DNA of 64,000 nt from Burkholderiales bacterium (GTDB lineage: Bacteria > Pseudomonadota > Gammaproteobacteria > Burkholderiales > Burkholderiaceae_C): the NCBI GenBank assembly GCA_028868305.1, contig JAGWUS010000008.1:1-64000 (forward strand), written 5' to 3'. How positions within the stretch are numbered: the first letter of the stretch is position 1; the number at the start of each line of letters is the position of its first letter. The position numbers and the translations under genes are program-made. Of this stretch, positions 1 through 64,000 are shown piece by piece. The notes under the pieces were generated by a model, which saw nothing but the letters and a program-made list of their open reading frames with translations, was not told where the DNA came from and did no database searches.

Positions 1-476
1 GCTTTCTTTTGCGCCTCGGCATTGAAGGCCATGAAATTGCTGGGCGCAGCGGCGGCCATCCACTGCTCGATGGCAAAGCGAATACGGTTACGGGTTTTGG
101 CATCGGCGTCCACGGCATCGGCCAGGCCCATCATGGTGCGGGCGTTCAGGAGATAGACTGCAGCAGAATAGGCCGCCACTGGATTGCTGCTCCAGGCGGC
201 GTCGGCAAAGCGCTTGTCGCCCTTGGTGTCTGGCGCTTGCATGCCGGTATTGAACAACCCCATGGCCTCCTGCATGTACTGCTGCTGCAGGGCCTGCAGT
301 TTCTCCGGCGCAAAATGCACCTCAGGCATTTTTTGACCGCTTGCCGGCAGGCCGGCACCAGCGGCCCCGATGTCCATGGTTTGAAAGGATTGCACTGCCT
401 TGGACCAACCCTCGGTCATGGATTGCTGGAACTGCTGGGACGCCTGAGTCCAGAATTCGGAGGGGTTTTGCGCCAC
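1..476 (-). CDS. phaC: Class I poly(3-hydroxyalkanoate) synthase, N-terminal part (runs off window start)
   Basis: Minus-strand translation from GTG at 476: MAQNPSEFWTQASQQFQQSMTEGWSKAVQSF...KGDKRFADAAWSSNPVAAYSAAVYLLNARTMMGLADAVD, typical PhaC N-terminus; open to the window edge. Confidence 0.82.
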   Translation of the reverse strand, partial: MAQNPSEFWTQASQQFQQSMTEGWSKAVQSFQTMDIGAAGAGLPASGQKMPEVHFAPEKLQALQQQYMQEAMGLFNTGMQAPDTKGDKRFADAAWSSNPVAAYSAAVYLLNARTMMGLADAVDADAKTRNRIRFAIEQWMAAAAPSNFMAFNAEAQKK

Positions 477-568
477 GGTATCTCCTGTTTTTAGTGAAAT
501 GAGTCTACCCCTGAAGTATCTCAGGGTAAGCCCTACGATATCCTGACATTCTGCTATTCCAATACGAC

Positions 569-844
569 ATGTACATCATTCCCATTGCCTGGATTTACGT
601 TGCCCTGATGATGAGCGTGGCGGAGGCCACCAACTCCAACGGAACAGTACTGGGTGCCGTGGTGACTTTCCTGCTCTACGGGGCATTGCCCGTCAGTCTG
701 GTGCTGTATTTCATGGGCACACCGGCGCGCAAACGCCGGATCCGGGAACGCGAAGCAGCCGTGCGTGCGGCAGCATCACTCCAGCCAGATGCAGGCAGCC
801 TGCCGGCCACTGATCCGGTCCCGGCGGTGCGAAAAGAACCGTGA
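569..844 (+). CDS. Small hypothetical membrane protein
   Basis: 91-aa ORF with two hydrophobic segments followed by a basic tail. Confidence 0.5.
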   Translation: MYIIPIAWIYVALMMSVAEATNSNGTVLGAVVTFLLYGALPVSLVLYFMGTPARKRRIREREAAVRAAASLQPDAGSLPATDPVPAVRKEP

Positions 845-1573
845 GGGATTGCCTGCAGTGCACCATTCGGGCCCGCTGTCGTTCCCGAACACCCGGCGGA
901 CTCCCAGTGCGTTGAGCCGTTGACGCGCCAGGCCAGCCAGATCGGCCAGCCATTTGTCATTCCCCAGCGGCTGGAAGCAACGGGCCGCATCCATACTGTG
1001 CGCGACAAATGCGGCCCGTACTTCTTCGCCCACCTCGAACGCACCCGGACCAATGCAGGGCCCCAGCCACGCTATCACTTCCATAGCTGGTTGCGCAACA
1101 TCCGTGCGGGCTATGGCATCAAAACACTTAAAAACCGCTTCCAGAACGCCCGTTCCATGCGTTCCTGCCAGTCCACGCCACCCCGCATGTGCGGCCGCGA
1201 CCATCTGCCCTGCCGTGTCACAGAGCAGGACCGGCAGACAGTCCGCCACCATCACCGTGCAGGCGAGGCCGATCTGGGTGGTGCAGGCCGCGTCCGCAGC
1301 GCGTCCGTCAGGCAAGTCCGTCGACAGGGTCAAGACCTCACAGCCGTGCACCTGATTCATGAAGACGGGCCTGGCCGCCACCGCCTGCTGCAAAACGCGC
1401 CGGTTGTGTTGCACCCGCTGCGCATCATCGCCCACATGGCCCCCCAGGTTCAGGCTATCCCAGGGCGCCGTCGAGATGCCACCGGCTCGCGTGGTGCACA
1501 GTGCCTTGACCCGCGCCGGGGCCGGCCACTGTGGCACCAACCAGTCAGCAGGGTGGGCGGCCAAGGACTTCAC
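776..1573 (-). CDS. pgeF: Peptidoglycan editing factor / polyphenol oxidase (laccase domain, YfiH family)
   Basis: 265-aa ORF: TTRAGGIS...NLGGHVGDD..QVHG...ADCLPVLLCD..AHAGWRGLAGT...LGPCIGP. Confidence 0.9.
   Translation of the reverse strand: MKSLAAHPADWLVPQWPAPARVKALCTTRAGGISTAPWDSLNLGGHVGDDAQRVQHNRRVLQQAVAARPVFMNQVHGCEVLTLSTDLPDGRAADAACTTQIGLACTVMVADCLPVLLCDTAGQMVAAAHAGWRGLAGTHGTGVLEAVFKCFDAIARTDVAQPAMEVIAWLGPCIGPGAFEVGEEVRAAFVAHSMDAARCFQPLGNDKWLADLAGLARQRLNALGVRRVFGNDSGPEWCTAGNPSRFFSHRRDRISGRQAACIWLE
1069..1125 (+). repeat. 57-bp interspersed repeat, copy E (inside pgeF, antisense to the CDS)
   Basis: ACGCTATCACTTCCATAGCTGGTTGCGCAACATCCGTGCGGGCTATGGCATCAAAAC aligns without gaps to the other copies; strongest over the first 43 columns. 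Confidence 0.65.
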
Positions 1574-2235
1574 CCGGCAAAGTCAGGGCAATTCGCAGGC
1601 TGCGCGTCCTGAAAAGCCCTGAGTTGCATGCATGCATCGAAGGCGGCCATGGTGCGTGGCAAACCGTCCAGGATCACGTTGAAGCGTTGACCGTTGAAAA
1701 TTTGTGGCACCAGCAGGCAATCTGCCATTGTGGGGGTCGCTCCGAAACAGTAGCGTGAGGCCGGGTGACCGGCGGCCGAGCGAAGTGCATCCTGCGCCAG
1801 CAACAGCCGTTCAAAAGACTCCAGACCCTCACGTACCCAGTGGCGATACCAGGTATTTTTGGTTTCTTCATCCACTTTCAGCTCGCGACTCAGGTACTTG
1901 AGCACACGCAGATTGTTCAGGGGATGAATCTCGCAAGCCACAGACTGTGCCAGAGCCCGTACCTGCGCCCTGCCCCATGCGTCCTCGGGCAACAGCGGCG
2001 GTTCCGGTCGGGTCTCGTCCAGGTATTCGATGATGGCCATGGATTGCGACAGGCTGTGGCCATCAATCTCCAGCATCGGCACCAGGACTTCGGGTGAGCG
2101 GGACCGATAGGCATCCAGCTGGTGCTCTCCTGTGAGCAGATTTACCGCCGCATATTCATACGGAAGCCCCTTGAGCGCCAGCGCAATACGCACGCGAAAT
2201 GAGGCAGAAGAGCGAAAGTAGTTATGGAGCTTCAT
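1570..2235 (-). CDS. maiA: Maleylacetoacetate isomerase (zeta-class GST)
   Basis: MKLHNYFRSSASFRVRIALALKGLPYEY...; SSxS/CxVRIAL zeta-GST motif. Confidence 0.9.
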   Translation of the reverse strand: MKLHNYFRSSASFRVRIALALKGLPYEYAAVNLLTGEHQLDAYRSRSPEVLVPMLEIDGHSLSQSMAIIEYLDETRPEPPLLPEDAWGRAQVRALAQSVACEIHPLNNLRVLKYLSRELKVDEETKNTWYRHWVREGLESFERLLLAQDALRSAAGHPASRYCFGATPTMADCLLVPQIFNGQRFNVILDGLPRTMAAFDACMQLRAFQDAQPANCPDFAG

Positions 2236-2339
2236 GACCGCAAGGATATACCGGCCGGCCCCAAACAACCCTCCGCCAAGCCCGTTACCATTGCATCTTC
2301 AGGTCGCCTTGCGTTGGGGCGACGCGCATTGGAGATCCC

Positions 2340-2642
2340 ATGATTCTTGAACTCGCCGAGATCCGCATCCAGCCGGACCAGAATGCTGCCTTTGACGAAG
2401 CCATCGCACGCGGATTGCGCGACGTAATCAGCCATGCCAGGGGCTTCAAGGGCTATAAAGTTAACAAAGGCATTGAGAACCCCGAGCGTTACATCCTGCA
2501 AATATTTTGGGACACGCTGGAGGATCACACGGTGGGTTTCCGCCAGTCGGATGCATTTACGCAGTGGCGCGCCATCGTTGGCCCCTTCTTTGCGGCTCCA
2601 CCCCTAGTTGAGCATTTTGACCTGCTGACCAAATCCGCTTAA
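2340..2642 (+). CDS. Antibiotic biosynthesis monooxygenase (ABM)-fold protein
   Basis: 100 aa, MILELAEIRIQPDQNAAFDEAIARGL...; ferredoxin-like ABM pattern. Confidence 0.7.
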   Translation: MILELAEIRIQPDQNAAFDEAIARGLRDVISHARGFKGYKVNKGIENPERYILQIFWDTLEDHTVGFRQSDAFTQWRAIVGPFFAAPPLVEHFDLLTKSA

Positions 2643-2664
2643 ACCTTCATCCAGGACCTGAACC

Positions 2665-3360
2665 ATGTCATATCTGTTTGCCCCCCCTGCCGTTGTGTCG
2701 GTCCCGGTCATGGGCCTGACCGAAGGTTTCCCCGTTCACCGCATCTACTGCGTTGGCCGCAATTACGAGGAGCATGCCAAGGAGATGGGTTTCACCGGTC
2801 GCGAGCCGCCATTCTTCTTTCTGAAGCCTGCAGATGCAGTGGTCGTAGCCGTGCCCGGGCAGATCACTTCGGTCCCCTATCCAACGCTTACCAACAACCT
2901 GCACCATGAGATCGAACTGGTGGTGGCCATTGGTACTGGCGGCAGCAATATTCTCGCCGCTGACGCGCACAAGCACATCTACGGTTACGCTGTGGGCCTG
3001 GATATGACACGCCGCGACCTGCAAAACGATATGAAGAAACAGGGCCGCCCCTGGTGCATTGGCAAGGCATTTGATCACTCCGCCCCCATGGGCCCCATCA
3101 CGCCTGCAGCGCAGGTGCCAAACATCAACCAGGCGGAGATTGCACTGAAGGTCAACGGCAAAGACCGCCAGCGCAGCAACGTGTCCCGACTGATCTGGAA
3201 CGTTGCCGAGACCATTGAACAACTGTCTGCGGCCTGGACGCTGCAGCCGGGTGACCTGATATTTACCGGCACACCGGAAGGTGTCGCTGCGGTCGTGCGT
3301 GACGACCTTCTGGCTGGCAGCGTGCAGGGGTTGGAGCCAATCGAAGTTCGACTGGCCTGA
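2665..3360 (+). CDS. Fumarylacetoacetate hydrolase family protein
   Basis: IYCVGRNYEEHAKEMG...PFFFLKPADAVV...HHEIELVVAIG...GYAVGLDMTRRDLQ...FTGTPEGVAAV. Confidence 0.9.
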   Translation: MSYLFAPPAVVSVPVMGLTEGFPVHRIYCVGRNYEEHAKEMGFTGREPPFFFLKPADAVVVAVPGQITSVPYPTLTNNLHHEIELVVAIGTGGSNILAADAHKHIYGYAVGLDMTRRDLQNDMKKQGRPWCIGKAFDHSAPMGPITPAAQVPNINQAEIALKVNGKDRQRSNVSRLIWNVAETIEQLSAAWTLQPGDLIFTGTPEGVAAVVRDDLLAGSVQGLEPIEVRLA

Positions 3361-3381
3361 CGGAAAAGGATTGCGCAGCCC

Positions 3382-3927
3382 ATGCTCCAACACCCGATCA
3401 AACACTGTCGCCAGTGCGGTACCGCAGTGGCCTACCGGGTTCCCGATGATGGCGACACTAAAGAGCGTGCAGTGTGTCCCTCGTGCGCCACGATTCACTA
3501 CGAAAACCCGCTCAATGTCGTAGGCACAGTGCCCCACTGGGGGGACAAGGTGCTGCTGTGCAAGCGCAATATCGAGCCACGCCGGGGCAAGTGGACGCTT
3601 CCGGCGGGGTTCATGGAACTGAACGAAACGACTGCCGAGGGCGCTGCTCGCGAGACCGACGAAGAGGCGGGCGCACAGTTTGAAATGCAGGGGCTTTTTA
3701 CCCTGCTCAACGTGGCACGCGTGGGGCAAGTGCATTTGTTCTACCGGGCACGTCTGACCAGTGACCAATTCAGCCCAGGCCATGAAACCATCGAGGCCCG
3801 TCTGTTTGCCGAAAATGAAGTTCCCTGGGATGACATCGCCTTCCGGACCGTCAAGGAAACCCTGGAACGCTACTTTGCCGATCGCCGCTCCGGTGACTTT
3901 GGCGTTCATACCATCGATATTGTGTAG
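3382..3927 (+). CDS. NUDIX hydrolase with N-terminal zinc ribbon
   Basis: CRQCGTAV..CPSCATIHYENP and GFMELNETTAEGAARETDEEAG Nudix box. Confidence 0.9.
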   Translation: MLQHPIKHCRQCGTAVAYRVPDDGDTKERAVCPSCATIHYENPLNVVGTVPHWGDKVLLCKRNIEPRRGKWTLPAGFMELNETTAEGAARETDEEAGAQFEMQGLFTLLNVARVGQVHLFYRARLTSDQFSPGHETIEARLFAENEVPWDDIAFRTVKETLERYFADRRSGDFGVHTIDIV

Positions 3928-3930
3928 CCG

Positions 3931-5373
3931 ATGCTCCCTTGTTTTGTCATGCTGGATCTGGAGACCACAGGTGGCAATGCAGTGCATGACCGCATCACCG
4001 AAATAGCGGCAGTCCGCATGGAGCACGGCCGGGAGGTGGCCCGCTGGAGCACCCTGGTGAACCCGGGTGTGCGCATTCCCCCGTTCATTCAGAATCTGAC
4101 CGGTATCACCGATGCCATGGTCGAAGACGCGCCTGCATTCGCCGACGTAGCTGAGACCCTTCTCGCCATGCTGGAAGGCGCTGTCCTGGTGGCCCACAAC
4201 GTGCGTTTCGACCACGGCTTTCTGCTCAATGAGCTGGCGCGACTGGATATTGCGCTCAAGGTCAGGACCTTGTGTACGGTCCGCCTTTCGCGCAAGCTGT
4301 ATCCACAGCACAAGGGCCACGGTTTGGACGCCATCCTGCGTCGCCATGGCCTGCACACGCAATCCCGCCACCGCGCCATGGGCGATGTGGAGGTGGTGCT
4401 GGCCTGGCTCAATATTGCCGCTCAGGAGCTTGGCACCCTCACCCTGCAACGTGAGGCCACTGCGCTTCTGCAGGGCAGCGCCAGTCTCCCACCTAACCTG
4501 GAGACCTCCGTATCCGACATACCGGACTCGCCCGGCGTGTACCTGTTCTATGGTGAAAACCCGCTGCCCCTGTACATCGGAAAAAGCATCAACATGCGGA
4601 CACGGGTGATGTCGCACTTCCAGTCCGCGTCCAAAGTGGCGCGCGAGATGCGCATCTTGCAGGAAATACGCCGGGTTGAATGGCGACCGACGGCTGGTGA
4701 ACTCGGAGCACTGTTGCTGGAATCGCGGCTGGTCAAGGAGTTGCAACCGGTCTACAACCGCCAGTTGCGCCTTGAGCGGCAACTGCTTGCCTGGAAACTG
4801 AAGCACGATCCTGCAGCCTCCCCGCTCGTTGTTCTGACCCGCATGGACGAGGTGACCCCACAAGACTTCAAACATCTGTATGGCACCTACCGCTCAAAAC
4901 GCCAGGCAGTCGAGGCCTTGCAATGCCTGGTACAGATGCACCAGTTATGCCCACGGGCAGTGGGCCTGGAGTCTGGAAAAGGCGCCTGCTTTGCTCACCA
5001 GATCGGGAGGTGCAAGGGGATCTGCGCAGACCATGAGACACCCGGATCGCACTATCTGCGTCTGCAAATGGCACTGGCTCAGCACAAGCTGCATACCTGG
5101 CCGCATCCCGGCCCCATTGGCATTCGAGAGCAACATGCGACCACCGGAAGGACGGAAATCCATGTGTTTGACCAGTGGTGCCACCTCGCCACAGTGCAGG
5201 ATGAAGCAGAACTGGCAGAAGCACTCAGCACAGGCTATTCGCTTGCGTTTGACCTGGATACCTACAGACTCCTGCACAAACGCTTGGGTGAAGCCCAGGG
5301 GCATGAGAGGACGCTCATGCAACTGGGAGCAACAGAGTTACTGAAAACCACTTCGCGCCATGCGAGAATGTAA
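3931..5373 (+). CDS. DEDDh 3'-5' exonuclease fused to a GIY-YIG (UvrC/Cho-like) nuclease domain
   Basis: MLPCFVMLDLETTGGNAVHDRITEIAAV (DnaQ-type) followed by DSPGVYLFYGENPLPLYIGKSINMRTRVMSHF (GIY-YIG). Confidence 0.88.
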   Translation: MLPCFVMLDLETTGGNAVHDRITEIAAVRMEHGREVARWSTLVNPGVRIPPFIQNLTGITDAMVEDAPAFADVAETLLAMLEGAVLVAHNVRFDHGFLLNELARLDIALKVRTLCTVRLSRKLYPQHKGHGLDAILRRHGLHTQSRHRAMGDVEVVLAWLNIAAQELGTLTLQREATALLQGSASLPPNLETSVSDIPDSPGVYLFYGENPLPLYIGKSINMRTRVMSHFQSASKVAREMRILQEIRRVEWRPTAGELGALLLESRLVKELQPVYNRQLRLERQLLAWKLKHDPAASPLVVLTRMDEVTPQDFKHLYGTYRSKRQAVEALQCLVQMHQLCPRAVGLESGKGACFAHQIGRCKGICADHETPGSHYLRLQMALAQHKLHTWPHPGPIGIREQHATTGRTEIHVFDQWCHLATVQDEAELAEALSTGYSLAFDLDTYRLLHKRLGEAQGHERTLMQLGATELLKTTSRHARM

Positions 5374-5392
5374 AAAAGTGTTAGAGGCGCTT

Positions 5393-7171
5393 ATGAGATT
5401 CAAAGTTATCGTTTTAGGGACCATGCTGGCAAGCGCCGCGTTGGGTAGCGCCGCCATGACTTTGGGCAGAGCGCGCGGTGCGGCCTGGATCGGCCAGCCG
5501 CTCTCGCTGACTGTGCCAGTGCAACTCGACGCCGGGCAAGCGGCAGCAACGCTGTGCCCTGAGGCGGACGTGTTCCACGCTGAAAACAAGGTGGAATCCA
5601 GCAAAGTGTCGGTTGCAATTGAGCCCACGGCACAAGCTGACGGTGTCAACCTTCGGATTAGCTCGTCGGCAACCATTGACGAGCCCGTTGTCACCGTTTA
5701 CCTTCGCGCGGGTTGCACCCAGAAAACGACTCGCCGGTTCGTTCTGCTGGCCGACTATCCGAGCGAGACAGTTGCCCCAGTTGCGACAGCGCCAAACACT
5801 GCAATCGTCACACCAGAGTCCACACCCGTCAAAATAGCGGAAGCAAAAGCTGACATGGCAGTCACAGCCCCATCGACTGCGCCGACGGCCCCGGAGCGTC
5901 CGCGCAAGACTGCCACAACACCGCCAGCCAAACGCTCGCCAGCAAAAGCCACTGTGACGGCGGCTGCCCCTGCTAGTGGAGAGAAGGCCGCTGTTGCTTC
6001 CCGGCCAGCCGCCAGCAGTCCCGCCAGGGCAGGCACTGCACCGTCCACCAAAACCGGAGATGGCACGCGTTCGCGCCTGAAACTAGATCCATTGGAAAAT
6101 CTGGCTGAACGCATCAAGACGCTGGAGGCCACCACGCCAACAGTCCCGCTCGAGGAGATGGTGCGGGATTCACAGCGCATTCAGCAACTGCAAACGGATG
6201 TGAAAGCCCTGCTGGAACAGGCGGCAAAAAATGAAGCCAGTCTGCTTGCCATGCGCCAGCGCCTGGAGAAAGCTGAATCGGAACAGGTATCCATGGGCCT
6301 TGTCTGGGCTCTGGGTGCCTTAGTACTCCTTTGTATAGGCGCAATTGTCATACTCTGGAATCGGAAATCTGAACTCAGTGCCTGGCAACAGAGCGTGCAG
6401 GATGCCACTCCCAGCGCTCCACTGCATTCGGTTGCGTCGCAACCGGAACCCGTCAAGTCAGAGCCAGTGCCAGTGCGTGCCGCCACCTCAAATACTTTCA
6501 CGCTGAAAAAAGAGATTGCGCCCCCCCACATGGACGTCGATGTCAACTTGATGGACATGGACTCGGATTTCAGCAAACTGATTGCACCCGCAGTGCCTCA
6601 TCCAGCTACTGTCATTGCGCCGATCTACCCTTCACGATCCACAGAAAGCCGATTGCCCCATCTAGACTATTACTCGGAGGGAATTGCTGACGTCCTCCAG
6701 CAGGCAGAGTTTTTCGAGAAACTGGGCAAACTGGACCAGGCCATCGATGTACTGGAACAGCGTATTCGACTGGGTAAGCAGGATGCGCCGCTTTTGTATA
6801 TGGATCTGTTGCGCATCGCACATGCCCATGATCTCAAGACAGATTTCCGGCAGTTCCGGGACGAATTCGAACAGTCATTTAACGTGAACGTGCCAGAATT
6901 TGTATTGTTCCGTGACACGGGCCGAAGCCTAGAGAGCTACCTCTCACTAACGCAGCATATCTGCCAGAACTGGCCGACCCCTGCAGCACTGGAAATGATC
7001 GAAACCTGTGTGGTCAGGGACCCGTGGGAGAAAAATGCCGAACCCTTTGACATAGGTGCTTTCAGCGAACTGATCCTGCTGCACGGGCTGCTCACCCGTA
7101 TTCTCAAGGCGGCCGGAACAAACGGCGCTGAGGAAGCGGCGAATGCCGGGCACGTGGACATCCCAACGTAA
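5393..7171 (+). CDS. FimV/HubP-like inner-membrane protein
   Basis: N-terminal export/beta domain, Pro/Ala/Thr-rich linker, coiled coil, single TM (GLVWALGALVLLCIGAIVILW), C-terminal TPR-like/FimV-type region. Confidence 0.6.
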   Translation: MRFKVIVLGTMLASAALGSAAMTLGRARGAAWIGQPLSLTVPVQLDAGQAAATLCPEADVFHAENKVESSKVSVAIEPTAQADGVNLRISSSATIDEPVVTVYLRAGCTQKTTRRFVLLADYPSETVAPVATAPNTAIVTPESTPVKIAEAKADMAVTAPSTAPTAPERPRKTATTPPAKRSPAKATVTAAAPASGEKAAVASRPAASSPARAGTAPSTKTGDGTRSRLKLDPLENLAERIKTLEATTPTVPLEEMVRDSQRIQQLQTDVKALLEQAAKNEASLLAMRQRLEKAESEQVSMGLVWALGALVLLCIGAIVILWNRKSELSAWQQSVQDATPSAPLHSVASQPEPVKSEPVPVRAATSNTFTLKKEIAPPHMDVDVNLMDMDSDFSKLIAPAVPHPATVIAPIYPSRSTESRLPHLDYYSEGIADVLQQAEFFEKLGKLDQAIDVLEQRIRLGKQDAPLLYMDLLRIAHAHDLKTDFRQFRDEFEQSFNVNVPEFVLFRDTGRSLESYLSLTQHICQNWPTPAALEMIETCVVRDPWEKNAEPFDIGAFSELILLHGLLTRILKAAGTNGAEEAANAGHVDIPT

Positions 7172-7204
7172 CCCCCCAGATTTGCTGCCTGGAGGCTTTT
7201 CGAT

Positions 7205-7654
7205 TCATTCAGCAACCGCCAGCAACTCACGAATTTCGAATAGTTCCCTTCGGAATTGCATCAACTGACCTGCGGAGTCGTCCAGCACATCGAGTGACTC
7301 GCTGTCTTCAAAGTCATCCAGATCAGCGTCTTCAACTTCGAGGACTTCAACACCATCAAGCATGACCTCGCCATTGCGCTTCTTGTCACGCTCACTTTGC
7401 AACAACTCCTGCATCTTGTTGCGCGCACCGCTAATGGTGAAGCCCTGGTCATACAGCAGGTCACGGATGCGGCGAATCATCAAAACTTCATGGTGCTGGT
7501 AATAGCGGCGGTTGCCGCGCCGCTTCATCGGGCGCAACTGCGTGAACTCCTGCTCCCAATACCGTAGCACGTGAGGTTTGACACCGCACAAGTCACCCAC
7601 TTCACCGATGGTGAAATAGCGTTTGGCAGGAATGGGGGGGAGACTTTTCTCCAT
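7205..7654 (-). CDS. MerR family transcriptional regulator
   Basis: KRYFTIGEVGDLCGVKPHVLRYWEQEFTQLRPMKRRGNRRYYQ. Confidence 0.9.
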   Translation of the reverse strand: MEKSLPPIPAKRYFTIGEVGDLCGVKPHVLRYWEQEFTQLRPMKRRGNRRYYQHHEVLMIRRIRDLLYDQGFTISGARNKMQELLQSERDKKRNGEVMLDGVEVLEVEDADLDDFEDSESLDVLDDSAGQLMQFRRELFEIRELLAVAE

Positions 7655-7757
7655 TGAAATCAATGCTGTACGGGGCAAAGTGTAGAGGTTACTCTAACTT
7701 TCGGGCCAGCGCAAAGCCTGATCGTCAGGCAGCGATAAATTTCCCGGCAACTGTTGC

Positions 7758-8093
7758 TTAATTTACGGAAACGACTTTGCTTTCGTCCTGGATCTGCTCT
7801 TTGAGCTTATGGCTTGCGTGGAATGTGACCACGCGCCGGGCCTGTATGGGAATAGATTCGCCTGTTCGTGGGTTGCGACCGGGACGCGGCGCCTTGGTAC
7901 GGATCTGGAAATTGCCAAAACCGGAGATTTTGACGTCCGTTCCATCCACCAGACTTGCTGAAATCAGGTCAAAAAAAGCGTCAATCATGTCCTTGGACTC
8001 ACGCTTGTTCAGACCGATCTGTTCAAACAGCAAATCGGCCAGTTGGGCTTTGGTCAGTGCTGGTGTTTCCAGGCTTTCAACAGAAAAATCCAT
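7758..8093 (-). CDS. ihfA: Integration host factor subunit alpha
   Basis: LTKAQLADLLFEQIGLNKRESKDMIDAFFDLISASLVDGTDVKISGFGNFQIRTKAPRPGRNPRTGE; downstream of pheT. Confidence 0.95.
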   Translation of the reverse strand: MDFSVESLETPALTKAQLADLLFEQIGLNKRESKDMIDAFFDLISASLVDGTDVKISGFGNFQIRTKAPRPGRNPRTGESIPIQARRVVTFHASHKLKEQIQDESKVVSVN

Positions 8094-8124
8094 GGTCTCA
8101 GGTCCTCCGTTTCCGTCACTGATA

Positions 8125-10563
8125 TCAGGCACGCTGTCGCGCACCCAGAGTAGTTGTCAACTGCTTCACCACCGCTGCCACTGCCCTATCGATTTGATCT
8201 TCTGTCAGTGTTGCCTCGTCGCTGTTGAGCGTCAGGCGCACAGCCAGGCTGCGGTCAGCACTACTATCTGCAGCCGCCGCCATATCCTTGGCCAGTTTGG
8301 GGCGATACACATCGAACAATTGGGCATCACGAAGAATTCCGTTCGTTGGCGCAGCCCACACCGAATCCATGAGCATGGCGTGGGTCACGCTGTCTGCGAC
8401 CACGACTGCGATGTCCCGCTGAACGTCCTGGAACCGTGCGACTGGCTGTGAAGCAGCAACGGTACGTTGCAGCACAGCATCCAGTTCCAGTTCAAACAGG
8501 ACAGGTACATGGGCAAGTTCATAACCCTGCCGCCACTTGGGGTGCAATTCACCCACATGCCCGATTGATCGGCCAGACAGACGGATTTCAGCGCAGCGGC
8601 CGGGGTGCATCGCCGGGTGACTGGCGGGAACAAACTCGGCATTCAAAGGCGCCAGCAGGGCCTCCACATCACCCTTGACATCAAAAAAGTCAACTCCCTG
8701 CTCCTTGCGCCCCCATTGCAGAGCGTCCGTAGCCCCACTGGCCAAGCCGGCCAAACGCATGGGCTGGGCAAAACCTTTCACAGTGGTATCGGTATTCATG
8801 ACCGTGGTATCACGCAAAAAAACACGGCCCACCTCAAAGATGCGCACGCGAGTAGCTCGACGGGCCTGGTTGAACTTTGCCACCTGCAACAATGAGCCCA
8901 GCAACGACGAGCGCATCACACTCATCTGGCTGGCAAGCGGATTGAGCAGCTTGATGGGGTTAGCATTGGCGCACAATTCGTGCTCCCAGCACGCTTCCAC
9001 GAAGCTGAAGTTGATGGTTTCCTGGTAGCCCAAGGCGGCCAGCGACCGACGCACCGCATAGGGACTGCGCTGCGCTTCCGGCCGAAGCTTTGCGGTGATG
9101 GGCGCCTGTGGCGGTGTGTGCGGCAACTGGTTGTAGCCCACCATGCGCGCGACTTCCTCGATCAGGTCTTCTTCTATCTGCAAATCAAACCGGTACGACG
9201 GTGGCGTCACCGCAATCACTCCGTCGACTTGTGACACCGGAAGCCCCAGCCGCTCCAGCGCATCAACACATTGCGCCTGGGTCAGTGGCATGCCAATCAC
9301 CTTGGCAGCGCGGGCTACTCGCAATTGCACAGGCTTGGCAGATTGCATGCCGGGCTGCAGATCGTCGACAGGGCCGCAGGTGGTCTGGTCCGTGCCACAA
9401 ATAGCGAGGATCAACTGGGTAATGCGTTCGATGTGTTCCACCGTGAGGCTGGGGTCGACTCCGCGTTCAAAGCGATGACCAGCATCAGTGGAGAAGTTAA
9501 ACCTGCGGGACCGGCCCGCGACTGCCTTGGGCCACCAGAAAGCAGCTTCCACATACACATGCTGCGTGTCGTCAGACACGGCAGTGCCGTCCCCTCCCAT
9601 GATTCCGGCCAGAGATTCCACCTGCACATCGTCGGCAATGACACCAACTTTTTCATCCACAATGATGGTATTGCCATTAAGCAGCTTGAGTTGCTCACCC
9701 GGGCGGCCCCAGCGCACATCAAGGCCACCGCGGATCTTGTCCAGATCAAAAATGTGCGATGGACGTCCCAATTCGAACATCACATAGTTGGATATATCCA
9801 CCAACGCGGTCACGCTTCGCTGGCCGCTGCGCGCCAGGCGGTCGACCATCCATTGCGGTGTTGTCGCTTTGGTGTTGACGTTACGGACGACACGGCCAGA
9901 GAAGCGTCCGCAGAGGTCAGGCGCACTGATCTTGACCGGGAGGGTGTCTGTGTTACCAACCGTTGTGGGCGTGAAGCTTGGGGACACCAGGGGCGCGCCG
10001 GTCAGTGCAGCCACTTCACGGGCAACGCCGTACACGCTGAGGCAATGCGCCAGGTTGGGCGTGAGCTTCAGGGTAAAGAGCGTGTCATCCAGATCCAAGT
10101 AGGCACGAATGTCTTGCCCCAGGGGGGCATCCATGGGCAGCTCCAGCAGGCCACCATGGTCCTCCGATAGCTTGAGCTCACGGGCAGAGCACAGCATGCC
10201 CTGACTCTCAACACCGCGAATCTTGCCAACCTTGATGCAAAAAGGCTTCCCGTCGTCGCCGGGCGGCAGTTCAGCCCCCACCAATGCGCAGGGCACCCGA
10301 ATACCCACGCGCGCGTTGGGCGCACCGCAGACGATGTTGAGCAACTCGGGTTGCCCAACATCCACTTTGCACACCCGCAAGCGGTCGGCATTGGGATGTT
10401 GCTCGGCTTCCCTGATTTCGCCGACCACAATGCCGGTAAATGGCGGCGCTACGGTTTGAAGCTCTTCGACTTCCAGACCCGCCATGGTCAGTGTATCGGC
10501 CAACTCCTGGGTGGAAATGGACGGATTGCAGAAGGTACGCAGCCAGGATTCAGAGAATTGCAT
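8125..10563 (-). CDS. pheT: Phenylalanine--tRNA ligase beta subunit
   Basis: 812 aa, MQFSESWLRTFCNPSISTQELADTLTMAGLEVEE...; follows pheS. Confidence 0.96.
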   Translation of the reverse strand: MQFSESWLRTFCNPSISTQELADTLTMAGLEVEELQTVAPPFTGIVVGEIREAEQHPNADRLRVCKVDVGQPELLNIVCGAPNARVGIRVPCALVGAELPPGDDGKPFCIKVGKIRGVESQGMLCSARELKLSEDHGGLLELPMDAPLGQDIRAYLDLDDTLFTLKLTPNLAHCLSVYGVAREVAALTGAPLVSPSFTPTTVGNTDTLPVKISAPDLCGRFSGRVVRNVNTKATTPQWMVDRLARSGQRSVTALVDISNYVMFELGRPSHIFDLDKIRGGLDVRWGRPGEQLKLLNGNTIIVDEKVGVIADDVQVESLAGIMGGDGTAVSDDTQHVYVEAAFWWPKAVAGRSRRFNFSTDAGHRFERGVDPSLTVEHIERITQLILAICGTDQTTCGPVDDLQPGMQSAKPVQLRVARAAKVIGMPLTQAQCVDALERLGLPVSQVDGVIAVTPPSYRFDLQIEEDLIEEVARMVGYNQLPHTPPQAPITAKLRPEAQRSPYAVRRSLAALGYQETINFSFVEACWEHELCANANPIKLLNPLASQMSVMRSSLLGSLLQVAKFNQARRATRVRIFEVGRVFLRDTTVMNTDTTVKGFAQPMRLAGLASGATDALQWGRKEQGVDFFDVKGDVEALLAPLNAEFVPASHPAMHPGRCAEIRLSGRSIGHVGELHPKWRQGYELAHVPVLFELELDAVLQRTVAASQPVARFQDVQRDIAVVVADSVTHAMLMDSVWAAPTNGILRDAQLFDVYRPKLAKDMAAAADSSADRSLAVRLTLNSDEATLTEDQIDRAVAAVVKQLTTTLGARQRA

Positions 10564-10584
10564 GGTCAGTCAGGATTGTTGTTT

Positions 10585-11637
10585 TTATTGGAATTGCGAC
10601 AGGAACCGGATATCACCGTCAAAGAATAGACGCAGGTCGTTGACGCCATAGCGCAGCATGGTGAATCGGTCCAGCCCCATGCCGAAGGCAAAGCCAATGT
10701 ATTTTTCCGGATCCAACCCCATGTTACGCACCACGTTCGGGTGAACCTGGCCAGAGCCGGCTACTTCCAGCCAGCGGCCAGCCAGCGGGCCACTCTGGAA
10801 CTGGATGTCAATCTCGGCACTGGGCTCCGTGAATGGGAAAAAACTGGGACGGAAGCGAAGCACCAAATCGTCGCGCTCGAAGAAAGTGCGGCACAAATCG
10901 GTAAAGACAAACTTGAGGTCCTTGAAGCTCACGTTCTCACCGATCCACAGGCCTTCACACTGGTGGAACATGGGCGAGTGCGTTGCATCGCTGTCCACAC
11001 GGTAGGTGCGCCCCGGGCAGATAACGCGGATCTCAGGCATGGGCTGGCCCGCGTCGATCTTGGCCTGGTGTTGCCGGACATGCTGCAGCGCGTGACGCAC
11101 CTGCACCGGGCTGGTATGCGTACGCAACAGGTTAGGAGCGGTCGCACTGCCACCTTCAACATAGAAGGTGTCATGCATGGAGCGGGCGGGATGGTCTTCC
11201 GGCGTGTTGAGCGCGGTGAAGTTAAACCAATCAGCCTCGATCTCGGGTCCCTGCGCTACATCAAACCCCATCGAACCAAAAATTGCCTCAATGCGTTCGG
11301 TAGTGAGTGTCACTGGATGCAAGCCACCCTGCCCGCGCTGGCGTCCCGGCAAAGTTACATCCAGCGCCTCCGCCTGCAATTGCGCCAGCAACTCGGCATC
11401 GGCCAGTGCCTGACGGCGGTCATTGAGGGCCCCCTCAATAGCCTGTTTGGCCAGGTTGATTGCGGCACCACGTGACTTCTTCTCCTCCACGCTCAAGGCA
11501 GACATGCCCTTCATCAACTCGGTGATGCGGCCGGACTTGCCCAGAAACAGGGCCTTGGCGTTTTCAAGATCCGCAGGCGTTTGTGCCTGCGAGAATGCCG
11601 CCTTGGCGGTGTCGACGATTGCGTTCAACTCGGTCAT
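10585..11637 (-). CDS. pheS: Phenylalanine--tRNA ligase alpha subunit
   Basis: 350 aa, class II aaRS motifs, [45 protein letters not shown]. Confidence 0.97.
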
Positions 11638-11668
11638 AAATTCTTTTGAAATCTTTGTTTCATTGAAA

Positions 11669-11700
11669 AAGGGCTAGTGCTTTTTCAAGCGCTAGCCCTT
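11669..11700 (-). terminator. Hairpin plus U-tract between rplT and pheS (terminator/attenuator candidate)
   Basis: Minus strand AAGGGCTAGCGC-ttgaaaaa-GCACTAGCCCTTTTT about 30 nt before pheS. Confidence 0.65.
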
Positions 11701-11737
11701 GTTTCTGGTGCACAGAACGCTATGTATTAAATAGCAC
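11681..11737 (-). repeat. 57-bp interspersed repeat, copy D (rplT-pheS gap)
   Basis: GTGCTATTTAATACATAGCGTTCTGTGCACCAGAAACAAGGGCTAGCGCTTGAAAAA. Confidence 0.7.
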
Positions 11738-11749
11738 TCTGCCGCGGAC

Positions 11750-12109
11750 TCAAGCAGCCAGTTTGGCTTTCACCTGTTCCACGATGCCAGCAAAAGCAGC
11801 CATGTCATGGATAGCGATATCGGACAGAACCTTGCGGTCGATCTCGATATTGGCTTTCTTCAGACCATTGGCAAACTGGCTGTATGTCATGCCGCATTGA
11901 CGCGCAGCCGCATTGATACGGGCGATCCACAACTGACGGAACACACGTTTCTTGGTACGGCGATCACGGTAGGCATATTGCCCAGCCTTCATTACCGCTT
12001 CTTTGGCGATACGGAAGACATTACCGCGGCGACCACGGAAACCTTTTGCAAGGGCCAGAACTTTTTTATGGCGGGCGCGAGCCGTTACACCACGTTTGAC
12101 GCGAGGCAT
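11750..12109 (-). CDS. rplT: 50S ribosomal protein L20
   Basis: [51 protein letters not shown]. Confidence 0.98.
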
Positions 12110-12134
12110 GTGATTACTCCTTGTTCGTCGTTAA

Positions 12135-12338
12135 TTAAATACCACGGCCGGGGAGCATCTGTGCCATGTGACCCATATTGGTCTCATGAACTCCAGTCGA
12201 TCCACGCAGATGGCGTTTATTTTTGGTGGTCTTCTTGGTCAGAATGTGACGCTTGAAGGCTTGGCCGCGCTTGACGGTACCACCTGGACGGACGCGGAAG
12301 CGTTTCTTCGCCGCGCTCTTGGTCTTCATTTTGGGCAT
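12135..12338 (-). CDS. rpmI: 50S ribosomal protein L35
   Basis: [46 protein letters not shown]. Confidence 0.97.
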
Positions 12339-12372
12339 GTGAATGCTCCTTTTCATTTGTGCTCGTGAGGCG

Positions 12373-12438
12373 TCTGGAAACTACTTCCAGCCTTGTTGGC
12401 CCCGAGCCACTTGTGTGGCGAGATTTACATCTCCCCAC
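12373..12438 (-). promoter_or_regulatory. Structured infC-rpmI leader (two hairpins, one with alternative pairing); candidate ribosomal-protein autoregulatory element
   Basis: Minus strand GTGGGGAGAT-GTAA-ATCTCGCCAC, alternative GCCAC-ACAA-GTGGC, and CTGGAA-GTAGT-TTCCAG just before the rpmI start. Confidence 0.4.
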
Positions 12439-12505
12439 TTGCGTAGCGAATTTTTCAACCCGCCACATTTGCTATCAGCCGGTGACCAGACCGGCCGAAA
12501 GAAAC

Positions 12506-13093
12506 TTATGCCGCAACTTCCGCTGCTGGCTTGGGCGACCCACCGGGTTTCTTACGCCCTGGTGCAATCATCATGATCATCTGGCGCCCTTCCAGCTTCG
12601 GGAACTGTTCCACGATGATCGTGTCACCCAACTCGTCTCGCATACGCTGCAACATTGCCAGACCAATTTCCTGGTGGGTAATTTCGCGACCCCGAAAACG
12701 CAAAGTGATCTTGCACTTGTCGCCTTCGGCCAAGAAGCGCTTGATATTGCGCATCTTGATGTTGTAATCGCCGTCATCAGTACCCGGACGGAACTTGATC
12801 TCTTTAATCTCGATGACCGTCTGCTTGGCTTTCGCTTCCGCTGCCTTCTTCTGCTCCTGGTACTTAAATTTGCCGTAATCCATCAAACGACAGACCGGCG
12901 GATTCGCCGTAGCAGCAATTTCAACCAGATCAACATCCATCTCGCCTGCCATACGCAGGGCTTCCATCAGGCTCACGACACCGAGGGGTTCATTTTCCGG
13001 ACCAGAGAGGCGAACCTCAGGGGCCATGATTTCCCGGTTAAGACGGTGTTTGCGTTCTTCGCGCTGACGGCGGTCACGAAATTCAGTAGCGAT
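12506..13093 (-). CDS. infC: Translation initiation factor IF-3, with ATC start codon
   Basis: [42 protein letters not shown]...; in-frame TGA two codons before ATC; AAGGA ribosome-binding site. Confidence 0.93.
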
Positions 13094-13113
13094 GGCTCAA
13101 TCCTTCACAATTT

Positions 13114-13170
13114 CTGCTACACAAACTGTAGCGGTTGCTGCACAGCACACGCGGGCTAACCAGTGTTTCT
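13114..13170 (+). repeat. 57-bp interspersed repeat, copy H (thrS-infC gap)
   Basis: CTGCTACACAAACTGTAGCGGTTGCTGCACAGCACACGCGGGCTAACCAGTGTTTCT; shares CACGCGGGC with copy A. Confidence 0.7.
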
Positions 13171-13193
13171 TTGGAGAGAACCGGAGTCATTCC

Positions 13194-15107
13194 TCAGACG
13201 GCTGATTTGCTGGCAATGTCACCCAGAATTTTTTGCACGAATGCATCCAGGGGCATTACTCCGAGGTCTTGACCACCCCGGGCGCGCACTGCGACAGCGC
13301 CTGCTGCCATCTCTTTGTCGCCTACAACGACCAGATACGGCAGTTTTTGCATCGAATGCTCACGTATTTTATACGTAATCTTCTCGTTGCGCAGGTCTAA
13401 ATTGACCCTAAGCCCTTGATTTTGCAGCGTTTTGGCCACGGAACGGGCATATTCAGCCTGTGCATCGGTGATATTGAGCACTGCCACCTGCACCGGAGCC
13501 AGCCATGCAGGCAACGCGCCGGCGCTCTCTTCGATCAGGATACCGATGAAGCGCTCCAGGCTGCCCACAATGGCCCGATGCAGCATCACCGGTCGATGGC
13601 GGGCACCGTCTTCGCCTACGTACTCGGCATCCAGACGCTCGGGCATGGAGAAATCCACCTGGATCGTGCCGCACTGCCAGTGGCGCCCGATCGCGTCCTT
13701 GAGCGTGTACTCGATCTTGGGTCCGTAGAAAGCACCCTCCCCCGGTGAAATTTCGTAGTCACAGCCAGAAGCTTTCAGGCTCTCGATCAGCGCCGCTTCG
13801 GCCTTGTCCCAGATTTCATCCGAACCAATGCGCTGGGCCGGGCGGGTAGCGATCTTGTAGATGATGTTCTTGAAACCAAAGTCGGCATAGACCTTTTGCA
13901 GCAGTGCCGTGTAGTCCACGCACTCCTTCAGGATCTGGTCTTCGGTGCAAAAGATGTGGCCGTCGTCCTGCGTGAAGCCACGCACGCGCATGATGCCGTG
14001 CAGGCCGCCTGAGGGCTCGTTGCGGTGGCAGTTACCGAACTCACCGTAGCGCAAAGGCAGATCGCGGTAGCTCTTGATACCCTGCTTAAAGATCAGAATG
14101 TGACCGGGGCAGTTCATCGGTTTCAAAGCGTATTCACGCTTTTCCGACTCGGTGATGAACATGTTCTCGCGGTACTTTTCCCAGTGGCCCGTCTTCTCCC
14201 ACAGACCCTTGTCGATGATCTGAGGCCCCTTGACTTCCTGGTATCCATTGTCCTGGTACACCTTGCGCATGTACTGCTCCACACCCTGCCACAGGGTCCA
14301 GCCCTTGGGGTGCCAGAACACCAGTCCAGGCGCATGGTCGTCGATGTGGAACAGGTCCAGCTCACGGCCCAACTTGCGGTGATCTCGCTTTTCGGCCTCT
14401 TCCAGCATCGTCAGGTGCTGCTGCAGTTCGTCCTTGGTGGCCCAGGCGGTGCCGTAAATACGCTGGAGCATTTCGTTCTTGTGGTCGCCGCGCCAGTAGG
14501 CACCGGCCAACTTCATCAGCTTGAAGTACTTGAGCTTGCCCGTGCTGGGCACGTGGGGGCCGCGGCACAGGTCTTCAAACTGGCCTTCTCGGTATAAAGA
14601 CACGTCCTGATCCGCAGGGATGCTTTCGATGATCTCGGCCTTGTAGTGCTCACCGAGGCTCTTGAAATACGCCACCGCTTCGTCTCGCGGCAATACGCGA
14701 CGTACCACGGGCTCGTCCAGCGCCGCCAACGCGACCATCTTCTTCTCGATAGCTGTCAGGTCTTCCGGTGTGAAGGGACGTGTGTAGGAAAAGTCATAGA
14801 AGAAACCATGCTCAATCACAGGGCCAATGGTGACCTGGGCATCAGGAAACAACTCCTTGACCGCATAGGCCAGCAAGTGGGCGGTGGAGTGGCGAATGAC
14901 TTCCAGGCCATCGGAGTCTTTGCCTGTGATGATGGACAGCGCACTGTCAGCAGTCATCTGAAAGCTGGTGTCCACAACCTTGCCATCTACCTTGCCAGCC
15001 AGGGCGGCCTTGGCCAGCCCCGCACCAATCGATGCAGCGACTTCGGCTACGGTGACTGGGCCAGGAAATTCACGTTGAGAGCCGTCGGGGAGCGTAATGT
15101 GGATCAT
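13194..15107 (-). CDS. thrS: Threonine--tRNA ligase
   Basis: TGS domain [14 protein letters not shown]...; RPFTPEDL...[44 protein letters not shown]. Confidence 0.97.
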
Positions 15108-15124
15108 GGTACGTGCTGAAAGTA

Positions 15125-15159
15125 AGAGAAAAAACAAAAGCGCGGAGGAGTCCGCGCTT
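15125..15159 (-). terminator. Rho-independent terminator in the thrS leader (attenuator)
   Basis: Minus strand AAGCGCGGA-CTCC-TCCGCGCTT followed by TTGTTTTTTCTCTT, ending about 20 nt before the thrS ATG. Confidence 0.75.
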
Positions 15160-15160
15160 C

Positions 15161-15217
15161 TTGCTACAAATTTGGTAGCTAGCTATGCACAAGGCACGAG
15201 GACTACGGCCTTATTCG
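15161..15217 (+). repeat. 57-bp interspersed repeat, copy C (thrS leader)
   Basis: TTGCTACAAATTTGGTAGCTAGCTATGCACAAGGCACGAGGACTACGGCCTTATTCG. Confidence 0.7.
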
Positions 15218-15252
15218 CTTCTGAATGGTGCCGGAGTAGTTCGCAGTGTCAT
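15211..15252 (-). CDS. Putative thrS leader peptide MTLRTTPAPFRSE*
   Basis: ATG ACA CTG CGA ACT ACT CCG GCA CCA TTC AGA AGC GAA TAA, three Thr codons in 13, upstream of the thrS terminator; AAGG upstream. Confidence 0.5.
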   Translation of the reverse strand: MTLRTTPAPFRSE

Positions 15253-15381
15253 AACCAGATTGCCTTTCTAGCGCTTATACAAAGTCAGATTTTCATTTTA
15301 ACCGCAGTCTGTTTGTGCAAAGGACTACGCCCTTGCGTGTCCTTGAATCCTGCAAGTAGCGTCTGCTAAACTCATTACGCA

Positions 15382-15735
15382 ATGCGCCGCTGGTTCCTCA
15401 TCTTTCTCGTAGCTTTTCTGCCGATGCAGCTCACTTGGGCTGCAGTGGCAAGCTATTGTCAGCATGAAATAGGTGTGGGTACCAAGCATTTGGGCCACCA
15501 CCTCCAACAACACAGGGCACATACCGAACCCACGGATACCGGTCGATCCAACGCGGGTACCGCAGTCGATACTGACTGTGGCATTTGCCATACGGGTTGC
15601 GTCACGGCATTTTTTGAGCCCCTTGCGTTGCTGTCGGTAGCTGCTTTCTTGGTTACGGGTACCACTCATTTGGTTCTTATCTCGTCTCCTCCCCCCTCTC
15701 TGCCTGAACGCCCCAACTGGGCTAACTTCGCCTGA
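15382..15735 (+). CDS. CzcI-like metal-resistance accessory protein
   Basis: 117 aa, signal peptide, His-rich HLGHHLQQHRAH and CGICHTGC, directly upstream of RND efflux genes. Confidence 0.6.
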   Translation: MRRWFLIFLVAFLPMQLTWAAVASYCQHEIGVGTKHLGHHLQQHRAHTEPTDTGRSNAGTAVDTDCGICHTGCVTAFFEPLALLSVAAFLVTGTTHLVLISSPPPSLPERPNWANFA

Positions 15736-15881
15736 CTGGCGGGGTAGGCTTTATCGGCTGCATTTATCGCCTGGCCAGCGCTGCACGCTGCCGTCAGCAA
15801 ACCACACACGCAGTGTCGGTCTGAATCATCACTGCTTCATCACCCGATAGCCGTCAAAGGCTATTCCAAAACACCATTTTC

Positions 15882-17012
15882 TTGGGAGTTCCCATGTACT
15901 ACCGTTTTCCCCGGCGCACGTTGCTACGTTGCACTTTCTGCCTTTCGGCCCTCTGCACAATCATTGCGACGCAGGCGGCTACCGAATTTTCCGTGAGGCC
16001 CGATCAGTTGCAGGCCCTTGGAGTGCAACTACAAAAGTTGGACAAACCTGCACCAATCAACGGCCTTATCTTCCCTGCACGTGTAGTCCTGCCACCCAGC
16101 CAGGAGTACGTGCTCAGTGCACCCGTGGCAGGTCTGGTGGATCAGTTGCTAGTTTCGGAAAACGACAAGGTCAAAGCGGGTCAACCGCTTCTGCGCCTTG
16201 TCAGCCCGGAGTTTGGTGAGTTGCAACTCAAGCTGAGCGAAACGGCTTCAAAGGCGCGTCTCTCGCAAAAGACTGCACAGCGCGAACGTTCGTTGTTCGC
16301 CGACGGCATTGTGCCTGAGCGGCGCGTCCAGGAGGCCGAATCGACCGCCGCTGAAGACGCGGCGCGGCAGCGCCAGGCAGAATCCGCATTGCGACTGGCA
16401 GGGCTCGATGCCGGCACTATCCGGCGCATAGCGGACGGAGGGGCATTACAGGATGCGCTGGTGTTGCATGCGCGCACACCGGGCATGGTGACCAAACTCG
16501 AGGCCAAGCTGGGACACCGCGCACAAGCTGCCGAGTCGCTCGCGCACATTGCTGACACCCGGAAGCTCTGGATAGACGTGCAAATTCCCGTTGATCAGCA
16601 GACGCGTGTTGCGATCAAGGACGCGCAGATTACTGGAGTTAACCGCGAGCTCAGCGCCACGCCTACGGGCTTTAGCGCAACGGTTAGCGATAGCCAGACC
16701 GTCATGCTCCGCGCACGCGTAACCCATGGTGCCCAGCTTCTGCGTGTGGATGAATTTGTACAGGTACGTGTTCCCTTTGCAAACAAGGAAGAGGCGTGGG
16801 CTGTACCTGTATCTGCCGTTGTACGGCAAGACGACAAAGCCTACGTTTTTGCACGTTCAGCAAAAGGCTTTATAGCTGTGCCGATTGTCGTCGTGGACAG
16901 TGCGGGTCAATCAATCCGCGTCAAAGGCACTTTGAGTGCAGGCCAAGAAATTGCGGTGACCTCCGTCATTGCTCTCAAGGCAGCGTGGCTGGGTAAAGGC
17001 GGGAGCGAATAG
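15882..17012 (+). CDS. RND efflux periplasmic adaptor subunit (CzcB/CusB family); start may be 15894
   Basis: VLSAPVAGLVDQLLVSENDKVKAGQPLLRLVSPEFGELQ...; adjacent to RND pump. Confidence 0.85.
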   Translation: MGVPMYYRFPRRTLLRCTFCLSALCTIIATQAATEFSVRPDQLQALGVQLQKLDKPAPINGLIFPARVVLPPSQEYVLSAPVAGLVDQLLVSENDKVKAGQPLLRLVSPEFGELQLKLSETASKARLSQKTAQRERSLFADGIVPERRVQEAESTAAEDAARQRQAESALRLAGLDAGTIRRIADGGALQDALVLHARTPGMVTKLEAKLGHRAQAAESLAHIADTRKLWIDVQIPVDQQTRVAIKDAQITGVNRELSATPTGFSATVSDSQTVMLRARVTHGAQLLRVDEFVQVRVPFANKEEAWAVPVSAVVRQDDKAYVFARSAKGFIAVPIVVVDSAGQSIRVKGTLSAGQEIAVTSVIALKAAWLGKGGSE

Positions 17013-17013
17013 C

Positions 17014-20000
17014 ATGTTGACCCGCCTTGTTCAATTCGCGCTAACCCAGCGGCTGTTCGTGCTGCTGGCCGGTCTTCTGCTAGTGGGTGCCGGATGGTTG
17101 GCGTTCAAAGATTTACCGATTGATGCTTTTCCTGACGTAGCGAGCACCCAGGTCAAAATCATCATGAAGGCACCGGGCATGACGCCCGAAGAAATCGAAA
17201 ACCGCATAGCCCTGCCGATTGAGGTCGAGATGCTGGGTATACCCAAGCAACGCATGCTGCGATCCGTGTCCAAGTACGGTATTGTGGATGTAACCATTGA
17301 TTTTGACGATGGCACCGACATCTATTGGGCGCGCCAACAGGTATCAGAGCGGCTGGCAGGAATCACTGGCGACTTGCCGGAAGGCCTCAGCGGAGGGATG
17401 GCACCCATCACGACTCCGCTAGGTGAAATGTTCCAGTTCACCATCGAAGGCAAAGGTTACAGCCTGGAAGAACGACGTAGCCTGCTCGATTGGGTTATTC
17501 GTCCTGCATTGCGATCTGTCGTGGGCGTAGCGGACGTCAACGCGCTGGGTGGCAAGGTGCGCAACTATGAAGTGCAGCCCGACCTGGTAAAACTGGCGGC
17601 TGTAGGCATTTCGACGGCACAGATCAAAGCCGCTGTCATGGCCAATAACCGGAACGACGGCGCCGGCCGGTTGGGCGAGGGCGATGAAGTGCTGTTGGTG
17701 CGAACCGAGGGCAACATCCGCAACCAGGATGATTTGCGCGCCATTGTTCTAAAGAGCGACAAAGGTGTGCTGGTGCGCTTAGGGGATGTCGCACAGATCC
17801 GCGAAGGTAGCGTAACGCGTTACGGCGTTGTCACCAAAGATGGGAAGGGTGAAGCAGTTGAGGGACTGGTTCTCGGCTTGGCGGGTGCCAATGCCCAAAA
17901 GGTGGTGGAAGGCGTCACGCAGAAGCTGGAAGACTTGAAACCCACCCTGCCCAAGGGCATTGAGATAAAGGTCTTTTACAACCGCGCCAACCTGGTCGAA
18001 AAGGCGGTTGGCACGGTATCGAAGGCGCTAATGGAAGCCACTGTGTTTGTACTGGTTTTGTTGGGCGCTTTTCTTGGCAACCTGCGCGCGGCCATCACGG
18101 TTGCCATGGTGCTGCCGTTGTCTGCATTAGCCACGTTTCTGCTGATGCGTACAACGGGTATGTCTGCCAACTTGATGAGTCTGGGCGGCCTGGCCATCGC
18201 CCTGGGCATGCTGGTGGATGCTGCCGTAGTGGTGGTTGAAAATGTGGTGCAACATTTGGGGCACAACAAAACGGCGGAGAAGCTGCCACGTCTGCATGTG
18301 GTGTTCCGGGCTGTGCGCGAGGTGGCTGCGCCTGTGGCTGCGGGCATGCTGATCATCGTCGTGGTGTTTCTGCCTTTGCTCACTTTGCAGGGACTGGAAG
18401 GAAAATTCTTTGTGCCCGTTGCCTTGACTATTGTGTTTGCACTGGCGAGTTCGCTGGTGCTGTCGCTCACAGTCATACCGGTGCTGGCGTCATACCTGTT
18501 GAAAAAGGTAAATCATGAGGACCCTTGGTTGCCGCGCCACATGCTGAGGCTGTATGAGCCAGCGCTGGCGTTTGCGCTGAAGCGTCAAAGGGTGGTGTTC
18601 GCTATAGCAGGTGCCATGTTGGTGGTCGCGGTAGGCGTTTACATGCTGGTGGGCAAGACCTTCATGCCCACCATGGACGAGGGCGACATCATCGTTGGTA
18701 TCGAGAAGCTGCCTTCTGTCAGCCTAGAAGAGACTGCCGCATTGGACTTGAAAATCCACCAGGCGTTGATGAAAAACATTCCTGAGATCACCGGGGTGGT
18801 GGCCCGCGCGGGATCCGACGAAATCGGCTTAGACCCCATGGGATTGAACCAGACAGACAGCTTTCTTGTCCTCAAGCCCCGTGAGAGTTGGGGCGTGGAC
18901 AGCAAGGAAGCGTTGCTGGACAAGATTCGCACCGTTCTGAACGAAATGCCTGGCGTCTTCTACAGCTTCACCCAGCCCATTGAAATGCGTGTATCCGAGA
19001 TGATCATTGGTGTGCGAGGTGATGTAGCGATAAAGGTCTTTGGCCCTGATCTGACAACTCTCAATGAGCTTGCCGCTCAAATTGTGACCCTGGTCAAGGA
19101 AATACCCGGTAACCAGGATGTCTACACCGTCGAGAACGATGGCGTGCAATACCTGAGGGTGGTAGTAGACCGCATGGCGGCAGGTCGCTACGGTCTCTCG
19201 GTGGAGGATGTGCAGGATGCACTGCGTATTCAGGTCGAAGGACAGCGCGCTGGCACGGTGATCGAAGGCGGTCGACGCATCCCCATTCTTTTGCGTGGAC
19301 CGGACTCTGTACGCATCTCTCCTGCTGACTTTGCAGCACTGCGTATTGCTACAGCAGATGGTCGCAGTGTGCCCCTGGAGTCTCTGGCCAAGTTGGACCG
19401 CGCGAGCGGTCCGGTAAAAATCGAGCGCGAGTTAGGGAGCCGCTACAGCGTCGTCATGACCAATGTCAGCGGCCGCGACCTGGTCGGTTTTGTGGACGAA
19501 GCGCGGGCCAAGGTAACGCAGAGCGTCAAGCTGCCCACCGGCTATCGCATCACCTGGGGCGGGCAATTTGAGAACCAGCAGCGGGCTGCTGCCAGGCTGG
19601 CCCTGGTGGTACCCATGTCACTGGGTTTTATATTCATCATCCTGTTCTCCACCTTTGGCTCGGTACGCCAGGCTTTGCTCGTGCTGTCGAATATTCCATT
19701 CGCCATGGTGGGTGGCATCGTTGCGCTGTGGGCTACTGGTGAATACCTGTCGGTGCCCGCGTCGGTCGGCTTCATTGCCTTGCTGGGCATTGCCGTGCTC
19801 AATGGCGTGGTGCTCGTCAGCTACTTCAACCAGTTGCATGCGGAGGGCCTGTCGCTGCTGGAGTGTGTGACCCAAGGTGCACGGCGGCGATTGCGGCCAG
19901 TCATGATGACCGCTGCAATCACGGCTTTCGGGCTGATACCCTTGCTGTTTGCCAGCGGGCCGGGTTCCGAAATCCAGCGGCCATTGGCCATTGTGGTCAT

Positions 20001-20118
20001 TGGCGGCTTGATCACTGCAACGGCGCTGACGTTGATCCTGCTGCCGATTCTGTATTTGCGATTTGCCCATCCCAAAATCGGTGCAACCCCAGCGGTTGCG
20101 GAGGTGAAACATGTCTAA
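17014..20118 (+). CDS. Heavy-metal efflux RND pump (CzcA/CusA family)
   Basis: MLTRLVQFALTQRLFVLLAGLLLVGAGWLAFKDLPIDAFPDVASTQVKI...; about 1034 aa. Confidence 0.93.
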   Translation: MLTRLVQFALTQRLFVLLAGLLLVGAGWLAFKDLPIDAFPDVASTQVKIIMKAPGMTPEEIENRIALPIEVEMLGIPKQRMLRSVSKYGIVDVTIDFDDGTDIYWARQQVSERLAGITGDLPEGLSGGMAPITTPLGEMFQFTIEGKGYSLEERRSLLDWVIRPALRSVVGVADVNALGGKVRNYEVQPDLVKLAAVGISTAQIKAAVMANNRNDGAGRLGEGDEVLLVRTEGNIRNQDDLRAIVLKSDKGVLVRLGDVAQIREGSVTRYGVVTKDGKGEAVEGLVLGLAGANAQKVVEGVTQKLEDLKPTLPKGIEIKVFYNRANLVEKAVGTVSKALMEATVFVLVLLGAFLGNLRAAITVAMVLPLSALATFLLMRTTGMSANLMSLGGLAIALGMLVDAAVVVVENVVQHLGHNKTAEKLPRLHVVFRAVREVAAPVAAGMLIIVVVFLPLLTLQGLEGKFFVPVALTIVFALASSLVLSLTVIPVLASYLLKKVNHEDPWLPRHMLRLYEPALAFALKRQRVVFAIAGAMLVVAVGVYMLVGKTFMPTMDEGDIIVGIEKLPSVSLEETAALDLKIHQALMKNIPEITGVVARAGSDEIGLDPMGLNQTDSFLVLKPRESWGVDSKEALLDKIRTVLNEMPGVFYSFTQPIEMRVSEMIIGVRGDVAIKVFGPDLTTLNELAAQIVTLVKEIPGNQDVYTVENDGVQYLRVVVDRMAAGRYGLSVEDVQDALRIQVEGQRAGTVIEGGRRIPILLRGPDSVRISPADFAALRIATADGRSVPLESLAKLDRASGPVKIERELGSRYSVVMTNVSGRDLVGFVDEARAKVTQSVKLPTGYRITWGGQFENQQRAAARLALVVPMSLGFIFIILFSTFGSVRQALLVLSNIPFAMVGGIVALWATGEYLSVPASVGFIALLGIAVLNGVVLVSYFNQLHAEGLSLLECVTQGARRRLRPVMMTAAITAFGLIPLLFASGPGSEIQRPLAIVVIGGLITATALTLILLPILYLRFAHPKIGATPAVAEVKHV

Positions 20119-20413
20119 CTACTGTTTGGTGCTGGTATGCCCGCCGGAAATAGAAGAGAAGTTGCTGGATACGCTGTTGCTGATTGCTGGCGACGAAGTA
20201 TTCACCAGCACGCCGACCTTCAGCCACGGTACTGCCCATGGTGACATGGCCAATCTGGAGCAAGTCATGGGGCGCGCCCGTTCCGTGCGCGTCGAAATTC
20301 TGGTGACCGAAGAGGAAATGTCAAAGCTGCTGGAGACTTTGCGGATATCGCTCGCGGGAACCGGTTTACGTTATTGGGCCTCGCCACTGGCGGCCAAAGG
20401 AGTCATTGAATGA
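20111..20413 (+). CDS. DUF3240 family protein (PII/CutA-like fold)
   Basis: MSNYCLVLVCPPEIEEKLLDTLLLIAGDEVFTSTPTFSHGTAHGDMANLEQVMGRARSVRVEIL. Confidence 0.75.
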   Translation: MSNYCLVLVCPPEIEEKLLDTLLLIAGDEVFTSTPTFSHGTAHGDMANLEQVMGRARSVRVEILVTEEEMSKLLETLRISLAGTGLRYWASPLAAKGVIE

Positions 20414-21660
20414 AACCCTGGATTGCCGCAGCGAGCTTTTTGCTTGCCGCTCCCCTATTTGCTTCGGATTTAGCGTCGCCGGGTGATCTGCCCAGCGCGG
20501 AGCAGGTCCATATAGCCGTCGAACAAGACCCCGCAGTTAACCAGGCGCGGCATGGCGTACAGGCATCGACCCACTCCGCAGCCATGTTGGCTGCGTCGCC
20601 CTACGAGTGGATAGCGGGAACGACCGCCCAGCGCCGCCGCATTGATGGCGCCGGCACTTCGGACGAATGGAATCTGAGACTCGAACGAACCGTGCGTATC
20701 GGTGGCAAGGCGGACTTGGACCGTGACCTGGGCAATATTGGCTCACAGATTGCAAAAGCCCAGCTTAGCGCAGCACGCAACGAGACGGCACGTCAATTAC
20801 TTGATTTGTGGTTGGACTGGCTCACTGCCCGACAAACCAAGGCGTTGTTGGGCGAGCAGGTGCAGTTTGCAGAATCCAATGCTGCGGTGGTGGACAAGCG
20901 CCGCAAGGCCGGTGACGCTTCCATGCTGGACCTGAATGTGGCCAAAGGAGACCTTGCTGAGGTACAACGCCTGTCCAGCATGGCCGCATCCAACGAGGCC
21001 AAGGCCCAGGCCACATTGCGCATCCGCTTTCCCAACCTCCCGTTGGAACCGCGATCACTGTCAGAACCATTGCCCCTGGAGCGAGACGAAACGCAGTGGC
21101 GTGCGCTAATCCAGAACAACAGTGACATGTTGCAAGTGGCACAATTGGCCTTGAAAAAAGCCGAGCTGACGGCGGAACGGTTGCGGAAAGATCGTCTACC
21201 AGACCCGACCGTTGGAGTCTTCACAGCATCAGAAGGTGCAGGCACCGAACGCATTGTTGGACTGAGTCTGAGTATCCCTCTGGGAGGGACCTACCGAACC
21301 CAAAGTGCCATGGAGGCGCTACAACAAGTCGAAGTGGCTCGCGCGGGAACAGAAAGGCAAATCCGAGACCTGGATGTACAAATCGCTACACTTATAGGTG
21401 ACGCGACCAGCAGCTATGAGAGCTGGCATTCTGCTGAACAATCAGCTGGGACAGCTCGGGATACCGCTCGTTTGACCCATAGAGCCTTCAGTCTAGGCGA
21501 AGCGGACTTGCAAACACTGATATTGGTTCGGCGACAATCTGTGGACGCAGCGAATGCGGCGGTTGTGGCGCGTACCGATGCACTGCGTGCAAGATACCGA
21601 CTACTGATTCAGGCCGGGCTTTTATGGGCGCTGGCCCAAAAACCGCTTCCGGAAAATTAG
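20410..21660 (+). CDS. TolC family outer-membrane efflux protein (CzcC-like)
   Basis: Two repeated coiled-coil OEP segments; last gene of the RND cluster. Confidence 0.85.
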   Translation: MKPWIAAASFLLAAPLFASDLASPGDLPSAEQVHIAVEQDPAVNQARHGVQASTHSAAMLAASPYEWIAGTTAQRRRIDGAGTSDEWNLRLERTVRIGGKADLDRDLGNIGSQIAKAQLSAARNETARQLLDLWLDWLTARQTKALLGEQVQFAESNAAVVDKRRKAGDASMLDLNVAKGDLAEVQRLSSMAASNEAKAQATLRIRFPNLPLEPRSLSEPLPLERDETQWRALIQNNSDMLQVAQLALKKAELTAERLRKDRLPDPTVGVFTASEGAGTERIVGLSLSIPLGGTYRTQSAMEALQQVEVARAGTERQIRDLDVQIATLIGDATSSYESWHSAEQSAGTARDTARLTHRAFSLGEADLQTLILVRRQSVDAANAAVVARTDALRARYRLLIQAGLLWALAQKPLPEN

Positions 21661-21833
21661 CTGATTTTGGCAAAACCTCAGGTACGCTCGCCTCAGTTGC
21701 GTCCAATCGATCAGTAGCGCCGGCGTGGTTTATAGCCAAAAGGAAAGACCGTCATTGTGCCCGCTGCAACGATGTTCCACCATGGTTATGCCCTTTTCTA
21801 TGACAAGCGACAGGGGAAATCCCGGCCGCCAGC

Positions 21834-21870
21834 ACAAAAAAAGGCCGGGTGCCTTGTGGGCAACCCGGCC
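21834..21870 (-). terminator. Rho-independent terminator of aceA
   Basis: Minus strand GGCCGGGTTGCCCACAAGGCACCCGGCCTTTTTTT. Confidence 0.85.
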
Positions 21871-21890
21871 GCGATTCCATAGCAGTTAGC

Positions 21891-23207
21891 TCAGTGGAAC
21901 TGCTCTTCTTCAGTAGAACCGGTCAGAGCCTTCACAGAAGATGAACCACCCTGGATTACGGTGGTTACGTCGTCGAAGTAACCCACACCTACTTCCTGCT
22001 GGTGCGACACGAAGGTGTAACCCTTTTCGCGGGCAGCGAACTCAGGCTCCTGCACCATTTCGGTGTAGTGCTTCATGCCTTCGCCCTGTGCGTAAGCATG
22101 GGCAAACTGGAATGTGTTGAACCAGTTGATGTGGATACCCGCCAGCGTGATGAACTGGTACTTATAGCCCAGTGCAGACAAATCTTCCTGGAAGGAAGCG
22201 ATCTGCGAATCCGACAGGTTCTTCTTCCAGTTGAAGGAAGGCGAGCAGTTGTAGGACAACAGCTTGCCTGGGCACTCTTTGAGCACGGCCTGAGCGAATT
22301 CACGGGCAAAGCCGATATCTGGCACGCCAGTTTCGCACCACACCAGGTCGGCGTAGGGAGCGTAAGCAACGCCACGGCTGATGGACTGCTCCAGGCCGTT
22401 CTTGACGCGGTAGAAACCTTCTTGCGTGCGTTCGCCAGTGATGAAAGGCTTGTCGTTCGCGTCGTAGTCGCTGGTGATCAGGTTGGCAGCTTCTGCATCG
22501 GTACGGGCCAAGATGATGGTGGGCACGCCCATCGTGTCTGCCGCGAAACGTGCAGCGATCAGCTTTTCGATGGCTTCGCGGGTGGGAACGAGCACCTTGC
22601 CGCCCATGTGGCCGCACTTCTTCACGGCAGCCAGTTGGTCTTCAAAGTGAACGCCAGCAGCGCCCGCTGTGATCATGTTCTTCATCAGTTCGAAAGCGTT
22701 CAACACGCCACCGAAACCGGCTTCCGCATCGGCCACGATGGGCAGAAAGAAGTCGATGAATTCCTTGTCACCGGGGTTGATGCCACGTCCCCACTGGATT
22801 TCGTCCGCGCGCTTGAAGGTGTTGTTGATGCGGCGAACCATGGTGGGAACCGAGTCGTAGGCGTACAGCGACTGGTCGGGGTACATCGTCTCGGAGGTGT
22901 TGCCGTCGGCAGCGACTTGCCAGCCAGACAGGTACACGGCTTCCAGGCCGGCCTTGGCTTGTTGCATGGCTTGACCGGCACTGATCGCGCCAAAGGCATT
23001 CACGTAGCCCTTTTTGGCGCCGCCATTCACCTTGGCCCACAGCTTCTCAGCGCCGTGCTTGGCCAGGGTGTATTCAGGCTGAACGCTGCCGCGCAGACGA
23101 ACCACGTCAGCAGCAGAGTAGCCGCGCTTCACACCCTTCCAGCGGGGGTTGGTTGCCCAGTCTTTTTCCAGAGCGGCTATTTGTTGTTCACGGGTCAGTT
23201 GAGTCAT
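21891..23207 (-). CDS. aceA: Isocitrate lyase
   Basis: 438 aa; [18 protein letters not shown] signature; [14 protein letters not shown]. Confidence 0.97.
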
Positions 23208-23280
23208 GTAATCACTCCTAAGTTGAAAAATCGTTCCACTGTTTGCCTATGCAATTCCAGCGCCTGTGTGTGAATTCTAA

Positions 23281-23324
23281 GTCTTATATAAGACCAGAAT
23301 TACATCTTATGTCTTATATAAGAC
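23281..23324. promoter_or_regulatory. Two identical 14-bp palindromes GTCTTATATAAGAC upstream of aceA (candidate operator)
   Basis: GTCTTATATAAGAC at 23281-23294 and 23311-23324, 30 bp centre to centre. Confidence 0.75.
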
Positions 23325-23497
23325 TTAAATTTTTCTTTTTAAAATCAAACACTTAAATAAGGCAATTTGTAATGTGCAACCTTATTTTTGCAATATGAAA
23401 ATAACTCAATAGAAATTGAGGCGAGCTTGCCGCAAAAAAGCAACCCCCGAATGCAAAACGAGGCACCAAGGCCTCGTCTTATGGAGCACTACCAGCG

Positions 23498-24802
23498 TCA
23501 GGAAAGTACCTGGTCCAATATCTCCATGGCTTCCGTAAACACAGTGTCCTCAATCGTCAACGGGAACAGAAATCGAACTACGTTTCCATGCACACCACAG
23601 GTGAGCAACAGCAGCCCCTTCTTGAGCGCCGCCTGCTGCACCTTTTTGGTCATATCAGCATCAGGGGCGCCAGTCTCCGGGTGCACGAACTCACAGGCCA
23701 CCATAGCACCTAGCGCCCGAATGTCTCCCATGCAATTGTTACGCTCTTTGGCAGCCTGTAGGTGCTGGGTTAGCCGCTGACCCAATACGTTCGCCCTATC
23801 ACACAGCCTCTCTTCATGCATAACATCCAGGACTGCATGTGCTGCCGCTACCGCAAGTGGGTTGCCCGCATAGGTTCCGCCCAATCCACCCGGATTGGGG
23901 GCATCCATGATCTCTGCGCGCCCCACCACAGCCGACAGCGTAGTGCCCCCAGCCATGCTCTTGGCCATGGTCATGATGTCCGGTGACACACCGTAGTGCT
24001 CCATCGCAAACATCTTGCCTGTACGCGCAAAACCGGTCTGCACCTCATCTGCTATCAACAAAATCCCATGCTGGTCGCAAAGTTGACGCAGCCACTGGAC
24101 CGCTTCCGCCTGAATGGGATTGAAGCCCCCCTCACCCTGCACTGGCTCAAAAATAATGGCGGCAACACGGCTTGGCTCGATATCGCATTTGAACAACTGC
24201 TCCACCGCGCTCTTGACCTGCGCTAGGTCCGCACAATGGCACGGAAACGGTGCGTGATAGATCTCCGGTGCAAAAGGCCCAAAGCCGGCCTTATAGGGCT
24301 GCACCTTACCGGTGAGAGCCACGGCAAACATGCTGCGGCCATGGAAAGCCCCACCGAACGCGATGACACCACTGCGCTTGGTGTGGGAGCGCGCTATCTT
24401 GATTGCATTTTCAACGGCCTCAGCGCCGGTAGAAAAGAATGCCGTTTTTTTGGCGCCATCGATAGGTGCGATAGCGTTGATGCGTTCGGCCAAAGAAACA
24501 TACTCCGCATAGGGCACAACTTGATAACAACTGTGGGTAAACCGCTGTAACTGCGCGGCAATGGCCGCCTGCACCTTGGGATGTACATGCCCAGTGTTCA
24601 GCACTGCAATGCCACCTGCAAAGTCAACGTACCGACGACCTTCAATATCCCAGAACTCAGCGTTCTTGGCATGGTCGATAAAGAAGTCGCCCATCACGGC
24701 CACACCGCGTGGCGTAGCAGCCAGTCGACGTGCGTGCCATTCGGCATTTGTACCAGCGCCAGAGACGGCAGACAGTACGCCCTGATTCAAAACTGCGTTC
24801 AT
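23498..24802 (-). CDS. gabT: 4-aminobutyrate aminotransferase
   Basis: AFGGAFHGRSMFAVALTGKVQPYK...EPVQGEGGFNPIQ...LIADEVQTGFARTGKMFAMEHYGVSPDIMTMAKSMAGG. Confidence 0.92.
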   Translation of the reverse strand: MNAVLNQGVLSAVSGAGTNAEWHARRLAATPRGVAVMGDFFIDHAKNAEFWDIEGRRYVDFAGGIAVLNTGHVHPKVQAAIAAQLQRFTHSCYQVVPYAEYVSLAERINAIAPIDGAKKTAFFSTGAEAVENAIKIARSHTKRSGVIAFGGAFHGRSMFAVALTGKVQPYKAGFGPFAPEIYHAPFPCHCADLAQVKSAVEQLFKCDIEPSRVAAIIFEPVQGEGGFNPIQAEAVQWLRQLCDQHGILLIADEVQTGFARTGKMFAMEHYGVSPDIMTMAKSMAGGTTLSAVVGRAEIMDAPNPGGLGGTYAGNPLAVAAAHAVLDVMHEERLCDRANVLGQRLTQHLQAAKERNNCMGDIRALGAMVACEFVHPETGAPDADMTKKVQQAALKKGLLLLTCGVHGNVVRFLFPLTIEDTVFTEAMEILDQVLS

Positions 24803-24852
24803 GTTTTTCCCTTGTTCAATCAATATTTACCGCTGTCGCATTGATGCCCGCG

Positions 24853-26334
24853 TTACACGGGAGAGTCAATACGGATCCAGGTTGTTTTGGTTTCGGTGTA
24901 CTTGTCAAAAGCGTGCAGGGATTTGTCACGCCCTACTCCACTCTGTTTGAAGCCACCAAATGGCACGGTGATGTCATCTTCGTCGTACTGGTTGACGTGC
25001 ACCGTGCCCGCCCTCAAGGCCCGCGCCACGCCATGGGCCTTGTTCAGGTCACTGGTCCACACGCCCGCCTGCAGTCCATACACACTGGCGTTCGCCTGCC
25101 GCACAACGTCCGCCGTATCGGTGAAAGAAAGCACCGACAACACAGGGCCGAAAATTTCTTCGCGCGCAACTGTCATCTCCGGTGTGACGCCATCAAAGAT
25201 GGTGGGCTGTACATAGCACCCTCCCGATTCCACCAGTGCCTGCTCACCACCTGCGATCAGTTTGGCGCCTTCGGACTTGCCGCTCTCGATATAACGCATC
25301 ACCGTACTGAGTTGAATCTTGTCGACCACCGCACCCATCACCGTATCCGGCTTGGTAGGATCCGCGGGTGCATAGCCCGGCACCAATTTCAGAGCCTTTT
25401 CAAGAAAACGCTCCTTGATACTGGCTTCGACAAATAGCCGTGACGGCGCGTTGCAACTTTCTCCCTGGTTAAAGAAGATGCTGCCCACCGCAGCCTCCAC
25501 CGCCTTGTCCAGATTGGGGCAATCCGCAAAAACAATATTGGGAGACTTACCCCCCAACTCAGTCCACGCACGCTTGAGATTGCTTTGACCCGCCATCACG
25601 TGGATTTGTTTACCCACCCGTGTGGAGCCGGTAAACGCGATGCAATCCACATCCATGTGCAGGGCCAATGGTGAACCCGCTTCCGGGCCGTACCCAGTAA
25701 CCACATTGAATACACCATCCGGAATTCCTGCCTCCAGTGCAAGCTCGGCGAGACGCAAAGCGGTCAGCGGCGACTTCTCGCTGGGCTTGAGCACGACAGA
25801 ATTGCCGGCTGCCAAAGCTGGGGCAATCTTCCATGACGCCATGATCATCGGGTAGTTCCACGGGACGATCACGCCGACCACACCGACTGGTTCTCGGGTG
25901 ATCAAAGCTAAAGCGGTGCTGGGTGTAGGCGCGATCTCGTCGTAAATCTTGTCCACCGCCTCGCCATACCAGCGAATGCAGTTGGCCGCGCTATTGACGT
26001 CCACAGCGCGCGCGTACTTGACGGGTTTTCCCATATCGAGCGTTTCCGTCAGGGCCAGTTCCTCGCCATGCTGCTGGATCAAGTCGGCAAACTGCATCAT
26101 GAGGCGCTTGCGCTGTGCCGGTGCCTTGCCACTCCAGCGCTTGTCGTCAAATGCTGTGCGTGCCGCTGCGACTGCAGCATCAACATCTGTTGCACCGCAT
26201 CGCGCAACCTGGGTCAGAACTCTGCCATCCACTGGAGAGATACATTCAAAATGCTGCCCGTCCGCAGCAGCCACGCGCTTGCCATTGATCAACGCACGGC
26301 CATCAAATTTGGGGGAAATTGTCGACATAGTCAA
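24853..26334 (-). CDS. puuC: Aldehyde dehydrogenase (gamma-glutamyl-gamma-aminobutyraldehyde dehydrogenase-like)
   Basis: NAD-ALDH motifs VIVPWNYP, TELGGKSPNIVFADC, FFNQGESCNAPSRL; in polyamine cluster. Confidence 0.8.
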   Translation of the reverse strand: MTMSTISPKFDGRALINGKRVAAADGQHFECISPVDGRVLTQVARCGATDVDAAVAAARTAFDDKRWSGKAPAQRKRLMMQFADLIQQHGEELALTETLDMGKPVKYARAVDVNSAANCIRWYGEAVDKIYDEIAPTPSTALALITREPVGVVGVIVPWNYPMIMASWKIAPALAAGNSVVLKPSEKSPLTALRLAELALEAGIPDGVFNVVTGYGPEAGSPLALHMDVDCIAFTGSTRVGKQIHVMAGQSNLKRAWTELGGKSPNIVFADCPNLDKAVEAAVGSIFFNQGESCNAPSRLFVEASIKERFLEKALKLVPGYAPADPTKPDTVMGAVVDKIQLSTVMRYIESGKSEGAKLIAGGEQALVESGGCYVQPTIFDGVTPEMTVAREEIFGPVLSVLSFTDTADVVRQANASVYGLQAGVWTSDLNKAHGVARALRAGTVHVNQYDEDDITVPFGGFKQSGVGRDKSLHAFDKYTETKTTWIRIDSPV

Positions 26335-26414
26335 AACTCACTTTTTTACTGAAGAGCGCCTAGTGGACTGTCTCTGCATTGCACAAATGGCACCATTGCC
26401 AGGCTCAAATACAA

Positions 26415-26440
26415 ACGGGGCGGCATTGCTGCCACCCCGT
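26415..26440 (-). terminator. Hairpin terminator between porin and aldehyde dehydrogenase genes
   Basis: Minus strand ACGGGGTGGCA-GCAA-TGCCGCCCCGTTTGTATTT. Confidence 0.6.
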
Positions 26441-26469
26441 CGAAATTAAGGAGCCGGAATCTCAAATAG

Positions 26470-27774
26470 TTAGAACGACAGGACCACTGAAGTCCCAATA
26501 AATTTCTTGCTCTTTGTCAGGATTCCGTTGGCATCGGTGAAGTTGTTTCCAGTGGATTCATCCATGCGGTACTCAAGTTTCCATTGCGTATTTGCATTAA
26601 TCTGATAATTGGTTCCCAAACTAAGCCGAGTCAAATTTGCACCTTGATTGGGATCCGTCGCAAAGCCACTCGCATCCAATTCTGCACCTAATCCGATATC
26701 TGGACTTCCACCGTTATAGGCATAGGTACCACCACCGTTCTTCCTATTTTCGATCATATCTGCGCGGGCTAGCAATTGCAGACGCGGTGTCAACTTGTAA
26801 CCCACCAATGTTGAAACACCTGTCCACCCAGCGTCCCCCCCATTCGAAGCAGCATTCCGCTGCGAGCCGAATGACAGTTGACCGTTGAAGGCCCAGTCTC
26901 CGTGGGTATAGCCACCATCCAATGCCATAACGCTGAAATTACGGTTGACAGATCCATGATTGCCGGAGAATCCAACGTAGGCATATTCGTTAATAAACCA
27001 GTCTGCTCGATAGACAAGAGCGATTGACCTCGTATTCGAATTATTCGCAGCACTAGACAGTGCAGTTTTCAAAGATGGCGTAGTGTCATAGGCCGCAGCA
27101 TCTACGTTACCGACCATCCACTTGAATACGTATTTCCCGTTATCCAGCGTATGTGCCATTCCAAGCCCACTGTAAGCCGTTGCACCCAACAATTCGAACA
27201 GCGCATTGTGCGTAATAAGTTGATTGCCCAATAATGCACTAGAGTTGGCAAAGTAGAACTCATACCCTTGCCAGTCCGGGATCAGCCCGCCAATCAAACG
27301 TGTCTGCTTTGAGAGTGGAACTGATATCGAGGCCTCATGCACAGGGGCAGTGGCGCCAGGCACCAAACGCAGAGTCCAATCAACGCCCTCGCCATCCTGA
27401 CTTTCCTTTGTAAACTGCAACATTGCAACTTCATCCAAATTTCCGGCGGAAGCAGCAAATGTATGTTCACGCTTCAGGTCGTCGTATTTGAATGCTGCTT
27501 CGATGGTGCCATTGATCTTGACTCCCTTCAATCCAGCCTTCTCATTTGTATCCTCCGCCAACTCCAATTTCTGTTCCAGACGATTGACCTGCTGCTCCAA
27601 TGACGTGTTCTCTGCCTTGGTGTTCATGGCCTCGACCTTTTGCTGCAGAGACTGCAATTGTGCTTTCAGTGCAGAAATTTCCTTCTGCAAATCAGCAGCA
27701 GACTGAGCCTGCGCACTGACCCAGGGCAATGCACTTGCGAGCGCGACTACGATTAATTTTCTTTGAAAGCTCAT
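26470..27774 (-). CDS. Porin with N-terminal coiled coil (DcaP-like)
   Basis: MSFQRKLIVVALASALPWVSAQAQSAADLQKEISALKAQLQSLQQKVEAM...; beta-barrel pattern ending in ...TSVVLSF. Confidence 0.8.
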   Translation of the reverse strand: MSFQRKLIVVALASALPWVSAQAQSAADLQKEISALKAQLQSLQQKVEAMNTKAENTSLEQQVNRLEQKLELAEDTNEKAGLKGVKINGTIEAAFKYDDLKREHTFAASAGNLDEVAMLQFTKESQDGEGVDWTLRLVPGATAPVHEASISVPLSKQTRLIGGLIPDWQGYEFYFANSSALLGNQLITHNALFELLGATAYSGLGMAHTLDNGKYVFKWMVGNVDAAAYDTTPSLKTALSSAANNSNTRSIALVYRADWFINEYAYVGFSGNHGSVNRNFSVMALDGGYTHGDWAFNGQLSFGSQRNAASNGGDAGWTGVSTLVGYKLTPRLQLLARADMIENRKNGGGTYAYNGGSPDIGLGAELDASGFATDPNQGANLTRLSLGTNYQINANTQWKLEYRMDESTGNNFTDANGILTKSKKFIGTSVVLSF

Positions 27775-27819
27775 CTCATACTCCTGATTTAAATCGAAAC
27801 CACACAAAACGATACCCAC

Positions 27820-28659
27820 TTAACTTGCTCTGTAGGCCGCTGCCATTTCCTGCGCCCGTCTGCGCTCGGCACGCGCCATCATCACGCTGGCAGTAAGAAC
27901 CCCCATACTGACCACCGCCACCGTCAGGGTTGCAACCGTATTGACGCTGGGACTCAACCCCAGTCGAGCCCGGCTGAAAATCGTGATCGGCATGGTCGTC
28001 GAGCCCGGTCCTGATAGAAAGGCAGACAACACAACATCATCCAATGACAAGGTAAAGGTCAACAACCACGCTGAGCCAATCGCCTGAGAAATCAAAGGCA
28101 AAGTCACCAGAAAAAACACTTGTAACGGCCGGCAACCCAAGTCTTGCGCGGCCTCTTCCAGTTGCGGGCTCATTTCTTGCAAACGCGACAGCACAACCAC
28201 CGTTGCATACGCCATGCCCAGCAGCGTATGTCCAAGCCAAATGGTTCCAAAGCCGCGTTCTGGGAATCCGAACGCACGTTGCACAGAAACCAGCATCAAA
28301 AGCAACGAGAGACCAATGATTACCTCTGGCATGACCAGCGGCGAATTCACCATGCCAGCAAACAATGTCCGCCCAGGAAAACGCTTGAACCGGTGCAGAG
28401 ATAACGCAGCCAGCGTGCCCAGAATCACCGATGAACATGCCGTCAGGAATGCAATTTCCAGTGAGAGCTTGAAACCAGAGATGATCTCTGCATCTTGGGC
28501 CAACGCCACGTACCATCGCAGAGACCAACCGCCCCAGCTAGTCACCAGCGGACTGGCATTGAAGCTCAACACAATCAGGGTAATGATGGGCAGGTAGAGG
28601 AACAGGAACACCGCAGCCATCCAGACGCGGGAGGTAGTGCGACCAGCATTGAAACTCAT
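27820..28659 (-). CDS. potI: Putrescine/spermidine ABC transporter permease
   Basis: PotI-like permease, overlaps potH-like gene. Confidence 0.85.
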   Translation of the reverse strand: MSFNAGRTTSRVWMAAVFLFLYLPIITLIVLSFNASPLVTSWGGWSLRWYVALAQDAEIISGFKLSLEIAFLTACSSVILGTLAALSLHRFKRFPGRTLFAGMVNSPLVMPEVIIGLSLLLMLVSVQRAFGFPERGFGTIWLGHTLLGMAYATVVVLSRLQEMSPQLEEAAQDLGCRPLQVFFLVTLPLISQAIGSAWLLTFTLSLDDVVLSAFLSGPGSTTMPITIFSRARLGLSPSVNTVATLTVAVVSMGVLTASVMMARAERRRAQEMAAAYRAS

Positions 28660-29579
28660 GCCCGTCCCCCTGCTGTGCTTTCGGCCTGGTATTTGTTGAA
28701 TAACGCCAACGGCACAATGATGAGTAACACCATCACAACGGCCACCGTTGCTGCCATAGGCCAGTCGTTATTGCTGAAGAACTCATCCCATAGCACCCGA
28801 CCGATCATCAGGGTCTGGGGGCCACCCAGCAGTTCAGGGATCACGAACTCACCCACGCACGGAATGAAAACGAGCATGGAGCCAGCAATGATTCCGCTCT
28901 TGGACAACGGAACCGTGATACGCCAGAAGGCCTGCCAGGGCGTTGCACCAAGGTCTAGCGCAGCCTCCAGCAGACGCAAATCCATCTTTACCAAATTGGC
29001 GTACAGAGGAAGAATCATGAAAGGCACATAGGTGTAGACCATGCCAAGCACCAGAGAAAATGGTGTGTTCATCATCTTCACGGGTTCTGAGATCAGCCCC
29101 ATGGCCATGGCGGCATTGTTAAAAACGCCGCTATCGGCCAACAACATCTTCCAGGCATAAACACGCAGCAGGAAAGACGTCCAGAAAGGCAGCATGACCA
29201 GCATAAGCAATGCTGGGCGCTTGTCCGCCGGACTTCTGGCCATGAAATAGGCAAACGGATATGCAATCAGCAGGCAGATGGCCGTGGTTATGGCTGCAAA
29301 CTTTATGGAAACCAGGTATGTCTGGATATAAAGTGAATCTTCCAGCAGGCTGTAGTAATTGCCCAGCCTTAGCTGCAGAGTGATGACACCGTCAGCCCAG
29401 GTCAGGATGTCCTTGAAGAAGACCGTGTCCATTTCTGACAGGCTGATCTTAAAAACCACCAGAAACGGCAACAGAAACACCGTCAGAAGAAACAACATGG
29501 GCACAGTGATGACAGCCGTGCGCCCCCAGCTTCCGGTGAGCTTGGCGTACAAGTTTCCGTGGATAGCAGATGTCGTCAT
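28656..29579 (-). CDS. potH: Putrescine/spermidine ABC transporter permease
   Basis: PotH-like permease; GELVIPELLGG-type motif (GEFVIPELLGGPQTLMIGRVLWDEFF). Confidence 0.87.
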   Translation of the reverse strand: MTTSAIHGNLYAKLTGSWGRTAVITVPMLFLLTVFLLPFLVVFKISLSEMDTVFFKDILTWADGVITLQLRLGNYYSLLEDSLYIQTYLVSIKFAAITTAICLLIAYPFAYFMARSPADKRPALLMLVMLPFWTSFLLRVYAWKMLLADSGVFNNAAMAMGLISEPVKMMNTPFSLVLGMVYTYVPFMILPLYANLVKMDLRLLEAALDLGATPWQAFWRITVPLSKSGIIAGSMLVFIPCVGEFVIPELLGGPQTLMIGRVLWDEFFSNNDWPMAATVAVVMVLLIIVPLALFNKYQAESTAGGRA

Positions 29580-29586
29580 AGTGCCA

Positions 29587-30741
29587 TTACCGAGTCAAAA
29601 CCACGACGTCGCTACCCCACCACCAAACATAAACCTTGTCGCCCCAAGTCAGGTGGGACGGGTCATGCCGAGCGGCATTGGTTTGTGTCACTTTGACAAT
29701 GGTGCCACTGGCTAGCTTGACGTGGTAAGTGGTCAGACTACCAAGGTAAGCCAGGTCTTGGATAACGCCTTCCACCACGTTGCAACCCACTTCAGCTGGC
29801 GACTCCCGCTCGCTGTCAGCAGGCGCCGATTTTTGAATCGACATTTTTTCTGGACGTATGCCCACGTGCACATCCATGCCCAAAGTCCCCGTGATCCCGT
29901 GGCTCACATAATGCCTGCAATCGGCAGACGCAATCACCACGTGGTCGGGCTGGTCTACCTCCAACGTGCCCTTGAACAGATTGACGCTGCCAATGAAGTC
30001 GGCCACGAAGCGGCAGTTGGGTGTTTCATAGATCTCGGCAGGCTTTCCAATCTGCAGAATCTTGCCTTCACTCATCACACCGATGCGTGTGGCCATGGTC
30101 ATGGCCTCTTCCTGGTCATGCGTCACCATGACACATGTCACTCCCACCTGCTCGATGATGCCGACCAGCTCCAGTTGGGTGCGTTGGCGCAACTTGGCAT
30201 CCAGTGCCCCCAGGGGCTCATCCAGCAATAACAGCTTGGGACGCTTTGCAAGGCTGCGTGCCAATGCCACTCGCTGCTGCTGCCCTCCAGACAACTGGTG
30301 TGGCTTGCGCTTGGCATAAGGCTTGAGCTGCACCAGTTCCAGCATCTGCTCCACACGTTCCTGAATCTGGTCCTTGGGCATGGCATCGCGGCGCAGGCCA
30401 AACGCAATGTTGTCCCACACCGTCAGGTGCGGAAAAAGCGCATAGCTCTGAAACATCATATTGATGGGCCGCTCATATGGCGCCAACCCCACAATGTCCT
30501 GGCCCGCGAGCAAGATCTGACCGGAGGTGGGAGTTTCGAACCCCGCCAGCATCCGTAACAAGGTGGACTTTCCACAACCTGAAGACCCCAGCAGGGCAAA
30601 AATTTCACCCTGCTGGATGTCCAGCGAAACCTCGTCTACAGCAAACACCTCGTCAAATTTCTTGACGATCCGCTTGATCTGCAGAAAAGGCGCATTGTTG
30701 CCTGTCGCCTTGTCGGGCTTTGCATTCGGTTGATTTGCCAC
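29587..30741 (-). CDS. potG: Putrescine ABC transporter ATP-binding protein
   Basis: Walker A GSSGCGKST, signature LSGGQQQRVALARSL, TOBE region. Confidence 0.93.
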   Translation of the reverse strand: MANQPNAKPDKATGNNAPFLQIKRIVKKFDEVFAVDEVSLDIQQGEIFALLGSSGCGKSTLLRMLAGFETPTSGQILLAGQDIVGLAPYERPINMMFQSYALFPHLTVWDNIAFGLRRDAMPKDQIQERVEQMLELVQLKPYAKRKPHQLSGGQQQRVALARSLAKRPKLLLLDEPLGALDAKLRQRTQLELVGIIEQVGVTCVMVTHDQEEAMTMATRIGVMSEGKILQIGKPAEIYETPNCRFVADFIGSVNLFKGTLEVDQPDHVVIASADCRHYVSHGITGTLGMDVHVGIRPEKMSIQKSAPADSERESPAEVGCNVVEGVIQDLAYLGSLTTYHVKLASGTIVKVTQTNAARHDPSHLTWGDKVYVWWWGSDVVVLTR

Positions 30742-30781
30742 CAGAAAATCCTTTGCTGCGAGTTAATCCAGTCGTACCGAT

Positions 30782-31912
30782 TTACAGACCCGTCTTGAAA
30801 CCGGTGTAGGCACGAGTAGCCAGCCGGCGAACATCGTTGGTCAGTGCCTTGGGCGCCACCATGACAGCCATCTCTGGACCAGTCGGGAAAACCGATGGAT
30901 TCTTGGCAACATCCGGATTGATGAACTTGCGTGACTCCTTGTTGGGATTCGCATAATTCACCTTATTGGTCAGCGACGCATGCACTTCGGGGCGCAAGAT
31001 GTAGTTGATAAAGGCGTGCGCGTTCTTGGGATGTGGTGCATCTACCGGAATAGCCATCATGTCAAAGAACAGTACGCCACCATTTTTTGGCACAAACGCC
31101 ACAATATCCTGGCCCGTCTTGCCTTCTATGGCACGCTTGCGCGCGATGTTGATATCTCCATTCCAGCCCAGCGCCATGCAGATGGAGCCACCGGCCATAT
31201 CGTTAATGTAGCCAGACGAACTGAACAAGGTCACGTAGGGACGAACAGATTTAAGCAGTGCACTGGCCGCCTGATAATCCGCAGGATTCTTGCTGAAAGG
31301 GTCTTTTCCCAGGTAGTGCAAAGCCGCCGGCAACACTTCCGTTGCGCTGTCCAGAACGGACACGCCGCAAGTCTTGAGCTTGCTGATGTATTTGGGATTG
31401 AAAAACAGTTCCCAGACATTGGCTGGCATGGGCTCACCGCCAAGGGCCGCCTTGACGCGGGCAGTATTGACACCAATGGTGGTGTAACCCCAGAGCCAGT
31501 TCACCAGATGGGCATTGCCGGGATCGATGTTGGCGATCTGGGCCTGAATATCGGGATCGAGGTTCTTCAGGTTCGGCAACTGCGATTTATCTAGCTTCGT
31601 CAGCAACCCACCATCAATCTGAAGTCGTGCAAACGTGGATGATGGCACGACGATGTCGTACCCGGTCTTGCCTGCAACGAGTTTGGCATGAAGAATTTCG
31701 TTGTTGTCATAGGTGTCATAGCGCACCTTGATGCCAGTTTCTTTTTCAAAGTTGGCAATGGTGTCATCGGCGATGTAATCAGACCAGTTGTAGATATTGA
31801 GGACTTTTTCCTCCTGGGCCACGGCAGACGTCGCCGCAAACGACATCAAACCCGCAACGGCCAACCCACCAAGGAGTTTGCTCATCCATTTTGTTCCAGA
31901 CAATTTGACCAA
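30782..31912 (-). CDS. potF: Putrescine ABC transporter substrate-binding protein (start TTG 31912 or ATG 31885)
   Basis: VLNIYNWSDYIADDTIANFEKETGIKVRYDTYDNNEILHAKLVAGKTGYDIVVPS. Confidence 0.92.
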   Translation of the reverse strand: MVKLSGTKWMSKLLGGLAVAGLMSFAATSAVAQEEKVLNIYNWSDYIADDTIANFEKETGIKVRYDTYDNNEILHAKLVAGKTGYDIVVPSSTFARLQIDGGLLTKLDKSQLPNLKNLDPDIQAQIANIDPGNAHLVNWLWGYTTIGVNTARVKAALGGEPMPANVWELFFNPKYISKLKTCGVSVLDSATEVLPAALHYLGKDPFSKNPADYQAASALLKSVRPYVTLFSSSGYINDMAGGSICMALGWNGDINIARKRAIEGKTGQDIVAFVPKNGGVLFFDMMAIPVDAPHPKNAHAFINYILRPEVHASLTNKVNYANPNKESRKFINPDVAKNPSVFPTGPEMAVMVAPKALTNDVRRLATRAYTGFKTGL

Positions 31913-31936
31913 TTTAATCTCCTTTGGGTTCAAACA

Positions 31937-31964
31937 AAAGTACAACACAACAAAACACTGTCAA
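31937..31964 (-). promoter_or_regulatory. Sigma-70-like promoter upstream of potF
   Basis: Minus strand TTGACA-16 nt-TACTTT. Confidence 0.45.
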
Positions 31965-32028
31965 AAATACACCGGTTTGGTGCACTGCGCATGCAATGCT
32001 AAACCCGCAGCCGGCCACTTTACATCCA

Positions 32029-32045
32029 TGCAATCCCTATGCCAG
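32029..32045 (-). promoter_or_regulatory. Candidate sigma-54 promoter upstream of potF
   Basis: Minus strand CTGGCATAGGGATTGCA; GG and GC of the -24/-12 elements separated by 10 nt. Confidence 0.5.
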
Positions 32046-32076
32046 GCTATAAACCCTTTGACCGTGGCACTGGCTA

Positions 32077-33444
32077 TCAGACGTGAAGCAGCAAGTGCTC
32101 ACGCTCCCATGGAGAAATGACCTTCATGAATTCATCAAACTCCAGTTCCTTGATTTCCGAGTACACGGTAATGAACTCCTTACCTAGTACTTCATGCAAA
32201 TCCGATTCCTTGCGCAACCAGTCAAGGGCTTCACCCAGACTACGGGGCAACGAATAGGCCGACAGATAGGCGTCCCCCCGCATTTCGGGTTTGGGCTTGA
32301 TCTTGTTCTTGATTCCCAGATATCCGCACGCCAGCGTCATAGCCATAGCCACGTAAGGATTGGCATCCGCACCAATCACACGGTTTTCGACGCGCCGTGC
32401 AGCAGGCGACGAAATCGGAGACCGAATGCCCACGGTACGGTTGTCATATCCCCACTCGATGTTGATTGGGGCTGCTGTGTTGCGGGAAAGTCGTCGGTAG
32501 CTGTTCACATAGGGCGCAACCAGCACCATGGCGGCAGGAATGTAGCGCTGCAAGCCCCCAATGTAGTGCATGAACATCTCTGACGGGGTTCCGTCGTCGT
32601 TGCTGAACACGTTTTTCCCGCTGGCGACATCCAGCAGACTCTGGTGCACGTGCATGGCACTGCCCGGCTCACCCGCAATAGGCTTGGCCATAAAGGTGGC
32701 GTACATATCGTGGCGCAGCGCCGCTTCGCGCACGGTGCGCTTGAAGAAGAACACTTCATCGGCTAGACCCAAGGGCTGGGCGTGGAAAAAATTGATTTCC
32801 ATCTGGCCTGCGCCCACCTCATGAATGAGTGTATCGACGTTCAGTTCCATCTTGTCGCTGTAGTCGTATATCTCTTCAAATAGCGGATCAAACTCATTCA
32901 CTGCGTCAATGCTGTAGGCCTGACGCGAAGTTTCGGCACGACCACTGCGCCCCACCGGCGGGCGCAAGAGCGTATTGGGATCGGTATTGCGAGCCGTTAG
33001 ATAAAACTCAAGTTCTGGGGCTACGATTGGCTGCAGGCCTTCAGCGGCAAACAGGTCACACACCCGGCGCAGCACGCTGCGCGGAGCAAACGGGACCAGG
33101 TTGCCATCATGGTCAAAGCAGTCATGAATTACCTGCGCAGTGGGATCAGTGGCCCACGGAACGATCCGCACGGAAGAGGGGTCCGGACGCAACTGCATGT
33201 CACGGTCTGTAGGCTCAATCACATCGTAGTAGGGCCCACTTTCTGGAAACTCGCCTGTCACGCCCATTGCAACAATGGCTTGAGGCAGGCGCATGCCCCG
33301 GTCTTCGGTAAATTTTGCACGAGGCAGGATTTTTCCACGTGCCACACCGGTCAAGTCAGGCACCAGGCACTCCACCTCGGTCACGCGGCGTTCATTGAGC
33401 CACTGCTCCAGATCGTTAAAGGTCATTGTCTTCGTTTCACTCAT
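32077..33444 (-). CDS. puuA: Glutamine synthetase family protein, probable gamma-glutamylputrescine synthetase
   Basis: GS family: ...HVHQSLLD..NPYVAMAMTLACGYLGI; adjacent to puuD and potFGHI. Confidence 0.87.
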   Translation of the reverse strand: MSETKTMTFNDLEQWLNERRVTEVECLVPDLTGVARGKILPRAKFTEDRGMRLPQAIVAMGVTGEFPESGPYYDVIEPTDRDMQLRPDPSSVRIVPWATDPTAQVIHDCFDHDGNLVPFAPRSVLRRVCDLFAAEGLQPIVAPELEFYLTARNTDPNTLLRPPVGRSGRAETSRQAYSIDAVNEFDPLFEEIYDYSDKMELNVDTLIHEVGAGQMEINFFHAQPLGLADEVFFFKRTVREAALRHDMYATFMAKPIAGEPGSAMHVHQSLLDVASGKNVFSNDDGTPSEMFMHYIGGLQRYIPAAMVLVAPYVNSYRRLSRNTAAPINIEWGYDNRTVGIRSPISSPAARRVENRVIGADANPYVAMAMTLACGYLGIKNKIKPKPEMRGDAYLSAYSLPRSLGEALDWLRKESDLHEVLGKEFITVYSEIKELEFDEFMKVISPWEREHLLLHV

Positions 33445-33479
33445 CACACTCTCCTTGCTGCAAGCAGCATTCTTTCGAA

Positions 33480-34256
33480 TTAACTCTTCAAAACTTTGTT
33501 CGCATGGCGCGCTTTGCAAGCATCACCAAAGGCCGCAAAAATGGCGGCATAAAACGGGTTTTCTGAGGTTTTCCACTCGGGATGCCATTGCACAGCGTAG
33601 GCAAATGTTGTTGCACCCTCGACCTCAAAAGCCTCCACCAGTCCATCCGTTGCGTACGCCAGTGCACGCAAGCCCTGTGCCAGACGGTTAACGCCCTGCC
33701 CATGCACTGAATTCACATTCACAGTTTCCGCGCCGGCCCATCCGGCAAAGACAGACCCCGGAACAATTTGGATGGGATGGCTGGGGGCGTATTGAGCCTC
33801 ATAAGACCCCTCGGGCGACTCACGATGGTCCTGCATGCCCGACAACGCGTGCACCTGCTGGTGCAGTGTGCCGCCCATCGCAACGTTGATTTCCTGGAAA
33901 CCGCGGCAAATTCCAAGCAGGGGGACGGACTGTGAAATACAAGCCTTCACCAGAGTCAAGGTCAGGTTGTCACGCTCTTCGTCCAGTGGCAGGGTCGCAT
34001 CAGTAACGGTAGCACCGAAGTGGGAAGGGTGCACATTGGAGGGCGAGCCGGTCAGCATGACGCCATCCACCAGCTCCAGCAAGCCATCAATCTGGTCCAC
34101 CGTCGCCAGTGGAAACATGACTGGCTGCGCATGTGCATTGACTTTGACAGCTCTTGCGTACTTGTCGCCCAGAAGCAGAAAGGGCATGGTTTTTTCGCCG
34201 CTTCCCAAGAGGCGATGATCCGCAGGAAGCCAGACCAGCGATGGCGGCTTTTTCAT
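33480..34256 (-). CDS. puuD: Gamma-glutamyl-gamma-aminobutyrate hydrolase (class I GATase)
   Basis: GVMLTGSPSNVHPSHFG...PLLGICRGFQEINVAMGGTLHQQVH...VQWHPEW. Confidence 0.92.
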   Translation of the reverse strand: MKKPPSLVWLPADHRLLGSGEKTMPFLLLGDKYARAVKVNAHAQPVMFPLATVDQIDGLLELVDGVMLTGSPSNVHPSHFGATVTDATLPLDEERDNLTLTLVKACISQSVPLLGICRGFQEINVAMGGTLHQQVHALSGMQDHRESPEGSYEAQYAPSHPIQIVPGSVFAGWAGAETVNVNSVHGQGVNRLAQGLRALAYATDGLVEAFEVEGATTFAYAVQWHPEWKTSENPFYAAIFAAFGDACKARHANKVLKS

Positions 34257-34320
34257 AAATGTCTCCGTATTCTTTAGATTATTGTCAGGCAGAATTGGCT
34301 TCACTCGGGAGCCATTTGCA

Positions 34321-34342
34321 GCAACTGGAAGGTGCCAGTTGC
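34321..34342. promoter_or_regulatory. Inverted repeat between divergent puuD and MocR-type regulator (candidate operator)
   Basis: GCAACTGG-aaggtg-CCAGTTGC, perfect 8-bp arms. Confidence 0.5.
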
Positions 34343-34397
34343 CATTCAATGCGCTTTTACTTCAATCTGCCACCCAGCACAGCACACAATCCGAAGC

Positions 34398-35873
34398 ATG
34401 CTTTCTGAACTCTTACTCACCGAAATGGCTCGCCTGAGCCAGCAGGACAACATGCCCTTGCACCGGCAGTTGTACGAAGCCATGCGCCGTGCCATGCTCG
34501 ATGGCAAGCTGGCTGCAGGCGACCGACTCCCCTCGAGCCGCGAACTCACCCATGATCTGGGCCTTTCGCGCAACACCGTGGTGGCGGCCCTCAACCAACT
34601 GGGCGTTGAGGGCTATCTGATCAGCCGCGTCGGAAGTGGCACCTTTGTCAACAATAACGTCCCCCGCGCACCGCAACGCAAAAACACGGGACAGGCGCCC
34701 CGTCACCATGCAGATCTCTCCAAACGTGGTGTAGCCCTTTCCACCACATTCTGTGCAACCCAGCTGGAAATCCAGCCCTTTACACCGGGCATTGCCGACT
34801 TCAGCGCCTTTCCTGTCACGCTGTGGCAGCGCCTGCAGAACAAGCACTGGCGCATGACCTATCCAGAAATGCTGGACTACAGCTATTCTGGCGGCCATTC
34901 GCCCCTGCGGCGTGCCGTAGCTGACTACCTGCGCGTGTTTCGCAGTGTACCGCTCGAAGTGGACCAGGTCATTATCACCAGCGGCACACAGCAATCGCTG
35001 GAGCTCTGCGCACAGTTGCTGGCGGACCACAGCGACACTGTGTGGCTGGAGGACCCGGCTTACTGGGGAGCGGTCAAAGCGTTCATGGCCACAGGCCTGC
35101 GCCTGCACGCAGTCAAGGTGGATCAGCATGGCATGGGACCTTCGGCCAGTGATGAGCTAAGCCCTCCGCGACTGATCTACACCACCCCCTCACACCAGTA
35201 CCCCACGGGCGCCGTGATGTCCCTGGCCCGCCGGCAACAGATTCTTTCCATTGCACGCACGCACAATGCCTGGGTACTGGAAGACGACTATGACAGCGAG
35301 TTCCGTTTCAGCGGCCCGCCCCTGTCCTCCCTGGCCGGCCTGGATCAGGACGAACGGGTGCTCTACATGGGTTCGTTTTCCAAGGTGCTGTACCCAGGGC
35401 TAAAGCTGGGCTACCTGGTGGTCCCTAAGCGGTTAGTCAGTGCCTTCAAGCAGGCCCACTACGACTTGAACCGCCCTGGCCAAATGCCGCTGCAAGCCGC
35501 ACTGGCAGAGTTCATTGAGCTAGGCCATTTCGCCAGCGCACTGCGCCGCGCACGTCACAGCTATGCGCAACGTCGGCAGTGTCTGCTGGAAGCACTGGCA
35601 CCGTGTCTCGGTAAAAATGCACAGATCAGTGGTGCCGAGCAGGGCTTGCACCTGTGTGTACGCCTGGCCGACATACTGGACGACAAGGCCATCTCACAGC
35701 GCCTGACCAACCTGGGGCTGACCGTGCGCCCACTGTCAGCCTATTGTCTGGAGCGCCAGGATGCCAAAGGTCTGGTCATTGGATATGGCTACGCACCCAT
35801 GACGGAAATCGAACGCTGGGGGCCCGTGCTGGCCAGGGCCCTGGTGGCCGAACTGACCCGCGCGCCGCAATAG
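34398..35873 (+). CDS. MocR-type regulator (GntR wHTH plus PLP aminotransferase-like domain)
   Basis: QLYEAMRRAMLDGKLAAGDRLPSSRELTHDLGLSRNTVVAALNQL...; VLEDDYDSEFRF...MGSFSKVLYPGLKLGY. Confidence 0.92.
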   Translation: MLSELLLTEMARLSQQDNMPLHRQLYEAMRRAMLDGKLAAGDRLPSSRELTHDLGLSRNTVVAALNQLGVEGYLISRVGSGTFVNNNVPRAPQRKNTGQAPRHHADLSKRGVALSTTFCATQLEIQPFTPGIADFSAFPVTLWQRLQNKHWRMTYPEMLDYSYSGGHSPLRRAVADYLRVFRSVPLEVDQVIITSGTQQSLELCAQLLADHSDTVWLEDPAYWGAVKAFMATGLRLHAVKVDQHGMGPSASDELSPPRLIYTTPSHQYPTGAVMSLARRQQILSIARTHNAWVLEDDYDSEFRFSGPPLSSLAGLDQDERVLYMGSFSKVLYPGLKLGYLVVPKRLVSAFKQAHYDLNRPGQMPLQAALAEFIELGHFASALRRARHSYAQRRQCLLEALAPCLGKNAQISGAEQGLHLCVRLADILDDKAISQRLTNLGLTVRPLSAYCLERQDAKGLVIGYGYAPMTEIERWGPVLARALVAELTRAPQ

Positions 35874-35883
35874 AAGTATCCGC

Positions 35884-37185
35884 CTACAGCAGGTCCATCA
35901 GCCGATGGTAGGCCATGCCCAGCACCAGACTGGGCGTGCGCAGCAAGGCCCCTCCGGGAAAGTTGCGATGCTGCAGGCGTGCAAACACATCAAACCGTTC
36001 GGCCTGACCGGCAACAGCCTGGGCCAGCACTCGCCCCGCCAGGCCGGTCAGTGCGACACCATGCCCGCTGAACCCCTGCAGGTAGTACAGGTTATCGCCC
36101 AAGCGGCCAAAGTCCGGTGCCCGGTTCATGCTGATATCCACAAACCCACCCCACACATACTCGATCGGCACACTTGCCAGCGAAGGGAACACGTCCGCCA
36201 TACGCTTGGACATGATGTTCTGCAGCCTAGCCGGAGTGCGGGCTGAGTAGCTGACACGGCCACCAAACAGCATGCGGTGATCGGCGCTGAAGCGGAAGTA
36301 ATCCAGCACAAAGTTGTTGTCGCACACCGCTGCGTTACTCGGAATTAAGGCCTCGCAGGTCGCAGGGCTGAGTGGAGCCGTACCAATGATGTACGTCCCC
36401 ACAGGCATGATCCGCGGAGCGATCTCCCGGGCGACCGCTGGACCATATTCGCCCAGAGTGCAGTTGCCTGCAAGCACTCCAAAGGTGGCGGTCACACTCC
36501 CTAACAGGGTTCTTGCACACAGTTCTTGACCCCGCTTGAGCGCCACCACCGGGGATTTCTCAAATATCTGAACACCCAGCGAACGCGCAGCACGTGCAAG
36601 TCCCAAGCCAAACTTCAATGGGTGCAGGTGTCCTGACTTCTGTTCATAGGCAGCGGCACAGTACAGCGGACTCTGGATATGCCGCTGCACATCGGGTCCC
36701 GTGGCGAAGTCAGTCGCCATGCCATAGCGCTGCTCCATCTCCCGCATTTCGGATTCCAGTGCACGCGCCTTGCGTGCCGAATCCGCGACATACAGATAGC
36801 CATGAACTCGGTCGCAATCGATTCCGAATTGCGTGATGCGCTCATCAATCAGGTCTATGGCCTCAAGGGACATGTCCCAGGCCTGCCTTGCTGCCGCTTG
36901 CCCCAACTGCGTTTCGAACGGCTCCTGGCCACTGGCATACCCCACTATGGCCTGCCCGCCGTTGCGGCCGGACGCTCCACTGCAAACGCGGTCAGCCTCC
37001 AGCACCACCACCTGGTAGCCCTTTTGCGCCAGTTCAATGGCGGCGGATAGTCCTGCAAACCCGGCACCTACCACCACCACATCGCAATGCAGGTCCGCCG
37101 AGAGCGGCGCCTGTGCGGGCTCACGCACCACGCTGGCCTCGTAATAGCTTTTCTGGTTGAGTTGGGTATCAGAGTCAAGCAACAT
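35884..37185 (-). CDS. puuB: FAD-dependent oxidoreductase, probable gamma-glutamylputrescine oxidase
   Basis: DVVVVGAGFAGLSAAIELAQKGYQVVVLEADRVCSGASGRNGGQ; DAO family in puu cluster. Confidence 0.87.
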   Translation of the reverse strand: MLLDSDTQLNQKSYYEASVVREPAQAPLSADLHCDVVVVGAGFAGLSAAIELAQKGYQVVVLEADRVCSGASGRNGGQAIVGYASGQEPFETQLGQAAARQAWDMSLEAIDLIDERITQFGIDCDRVHGYLYVADSARKARALESEMREMEQRYGMATDFATGPDVQRHIQSPLYCAAAYEQKSGHLHPLKFGLGLARAARSLGVQIFEKSPVVALKRGQELCARTLLGSVTATFGVLAGNCTLGEYGPAVAREIAPRIMPVGTYIIGTAPLSPATCEALIPSNAAVCDNNFVLDYFRFSADHRMLFGGRVSYSARTPARLQNIMSKRMADVFPSLASVPIEYVWGGFVDISMNRAPDFGRLGDNLYYLQGFSGHGVALTGLAGRVLAQAVAGQAERFDVFARLQHRNFPGGALLRTPSLVLGMAYHRLMDLL

Positions 37186-37204
37186 GATTGGGACCTGTCA
37201 AAGT

Positions 37205-38125
37205 TCAGCGCACTAGCTTGGCAACCTGGCCGCACAGGTAGGTCCAGACAAAGGTGGCTGCTGCGTTGCTGGTGAGTTCCGCGTGGTCGTAAGCAGGTGC
37301 CACTTCCACACAGTCCATGCCGATCAGATTGAGCGGTGCCAGTTCCTCCAGCAAGGTCAATACCTGCGAACTGGTCATGCCGCCGGGCTCGGGTGTTCCG
37401 GTGCCTGGTGCAAATGCGGGGTCCAGACAATCAATGTCGAGCGTCAGGTAGCACGGCGCATCACCCAGCCGGGCACGGATTTCAGACACCACAGAAGCCA
37501 GTCCGTCACCGTCCTTGCCGCGCAGATCCCGCGCGGTGTAGATCAGTCCCCCCTGGTCCCGCACGTATTCGCGTGCCGCCCGCTCACCACTGGAACGCAG
37601 GCCGATCTGCACCGCCTGGGCAGGTTCTACCAGCCCTTCCTGAATGGCCTCATAGGTCCAGGTGCCGTGGCCAGACGGTTCGCCAAAATGGTCAACCCAG
37701 GTGTCGCAATGGGCATCAAAGTGGATCATCGCCAGCTTTCCGTGCCGTGCTTTGGCCGCCCGCAGCAGCGGGAGTGTCACAGAATGGTCACCCCCCAGGA
37801 AAACGCAATGGTGTTGTGCCATCAGCCGACGGGCCTGCTGTTCAATGGCACCGCGCACATCGACCAACGGTGAGGCGTTGGGCAACAACATGTCCGCCGC
37901 ATCTCCCAGAGCGCCCAGGGGACTGACGTCAAACACCGGGTGAATGCCATCGCACAACATGAGCGAGGCACGGCGGATTTCCTGTGGCGCAAAACGGGCA
38001 CCCGGGCGATTGGTCACCGCGCCGTCAAACGGCACGCCGCACACGGCAAAAGCTTGTCCCTCCAGCGCAGGCGCTGCCAGGAAACGGTTGCTGTTATTGG
38101 CGTAAGCAAATTGTCCGATGGCCAT
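37205..38125 (-). CDS. speB: Agmatinase
   Basis: GGDHSVTLPLLRA...MIHFDAHCDTW...YLTLDIDCLDPAFAPGTGTPEPGG. Confidence 0.93.
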   Translation of the reverse strand: MAIGQFAYANNSNRFLAAPALEGQAFAVCGVPFDGAVTNRPGARFAPQEIRRASLMLCDGIHPVFDVSPLGALGDAADMLLPNASPLVDVRGAIEQQARRLMAQHHCVFLGGDHSVTLPLLRAAKARHGKLAMIHFDAHCDTWVDHFGEPSGHGTWTYEAIQEGLVEPAQAVQIGLRSSGERAAREYVRDQGGLIYTARDLRGKDGDGLASVVSEIRARLGDAPCYLTLDIDCLDPAFAPGTGTPEPGGMTSSQVLTLLEELAPLNLIGMDCVEVAPAYDHAELTSNAAATFVWTYLCGQVAKLVR

Positions 38126-38245
38126 GAATCGCGCTTTCAAAAAGTATCTGTGCCGAAGTTACAGCATCGCACGCGACCGTACTGGTACCAATTTTTGCTG
38201 GTGCTGGCAAACCACTGCCCTGCAGGCCTGGTGTACGCTCAAGCG

Positions 38246-39208
38246 ATGCCCCACGCACAGAACACCGCCGCACACCGATGGCTCGCCTATGGGTCCCTCG
38301 CATTAAGCATGTCCCTGGTGGGCAGCTACGTTGCCTTGTCCAAACCCCTGGTGGCCGCGTTGCCGGTATTCCTGCTCGCCTGGCTGCGCTTTGGCATTGG
38401 CGGACTGGCTATGGTGCGTTGGCTGGAACGCCCTGCCACCGAAGTCCCCATGACCCCACAGACGCGCCGGCTGCTTTTTCTGGAGTCGTTTCTGGGAAAT
38501 TTCCTGTTTTCGATCTGCATGCTGTTTGGCGTGAGCATGACCAGTGCCGTTTCCGCTGGCGTCATCATGGCATCCATTCCCGCGGCTGTTGCGCTCATGA
38601 GTTGGACCTTCCTCAAGGAACGCATCAGCCCGCGCGTCTGGGCTGCTGTGGCGTGCAGTGCACTGGGCATTGGCCTGCTGGCGCTATCAAAAGAAGAGCT
38701 GGCTGTGCACGGTACAGGCGGGCCAGAGCCCAATTTGACTCACAATCAGACGCTTGGCAACCTGCTGGTTTTTGCTGCCGTCCTGTGCGAAGCTGCTTAC
38801 GCCGTGATTGGCAAGAAGCTCACTGGCGCACTCTCACCCAAGCGGATTACTGCACTGATCAACCTCTGGGGTTTTTTGCTCATGACGCCGCTGGGACTGT
38901 ATGCCGCCTGGCGCTTCGACTTTGCGTCAGTGCAACCCGCGTCCTGGCTGCTGCTGGTGTTCTATGCACTCGCCGCCAGCGTCTGGACCGTCTGGCTCTG
39001 GATGACTGGTCTGAAAAACGTACCAGCAGCCCATGCTGGCGTGTTCACCGTCATGCTGCCCATCTCTGCCGCGCTGGTCGGCGTGGTGATTCTGGGTGAG
39101 CGGCTGGGCAGCATGCAGATGCTGGCGTTTGCCATCGCGCTGCTCAGTGTGCTGCTGGCCACCCTGCCCCCACGTCAGGCAGCCCGCCCCACTACACCAG
39201 CGCCCTAG
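38246..39208 (+). CDS. EamA/DMT superfamily transporter
   Basis: About ten TM segments, two EamA repeats. Confidence 0.85.
   Translation: MPHAQNTAAHRWLAYGSLALSMSLVGSYVALSKPLVAALPVFLLAWLRFGIGGLAMVRWLERPATEVPMTPQTRRLLFLESFLGNFLFSICMLFGVSMTSAVSAGVIMASIPAAVALMSWTFLKERISPRVWAAVACSALGIGLLALSKEELAVHGTGGPEPNLTHNQTLGNLLVFAAVLCEAAYAVIGKKLTGALSPKRITALINLWGFLLMTPLGLYAAWRFDFASVQPASWLLLVFYALAASVWTVWLWMTGLKNVPAAHAGVFTVMLPISAALVGVVILGERLGSMQMLAFAIALLSVLLATLPPRQAARPTTPAP
38681..38737 (+). repeat. 57-bp interspersed repeat, copy F (in-frame inside the EamA gene)
   Basis: GCGCTATCAAAAGAAGAGCTGGCTGTGCACGGTACAGGCGGGCCAGAGCCCAATTTG; 39/57 identical to copy A without gaps (hand count). Confidence 0.75.
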
Positions 39209-39713
39209 CGGCCACCACCATCCCGTCCTCATCGGCATACAGCCAGTCACCTGGCCGCACCCAGACCCCCTGTATCTGCACTGCAACGCCGGCCTCACCC
39301 TGATTGCGCTTGTCAGTCGGCAGGGGCATGGCCGCCAGAGCGCGAATGCCCACGGCGTGTCCTGCCAGTTCAGCCGTATCCCGCACGCAGCCATCAATCA
39401 CCACTGCGGCCCAGCCATTGCGTGCCGCCGCCGCACCGAGGTTGCCACCGAACAGCGCCCTGCGCAAAGAGCCGCCACCATCCACCACCAGCACCCGGCC
39501 TATTTGTCCTTGCGGAGTGTCAATGCGACCATCGGAATCCACGGCCGCTTTGACCAGGGAGTTGTCCTCAAAACACTTCACCGTCACCACCGGTCCGGCG
39601 AATTTTTGCACTGCACCAAAATCTCGAAATACAGGGGGCAAGACCCGGAATTCCCCAGTGGCATCGTTCTTGTGCGCGTCGCACAGATCACAGGTGGCAA
39701 AAGCAGCTGGCAT
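39192..39713 (-). CDS. RraA family protein (RNase E regulator / HMG aldolase-like)
   Basis: MPAAFATCDLCDAHKN...GRVLVVDGGGSLRRALFGGNLGAAAARNGWAAVVIDGCVRDTAEL. Confidence 0.9.
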   Translation of the reverse strand: MPAAFATCDLCDAHKNDATGEFRVLPPVFRDFGAVQKFAGPVVTVKCFEDNSLVKAAVDSDGRIDTPQGQIGRVLVVDGGGSLRRALFGGNLGAAAARNGWAAVVIDGCVRDTAELAGHAVGIRALAAMPLPTDKRNQGEAGVAVQIQGVWVRPGDWLYADEDGMVVAARALV

Positions 39714-39890
39714 GACTGAGAACTCCTTTTCAATGAATTGACCGATTTTCCAATGGAAAAAACAACATCCTCGAGTGAAAAAAACTTTTTCCCCCTTGGA
39801 AACGTGCATTTTCTCCAGTAGCATCCCGCTTACCAGTGAAGAAGCAGTTTTTTATTGGTGATTAATCAACTTCCAGAAGGACAATCAATC

Positions 39891-40322
39891 ATGGCAACTG
39901 CAAAGAAAGCTCCGGCAAAAAAAGCTGCTCCCGCAAAGAAAGTAGCACCCGCCAAGAAAGCCGCCGCACCAGCGAAGAAAGTCGCTGCCAAGGCTCCAGC
40001 CAAGAAAGCGGCTCCAGCTAAAAAGGCTGCACCCGCCAAGAAGGTTGCAGCTAAAAAGGCTCCCGCCAAAAAGCGCACTGTCAACGCTGCTTTCATGAAG
40101 GCACTGACCCCCAGCGCTGCATTGGCCGCGGTGGTTGGCAACTCCCCCCTGCCACGCACTGAAGTCGTGAGCAAGCTGTGGACCTACATCAAGAAGAACA
40201 AGCTGCAGGATGCAGTGAACAAGCGCATGATCAACGCCGATGCGAAGTTGAAGGAAGTCTTTAACAAGGCCCAGGTTTCCATGTTTGAGATGGCTGGCCT
40301 GATCGGCAAGCACCTCAAATAA
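39891..40322 (+). CDS. Histone H1-like Lys/Ala/Pro-rich tail fused to SWIB/MDM2 domain
   Basis: MATAKKAPAKKAAPAKKVAPAKKAAAPAKK... then NAAFMKALTPSAALAAVVGNSPLPRTEVVSKLWTYIKKNKLQD. Confidence 0.9.
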   Translation: MATAKKAPAKKAAPAKKVAPAKKAAAPAKKVAAKAPAKKAAPAKKAAPAKKVAAKKAPAKKRTVNAAFMKALTPSAALAAVVGNSPLPRTEVVSKLWTYIKKNKLQDAVNKRMINADAKLKEVFNKAQVSMFEMAGLIGKHLK

Positions 40323-40343
40323 TCAGAATACTCGCGCATTCTG

Positions 40344-40376
40344 AAAAGGCCGATTCGTCGGCCTTTTTTTGTTTTT
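40344..40376 (+). terminator. Rho-independent terminator after H1/SWIB gene
   Basis: AAGGCCGA-ttc-GTCGGCCTTTTTTTG. Confidence 0.85.
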
Positions 40377-40395
40377 CAATTAACCTAATTCATCC

Positions 40396-41406
40396 ATGCT
40401 GCGCTTCATCTTTACGCGCCTGAGCCTGATCATTCCGACCTTTTTTGGCATGACCCTGCTGGCGTTTTTTCTGATCCGCATGGTGCCGGGCGACCCTATC
40501 GAAACCCTTGCTGGCGAACGCGGTATTGACGCGGAACGCCACGCGGTGCTACTCAAGGAATACGGACTCGACCGTCCCGTCTTCGTCCAATACGGCATCT
40601 ACATTGGCAAGGTGCTGCAAGGGGATCTGGGCAAATCCATCATTACCCAGGCACCGGTATTGAGCGAGTTCTCGGCTCTCTTCCCCGCGACCATCGAGTT
40701 GGCCCTGTGCGCCATCCTGTTTGCGCTGCTGATCGGAATTCCGGCAGGCATCGTGGCCGCCGTCAAACGCAACTCTATCCTCGACCACGGTGTCATGGGC
40801 GTCGCGCTGACGGGCTACTCCATGCCCATCTTCTGGTGGGGCCTGCTGCTGATTCTGCTGTTCTCGGTGCAACTTGATCTGACACCGGTATCCGGGCGCA
40901 TCGCAGTGCAGTATTTCTTTGAACCGGTCACCGGCTTCATGCTGATTGATTCCCTGCTTTCGGGTGAAAAAGGGGCTTTCATATCCACCGTGTCGCACTT
41001 GATCCTGCCCACCATCGTGCTAGGGACGAATCCGTTGGCAGTGATTGCACGCATGACCCGCTCCGCCATGCTCGAAGTCATGGGCGAGGACTATATCCGT
41101 ACCGCACGCGCCAAAGGTCTGTCGAGTTTCCGGGTCATTGCGGTGCATGCACTTCGCAATGCGCTGATTCCTGTGATCACTGTCATCGGCCTGCAGGTTG
41201 GCGTGCTGTTTACCGGGGCCATCCTGACCGAAACCATTTTTTCCTGGCCCGGTGTGGGCAAATGGCTGATTGAAGCCATCAGCCGTCGGGACTACCCGGT
41301 GCTGCAGGGCGGCATGTTGCTGCTGGGCGCTGTGGTCATGGCGATCAACCTGCTGGTAGACCTGGCTTACGGCATCATCAATCCACGCATCAGGCACCAG
41401 AAATGA
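40396..41406 (+). CDS. dppB: Peptide ABC transporter permease
   Basis: MLRFIFTRLSLIIPTFFGMTLLAFFLIRMVPGDPIETLAG; BPD_transp_1. Confidence 0.9.
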   Translation: MLRFIFTRLSLIIPTFFGMTLLAFFLIRMVPGDPIETLAGERGIDAERHAVLLKEYGLDRPVFVQYGIYIGKVLQGDLGKSIITQAPVLSEFSALFPATIELALCAILFALLIGIPAGIVAAVKRNSILDHGVMGVALTGYSMPIFWWGLLLILLFSVQLDLTPVSGRIAVQYFFEPVTGFMLIDSLLSGEKGAFISTVSHLILPTIVLGTNPLAVIARMTRSAMLEVMGEDYIRTARAKGLSSFRVIAVHALRNALIPVITVIGLQVGVLFTGAILTETIFSWPGVGKWLIEAISRRDYPVLQGGMLLLGAVVMAINLLVDLAYGIINPRIRHQK

Positions 41407-42305
41407 GTACTACCAATATGTTGCCAGCAATATCAGCACCCGCACCGGTGCATCCCTTCTTTGACTTCTGGCGCTCCTTCAAAGCCAACAAAGGCGCGCT
41501 GGCCGGCCTCGTAATCGTGGCGGCCGTCTTGCTCATGGCGACCTTTGCCGGAGTGATTGCGCCGTACGCACCAGATCTCACGGACAACTCGGTGTTCCTG
41601 GTTCCTCCCGCCTGGCAGGCTGGCGGCTCGTCCGCGCATCTGCTGGGTACCGATGCCATCGGGCGCGACATCCTGTCAAGGCTCATACACGGCGCACGCC
41701 TGTCGCTGCTGATCGGCATTGCGGTGGTCGCTCTTTCCGTGATTCTGGGTACCGTGTTGGGCCTGCTGGCGGGCTACTTCCGTGGCGTCTTTGAGATCAC
41801 CATCATGCGCCTGATGGACATTGTCCTCACCCTGCCCAGCCTCCTGCTGGCCATCGTGATTGTGGCCATTCTCGGGCCCGGCATGATGAATGCCATGCTG
41901 GCCGTGGCTATTGTGGTGTTGCCCCACTATGTGCGCATCACCCGCGCTGCGGTGATATCCGAAACATCGCGTGATTACGTCACTGCGGCGCGCATGGGGG
42001 GGGCTGGTCACATCCGCCTAATGTTCAACGAGGTGCTGCCCAACTGCACCGCACCGCTAATCGTGCAGGCCTCGCTGGGAATTTCCACCGCCATTCTGGA
42101 TGCGGCGGCCTTGGGTTTTCTGGGCTTGGGCGCCCAGCCCCCTGCCCCCGAGTGGGGAACCATGCTGGCCGATGCGCGCGAGTTCGTTCTACGCGCATGG
42201 TGGGTGGTGACCTTTCCCGGCCTGATGATCCTGATCACCGTATTGGCTTTTAACCTGCTGGGCGACGGCTTGCGCGACGCGCTGGACCCCAAGCTCAAGC
42301 GATAA
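41403..42305 (+). CDS. dppC: Peptide ABC transporter permease
   Basis: LLGTDAIGRDILSRLIHGARLSLLIG. Confidence 0.9.
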   Translation: MSTTNMLPAISAPAPVHPFFDFWRSFKANKGALAGLVIVAAVLLMATFAGVIAPYAPDLTDNSVFLVPPAWQAGGSSAHLLGTDAIGRDILSRLIHGARLSLLIGIAVVALSVILGTVLGLLAGYFRGVFEITIMRLMDIVLTLPSLLLAIVIVAILGPGMMNAMLAVAIVVLPHYVRITRAAVISETSRDYVTAARMGGAGHIRLMFNEVLPNCTAPLIVQASLGISTAILDAAALGFLGLGAQPPAPEWGTMLADAREFVLRAWWVVTFPGLMILITVLAFNLLGDGLRDALDPKLKR

Positions 42306-42311
42306 GAACCC

Positions 42312-43307
42312 ATGGCACTGCTTGAAATAGAAAACCTGTCGGTCGAGTTTCCGTCGTACAACGCAACCATGCATGCGGTCGACGGGGTGAGCCTGTGCAT
42401 TGAAGCCGGTGAAGTGTTGGGAATCGTCGGCGAATCCGGCTCTGGAAAAAGCGTCACCATGATGGCCCTGATGGGCCTGGTGTCCTTCCCCGGCCGCGTC
42501 AAGGCCGATGTACTACGCTTTGATGGCCACGATCTCCTGGCCCTGTCGGACCATAAACGACGCAAGCTCATCGGCAAAGACCTGTCTATGATTTTTCAGG
42601 ACCCCACCACCAGCCTGAATCCCTGCTTCACCGTAGGCTTCCAACTGACCGAGACATTGCGGCTTCACATGGGCATGGACAAGGCTGCTGCGCGTCGACG
42701 CAGCATTGCGCTACTCGAACAGGTGGGCATTCCTGCGCCGGAGAGCCGCCTTTCGGTTTACCCGCATCAGCTGTCAGGCGGCATGAGCCAGCGTGTGATG
42801 ATTGCCATGGCCATTGCCTGCAACCCCAAGTTGCTGATTGCCGATGAACCCACCACCGCACTGGATGTCACCATCCAGGCGCAGATTCTGGACCTGCTGC
42901 GCAGCCTGCAGAAAGACCGCGGCATGGCGCTGGTGCTGATCACCCACAACATGGGCGTGGTCAGCGAAATGGCGCAACGCGTAGCCGTCATGTACGCCGG
43001 CCAGTTGATGGAGCAGCGGAATGCCCAGGCGCTGTTTCACAGCCCCCGGCACCCCTACACCGAAGCGCTCATGGCATCCCTACCGGAACGCAGCCAAGGC
43101 AGTGAACGACTGGCCACAATTCCGGGCATGGTCCCGGGACTGTATGACCGGCCTATCGGCTGCCTGTTTGGGCCACGCTGCAGTTATGCCAGGACACAGG
43201 AATGCGCGCAGCGCCCGGCCCTGCAGGCCCTGCCGGATGGGGCTGTGCGTTGCCACTTCCCGCTGGCCAAAACCACAGGTAGACAAGTCAGTGAGGTCAC
43301 CGCATGA
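42312..43307 (+). CDS. dppD: Peptide ABC transporter ATP-binding protein
   Basis: [53 protein letters not shown]. Confidence 0.92.
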
Positions 43308-44314
43308 ACGCACACCTCACACCCGCTTCCAATGCAGACAACACAGTGTTACAGGCGCACAACCTGCGCAAGGTTTACCCCATCAGCAATGGCTTTCTGC
43401 GCAAGGCGGACCAGTTGCAGGCCGTAGGCGGTGTGTCGTTCTCGGTCTGTGCGGGAAAGACGCTCGCCATCGTGGGCGAATCCGGCTGCGGCAAATCCAC
43501 ACTCGCACGCATGGTCTCGCTCATTGAATCGCCTTCTGCCGGCGCATTGACGGTGGGTGGCGTCGACGTGGTAGCCGCCTCCGACCACGACAGGCGGTTG
43601 CTGCGGCAAAAGGTGCAGCTGGTCTTTCAAAACCCCTACGGTTCGCTGAATCCCCGCAAGCGCATCGGCCAGATTCTGGAAGCGCCGCTGGAAATCAACA
43701 CCCAGCTCAACGCCGCACAGCGTGCAGAGAAAGCACGCGCCATGCTGGCTCTGGTCGGGCTGCGACCTGAGCACTACGACCGCTATCCGCATATGTTCTC
43801 GGGTGGGCAGCGCCAGCGTATTGCGATAGCACGCGCCCTGATGCTCAACCCTGCACTGGTGGTGGCCGATGAGCCGGTCTCGGCGCTCGATGTCTCCATT
43901 CAGGCTCAGGTATTGAACCTGCTGGCTGACCTGCAGAAAGGCCTGGGCTTGGCCTATCTATTCATTTCGCACGATCTGGGGGTGGTACGCCACATCGCCC
44001 ACGATGTCCTCGTGATGTACCTGGGCCACAGCGTGGAGCAGGGTAACAAGGAAACGATCTTCAGCAATCCCTTGCACCCCTACACCCAGGCCCTGCTGGC
44101 GTCCACACCCGGACTCGCCGGAAGTGGACCCGCAAAGCGTCGCATGGTGCTCAAGGGTGAGCTGCCCTCCCCCCTCAATCCGCCCAAAGGATGCGTGTTC
44201 TCGACCCGCTGCCCACATGCCAGCGCGCAATGCCTCGTAGAGCGCCCACCACTGCAGAATTTGTTGGGAAGATCGGTGGCCTGTTTTGAAGCACAGCGCA
44301 TCGCAAACCCGTAA
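43304..44314 (+). CDS. dppF: Peptide ABC transporter ATP-binding protein
   Basis: [49 protein letters not shown]. Confidence 0.92.
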
Positions 44315-44374
44315 CAACCCGAGTAGGTAACGCCACGATTCTGGCGTAGCATGGTTTTCTTTTAGGAGTTACTG

Positions 44375-45994
44375 ATGATCCGTTCTTTCACCCGCAAGCG
44401 CCTGAGCAAATCTGCGTTGCTATGCGCAGTGGCTGTACCGGCCATGATGGCCATGGCCTCTGCCTCTGCAAAAACACTGGTGTTCTGCTCCGAAGGCAGC
44501 CCCGAGAATTTCTACCCCGGCATCAACACCACGGGAACGTCGTTTGACGCAAACGAACAGATCTATGACAACCTCATCAAGTTCGAACGCGGCGGCACTG
44601 CACTTGTACCTGGCCTGGCCGAAAAATGGACCGTTTCCAAAGATGGCACCGAGTACACCTTCCACTTGCGCAAGGGCGTGAAGTGGCAATCCAACAAGAA
44701 CTTCAAGCCCTCGCGTGACTTCAACGCCGATGATGTGCTGTTCATGTTCGAGCGCCAGTGGAAAGAAAACGACCCCTACTTCAAGGTCACCAGCTCCAAC
44801 CACGCCTACTTTGGTGACATGGGCATGCCCAAGCTGCTCAAGTCAGTGGACAAGGTGGACGAGTACACCGTCAAGGTCACCCTGAACCAGCCCGAAGCCC
44901 CCTTCCTGGCCAACCTGGCCATGCAGTTCGCCGGCATTCAGTCCAAGGAATACGCCATTGCCATGCTGAAAGCTGGCACACCCGAGAAAATCGACCAGGA
45001 CCCCATTGGCACCGGTGCGTTCCAGCTGGTGCAATACCAGAAAGACGCCATCATCCGCTACAAGGCGTTTCCCCAGTACTGGCAAGGCAAAGCCAAGATT
45101 GATGACCTAATCTTCTCCATCACCCCCGACGCCGCTGTGCGTTGGGCCAAGCTGCAAAAGGGTGAGTGCCATGTCATGCCCTACCCCAACCCCGCTGACC
45201 TGGACGCCATCCGCAAGGACGCCAATGTCACCGTGCTGGAGCAGCCCGGCCTGAACGTGGGCTACCTGGCCTACAACACCACCAAAAAACCGTTTGACGA
45301 TGTGCGCGTACGCAAGGCTATCAACATGTCCATCGACAAGAAGGCTATCGTGTCTGCGGTGTACCTGAGCACCGGCGTACCCGCCACCAACCCCATCCCT
45401 CCAGGACAGTGGTCGTACAACAAAGCCATCAAGGATGACGCGTTTAACCCCACTGAAGCCAAGAAACTGCTGGCCGCAGCCGGTTACCCCAATGGTTTCA
45501 CCACCGACCTGTGGGCCATGCCTGTGCAGCGCCCCTACAACCCCAATGCCAAGCGCATTGCCGAGTTGATGCAGGCAGACCTGGCCAAGGTCGGCGTCAA
45601 GGCCGAGATCAAGAGCTTTGAGTGGGGCGAGTACCGCAAGCGCATGCAGGCCGGAGAACACCAGATGGGCATGCTGGGCTGGACCGGTGACAACGGAGAC
45701 CCGGACAACTTCCTTCACACCCTGCTGGGCTGCGATTCTGCCAAGAGCGGTGGCTCCAACGTAGCCAAGTTTTGCTACAAGCCTTTTGACGACCTGGTCG
45801 TCAAAGCCAAGACAGTGACCAACCCTGCCGAGCGTACCAAGCTGTACGAAAAAGCCCAGGTAATCTTCAAGGAACAGGCCCCCTGGTTCACCATTGCCCA
45901 CGCAGTGCAGTTGAAACCCGTGCGCAAGGAAGTGATCGACTTCAAATTGAGCCCGTTTGGTCGCCACACCTTCTACGGCGTGGACATCAAGTAA
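44375..45994 (+). CDS. dppA: Peptide ABC transporter substrate-binding protein
   Basis: [53 protein letters not shown]. Confidence 0.92.
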
Positions 45995-46011
45995 TCCGCT
46001 TTCACCGACAG

Positions 46012-46040
46012 AAAAGGGCTGGTATGCACCAGCCCTTTTT
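46012..46040 (+). terminator. Rho-independent terminator after dppA
   Basis: AAAAGGGCTGGTATGCACCAGCCCTTTTT. Confidence 0.88.
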
Positions 46041-46086
46041 CATTGCCGCAAGCCACTTGTACTGTCTATTGCGAGGCACAATAGAC

Positions 46087-48381
46087 ATGATGAACTCGGC
46101 AACGATGCTCGCAACGCGCAAACCCGACATGCGCAATCGGTGGGCGGTGTTTACTGTGGTGTACGCCACTGTCTGGCTACTCACCTGGTACTCGGCCCGC
46201 GTTTTTGACATCCTGGGTGTGGTCAGTTTGTGGTATCTGCCCGGTGGTCTACGCTTCTTCTGTCTGCTGCTTCTTGGCCCCGTTGGATTGTTGGTGGAGG
46301 TATTCACTGCATCCGTCCTGCTTCTGCTGCAAATCACGCTGTCCAGCGCACCGGCTCCCGAATTTGGATCTTCACAGTCCTTGTGGGCCATTTACAACCT
46401 GATTGCATTTCCCCTTGCCTATGCGGTGATCGTATTACCCTTGCGCTGGTACCTGCGCAACAAGCTGGATTTTGCCCGCCCGGTCCACAGCGTTTTATTT
46501 TTGTTGGCCGCCTTAGGGTCGGCCACGCTAGCGGCATTGGCCGGCACATTGAATCTGGTGTTGTCAGGTGCCATTGCGCTCGACCAGGCCAACGGACTTT
46601 TTTTGAATTGGCTGACGGGAGATTTTATTGGCATCGTCACGCTTGCGCCTCTGCTGTGGGTTATTGTTTCGCCCAGGGTTTTGCATTGGCTCAATCGAGG
46701 TCAATGGCAGTTGCCGTCGACATCCGACCCGCAAGCGCAGCATGCCCGAACCTATGTCAACACGGCCCTGCTTGTAGCATTGGCCCTCGTGCTGCTATTT
46801 GTGACTCCCATAGTGTTTGGGGTCACCCAGATACCCCCCATGGCGACCCTGCTTTTGCTGTTGCCGCTTGCCGGTTTGACCTTGCACTACGGCCTGCGCA
46901 GCGCGGTGCTGGCGATTGTGTTGCTGGACATCGGCCTGGTTATCAGCGTTGCGCTACTCCATCAGCGCCAATGGGCGCTCCAGTACCAACTGGTGATGAC
47001 TGCCATAGCGTTGGTTGGTTTGTGGTTGGGTGGTGCAATCGAGGCAAGCCGTCGCGTTGTGGTGCGCCTGAAAGACTTTTCCAGCATCTCCAACGACCTG
47101 CTTTGGGAGATGGATGCCCAGGGTCTGCTCACTGCCAGTGGACGCCTGGCCAATGAACTTGCCATAGCGCCTTCGGTGCCATGGGCCACATTGCGCAAGT
47201 TGCTTTCGCGAGCCGATAGCGATGCACTGAAAGAAGCCGCGTCCCTGGCAGAGCCCTTTCACCGTCTGGAAGTTGCGCTGCAGCGGGGTAGCGGGCCCCG
47301 CCGCTGGCTCAGTATCAGTGGACTCCCGTTGTGGAACGACAGTGGCGAACGCGTTGGCTACCGCGGCGTTGCCTCCGAAATTACCGACGCACTGGAAGCC
47401 AGAGCGCTGCTGAGCAACTACAACCAGGCCTTACTCACGCAAGTCGCACAGCGAACCGCCGAACTGACACTCAGCAACAATGAGCTGGCTATCAAGAAGC
47501 AGCAACTGCAGGTCTTGCTTGCTGCTGCGCCCGTAGGCGTGCTGGAGCTCGACAGCCAAAATCGGTGCCGCTACCTCAATGAGAACGGCGGCAAATTGCT
47601 CGGTCTTTCCCTGGACGATGCCCATGAAAGAGATCTGCGCGAGTTCATCGACCCCGATGACCGTACGCGTGTGATCCAGAGCCTGGGAGAAACGTCCGCC
47701 CAGTCAGGAGTGCAGAGCATGGAGTTTCGCCTGCATCGCAGTGGCAGCTGGTGCGCCGCTTACTGGATCAAATTTCGCCCGTTAGATCAACAAATTGACA
47801 ACACCATCATGGTGCTTGTCGACGCAACCGCCCGCCACCAGCAAGAACAGCAACTGTGGAAACTGGCCCACCACGACACATTGACCGATCTGCCCAACCG
47901 CAGTTTGTTTCTGGACCGCTGCACGCAGCTTTTTACGCAGGCAAAGCGCCGGGGTGTAGGTGCGACCATGCTTTGGCTTGATCTGGACGGATTCAAATCT
48001 GTCAACGACACGCTGGGACACGCAGCTGGGGACGCCTTGCTGGTGCTCGTTGCGCAGCGGCTCAAAAGCCGCGTCCGTGATGGTGACACGGTGGCACGCA
48101 TGGGCGGTGATGAGTTCGCCATCATCCTGCCAGATACCACCAACGCAGACGGCGCCATGCATATCGCCAATGCCTTGGTCGATCTGCTGGGCCATCCGTA
48201 CCAGCTGCCCCAGGGTGTCGCAAACATTTCCGTCAGCATCGGCGTAGCACTGTATCCGCAGGACGCCAGCACCGTCGACGCGTTGATGCAACAAGCTGAC
48301 AGTGCCATGTACCGCGCCAAAAGGTCCGGAAAAAATCAGGTCCAGCTGGCGGCGCAATTTGGTGGCAACCGGCCCACATAG
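46087..48381 (+). CDS. MASE1-PAS-GGDEF diguanylate cyclase
   Basis: Polytopic N-terminus, PAS domains, TLTDLPNRSLFLDRC...LDLDGFKSVNDTLGHAAGDALL...VARMGGDEFAIIL. Confidence 0.9.
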   Translation: MMNSATMLATRKPDMRNRWAVFTVVYATVWLLTWYSARVFDILGVVSLWYLPGGLRFFCLLLLGPVGLLVEVFTASVLLLLQITLSSAPAPEFGSSQSLWAIYNLIAFPLAYAVIVLPLRWYLRNKLDFARPVHSVLFLLAALGSATLAALAGTLNLVLSGAIALDQANGLFLNWLTGDFIGIVTLAPLLWVIVSPRVLHWLNRGQWQLPSTSDPQAQHARTYVNTALLVALALVLLFVTPIVFGVTQIPPMATLLLLLPLAGLTLHYGLRSAVLAIVLLDIGLVISVALLHQRQWALQYQLVMTAIALVGLWLGGAIEASRRVVVRLKDFSSISNDLLWEMDAQGLLTASGRLANELAIAPSVPWATLRKLLSRADSDALKEAASLAEPFHRLEVALQRGSGPRRWLSISGLPLWNDSGERVGYRGVASEITDALEARALLSNYNQALLTQVAQRTAELTLSNNELAIKKQQLQVLLAAAPVGVLELDSQNRCRYLNENGGKLLGLSLDDAHERDLREFIDPDDRTRVIQSLGETSAQSGVQSMEFRLHRSGSWCAAYWIKFRPLDQQIDNTIMVLVDATARHQQEQQLWKLAHHDTLTDLPNRSLFLDRCTQLFTQAKRRGVGATMLWLDLDGFKSVNDTLGHAAGDALLVLVAQRLKSRVRDGDTVARMGGDEFAIILPDTTNADGAMHIANALVDLLGHPYQLPQGVANISVSIGVALYPQDASTVDALMQQADSAMYRAKRSGKNQVQLAAQFGGNRPT

Positions 48382-48429
48382 TCACCCGTCGCGCCAGGTG
48401 CCATGGCGGGGAAGCGGATGACATTCATA

Positions 48430-48486
48430 AAAAAATGACTCTAGCCAGCGCCCACCATGTACAAGCAGCTACATTTTTTATAGCAA
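48430..48486 (-). repeat. 57-bp interspersed repeat, copy B (between convergent genes)
   Basis: TTGCTATAAAAAATGTAGCTGCTTGTACATGGTGGGCGCTGGCTAGAGTCATTTTTT; starts directly after the TGA of the TPP-enzyme gene. Confidence 0.75.
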
Positions 48487-50247
48487 TCAGCGGGCTAAGG
48501 CCGTCCGGGTAATGGCCGATAGCGTGCCGCGGGTGCTGATGAGTTCGGGCTCCAGCACCACTTCAATCAGCGTGCCTTCGGGTCGCGCCAACGCGGCCAG
48601 CAGTTCCGTCTCAAACGCATCGCTGCGCTGGATACGCACCCCCACATAGCCATAAGCCTTGGCCAGCGCCACAAAGTCGGGGTTCTTTAGCTTGGTACCC
48701 GCCACATGCTGCGGGTACTCGCGCTCCTGGTGCATGCGGATGGTGCCGTACATGCCGTTGTTGAGCAGCAGGATGATGGTCTTGGCGCCATGCTGCACGG
48801 CCGTGGCCAGCTCCTGCCCGTTCATCAAAAAGTCGCCATCACCTGCAATGGTGAATGCGGTACGGCCCGTCGTGATAGCCGCGGCAATCGCTGCAGGCAC
48901 GCCATAGCCCATCGCCCCGTTGGTCGGCGCGAGCTGGGTCTTGTGCCCGCTTGCCAGGCCCGCATAGCGGTAGAAGCGGTGCAGCCAGCTGGCAAAGTTG
49001 CCCGCGCCATTGGTCAGCACCGCATCGGCGGGCAAATGCTTTTGCAGTGTGGCAATCACCTTCGGCATATTCACCAGGCCCGCGGGCGTGTCGGCAGGCA
49101 AGTCCTGGATGACAGATGGCTGCAGATTGGCCAGGTAGTCGGCATGGCAGCCTTGCGTCCAGGACTCCCAGAGCACACTCACTGGCGCGGTCAGCACCTC
49201 CAGTGAGCGGGCTGCGGCACGCATACTGGCATGGATGGCCAGATCGGCCTGGTACACCCGGTTCAGCTCTTCCGCACTGGCATGGATATGCACCAGCGTC
49301 TGCGCGGCTTTGGGCGCCTGCAGCAGCGTGTAGCCGCCCGTGGTCATCTCGCCCAGCCGTGGCCCGATGGCGAGGATCAGGTCGCTCTCCTTGATGCGTT
49401 TGGCCAGCAGCGGATTGATGCCAATGCCTACGTCGCCCGCATACTGCGGGTGGTGGTTGTCAAAGGTGTCCTGAAAGCGGAATGCGTTGCCCACCGGCAG
49501 GTGCCAGTTTTCGGCAAAACGCTGCAGCGCCTGCGCCGCCTGGGGCGTCCAGCCGCCCCCGCCAGCGATGACAAAGGGACGCTCCGCTTTTAATAGCAGC
49601 TCACGCAAGCGGCGCAGGGACCCGGGGTCGCTCCAGGCCTCCACCGGCTCCACGCGCAGCAAAGGTTGTGGCGGTTGGCCTGTGACCTTATCCACCACCA
49701 GAGTTTCCGTGAGCATGTCCTCCGGTAACACCAGCACCACCGGGCCAGGCCGGCCATTCATCGCGGTGGCAAAGGCGCGGGCGATGTATTCGGGAATGCG
49801 GGCCACTTCGTCAATGCGCTCCACACGCTTGGCCATGCCCAGGGTACTCGGGCCAAACATCACACGGTAGTCCATCTCCTGAAAGGCCTCGCGGTCGCGC
49901 TGATCGCTGGCGACATCGCCGACGAACAACACCATGGGTGTGGAGTCCTGAAATGCGGTGTGTACACCAATCGACGCATTGGTTGCGCCCGGGCCACGGG
50001 TCACAAAACACACGCCGGGGCGGCCGGTCAGCTTACCGTGCGCCTCGGCCATGAAGGCGGCACCGCCCTCCTGGCGGTTGATCACAAACTGGATCTGCTC
50101 ACGGTACCGGTGGAAGCCGTCCAGTACCGCCAGATAGCTTTCGCCGGGCACGCCAAATGCATGGGTTACGCCCTGCTCGACAAGACATTGCACCAGCAGG
50201 TGACCGGCCAGGGTGGGGGCTAAGGTGGAAGAAGTGGTGTTATGCAT
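48487..50247 (-). CDS. Thiamine-pyrophosphate-dependent enzyme (acetolactate synthase-like)
   Basis: HAFGVPGESYLAVLDGF...FVTRGPGATNASIGVHTAFQDSTPMVLFVG...GDGDFLMNGQELATAVQHGAKTIILLLNN. Confidence 0.88.
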   Translation of the reverse strand: MHNTTSSTLAPTLAGHLLVQCLVEQGVTHAFGVPGESYLAVLDGFHRYREQIQFVINRQEGGAAFMAEAHGKLTGRPGVCFVTRGPGATNASIGVHTAFQDSTPMVLFVGDVASDQRDREAFQEMDYRVMFGPSTLGMAKRVERIDEVARIPEYIARAFATAMNGRPGPVVLVLPEDMLTETLVVDKVTGQPPQPLLRVEPVEAWSDPGSLRRLRELLLKAERPFVIAGGGGWTPQAAQALQRFAENWHLPVGNAFRFQDTFDNHHPQYAGDVGIGINPLLAKRIKESDLILAIGPRLGEMTTGGYTLLQAPKAAQTLVHIHASAEELNRVYQADLAIHASMRAAARSLEVLTAPVSVLWESWTQGCHADYLANLQPSVIQDLPADTPAGLVNMPKVIATLQKHLPADAVLTNGAGNFASWLHRFYRYAGLASGHKTQLAPTNGAMGYGVPAAIAAAITTGRTAFTIAGDGDFLMNGQELATAVQHGAKTIILLLNNGMYGTIRMHQEREYPQHVAGTKLKNPDFVALAKAYGYVGVRIQRSDAFETELLAALARPEGTLIEVVLEPELISTRGTLSAITRTALAR

Positions 50248-50277
50248 GCACACCATTGTGCCGACTAAATCCGGTGG

Positions 50278-51132
50278 CTAAATCGGGTGATGAATGCCCG
50301 TGCCTGCGTGCAGCACATGGTCTCGCGCCAGCACCTGCCCCGGCTCGAAGGTGGGGCCGCTGTCCAGCGCCGCGTAGTAGGGCTCAAAGTCAATGTGTGC
50401 CAGCTCCAGCAGGTCGTCCAGACTGTCCAACACAAAGTAACTTTCCTGAAAATCGTCAATGCGGTAGCGGGTGCCCATCACGCGTTCCAGGTCAAACGCA
50501 ATGCGATTGGGCGATGCGCTCTGCACCGAAAAACTGCTTTCGGAAAATGACGAGGCAATGCCGGCGCCGTAGATGCGCGTGCCACCACCCTCGCGCACCA
50601 GCCCAAACTCCACCGTGTACCAGTACACCCGCGCCAGCTCGGCCAGCTTGCCCAGCTTTTGTGCGCGTAAACCACCCTGCCCGTAGGCCTGGATGAAGTC
50701 CGCCATCACCGGATGCATCAGCATCGGCACATGGCCAAACACATCGTGGAACACATCGGGCTCTTCGAGGTAGTCCAGTTCGTGGGCGCCGCGGATAAAG
50801 TTGCCCGCTGGAAAGCGCCGGTTCGCCAGGTGCTCAAAGAACACGTCGTCGGGTACCAGGCCCGGCACCGCGACCACCTGCCAGCCCGTCGCCTTCATCA
50901 GAGTCTTGGACAGCGCCTCAAAGTCAGGAATGCGGTCTGCTGCCATGGGCAGCCTGCGCATACCCTCGATGAATGCGTCACAGGCCAGGCCGGGCAACAG
51001 CCGGGTCTGCCGTTCAAACAGCGTTTTCCACACCGCATGCTGGTCCGGCGTGTACGCTGCCCAGCCCTGCTCCACCGTCCAGTCGGGCCGCTCAGGGGCC
51101 TGGGTCGCGCCAGCCGCCAAACCGTGCTTCAT
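50278..51132 (-). CDS. phhA: Phenylalanine 4-monooxygenase
   Basis: EEPDVFHDVFGHVPMLMHPVMADFIQAYG...; AAAH signature. Confidence 0.95.
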   Translation of the reverse strand: MKHGLAAGATQAPERPDWTVEQGWAAYTPDQHAVWKTLFERQTRLLPGLACDAFIEGMRRLPMAADRIPDFEALSKTLMKATGWQVVAVPGLVPDDVFFEHLANRRFPAGNFIRGAHELDYLEEPDVFHDVFGHVPMLMHPVMADFIQAYGQGGLRAQKLGKLAELARVYWYTVEFGLVREGGGTRIYGAGIASSFSESSFSVQSASPNRIAFDLERVMGTRYRIDDFQESYFVLDSLDDLLELAHIDFEPYYAALDSGPTFEPGQVLARDHVLHAGTGIHHPI

Positions 51133-51146
51133 GCTGCGTCCCTGGC

Positions 51147-52223
51147 TCAGGCAGTTTCAATGACGCCACGGCGCAGTTGATCGCGTTCCATCGATTCAAA
51201 CAGCGCCTTGAAGTTGCCCTCACCAAAACCCTCATCGGCCTTGCGCTGGATGAATTCAAAGAACACCGGGCCCAGCAGGGTCTCCGAGAAAATCTGCAGC
51301 AGCAGCCGCTTCTCACCATTGGCCGTGGAGCCATCGAGCAGAATGCCGCGCGCCTGCAGTTCGGGCGTGGGTTCGCCGTGGCCGGGCATGCGTTCTTGCA
51401 GCATTTCGTAGTACACGTCGTTGGGCGCAGTCATGAGCGGAATACCCGCCATCTGCAGCGCGTCCACGCTGGCCAGCAAGTCGTCGGTCAGCAGCGCGAT
51501 GTGCTGGATGCCTTCGCCATTGAACTGCATCAGGAACTCTTCAATCTGCCCGCCGGTCTTGCCCGACTCTTCGTTGAGCGGAATGCGGATCAGGCCATCG
51601 GGTGCCGTCATGGCGCGGCTGGTCAGACCGGTGTATTCGCCCTTGATGTCGAAGTAGCGGATCTCGCGGAAGTTGAAGATGCGCTCGTAAAACGCACCCC
51701 AGAACGCCATGCGCCCCTTGTACACGTTGTGCGTCAGGTGGTCGATCATGCGAAAACCATGGCCCTTGGGGTGGCGCTCCACACCGGGCAGGAATTCGAA
51801 GTCGATGTCGTAAATGCTCTTGCCGTCCTCAAAGCGGTCAATCAGGTACAGCGGCGCACCGCCAATACCGCGGATGGCCGGCAGGCGCAGCTCCATCGGG
51901 CCGGTGGGAATCTCGATGGGCTGGGCGCCCTGCTCCAGTGCGCGGGCGTAGGCCTTGTGCGAATCCTTCACGCGAAACGCCATGCTGCAGGCCGACGCGC
52001 CGTGCTCGGCGGCAAAGTAGGCCGCGTTGCTTTTGGGCTCGCGGTTGACGATGAAGTTGATGTCGCCCTGGCGGTACAGGTCCACATCCTTGGAGCGGTG
52101 GCGTGCCACCTTGGTAAAACCCATCTTCTCGAACAGAGGCTCCAGCACGCCGGGCACAGGCGATGCAAATTCCACAAACTCAAAGCCCATCAGGCCCATG
52201 GGGTTCTCGAAAAGATCAGCCAT
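51147..52223 (-). CDS. hpd: 4-hydroxyphenylpyruvate dioxygenase
   Basis: [10 protein letters not shown]...; [52 protein letters not shown]. Confidence 0.95.
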
Positions 52224-52332
52224 TGCAATGCTCCTCAGCGGTGTGTTTTTGAATGCTTGATTGTGGTCAACACTGCGTGCAATGTGTGTGCAATGTTTGA
52301 CCTATCTATGCAACATGACGCAAAATTTGTGC

Positions 52333-52836
52333 ATGAAATTAGATAAATCAGACGATTCAACGCTTGATACCTTCGATATCAGCCTTCTTTCCGCACTCCA
52401 ACGCGATGCCTATGCCACCCACCAGCAACTGGGCGAAGCCGTGCACCTCTCTGCCTCTCAGGTTAGTCGTCGGGTGGCGCGCTTGCAAACGGCCGGCATC
52501 ATCCGCCGCTACGTGGCCCTGATCGACCCTGCGGCCATTGGCCTGGGCGTGCGCGCCATCACCTATGTCACCCTGACGCGCCACAGTGGCGACGAGGGTC
52601 TGGCGTTTGAACGCGAGATTGGCGGCTTTCCGGAGGTGCTGGAGTGCTATTCGGTGGCCGGTGAGTCCGACTACATCCTGCAGATCGTGGCTGCGGATCT
52701 GCATGCGCTATCAGAAAACGTACTGCGCCGCCTCACCCGCATTCAGGGCGTGGGCAACATCCGCTCCAACATCGTGCTCAACTGCATCAAGTCCAGCACC
52801 GAGATGCCGCTGGGACAGCTTGGCAAATCAAATTAG
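52333..52836 (+). CDS. Lrp/AsnC family transcriptional regulator, divergent from hpd
   Basis: LDTFDISLLSALQRDAYATHQQLGEAVHLSASQVSRRVARLQTAGIIRRYVALID. Confidence 0.92.
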   Translation: MKLDKSDDSTLDTFDISLLSALQRDAYATHQQLGEAVHLSASQVSRRVARLQTAGIIRRYVALIDPAAIGLGVRAITYVTLTRHSGDEGLAFEREIGGFPEVLECYSVAGESDYILQIVAADLHALSENVLRRLTRIQGVGNIRSNIVLNCIKSSTEMPLGQLGKSN

Positions 52837-52843
52837 CGCCGAA

Positions 52844-54055
52844 CTAACGCTTCGTCCGCTGCCCCACACCTAGCGCCGCTACGACACTGAGCAGCAGCAC
52901 CAATGCAGCGCCCAGCAGCGTAGCACCATACCAGCCGCGGTCCATGAACACGCCGAACACCAGCGGTGAAATGGCAAAACCGGTATCCAGACCCGAATAC
53001 ACCAGCCCATAGACGCGCCCCGTGGCCCCCTTGGGCGTGGCCTTCTTGATCATCATGTCGCGCGACGGGCCGCCTATGCCCACTGCAAAACCGGTAATGG
53101 CCAGTACCACCATGGTCGCCGTAGCGCCGAGCACGCCGGTACCGCACAGCGCCAGTAAGGCTGCACCTGCCGCCATCGCCATGGCCACCACACGGTCGCT
53201 ATTGGCCACGCGTGCGGCAATGAAGCCGCCAATGAACATGCCCACTGCACCGCACAGCATGTAAGCCGTCAGTGTCAACGTGGCGGCCTCAAAACTGATG
53301 CCATGCATGGCCTTGAGAATGGACACCGAGAAGCTCTGCACCACCGCCAGCGTCATGGTCGACAGCAGAAAGAAACCAAAACACCACCACACCACCGGCA
53401 GCTTCATGAACGCCAGGTCGTGTTCCTTGTGTGCATGTGGCTCGTGCACCACCACCTGGGTACTGAGCTTGTCGCGCTGCAGCACCAGCAGCGCCAGGAT
53501 CGCCGTGTACAGCACCGCAGCGGCCAGATACGCCGTGCGCCAGCCAAAGCCCGCGCTGATGGACGCAAAAAACACCGGTGCCACCGCCCAGCCCAGGTTA
53601 CCGGTCAGCCCATGCGCGCTGAAAGCGTAACCCAGGCGCGGCCCGGAGACGCGCTGGTTCAGGATGGTGAAGTCCACCGGATGAAAAGTCGCATTGCCCA
53701 GGCCCGCCAAAGCGGCTACCAGCATCAACCCGGTGTAGCCGGTCACGGTGGAAGCCGCAACGCAGGCCACCGCAAAAATGGTCAGCGCCACAAACAGCAG
53801 TGGCCGAGCACCCATACGGTCCACCACAAAACCTGCACTGGCCTGCCCCACACCAGACACCACAAAAAAGATGCTCATCAACAACCCAAGCTCCGAATAG
53901 CTCAGGCCGAACTCTTTCATGAACACCGGGAACATCAACGGCAGCAACAAGTGACCGAAGTGCGAACTGGCATGGGCCAGGCCCACCAGACCGATGATGG
54001 TGGCGTCCTGCTTCAGGGGTACTTCGCTGGGGATGTGTAGAACTGCAGTAGTCAT
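52844..54055 (-). CDS. MFS transporter
   Basis: 12-TM MFS, FGLSYSELGLLMSIFFVVSGVGQASAGFVVDRMGARPLL. Confidence 0.9.
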   Translation of the reverse strand: MTTAVLHIPSEVPLKQDATIIGLVGLAHASSHFGHLLLPLMFPVFMKEFGLSYSELGLLMSIFFVVSGVGQASAGFVVDRMGARPLLFVALTIFAVACVAASTVTGYTGLMLVAALAGLGNATFHPVDFTILNQRVSGPRLGYAFSAHGLTGNLGWAVAPVFFASISAGFGWRTAYLAAAVLYTAILALLVLQRDKLSTQVVVHEPHAHKEHDLAFMKLPVVWWCFGFFLLSTMTLAVVQSFSVSILKAMHGISFEAATLTLTAYMLCGAVGMFIGGFIAARVANSDRVVAMAMAAGAALLALCGTGVLGATATMVVLAITGFAVGIGGPSRDMMIKKATPKGATGRVYGLVYSGLDTGFAISPLVFGVFMDRGWYGATLLGAALVLLLSVVAALGVGQRTKR

Positions 54056-54076
54056 GGATCGATGGTAACCCGATGC

Positions 54077-54598
54077 TTAAAAACCAGCAGAGAGGGCCTG
54101 CTTCAACCCCAGCGGGTCAGTCGCCTTGCCGTCGCCAATGATCTGGCCCATTTTGAAAATACCGCTCACGCGCAGCACTGGCTGGCCATCGGCCGTCACC
54201 ACGCCCTGGCCAAACAGCATATTGCGCGTGGTTTTCAGAATATCGGCCTCGCCCTGCACCCAGGCGCCCAGCGCCGACGCACCCATGTAGTCCATCTGCA
54301 GGCTGATGGTCGGCAGGAAACGGCGCTCCATGTCGTGCTGGTACATGGCGGCGCAGGGAATCAGCATGTCTGCAAAGGTGGCCATCATGCCGCCGTGTGC
54401 GATCTTCAGCGGGTTGGTGTGGTGGTCCTGCACACGAAACCCCAGCAACAGGCGTTGGCCGGTCCATTTGCCATACAGCGGGCCGTTGTGGGCGATGAAC
54501 GCGCCGCCCACCTGCACCGGGCGAAAGCCTTCGGGTACCGCAATGCCGCTGGCCGGCGAGATGTCGTCAAAGTCTGTTGGAGGGGGTGAAGTAGTCAT
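54077..54598 (-). CDS. PaaI family (hotdog) thioesterase
   Basis: HTNPLKIAHGGMMATFADMLIPCAAMY... Confidence 0.82.
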   Translation of the reverse strand: MTTSPPPTDFDDISPASGIAVPEGFRPVQVGGAFIAHNGPLYGKWTGQRLLLGFRVQDHHTNPLKIAHGGMMATFADMLIPCAAMYQHDMERRFLPTISLQMDYMGASALGAWVQGEADILKTTRNMLFGQGVVTADGQPVLRVSGIFKMGQIIGDGKATDPLGLKQALSAGF

Positions 54599-54601
54599 GC
54601 T

Positions 54602-54931
54602 CTAGCCCCACGACCGGGTGAGTAATTCATCAAGTGCGTCTGCAACGGCTTGCCCATGATCAGCCAGGGATGCGGTCTGCTCCCCCAGTTGATCCAGTGC
54701 CACTGACACCATGTCCAGCGGATGCAGCACCACGGTGATGCCATTGACTTCGAACTGAGGGTTCATCCGTGAACCAGGCGCAGAAGCCGACGCCGGCAAG
54801 GCACTACGACGCACCAAGGGCACCACCACCCGCCTGCGATATCGGTCAAAAAGCGCCGACTGCACCACCACCACAAAAGGGATGGATTCACGCAACGGAC
54901 CCTTGTTCAAGTACACATCAAACTGCGCCAT
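54602..54931 (-). CDS. ccdB: CcdB family toxin
   Basis: MAQFDVYLNKGPLRESIPFVVVVQSALFDRYRRRVVVPLVRRSAL...LNPQFEVNG-like; overlaps antitoxin gene. Confidence 0.9.
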   Translation of the reverse strand: MAQFDVYLNKGPLRESIPFVVVVQSALFDRYRRRVVVPLVRRSALPASASAPGSRMNPQFEVNGITVVLHPLDMVSVALDQLGEQTASLADHGQAVADALDELLTRSWG

Positions 54932-55188
54932 TACAAAGTGCTGTGCTCGTCTGCAAATGAACCCACCGAAGCGTGCACCGCATTCCAGTCAGCCGCACAC
55001 GCGTCCGCCAGTCGTCTGCGGGCTTGCAAACCTTGTTGCTGGTCTTCCACATAGGAAACCAGCAACTGCTCGATCGTGGCCGACAGGTTATTGGTAAAGG
55101 TCTTGGCCTGCGCAACCAAACCCTCATTCAAAGTGAGATTGACCGGGCGCTTACGCGGACCAGCGGGCGGTATGACTGCAATAGACAT
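54931..55188 (-). CDS. ccdA: CcdA family antitoxin
   Basis: RKRPVNLTLNEGLVAQAKTFTNNLSATIEQLLVSYVEDQQ. Confidence 0.88.
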   Translation of the reverse strand: MSIAVIPPAGPRKRPVNLTLNEGLVAQAKTFTNNLSATIEQLLVSYVEDQQQGLQARRRLADACAADWNAVHASVGSFADEHSTL

Positions 55189-55210
55189 GTAAAACCTCTC
55201 AAAAATACCA

Positions 55211-55229
55211 ATGCGCATATTATGCGCAT
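55211..55229. promoter_or_regulatory. 19-bp palindrome upstream of ccdAB (candidate autoregulatory operator)
   Basis: ATGCGCATA-T-TATGCGCAT. Confidence 0.6.
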
Positions 55230-55332
55230 AAATTTCACATCTTCAACCCCGAAAGGGCTGTATTCCTGCCACCGCTATCATCCCCCGCATGGGAGACACC
55301 ACACACAACAACCATTCAGCGGCGCAGGATTG

Positions 55333-55695
55333 GTGTTTGCATTTGACGATGCATTCGTATTGGGCGTGCTTTCGTCGTCGGCGCACATTGCCTATTCGCT
55401 CAGCGCCGGAAGTTGGCTAGCTGTCTGGTACGCCACGGCGAGCGTCATTACGTTCTTCGTTTACGCCATCGACAAATCCGCAGCGAAACAACGCGCCTGG
55501 CGCACCCCAGAGCGCACGCTGCATCTGCTAGCACTGGCTGGCGGCTGGCCCGGTGCTCTGCTCGCACAGCAGTTCCTGCGGCACAAGACGTCCAAAGCCA
55601 GGTTTAAAGTTACTTTCTGGGCCACGGTGGTCCTGAACCTAGCGGGCTTTGTCTGGTTCTTCACGCCCACAGGCCGCGTGACCCTCAACCTGTAA
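55333..55695 (+). CDS. DUF1294 family membrane protein (start uncertain)
   Basis: VYAIDKSAAKQRAWRTPERTLHLLALAGGWPGALLAQQFLRHKTSKARFKVTFWATVVLNLAGFVWF. Confidence 0.7.
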   Translation: MFAFDDAFVLGVLSSSAHIAYSLSAGSWLAVWYATASVITFFVYAIDKSAAKQRAWRTPERTLHLLALAGGWPGALLAQQFLRHKTSKARFKVTFWATVVLNLAGFVWFFTPTGRVTLNL

Positions 55696-55710
55696 AAAGT
55701 CAGCCAAGAT

Positions 55711-55767
55711 TTGCTACTAAATCCATAGCTGGCTGTGCATATCCCACGCGGGCCGGAGGCCTATTTC
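55711..55767 (+). repeat. 57-bp interspersed repeat, copy A (between convergent genes)
   Basis: TTGCTACTAAATCCATAGCTGGCTGTGCATATCCCACGCGGGCCGGAGGCCTATTTC. Confidence 0.75.
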
Positions 55768-56224
55768 ATTGAATTCTTCAGCTTGGTCAGCACGCTTTTG
55801 TCGATCAGGTCTTTTTCGCGATAGTCGGTCTTGGTCTTGAGCAGACCGTCAATGTCCAGCGTGGCAATGGGCACGCCTTCCACATCAATGTGGCGTACAT
55901 GGGGGTGCAGCGACTCGAACGTCTGGCCATTGGCCGCAAAAAGCAGGTCCACCAGCAGGTCGTCCGCAACACGAATGTTGTCGGGTGCGGCAGGGTCTAC
56001 TTCAAACCAGGCAGGGTCAAGCTCTGCGCTGCTCGGCAAGAAATTCAAAGCGCGGATGACTTTGCGGCCATTGTCGATAGACGACGGCAGGAGGATGTCG
56101 ATGTCTTCGGTGCTGCGCACAAAGCCATTAAGCCGTACCGCCCGTGCCCGCCGACCAGAACGTACTGAACGCCCTCTTCCGCAAACCGGCGAAGCAGGTG
56201 CAAAAGCTGGTCAGGTTGCGCCAC
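55761..56224 (-). pseudogene. Nucleotidyltransferase-like protein interrupted by a frameshift
   Basis: GTG start at 56224: VAQPDQLLHLLRRFAEEGVQYVLVGGH then frame change; continues as AVRLNGFVRSTEDIDILLPSSIDNGRKVIRAL... Confidence 0.65.
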
Positions 56225-56438
56225 TGGTGTTCCCGGGGGTATTCAGCCTTCGCGCCACTTCCACCATGCGCGCATCGTCCAGCGTGTTGCGCTGCAGATG
56301 GGTCAGCCTGCTGACGCCACGCGGCGGCGTCACCGCACTGGGCAGCATGGCGTCCAGTACACGGCCACGCGCCCAAGCTTCCTGTGGATTGACGGGCGCA
56401 TTGTCTGCGCCCGTCCGTGATGTACCAACTATTCGCAT
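56211..56438 (-). CDS. Small hypothetical protein translationally coupled to the nucleotidyltransferase
   Basis: MRIVGTSRTGADNAPVNPQEAWARGRVLDAMLPSAVTPPRGVSRLTHLQRNTLDDARMVEVARRLNTPGNTSGAT*; stop overlaps next GTG start. Confidence 0.55.
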   Translation of the reverse strand: MRIVGTSRTGADNAPVNPQEAWARGRVLDAMLPSAVTPPRGVSRLTHLQRNTLDDARMVEVARRLNTPGNTSGAT

Positions 56439-56475
56439 GGCCCGAGTATCGCAAATCTGCCCGTAGCCGAAAACC

Positions 56476-59076
56476 TCACGCAAAGCTGAACTGCCCCGGT
56501 GCCTGGATCGTGTCCACACCCACGTGGATGGTGTCCTTGGGCGCGAACTTGCCTTCCAGCAGGAGCTTGGACAGCGGGTTCTCGATGCGCTGCTGGATGG
56601 CGCGCTTGAGCGGCCGGGCACCAAACACCGGGTCGAAGCCCACCTTGGCCAGTTCGGCAACGGCAGCGTCGCTCACCTCCAGCGCCAGGTCCATCTTGGC
56701 CAGGCGTGCGGTCAGCGTCGCCAGCTGAATCTTGGCAATGTTGGCGATGTGCGTTGCGTCCAGCGAATGGAACACCACGGTCTCGTCGATGCGGTTCAGG
56801 AACTCGGGGCGGAAGTGGTTCTTCAGCTCACCGGTTACCGCGTCCTTCACATCGTCGTAATCCTGTCCCACCATGCTCTGGATCATCTGCGAGCCGATGT
56901 TGCTGGTCATCACGATCACAGTGTTCTTGAAGTCCACGGTGCGTCCCTGGCCGTCGGTCAGGCGGCCATCGTCCAGCACCTGCAACAGCACGTTAAACAC
57001 ATCGGGATGGGCCTTCTCCACCTCGTCGAGCAACAGCACGCTGTAGGGCTTGCGGCGCACGGCCTCGGTCAGGTAACCGCCCTCTTCGTAGCCCACATAC
57101 CCGGGGGGCGCACCGATCAGGCGGGCCACGGAATGCTTCTCCATGAACTCGCTCATGTCCACGCGGATCAGGTGCTCTTCGCTGTCGAACAGAAAGCCCG
57201 CCAGCGCCTTGCACAGCTCGGTCTTGCCCACACCCGTGGGGCCGAGGAACAGGAACGAACCAGTCGGGCGGTTCGGATCGCTCAAGCCCGAGCGCGAACG
57301 GCGGATGGCATTGGCAACGGCCGCAATGGCCTCGTTTTGGCCGACCACGCGGTCGTGCAGTTTGGTTTCCATCTGCAGCAGCTTGTCGCGCTCGCCCTGC
57401 ATCATCTTGGACACCGGAATACCCGTGGCGCGGCTCACCACCTCCGCAATTTCATCGGCTCCGACCATGGTACGCAGCAACTGGGCACGGCCACCGTCTT
57501 TGGCATTTTTGGCTTTGCCGGCCTCCTGGGCCTGCGCATCTTTGAGACGCTTTTCCAACTCAGGCAGCTTGCCGTATTGCAGCTCGCCCGCCTTGTTGAA
57601 GTCGCCCTTGTCGGTCAGCTCCTTGATCTGGAAGCGCAGCTTTTCCACCTCCTGCATGATGGTCTTGGATCCCTGAGCCTGGGCCTTCTCGGCCTTCCAG
57701 ATTTCGTCCAGATCGGCAATCTCTTTTTGCAGCCCGGCAATCTCTTCGTTGATCAACTCCAGGCGCTTCTGCGAGGCTTCGTCTTTTTCGCGCTTCACGG
57801 CTTCGCGCTCGATCTGCAGCTGGATCAGGCGGCGGTCTTTCTTGTCCATGACCTCGGGTTTGGAGTCCAGCTCAATCTTGATCTTGGAAGCGGCTTCATC
57901 GATCAGGTCAATGGCCTTGTCCGGCAAAAAGCGGTCGGTGATGTAGCGGTTGGACAGTTCAGCCGCGGCCACAATGGCCGGGTCGGTGATCTGCACGCCG
58001 TGGTGTGTCTCGTAGCGCTCTTTGAGGCCGCGCAGGATGGCAATGGTGGCTTCCACCGTAGGCTCGCCCACCAGGATTTTCTGGAAGCGGCGCTCCAGCG
58101 CGGCGTCCTTCTCGATGTATTTGCGGTACTCGTCCAGCGTGGTGGCACCCACGCAGTGAAGCTCGCCACGGGCCAGCGCGGGTTTCAGCATATTGCCCGC
58201 GTCCATGGCACCTTCGGCCTTGCCGGCGCCCACCATGGTGTGCAACTCGTCAATAAACACGATGGTCTGGCCTTCGTCCTTGGCCAAGTCTTTGAGCACA
58301 TTTTTCAGGCGCTCTTCAAACTCGCCGCGGAACTTGGCACCGGCCAGCAACGCGGCCATGTCCAGGCTGAGCACGCGCTTGCCCTTGAGCGAATCGGGCA
58401 CCGCGCCGTCCACGATGCGCTGGGCCAGGCCTTCCACAATGGCGGTTTTGCCCACGCCTGGTTCACCGATGAGCACGGGGTTGTTCTTGGAGCGGCGTTG
58501 CAGCACCTGGATGGCACGGCGGATCTCATCGTCGCGGCCAATCACCGGGTCCAGCTTGCCCAGGCGGGCGCGCTCGGTCAGGTCGATGCAGTACTTTTTC
58601 AGCGACTCGCGCTGGTCTTCAGCGTCGGCGCTGTCCACATTCTGGCCACCGCGCACGGCGTCAATGGCAGCCTCCAGGCTCTTGCGGGTCAAGCCGTTGG
58701 AACGCACCACATTGCCGATGTCGGCCTTGCTGTCAGCCAGCGCCAGCAGGAACAGTTCACTCGCCACAAACTGGTCACCGCGTTTGATGGATTCCTTCTC
58801 GGCCGCCTGCAGGAGTGTGACCATGTCACGCCCGACTTGCACCTGTTCATGGCCCTGTACCTGCGGCAACTTCTTCACAGCAGCTTCAACAGCCTGTGTC
58901 AGGCCGGGTACATTGACGCCGGCGCGCTGCAACAGCGCCTTGGGGCCATCGTCCTGGCGCAGCATGGCCAGCAGCACATGGGCTGGCTCGATGTACTGGT
59001 TGTCGTTGCCCAGGGCGAGCGTCTGGGCCTCGCCCAGCGCTTCCTGGAATTTCGTGGTGAGCTTTTCGATACGCAT
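56476..59076 (-). CDS. clpB: ATP-dependent chaperone ClpB
   Basis: [35 protein letters not shown]...; [37 protein letters not shown]. Confidence 0.97.
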
Positions 59077-59372
59077 GGCGTCCCTTTGAGAGATGGTCTT
59101 ACTGCCTGTTAGCGTGAGGGTGGTAACCGGGTTTTCAAGCCCCAGGCCCACAAATCACCCGATGAACACGACATACTTATGACGCAGATCAATCTCTGGA
59201 AACGCATACCCGATATTTGGATGAATGAATTGGGGAGGGACAATAAACCCGCTTTTTCTAACGACCACACGATAGACAGTGCTATCAAAAGTGCAGTGTA
59301 ATTATTTAGGCTTAGACAAGCACCACATTGGCACAGTCAACCACCCCACTTTATCGAGACCAAGGCTTCTTT

Positions 59373-61907
59373 ATGAATTTTGGAAACATGAATATTGGAA
59401 CCCGGCTGTCGGTGCTCATCGCCGTTTTGTCGTCCCTTTTGGTGGGCATCGGCGCATTTGGCATTTACGGCATCAGCCAATCCAATGAGAGCGCGCGCGG
59501 GATTTACGAAGTCAACCTGCGTAAAACAGCGATGGTCGGTGAAATTCAAACGCTGTTGGTACGCAACCGATTGGCGATCGCCGTGGCGCTGATCACGCCA
59601 GTACCTGATGTGATTCAGTCCAGCACCGCAATGGTGGAGGCCAATATTGCCAGAATTACCAAGACATGGGAGGAGTTTTCGAGTCTCTCTCAAGCAGACA
59701 AAGAGGCTTCCATTGCGAAGCAATTTGCCGCTGATCGGAAGCTGTTTGTACAACAAGGCCTGCTTCCCACCATTGCTGCATTACGCGCCAACGACATCAA
59801 GGAAGCAAATCGCCTGGTTGTTGAAAAAATTCGCCCGCTGTACACACCCGTCGGCACAGGAATTGACGCCCTGATCAAATACCAGACCGATGAAGCGCAA
59901 CGCGAGTACCAGCAAGCAGTTACCAGTTACCACACCTTTCGCATGTGGTCGATTGCAGCAGTGTTGCTGGGTGTAGCCGGATCGATACTTTTTGGCCTCT
60001 ATTTGGTGCGGGGCATTACCCGTCCTTTGGCGAACGCTGTGAAAACGGCCGATGACATCGCTGAAGGCAGGCTTGATGGCAAACTGGTCGCGCAAAGCAC
60101 CGATGAAACCGGGCAGCTGATTTCTGCCATGGGCAAAATGCAATCCGTATTGCAGCAATATCAGGCGGCACAAACTGAGATGGCACACCAGCAAGAGCTG
60201 GGTGTCATGGACCACACCATGAATGCCCGGGCACTGCCCGGAACTTACGGTGCCATGGCCGACAGCGTCAACAAACTGGTTCAAACCAATATTGCACTGA
60301 CCATGAAAACAGTGGACCTTGCTGCTGGCTATGCAGAGGGCCGGCTGGACGTGCAAATGGACCGTTTGCCTGGCCAAAAGGCCCGCATCAGCGAAGCCAT
60401 GGACAAGGTGCAAAAGTCCCTGAAAGACGCAGCAGAGGCGGCAACGTTCAACATGCGCATTCGCATGTCGCTGGACAGCTTGCCGGTATGTGTCACGGTG
60501 TCCAACGCGCAAGCGGTGTTGGTGCATGCCACCCCACCGGCCAAAGAACTTCTCAAACTGTTCGGAGGCCCTGGTTTTGATACCGATGCTTTTTATGGCA
60601 ACAAATTGAGTTCTTTGTTCAAGAACCCGCAAGACGCTGACCGTTTTGACCAGGCCGTGCGCTCGGGCGAAACAGTCGACCTGGAAATGTCGGGTCGCAA
60701 GATTCGCCTGTTGGCACGACCCGTTATGGATGCAGCAGGAACGCCAATTGGGCGCATCACCCAATGGATTGACCGCACCGATGAAATTGCCTCGGAAATG
60801 CAACTCGATGCCCTGGTGAATGCAGCATCACAAGGAGACTTCCGCAGCCGACTGACCCTGGACGGCAAGGTGGGATTTTTTGCTGCAATGACCACTGGCA
60901 TGAACCAGCTTATGGATACCAGCGAGCAGGGGCTGACTGACATCGCTGACTTGTTGACTGCATTCGCACAAGGGGACCTGACGCACCGCATTACCCGCGA
61001 TTACCAGGGCTTGTTCGGCAAGGTCAAGGAAAGTGGTAACAGCACAGCTGAGAACCTGACGCGTGTGATGAGCGAAGTGCGGGCCGCATCGGATGCGCTC
61101 ACAGGCGCGGCAAGTCAGGTATCAGCTACTGCCCAATCTCTAAGCCAGGCAGCAAGCGAGCAGGCTGCAAGTGTTGAAGAAACCAGCAGCCAGATTGATG
61201 TTATGTCGGCTTCCATCACACAAAACTCGGATAACGCCCGAGTCACAGACGTTATGGCCACCAAAGCGAGCAGAGAAGCCGCTGATGGCGGCAGTGCCGT
61301 TGAGCAAACCGTTTCAGCGATGAAGCAAATTGCATCCAAGATTGGTATCGTGGATGACATTGCTTACCAAACCAACTTACTGGCGTTGAATGCCGCAATT
61401 GAAGCGGCGCGGGCAGGCGAGCATGGCAAGGGCTTTGCAGTGGTCGCCGCAGAAGTGCGCAAACTTGCGGAGCGCAGCCAGCAGGCGGCCAAAGAAATTG
61501 GTGAACTCGCAAGCGCCAGCGTCTCCACCGCAGAGCGTGCAGGAAATCTCCTGGCAGAGATCGTTCCGAGCATCCAGAAAACGAGCGAGTTGGTGCAGGA
61601 GATCGCCGCGGCCAGCGCGGAGCAAAACGAATCGGTGGTGCAAATCGGCGGTGCCATGGCTCAACTCTCCAAAGCTACCCAGCAAAACGCCAGCGCGAGC
61701 GAAGAACTTGCCGCTACCAGCGAGGAACTGTCTGGTCAGGCCGAACAACTTCAGCAGAGCGTGGCGTTCTTCAATACCGGGGAGGACGCGCCCAAAGTTC
61801 GCAGTCGCCACGATGCAGTTGCTGCAGATCGCCGCGCACTTCACGCACCGCGGCTTTCGGCGGGTCCAGCACGGCAGCTGTCAGGTAGCAACTTCAAGCC
61901 CTATTAA
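59373..61907 (+). CDS. Methyl-accepting chemotaxis protein with cytoplasmic PAS-like region
   Basis: Two TM, HAMP, PAS-like segment, [35 protein letters not shown] hairpin signature. Confidence 0.92.
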
Positions 61908-61918
61908 GGGCCTGCGAA

Positions 61919-62419
61919 TCAGGCGTTGGTCGCCTGTATTCCCCAGCGCGCCAACGCTGCATCGTCCACCACCCTTGCATCGACCCAGTGCGCGCCCTGG
62001 GGTGTTTGCTCTTTTTTCCAGAACGGGGCCTGGGTTTTGAGATAGTCCATCAAAAACTCGCAAGCCTGGAAACTCTCGTGCCGGTGGGCGGATGTCACCA
62101 CCACCAGCACGATCGGGTCCAGTGGCTGAAGCAGGCCCACACGGTGAATGACCCGCGCACCAAAAATGTCGAAGCGGCTGTGGGCCGTGTCAATCATGGC
62201 CTCGATGGATTTCTCGGTCATGCCAGGGTAGTGCTCCAATTCCAATGACACCACCGACCCAGGCGCCTTGGCATCTGGCCAGTTGCGGTCACGCACCGTG
62301 CCGACAAAAATACAGACAGCGCCCACGCGAGGGTCTTGCGCCTGCAGCACCGCCATTTCTTGGGCCACGTCAAACGCCTCAGCTTGAATAACTACGCGGG
62401 GAAAACTGGTTGCAGTCAT
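61919..62419 (-). CDS. moaE: Molybdopterin synthase catalytic subunit
   Basis: GAVCIFVGTVRDRN...LELEHYPGMTEKSIEAMID...HRVGLLQPLDPIVLVVVTSAHRHESFQACEFLMDYLKTQAPFWKKE. Confidence 0.95.
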   Translation of the reverse strand: MTATSFPRVVIQAEAFDVAQEMAVLQAQDPRVGAVCIFVGTVRDRNWPDAKAPGSVVSLELEHYPGMTEKSIEAMIDTAHSRFDIFGARVIHRVGLLQPLDPIVLVVVTSAHRHESFQACEFLMDYLKTQAPFWKKEQTPQGAHWVDARVVDDAALARWGIQATNA

Positions 62420-62431
62420 GGTTGCACGCGC

Positions 62432-62683
62432 CTAGCCTCCGGTCACAGGTGGAAAAAAGGCCACCTCGCAGCCCTCAACCAACGCAACGGACTCGTCGCT
62501 CATCACTTGGTTGAGCGCCAGGCGCACCGCACGGCCACGCGCCAGTGCATCGCCGCCCGGGCCGCCCCGGGCAATCAAAACGTCACGCAACGCCGCCAGG
62601 GTGACGGCAGAGGTGTCCAGCGTCTCACTGCCCTGTCCCATAGCCTCACGGATGGAGGCGAAATATTTCACGATGATTTTCAT
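62432..62683 (-). CDS. moaD: Molybdopterin synthase sulfur carrier subunit
   Basis: MKIIVKYFASIREAMG...EVAFFPPVTGG*, C-terminal GG. Confidence 0.93.
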   Translation of the reverse strand: MKIIVKYFASIREAMGQGSETLDTSAVTLAALRDVLIARGGPGGDALARGRAVRLALNQVMSDESVALVEGCEVAFFPPVTGG

Positions 62684-62705
62684 GCTGTGCCCTGTACGCA
62701 ATGGT

Positions 62706-63944
62706 TTATGCCAGCAACTCACTGAATGCCACAAACTGCACCCTGTCGCCAGGCGCAATGGTGCAGCCCGCAGGGTTGTCGACCATGCCATCGCCCCAGA
62801 CAGTCGAGGTCAGTACGCCCGAACTTTGGTTGGGAAACAGGTCCAAACCACCTTGGGCATTGCGACGCACGCGCAGGAATTCACGGCGTTTATCGGCTCT
62901 GGCCCAAGTGAAATCTGCGCGGACAGCTATTGATTTCATAGCAACTTCGGTTACGCCCTGCATTTGCAGCAGAAATGGCCGCACAAGCACCAGGAAGGTG
63001 ATGTAGCTCGACACCGGGTTGCCAGGCAATCCCAGGAAATGCGCATTGCCAATGCGGCCGTGTGCAAACGGTTTGCCGGGCTTGATGGCGATCTGCCACA
63101 GGTCCAGCGAGCCCAGCGATTGCACGGCGGGCTTGATGTGGTCTTCTTCACCCACCGAAACACCGCCGCTGGTCAGAATCACATCGTGGCTCTGGGCAGC
63201 GCTGCGCAGGGCTTCCACCGTTGCGTCGCGCTGATCCGGCACGATGCCCATATCGGTGACATCACAACCCAGGCGACGTAACAGCGCGGCCAGAAAGAAA
63301 CGGTTTGAGTTGTAGATGGCACCGGGTGGCATGTCCTGCGGCGCCTTCTGGCCGGGCATGACGAGTTCATCGCCCGTCGAAAACAGCGCCACGCGCGGAC
63401 GGCGCTTCACGGCAAGTTCCGCCATGCCGACACTGGCAGCCAGACCCAGCGCCGCCGGATGCAGACGCTGGCCACACTGCAGCACCACACTGCCACGGGC
63501 CACATCTTCACCGGCACGGCGAATCCACTGCCCCACAGCGGGCACAGCATTCACCCGCACCCCTCCCTCGCATTCGTTGACCACGTCGCAGTCTTCCTGC
63601 ATGACCACGGCATCAGCGCCCGACGGAATCGGGGCACCGGTAAAAATGCGCGCCGCGCTCAAAGGCTGCATGCGATGACCACTGGAGCCCGCAGCAATGC
63701 GCTGCGTGACCTGCAGCACCACACCGGACTCCTGCACATCGGCGCAGCGCACGGCATAGCCGTCCATGGAGCTGTTGTCCTGCGGCGGAACGTGCAGTTC
63801 GGACACCACGTCTGCGGCAAGCACACGGCCATCGGCGTCCAGCGTGGCGACCATTTCAACATCCTGCAGCGGTGCAACAGCACCCAGCAGTTGCGCTAGC
63901 GCGTCGTCAAGCGACATCAATGGGGGACGCGGTGCCGTGGCCAT
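62706..63944 (-). CDS. moeA: Molybdopterin molybdenumtransferase
   Basis: LHVPPQDNSSMDGYAVR...GAPIPSGADAVVMQED...STGDELVMPG...TSGGVSVGEEDHIK...LPGNPVSSYITF. Confidence 0.95.
   Translation of the reverse strand: MATAPRPPLMSLDDALAQLLGAVAPLQDVEMVATLDADGRVLAADVVSELHVPPQDNSSMDGYAVRCADVQESGVVLQVTQRIAAGSSGHRMQPLSAARIFTGAPIPSGADAVVMQEDCDVVNECEGGVRVNAVPAVGQWIRRAGEDVARGSVVLQCGQRLHPAALGLAASVGMAELAVKRRPRVALFSTGDELVMPGQKAPQDMPPGAIYNSNRFFLAALLRRLGCDVTDMGIVPDQRDATVEALRSAAQSHDVILTSGGVSVGEEDHIKPAVQSLGSLDLWQIAIKPGKPFAHGRIGNAHFLGLPGNPVSSYITFLVLVRPFLLQMQGVTEVAMKSIAVRADFTWARADKRREFLRVRRNAQGGLDLFPNQSSGVLTSTVWGDGMVDNPAGCTIAPGDRVQFVAFSELLA
62888..62944 (-). repeat. 57-bp interspersed repeat, copy G (in-frame inside moeA)
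   Basis: TTGCTATGAAATCAATAGCTGTCCGCGCAGATTTCACTTGGGCCAGAGCCGATAAAC; 37/57 identical to copy A, GGGCCAGAGCC identical to copy F. Confidence 0.65.
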
Positions 63945-63945
63945 A

Positions 63946-64000
63946 TCAGTGTGCGCATTCCTGCGCAATCAGCGCCTTGATGGCGGCCACGTCGGCCTCC
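63946..64000 (-). CDS. C-terminal end of an upstream CDS (runs off window; possibly thrC by synteny)
   Basis: ...EADVAAIKALIAQECAH*, TGA overlaps the moeA start region. Confidence 0.4.
   Translation of the reverse strand, partial: EADVAAIKALIAQECAH

Follow-up and report, generated by a model that had tools for sequence, protein, structure and literature searches.

Rickettsia palindromic elements (RPEs) have been described as insertions that lengthen proteins. The uptake sequences of the Pasteurellaceae (USS) comprise a 9-bp core and two AT segments (Redfield et al., 2006, PMC1626085), and those of the Neisseriaceae (DUS) are 10–12 bp long, occur in about 900–6000 copies and have ComP as their receptor (Frye et al., 2013, PMC3630211). 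A repeat named BRE has been described in Bordetella and the Comamonadaceae, with 29 copies in Polaromonas JS666 and 4 in R. ferrireducens, sometimes in coding sequences; in Bordetella, BREs are 75–91 bp long with 69% GC, are often arranged in tandem and have few copies (Hot et al., 2011, PMC3110155). No earlier description of the motif reported here was found in the literature searched, and its core sequences did not occur as text in any paper there.

We came to this motif through a single gene in a 64-kb window, the whole 64,000-nucleotide stretch of Burkholderiales DNA that was analysed. A plus-strand ORF at 38246–39205 (320 codons without a stop) encodes a transporter of the EamA/DMT family (PF00892, 2.5e-33) with EamA domains at residues 18–145 and 170–306, and the gene has a match in 50 of the 61 genomes searched. 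An earlier note on this DNA had described positions 38681–38737 as a repeat copy, copy F, that serves as in-frame sense coding sequence of this transporter; the ORF and the Pfam assignment bear this out, and the in-frame reading is ALSKEELAVHGTGGPEPNL. The gapless identity of 39/57 that the note had reported between copy F and an intergenic copy, copy A, was reproduced against positions 55711–55767, as compared to a best gapless match of 28/57 to a reversed control. Taken by itself a pairwise identity of 39/57 is modest, which speaks for a chance or codon-usage resemblance of the EamA loop to intergenic DNA. However, copy F scored 54.0 bits in a leave-one-out test against a 58-column profile of 26 other genomic copies from the core search (F left out of training), far above chance (null maximum −5.1 in reversed window sequence); a covariance model of the family (R1, F left out) gave it 50.0 bits with E 2.9e-11; and copies occupy the same position in 57 orthologues. 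These results refute chance resemblance, to which we assign practically no probability. A 15-base core, allowing at most one mismatch, is found at 31 places in the whole genome of origin versus 1 for the reversed pattern.

The full-length motif in copy F runs on the plus strand from 38681 to 38745 (core 38683–38740), is read in sense phase 2, carries GAG where the consensus has TAG, and encodes residues 146–165 (ALSKEELAVHGTGGPEPNLT). This segment falls between EamA domain 1 and domain 2, so the hydrophilic loop between transmembrane helices proposed by the earlier note is more exactly the linker that joins the two domains; because the protein has no PDB relative at E 1e-5, this placement rests on the Pfam domain limits.

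The sequence of copy F is an instance of a DNA motif of ~66 bp and ~50 bits with the core GCTATnnATTnnATAGCTGCTTGTGCAnnTTCCACGnGGGCTAGAGGCnnATTT. Its informative columns extend from −4 to 62; the 58-bp core holds 49–50 bits, and there is next to no shared information in the flanks. In 1.23 Mb sampled from the Rhodoferax-like genome of origin (G000), 162 copies exceed 15 bits, as compared to a null maximum of 4.4 bits, which extrapolates to ~480 copies per genome, with both strands about equally common. By a simple hexamer-based gene model, which may be wrong in individual cases, 67 of the 162 copies fall between genes, 22 overlap a gene end and 73 (~45%) lie inside ORFs, and 62 of these 73 occupy two of the six frames (27 sense phase 0, 35 antisense phase 1). 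A congener assembled as a single contig (G007) has 169 copies in 1.2 Mb, 80 of them in ORFs, with the same two dominant frames. Wherever the frame would read TAG, the motif has lost its in-frame stop: GAG replaces TAG in 9/9 sense-phase-2 copies, copy F being in this minority frame, and CTA, which would read as TAG, is avoided in 9/9 antisense-phase-0 copies. The earlier note had singled out copy F as the strongest case of a repeat donating a peptide, a ranking that does not survive comparison with ~75–80 in-gene copies per 1.2-Mb sample in the two genomes and with the minority frame of F. The EamA copy is not exceptional within the motif family, and it is the family, more than this one copy, that is of interest.

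Other copies in the window show the same range of settings. The strongest, at 55713–55770 (+; 67.8 bits), is copy A, as identified by the 39/57 identity; like the copies at 15163–15220 (+; 47.6 bits), 48427–48484 (−; 42.9 bits) and 11678–11735 (−; 32.8 bits), it is not internal to a called gene. A weak copy at 13116–13173 (+; 15.6 bits, above the null) is probably decayed. Within genes, a copy at 1071–1128 (+; 51.9 bits, with this copy in the training set) lies antisense, phase 1, in a Cu-oxidase_4 (laccase-domain, PF02578) gene at 779–1540 (−), and the motif is found at the same place in the G007 orthologue. Another, at 62885–62942 (−; 38.5 bits), is read in sense phase 0 in a MoeA gene at 62709–63917 (−; Pfam MoeA domains), whose G007 orthologue has a near-identical peptide (AMKSTAVRADF), no gap and no recognisable motif. 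The window also encodes, at 39855–40322 (+), a Lys/Ala/Pro-rich histone-H1-like protein with 18-nt repeats (KKAAPAKKA).

Intergenic copies in both genomes sit close to the 3′ ends of genes, at a median distance of 8–14 nt, and are over-represented between convergent genes (16/62 in G000 and 21/74 in G007, whereas among intergenic gaps overall the figures are 45/483 and 59/509); these copies may act as terminators or at mRNA ends. The palindromy of the motif amounts to a short GCTA/TAGC hairpin with four conserved pairs, none of which is changed on both sides. With only this 4-bp stem without covariation, no Rfam match at the gathering threshold within the 64-kb window, and sense and antisense copies similarly common inside genes, RNA structure was rejected as the conserved feature.

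If a 57–66 bp element had been inserted into these genes, homologues without the motif should lack ~19 residues, a gap test that has also been applied to Pasteurellaceae uptake sequences (PMC1626085) and that we applied to a small sample of six sites. Homologues aligned through the motif with 0 residue change in LigA (E. coli-type), 0 to 1 in a DppD-type ATPase and −2 in SelO; two sites in PurL were longer by 6 to 7 and by about 8 residues than the Salmonella-type enzyme, and the EamA linker by 0 to 9 residues than in motif-less orthologues. None of the six sites had a 19-residue insertion. Some PurL loops in carriers are 6–13 residues longer than in non-carriers, which shows that small indels took part there, and small insertions may be part of the history of the motif.

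The EamA gene was followed through 94 usable aligned orthologues. Fifty-seven of them, from Rhodoferax, Polaromonas, Curvibacter, Variovorax and related MAGs, score positively for the motif in the same position and phase, and their linker measures 26 aa between the ALSK position and GN in almost every case; linkers in motif-less orthologues measure 17–26 aa and never show a clean 19-aa absence. Aligning orthologues had been proposed in the earlier note as a way to reveal a lineage-specific loop extension, and this distribution across several genera gives none; conservation of the loop among distant orthologues, which the note had set against insertion, is seen in part, in the near-constant length among motif bearers. 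The codon-position pattern, which the note had also recommended, was informative: per-column variability among the 57 segments decreases as motif information rises (rho −0.61 for all columns; −0.59, p 0.006, at third codon positions), and the third-position correlation indicates that the constraint is partly on DNA. Thus, of the proposal that the repeat donates a peptide, what stands is that the peptide of copy F is shaped by the motif, and nothing indicates that a mobile repeat entered this site in the present lineage. An insertion or peptide donation special to the genome of origin is ruled out, the site being common to Rhodoferax, Polaromonas and Variovorax with no 19-residue gaps.

The motif differs in detail between genomes, and its sites change together. 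From G000 to G007 the consensus changes from G to C at column 38 and from T to C at column 23, in coding and non-coding copies alike. At 15 single-copy in-gene sites (orthologues at least 60% identical), the motif occupies the same aligned position in the two genomes, and column 38 is G in 15/15 G000 copies and C in 13/15 G007 copies. In leave-one-out scoring the profile of a copy's own genome fitted better for 17/17 G000 and 15/17 G007 orthologous in-gene copies. For the EamA copies, own versus other profile gave 51.9 versus 40.1 bits in G000 and 50.6 versus 33.6 in G007. Dialects in 37 congeners, counted by whole-genome pattern, fall into a G type (G/C counts 98/0 in G000, 150/2 in G015, 69/1 in G032, 41/5 in G030, and others) and a C type (9/151 in G007, 14/142 in G033, 19/63 in G020, 25/57 in G001, and others). 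Column 38 at the EamA site agrees with the genome dialect in 11 of 13 carriers. At the PurL sites the tracking is imperfect, since G013, G015 and G009 carry C in G-dialect genomes, and is good in C-dialect genomes.

Presence of the motif is likewise a property of the genome. Twenty-one of the 37 congeners have pattern counts of 0–2 genome-wide, and congeners that lack the motif across the genome all lack it at EamA too. Whole-genome counts predict its presence: all 13 carrier genomes outscore all 17 non-carriers at the EamA site, with 12 carriers at 8 to 54, the thirteenth (G012) at −5 and 17/17 non-carriers at −33 or less. A sulfite-reductase-like gene and the two PurL sites show this separation again, with 41/41 sites above 30 bits in 14, 13 and 14 carriers and 44/44 at or below about 10 bits in 16, 14 and 14 scored non-carriers. 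On a PurL tree built with the motif columns removed, non-carriers appear in several places. Carrier status has to change three times on it, which can be read as a single gain with two nested losses. G006, G014, G018 and G031 make up a nested clade of non-carriers that has carriers as neighbours. The PurL gene in question (L178, 10480–14502) holds its two motif copies in different frames, and both sites are common to all carrier congeners with coverage.

A RAYT transposase as the trans factor and ComEC as a discriminator of carriers were both rejected. RAYT/Y1 transposase domains (PF01797) are present in 35/37 genomes regardless of the motif and show no correlation with it, and ComEC is found in most carriers and most non-carriers and does not discriminate between them. 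The comEC gene of G007 (L287:9955–12459, −) contains an in-frame peptide that resembles the sense-phase-0 motif peptide (SGAARADSTGTGGQND). Viral contigs are nearly free of the motif (31 stretches in 2.9 million contigs). A 138-kb stretch of G007 (G007:C1:2813119–2951304) has no motif copy, a GC content of 0.488 as compared to 0.58 in the sampled block, and a low coding score under the G000 model; it is probably a foreign island. A mark of resident DNA would be expected to be scarce in viral contigs and absent from such a low-GC stretch, as the motif is here.

The fixed sites and the dialects, together with the loss across whole genomes, the constraint at the DNA level and frames governed by tolerance, point to a trans-acting process that prefers the motif. 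The reading we favour, tentatively and with slightly less than even confidence, is that such a process, with dialects that differ between genomes, keeps the motif at several hundred fixed chromosomal positions. The motif would have been imprinted by substitution, with small loop adjustments, by a cellular machine that favours motif-bearing DNA; that machine would most likely be sequence-biased DNA uptake followed by homologous recombination, as with the DUS and USS of Neisseriaceae and Pasteurellaceae, and the permissive EamA inter-domain linker would absorb the cost, its peptide being a by-product and not a donated functional segment. We rank biased uptake first because it is the best-known process with such a signature (PMC1626085, PMC3630211). 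Counted against it are the ~66-bp length of the motif, the lack of a known receptor, and the failure to find comEC in the 99.99%-complete G000 assembly when searched with PF03772 and with the G007 protein; dprA is present in G000. Known transformation needs comEC. Uptake is a candidate role, and most of the data would be explained equally well if the motif were the selected site of a chromosomal DNA-binding protein acting in nucleoid organisation, segregation, repair or recombination, with no uptake involved. Fixed positions, balanced orientation and DNA-level constraint would follow as readily, co-evolution of the protein would yield dialects and concerted loss, and comEC, of which none was found in G000, would not be required. 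Nevertheless, ~50 bits is well above the ~23 bits that suffice to single out one site in a genome of 3.5 Mb, the G007 sample has no consistent strand skew, unlike segregation motifs, and the protein itself is only putative; we regard this explanation as somewhat less likely than uptake.

Less probable still, in our judgement, is that an ancient mobile palindromic repeat of REP/MITE or RPE-like type entered the gene in frame in an ancestral genome and supplied the peptide, with gene conversion, or transposition into copies already present, later homogenising the family. The repeat-like consensus with its short hairpin, the intergenic copies near gene 3′ ends with their preference for convergent pairs, as in REPs (PMC3733652), and the 6–8 additional residues at the two PurL sites relative to the Salmonella-type enzyme are what such a history could leave behind. 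However, it was already weakened by the gap test, with no 19-residue insertion at any of the six sites, and the near absence of shared information in the flanks would require conversion tracts with exact ends. Stops are avoided frame by frame among copies that are supposed to have been homogenised, RAYT/Y1 domains fail to separate carriers from non-carriers, and the genome-wide loss is concerted, in-gene sites included.

With more reserve than we attach to the uptake reading, we suggest that these observations may represent a previously undescribed Comamonadaceae system that maintains a ~66-bp motif, with genome-specific dialects, at several hundred fixed positions, the interiors of core enzymes included. 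Dialect shifts would rewrite protein segments, loss of the system would erode all sites together, and the system would belong with neither mobile repeats nor the short uptake sequences of the classical kind. If so, a DNA-level process would impose peptide sequence on core proteins (PurL, LigA, SelO, the EamA transporter) across a large and environmentally common family, and dialect-type genome watermarks would extend well beyond the Neisseriaceae and Pasteurellaceae. We know of no uptake receptor or nucleoid protein that accounts for such information content. The split between carriers and non-carriers inside one genus should allow the trans factor to be found by comparative genomics.

Among known systems, BRE looks different from this motif, a distinction drawn from its description and not from its sequence. 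RPEs resemble it as small in-frame repeats inside protein genes; by contrast, homologues here lack a matching gap, and orthologous copies evolve in concert. REPs and the GTAG- and CGTC-tagged palindromes associated with RAYT are likewise short repeats scattered near the 3′ ends of genes, with some inside ORFs (PMC3733652), but the present motif does not correlate with a Y1 transposase, tracks dialects at fixed sites, and has much weaker palindromy with no compensatory changes. The likeness is closer to USS, which are abundant, lie on both strands and inside genes, arise in existing sequence without alignment gaps, have AT-rich segments beside the core, show two consensus types by subclade and are long stable at their sites (PMC1626085), and to the betaproteobacterial DUS, whose clade dialects differ by single bases, whose stop in one frame limits intragenic placement and which are absent in some family members (PMC3630211). 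It differs from USS in its ~50 bits and its several hundred copies, and from DUS with their 10–12 bp, about 900–6000 copies and known receptor, ComP. With ~66 bp, it is also far longer than the uptake sequences of the cited papers (PMC1626085, PMC3630211), and than the about 9–30 bp expected of such motifs. On account of this length we term the motif uptake-sequence-like and not a member of DUS or USS, with which it shares over-representation in both orientations, genic as well as intergenic placement, dialects that change together and a probable origin by substitution (six sites).
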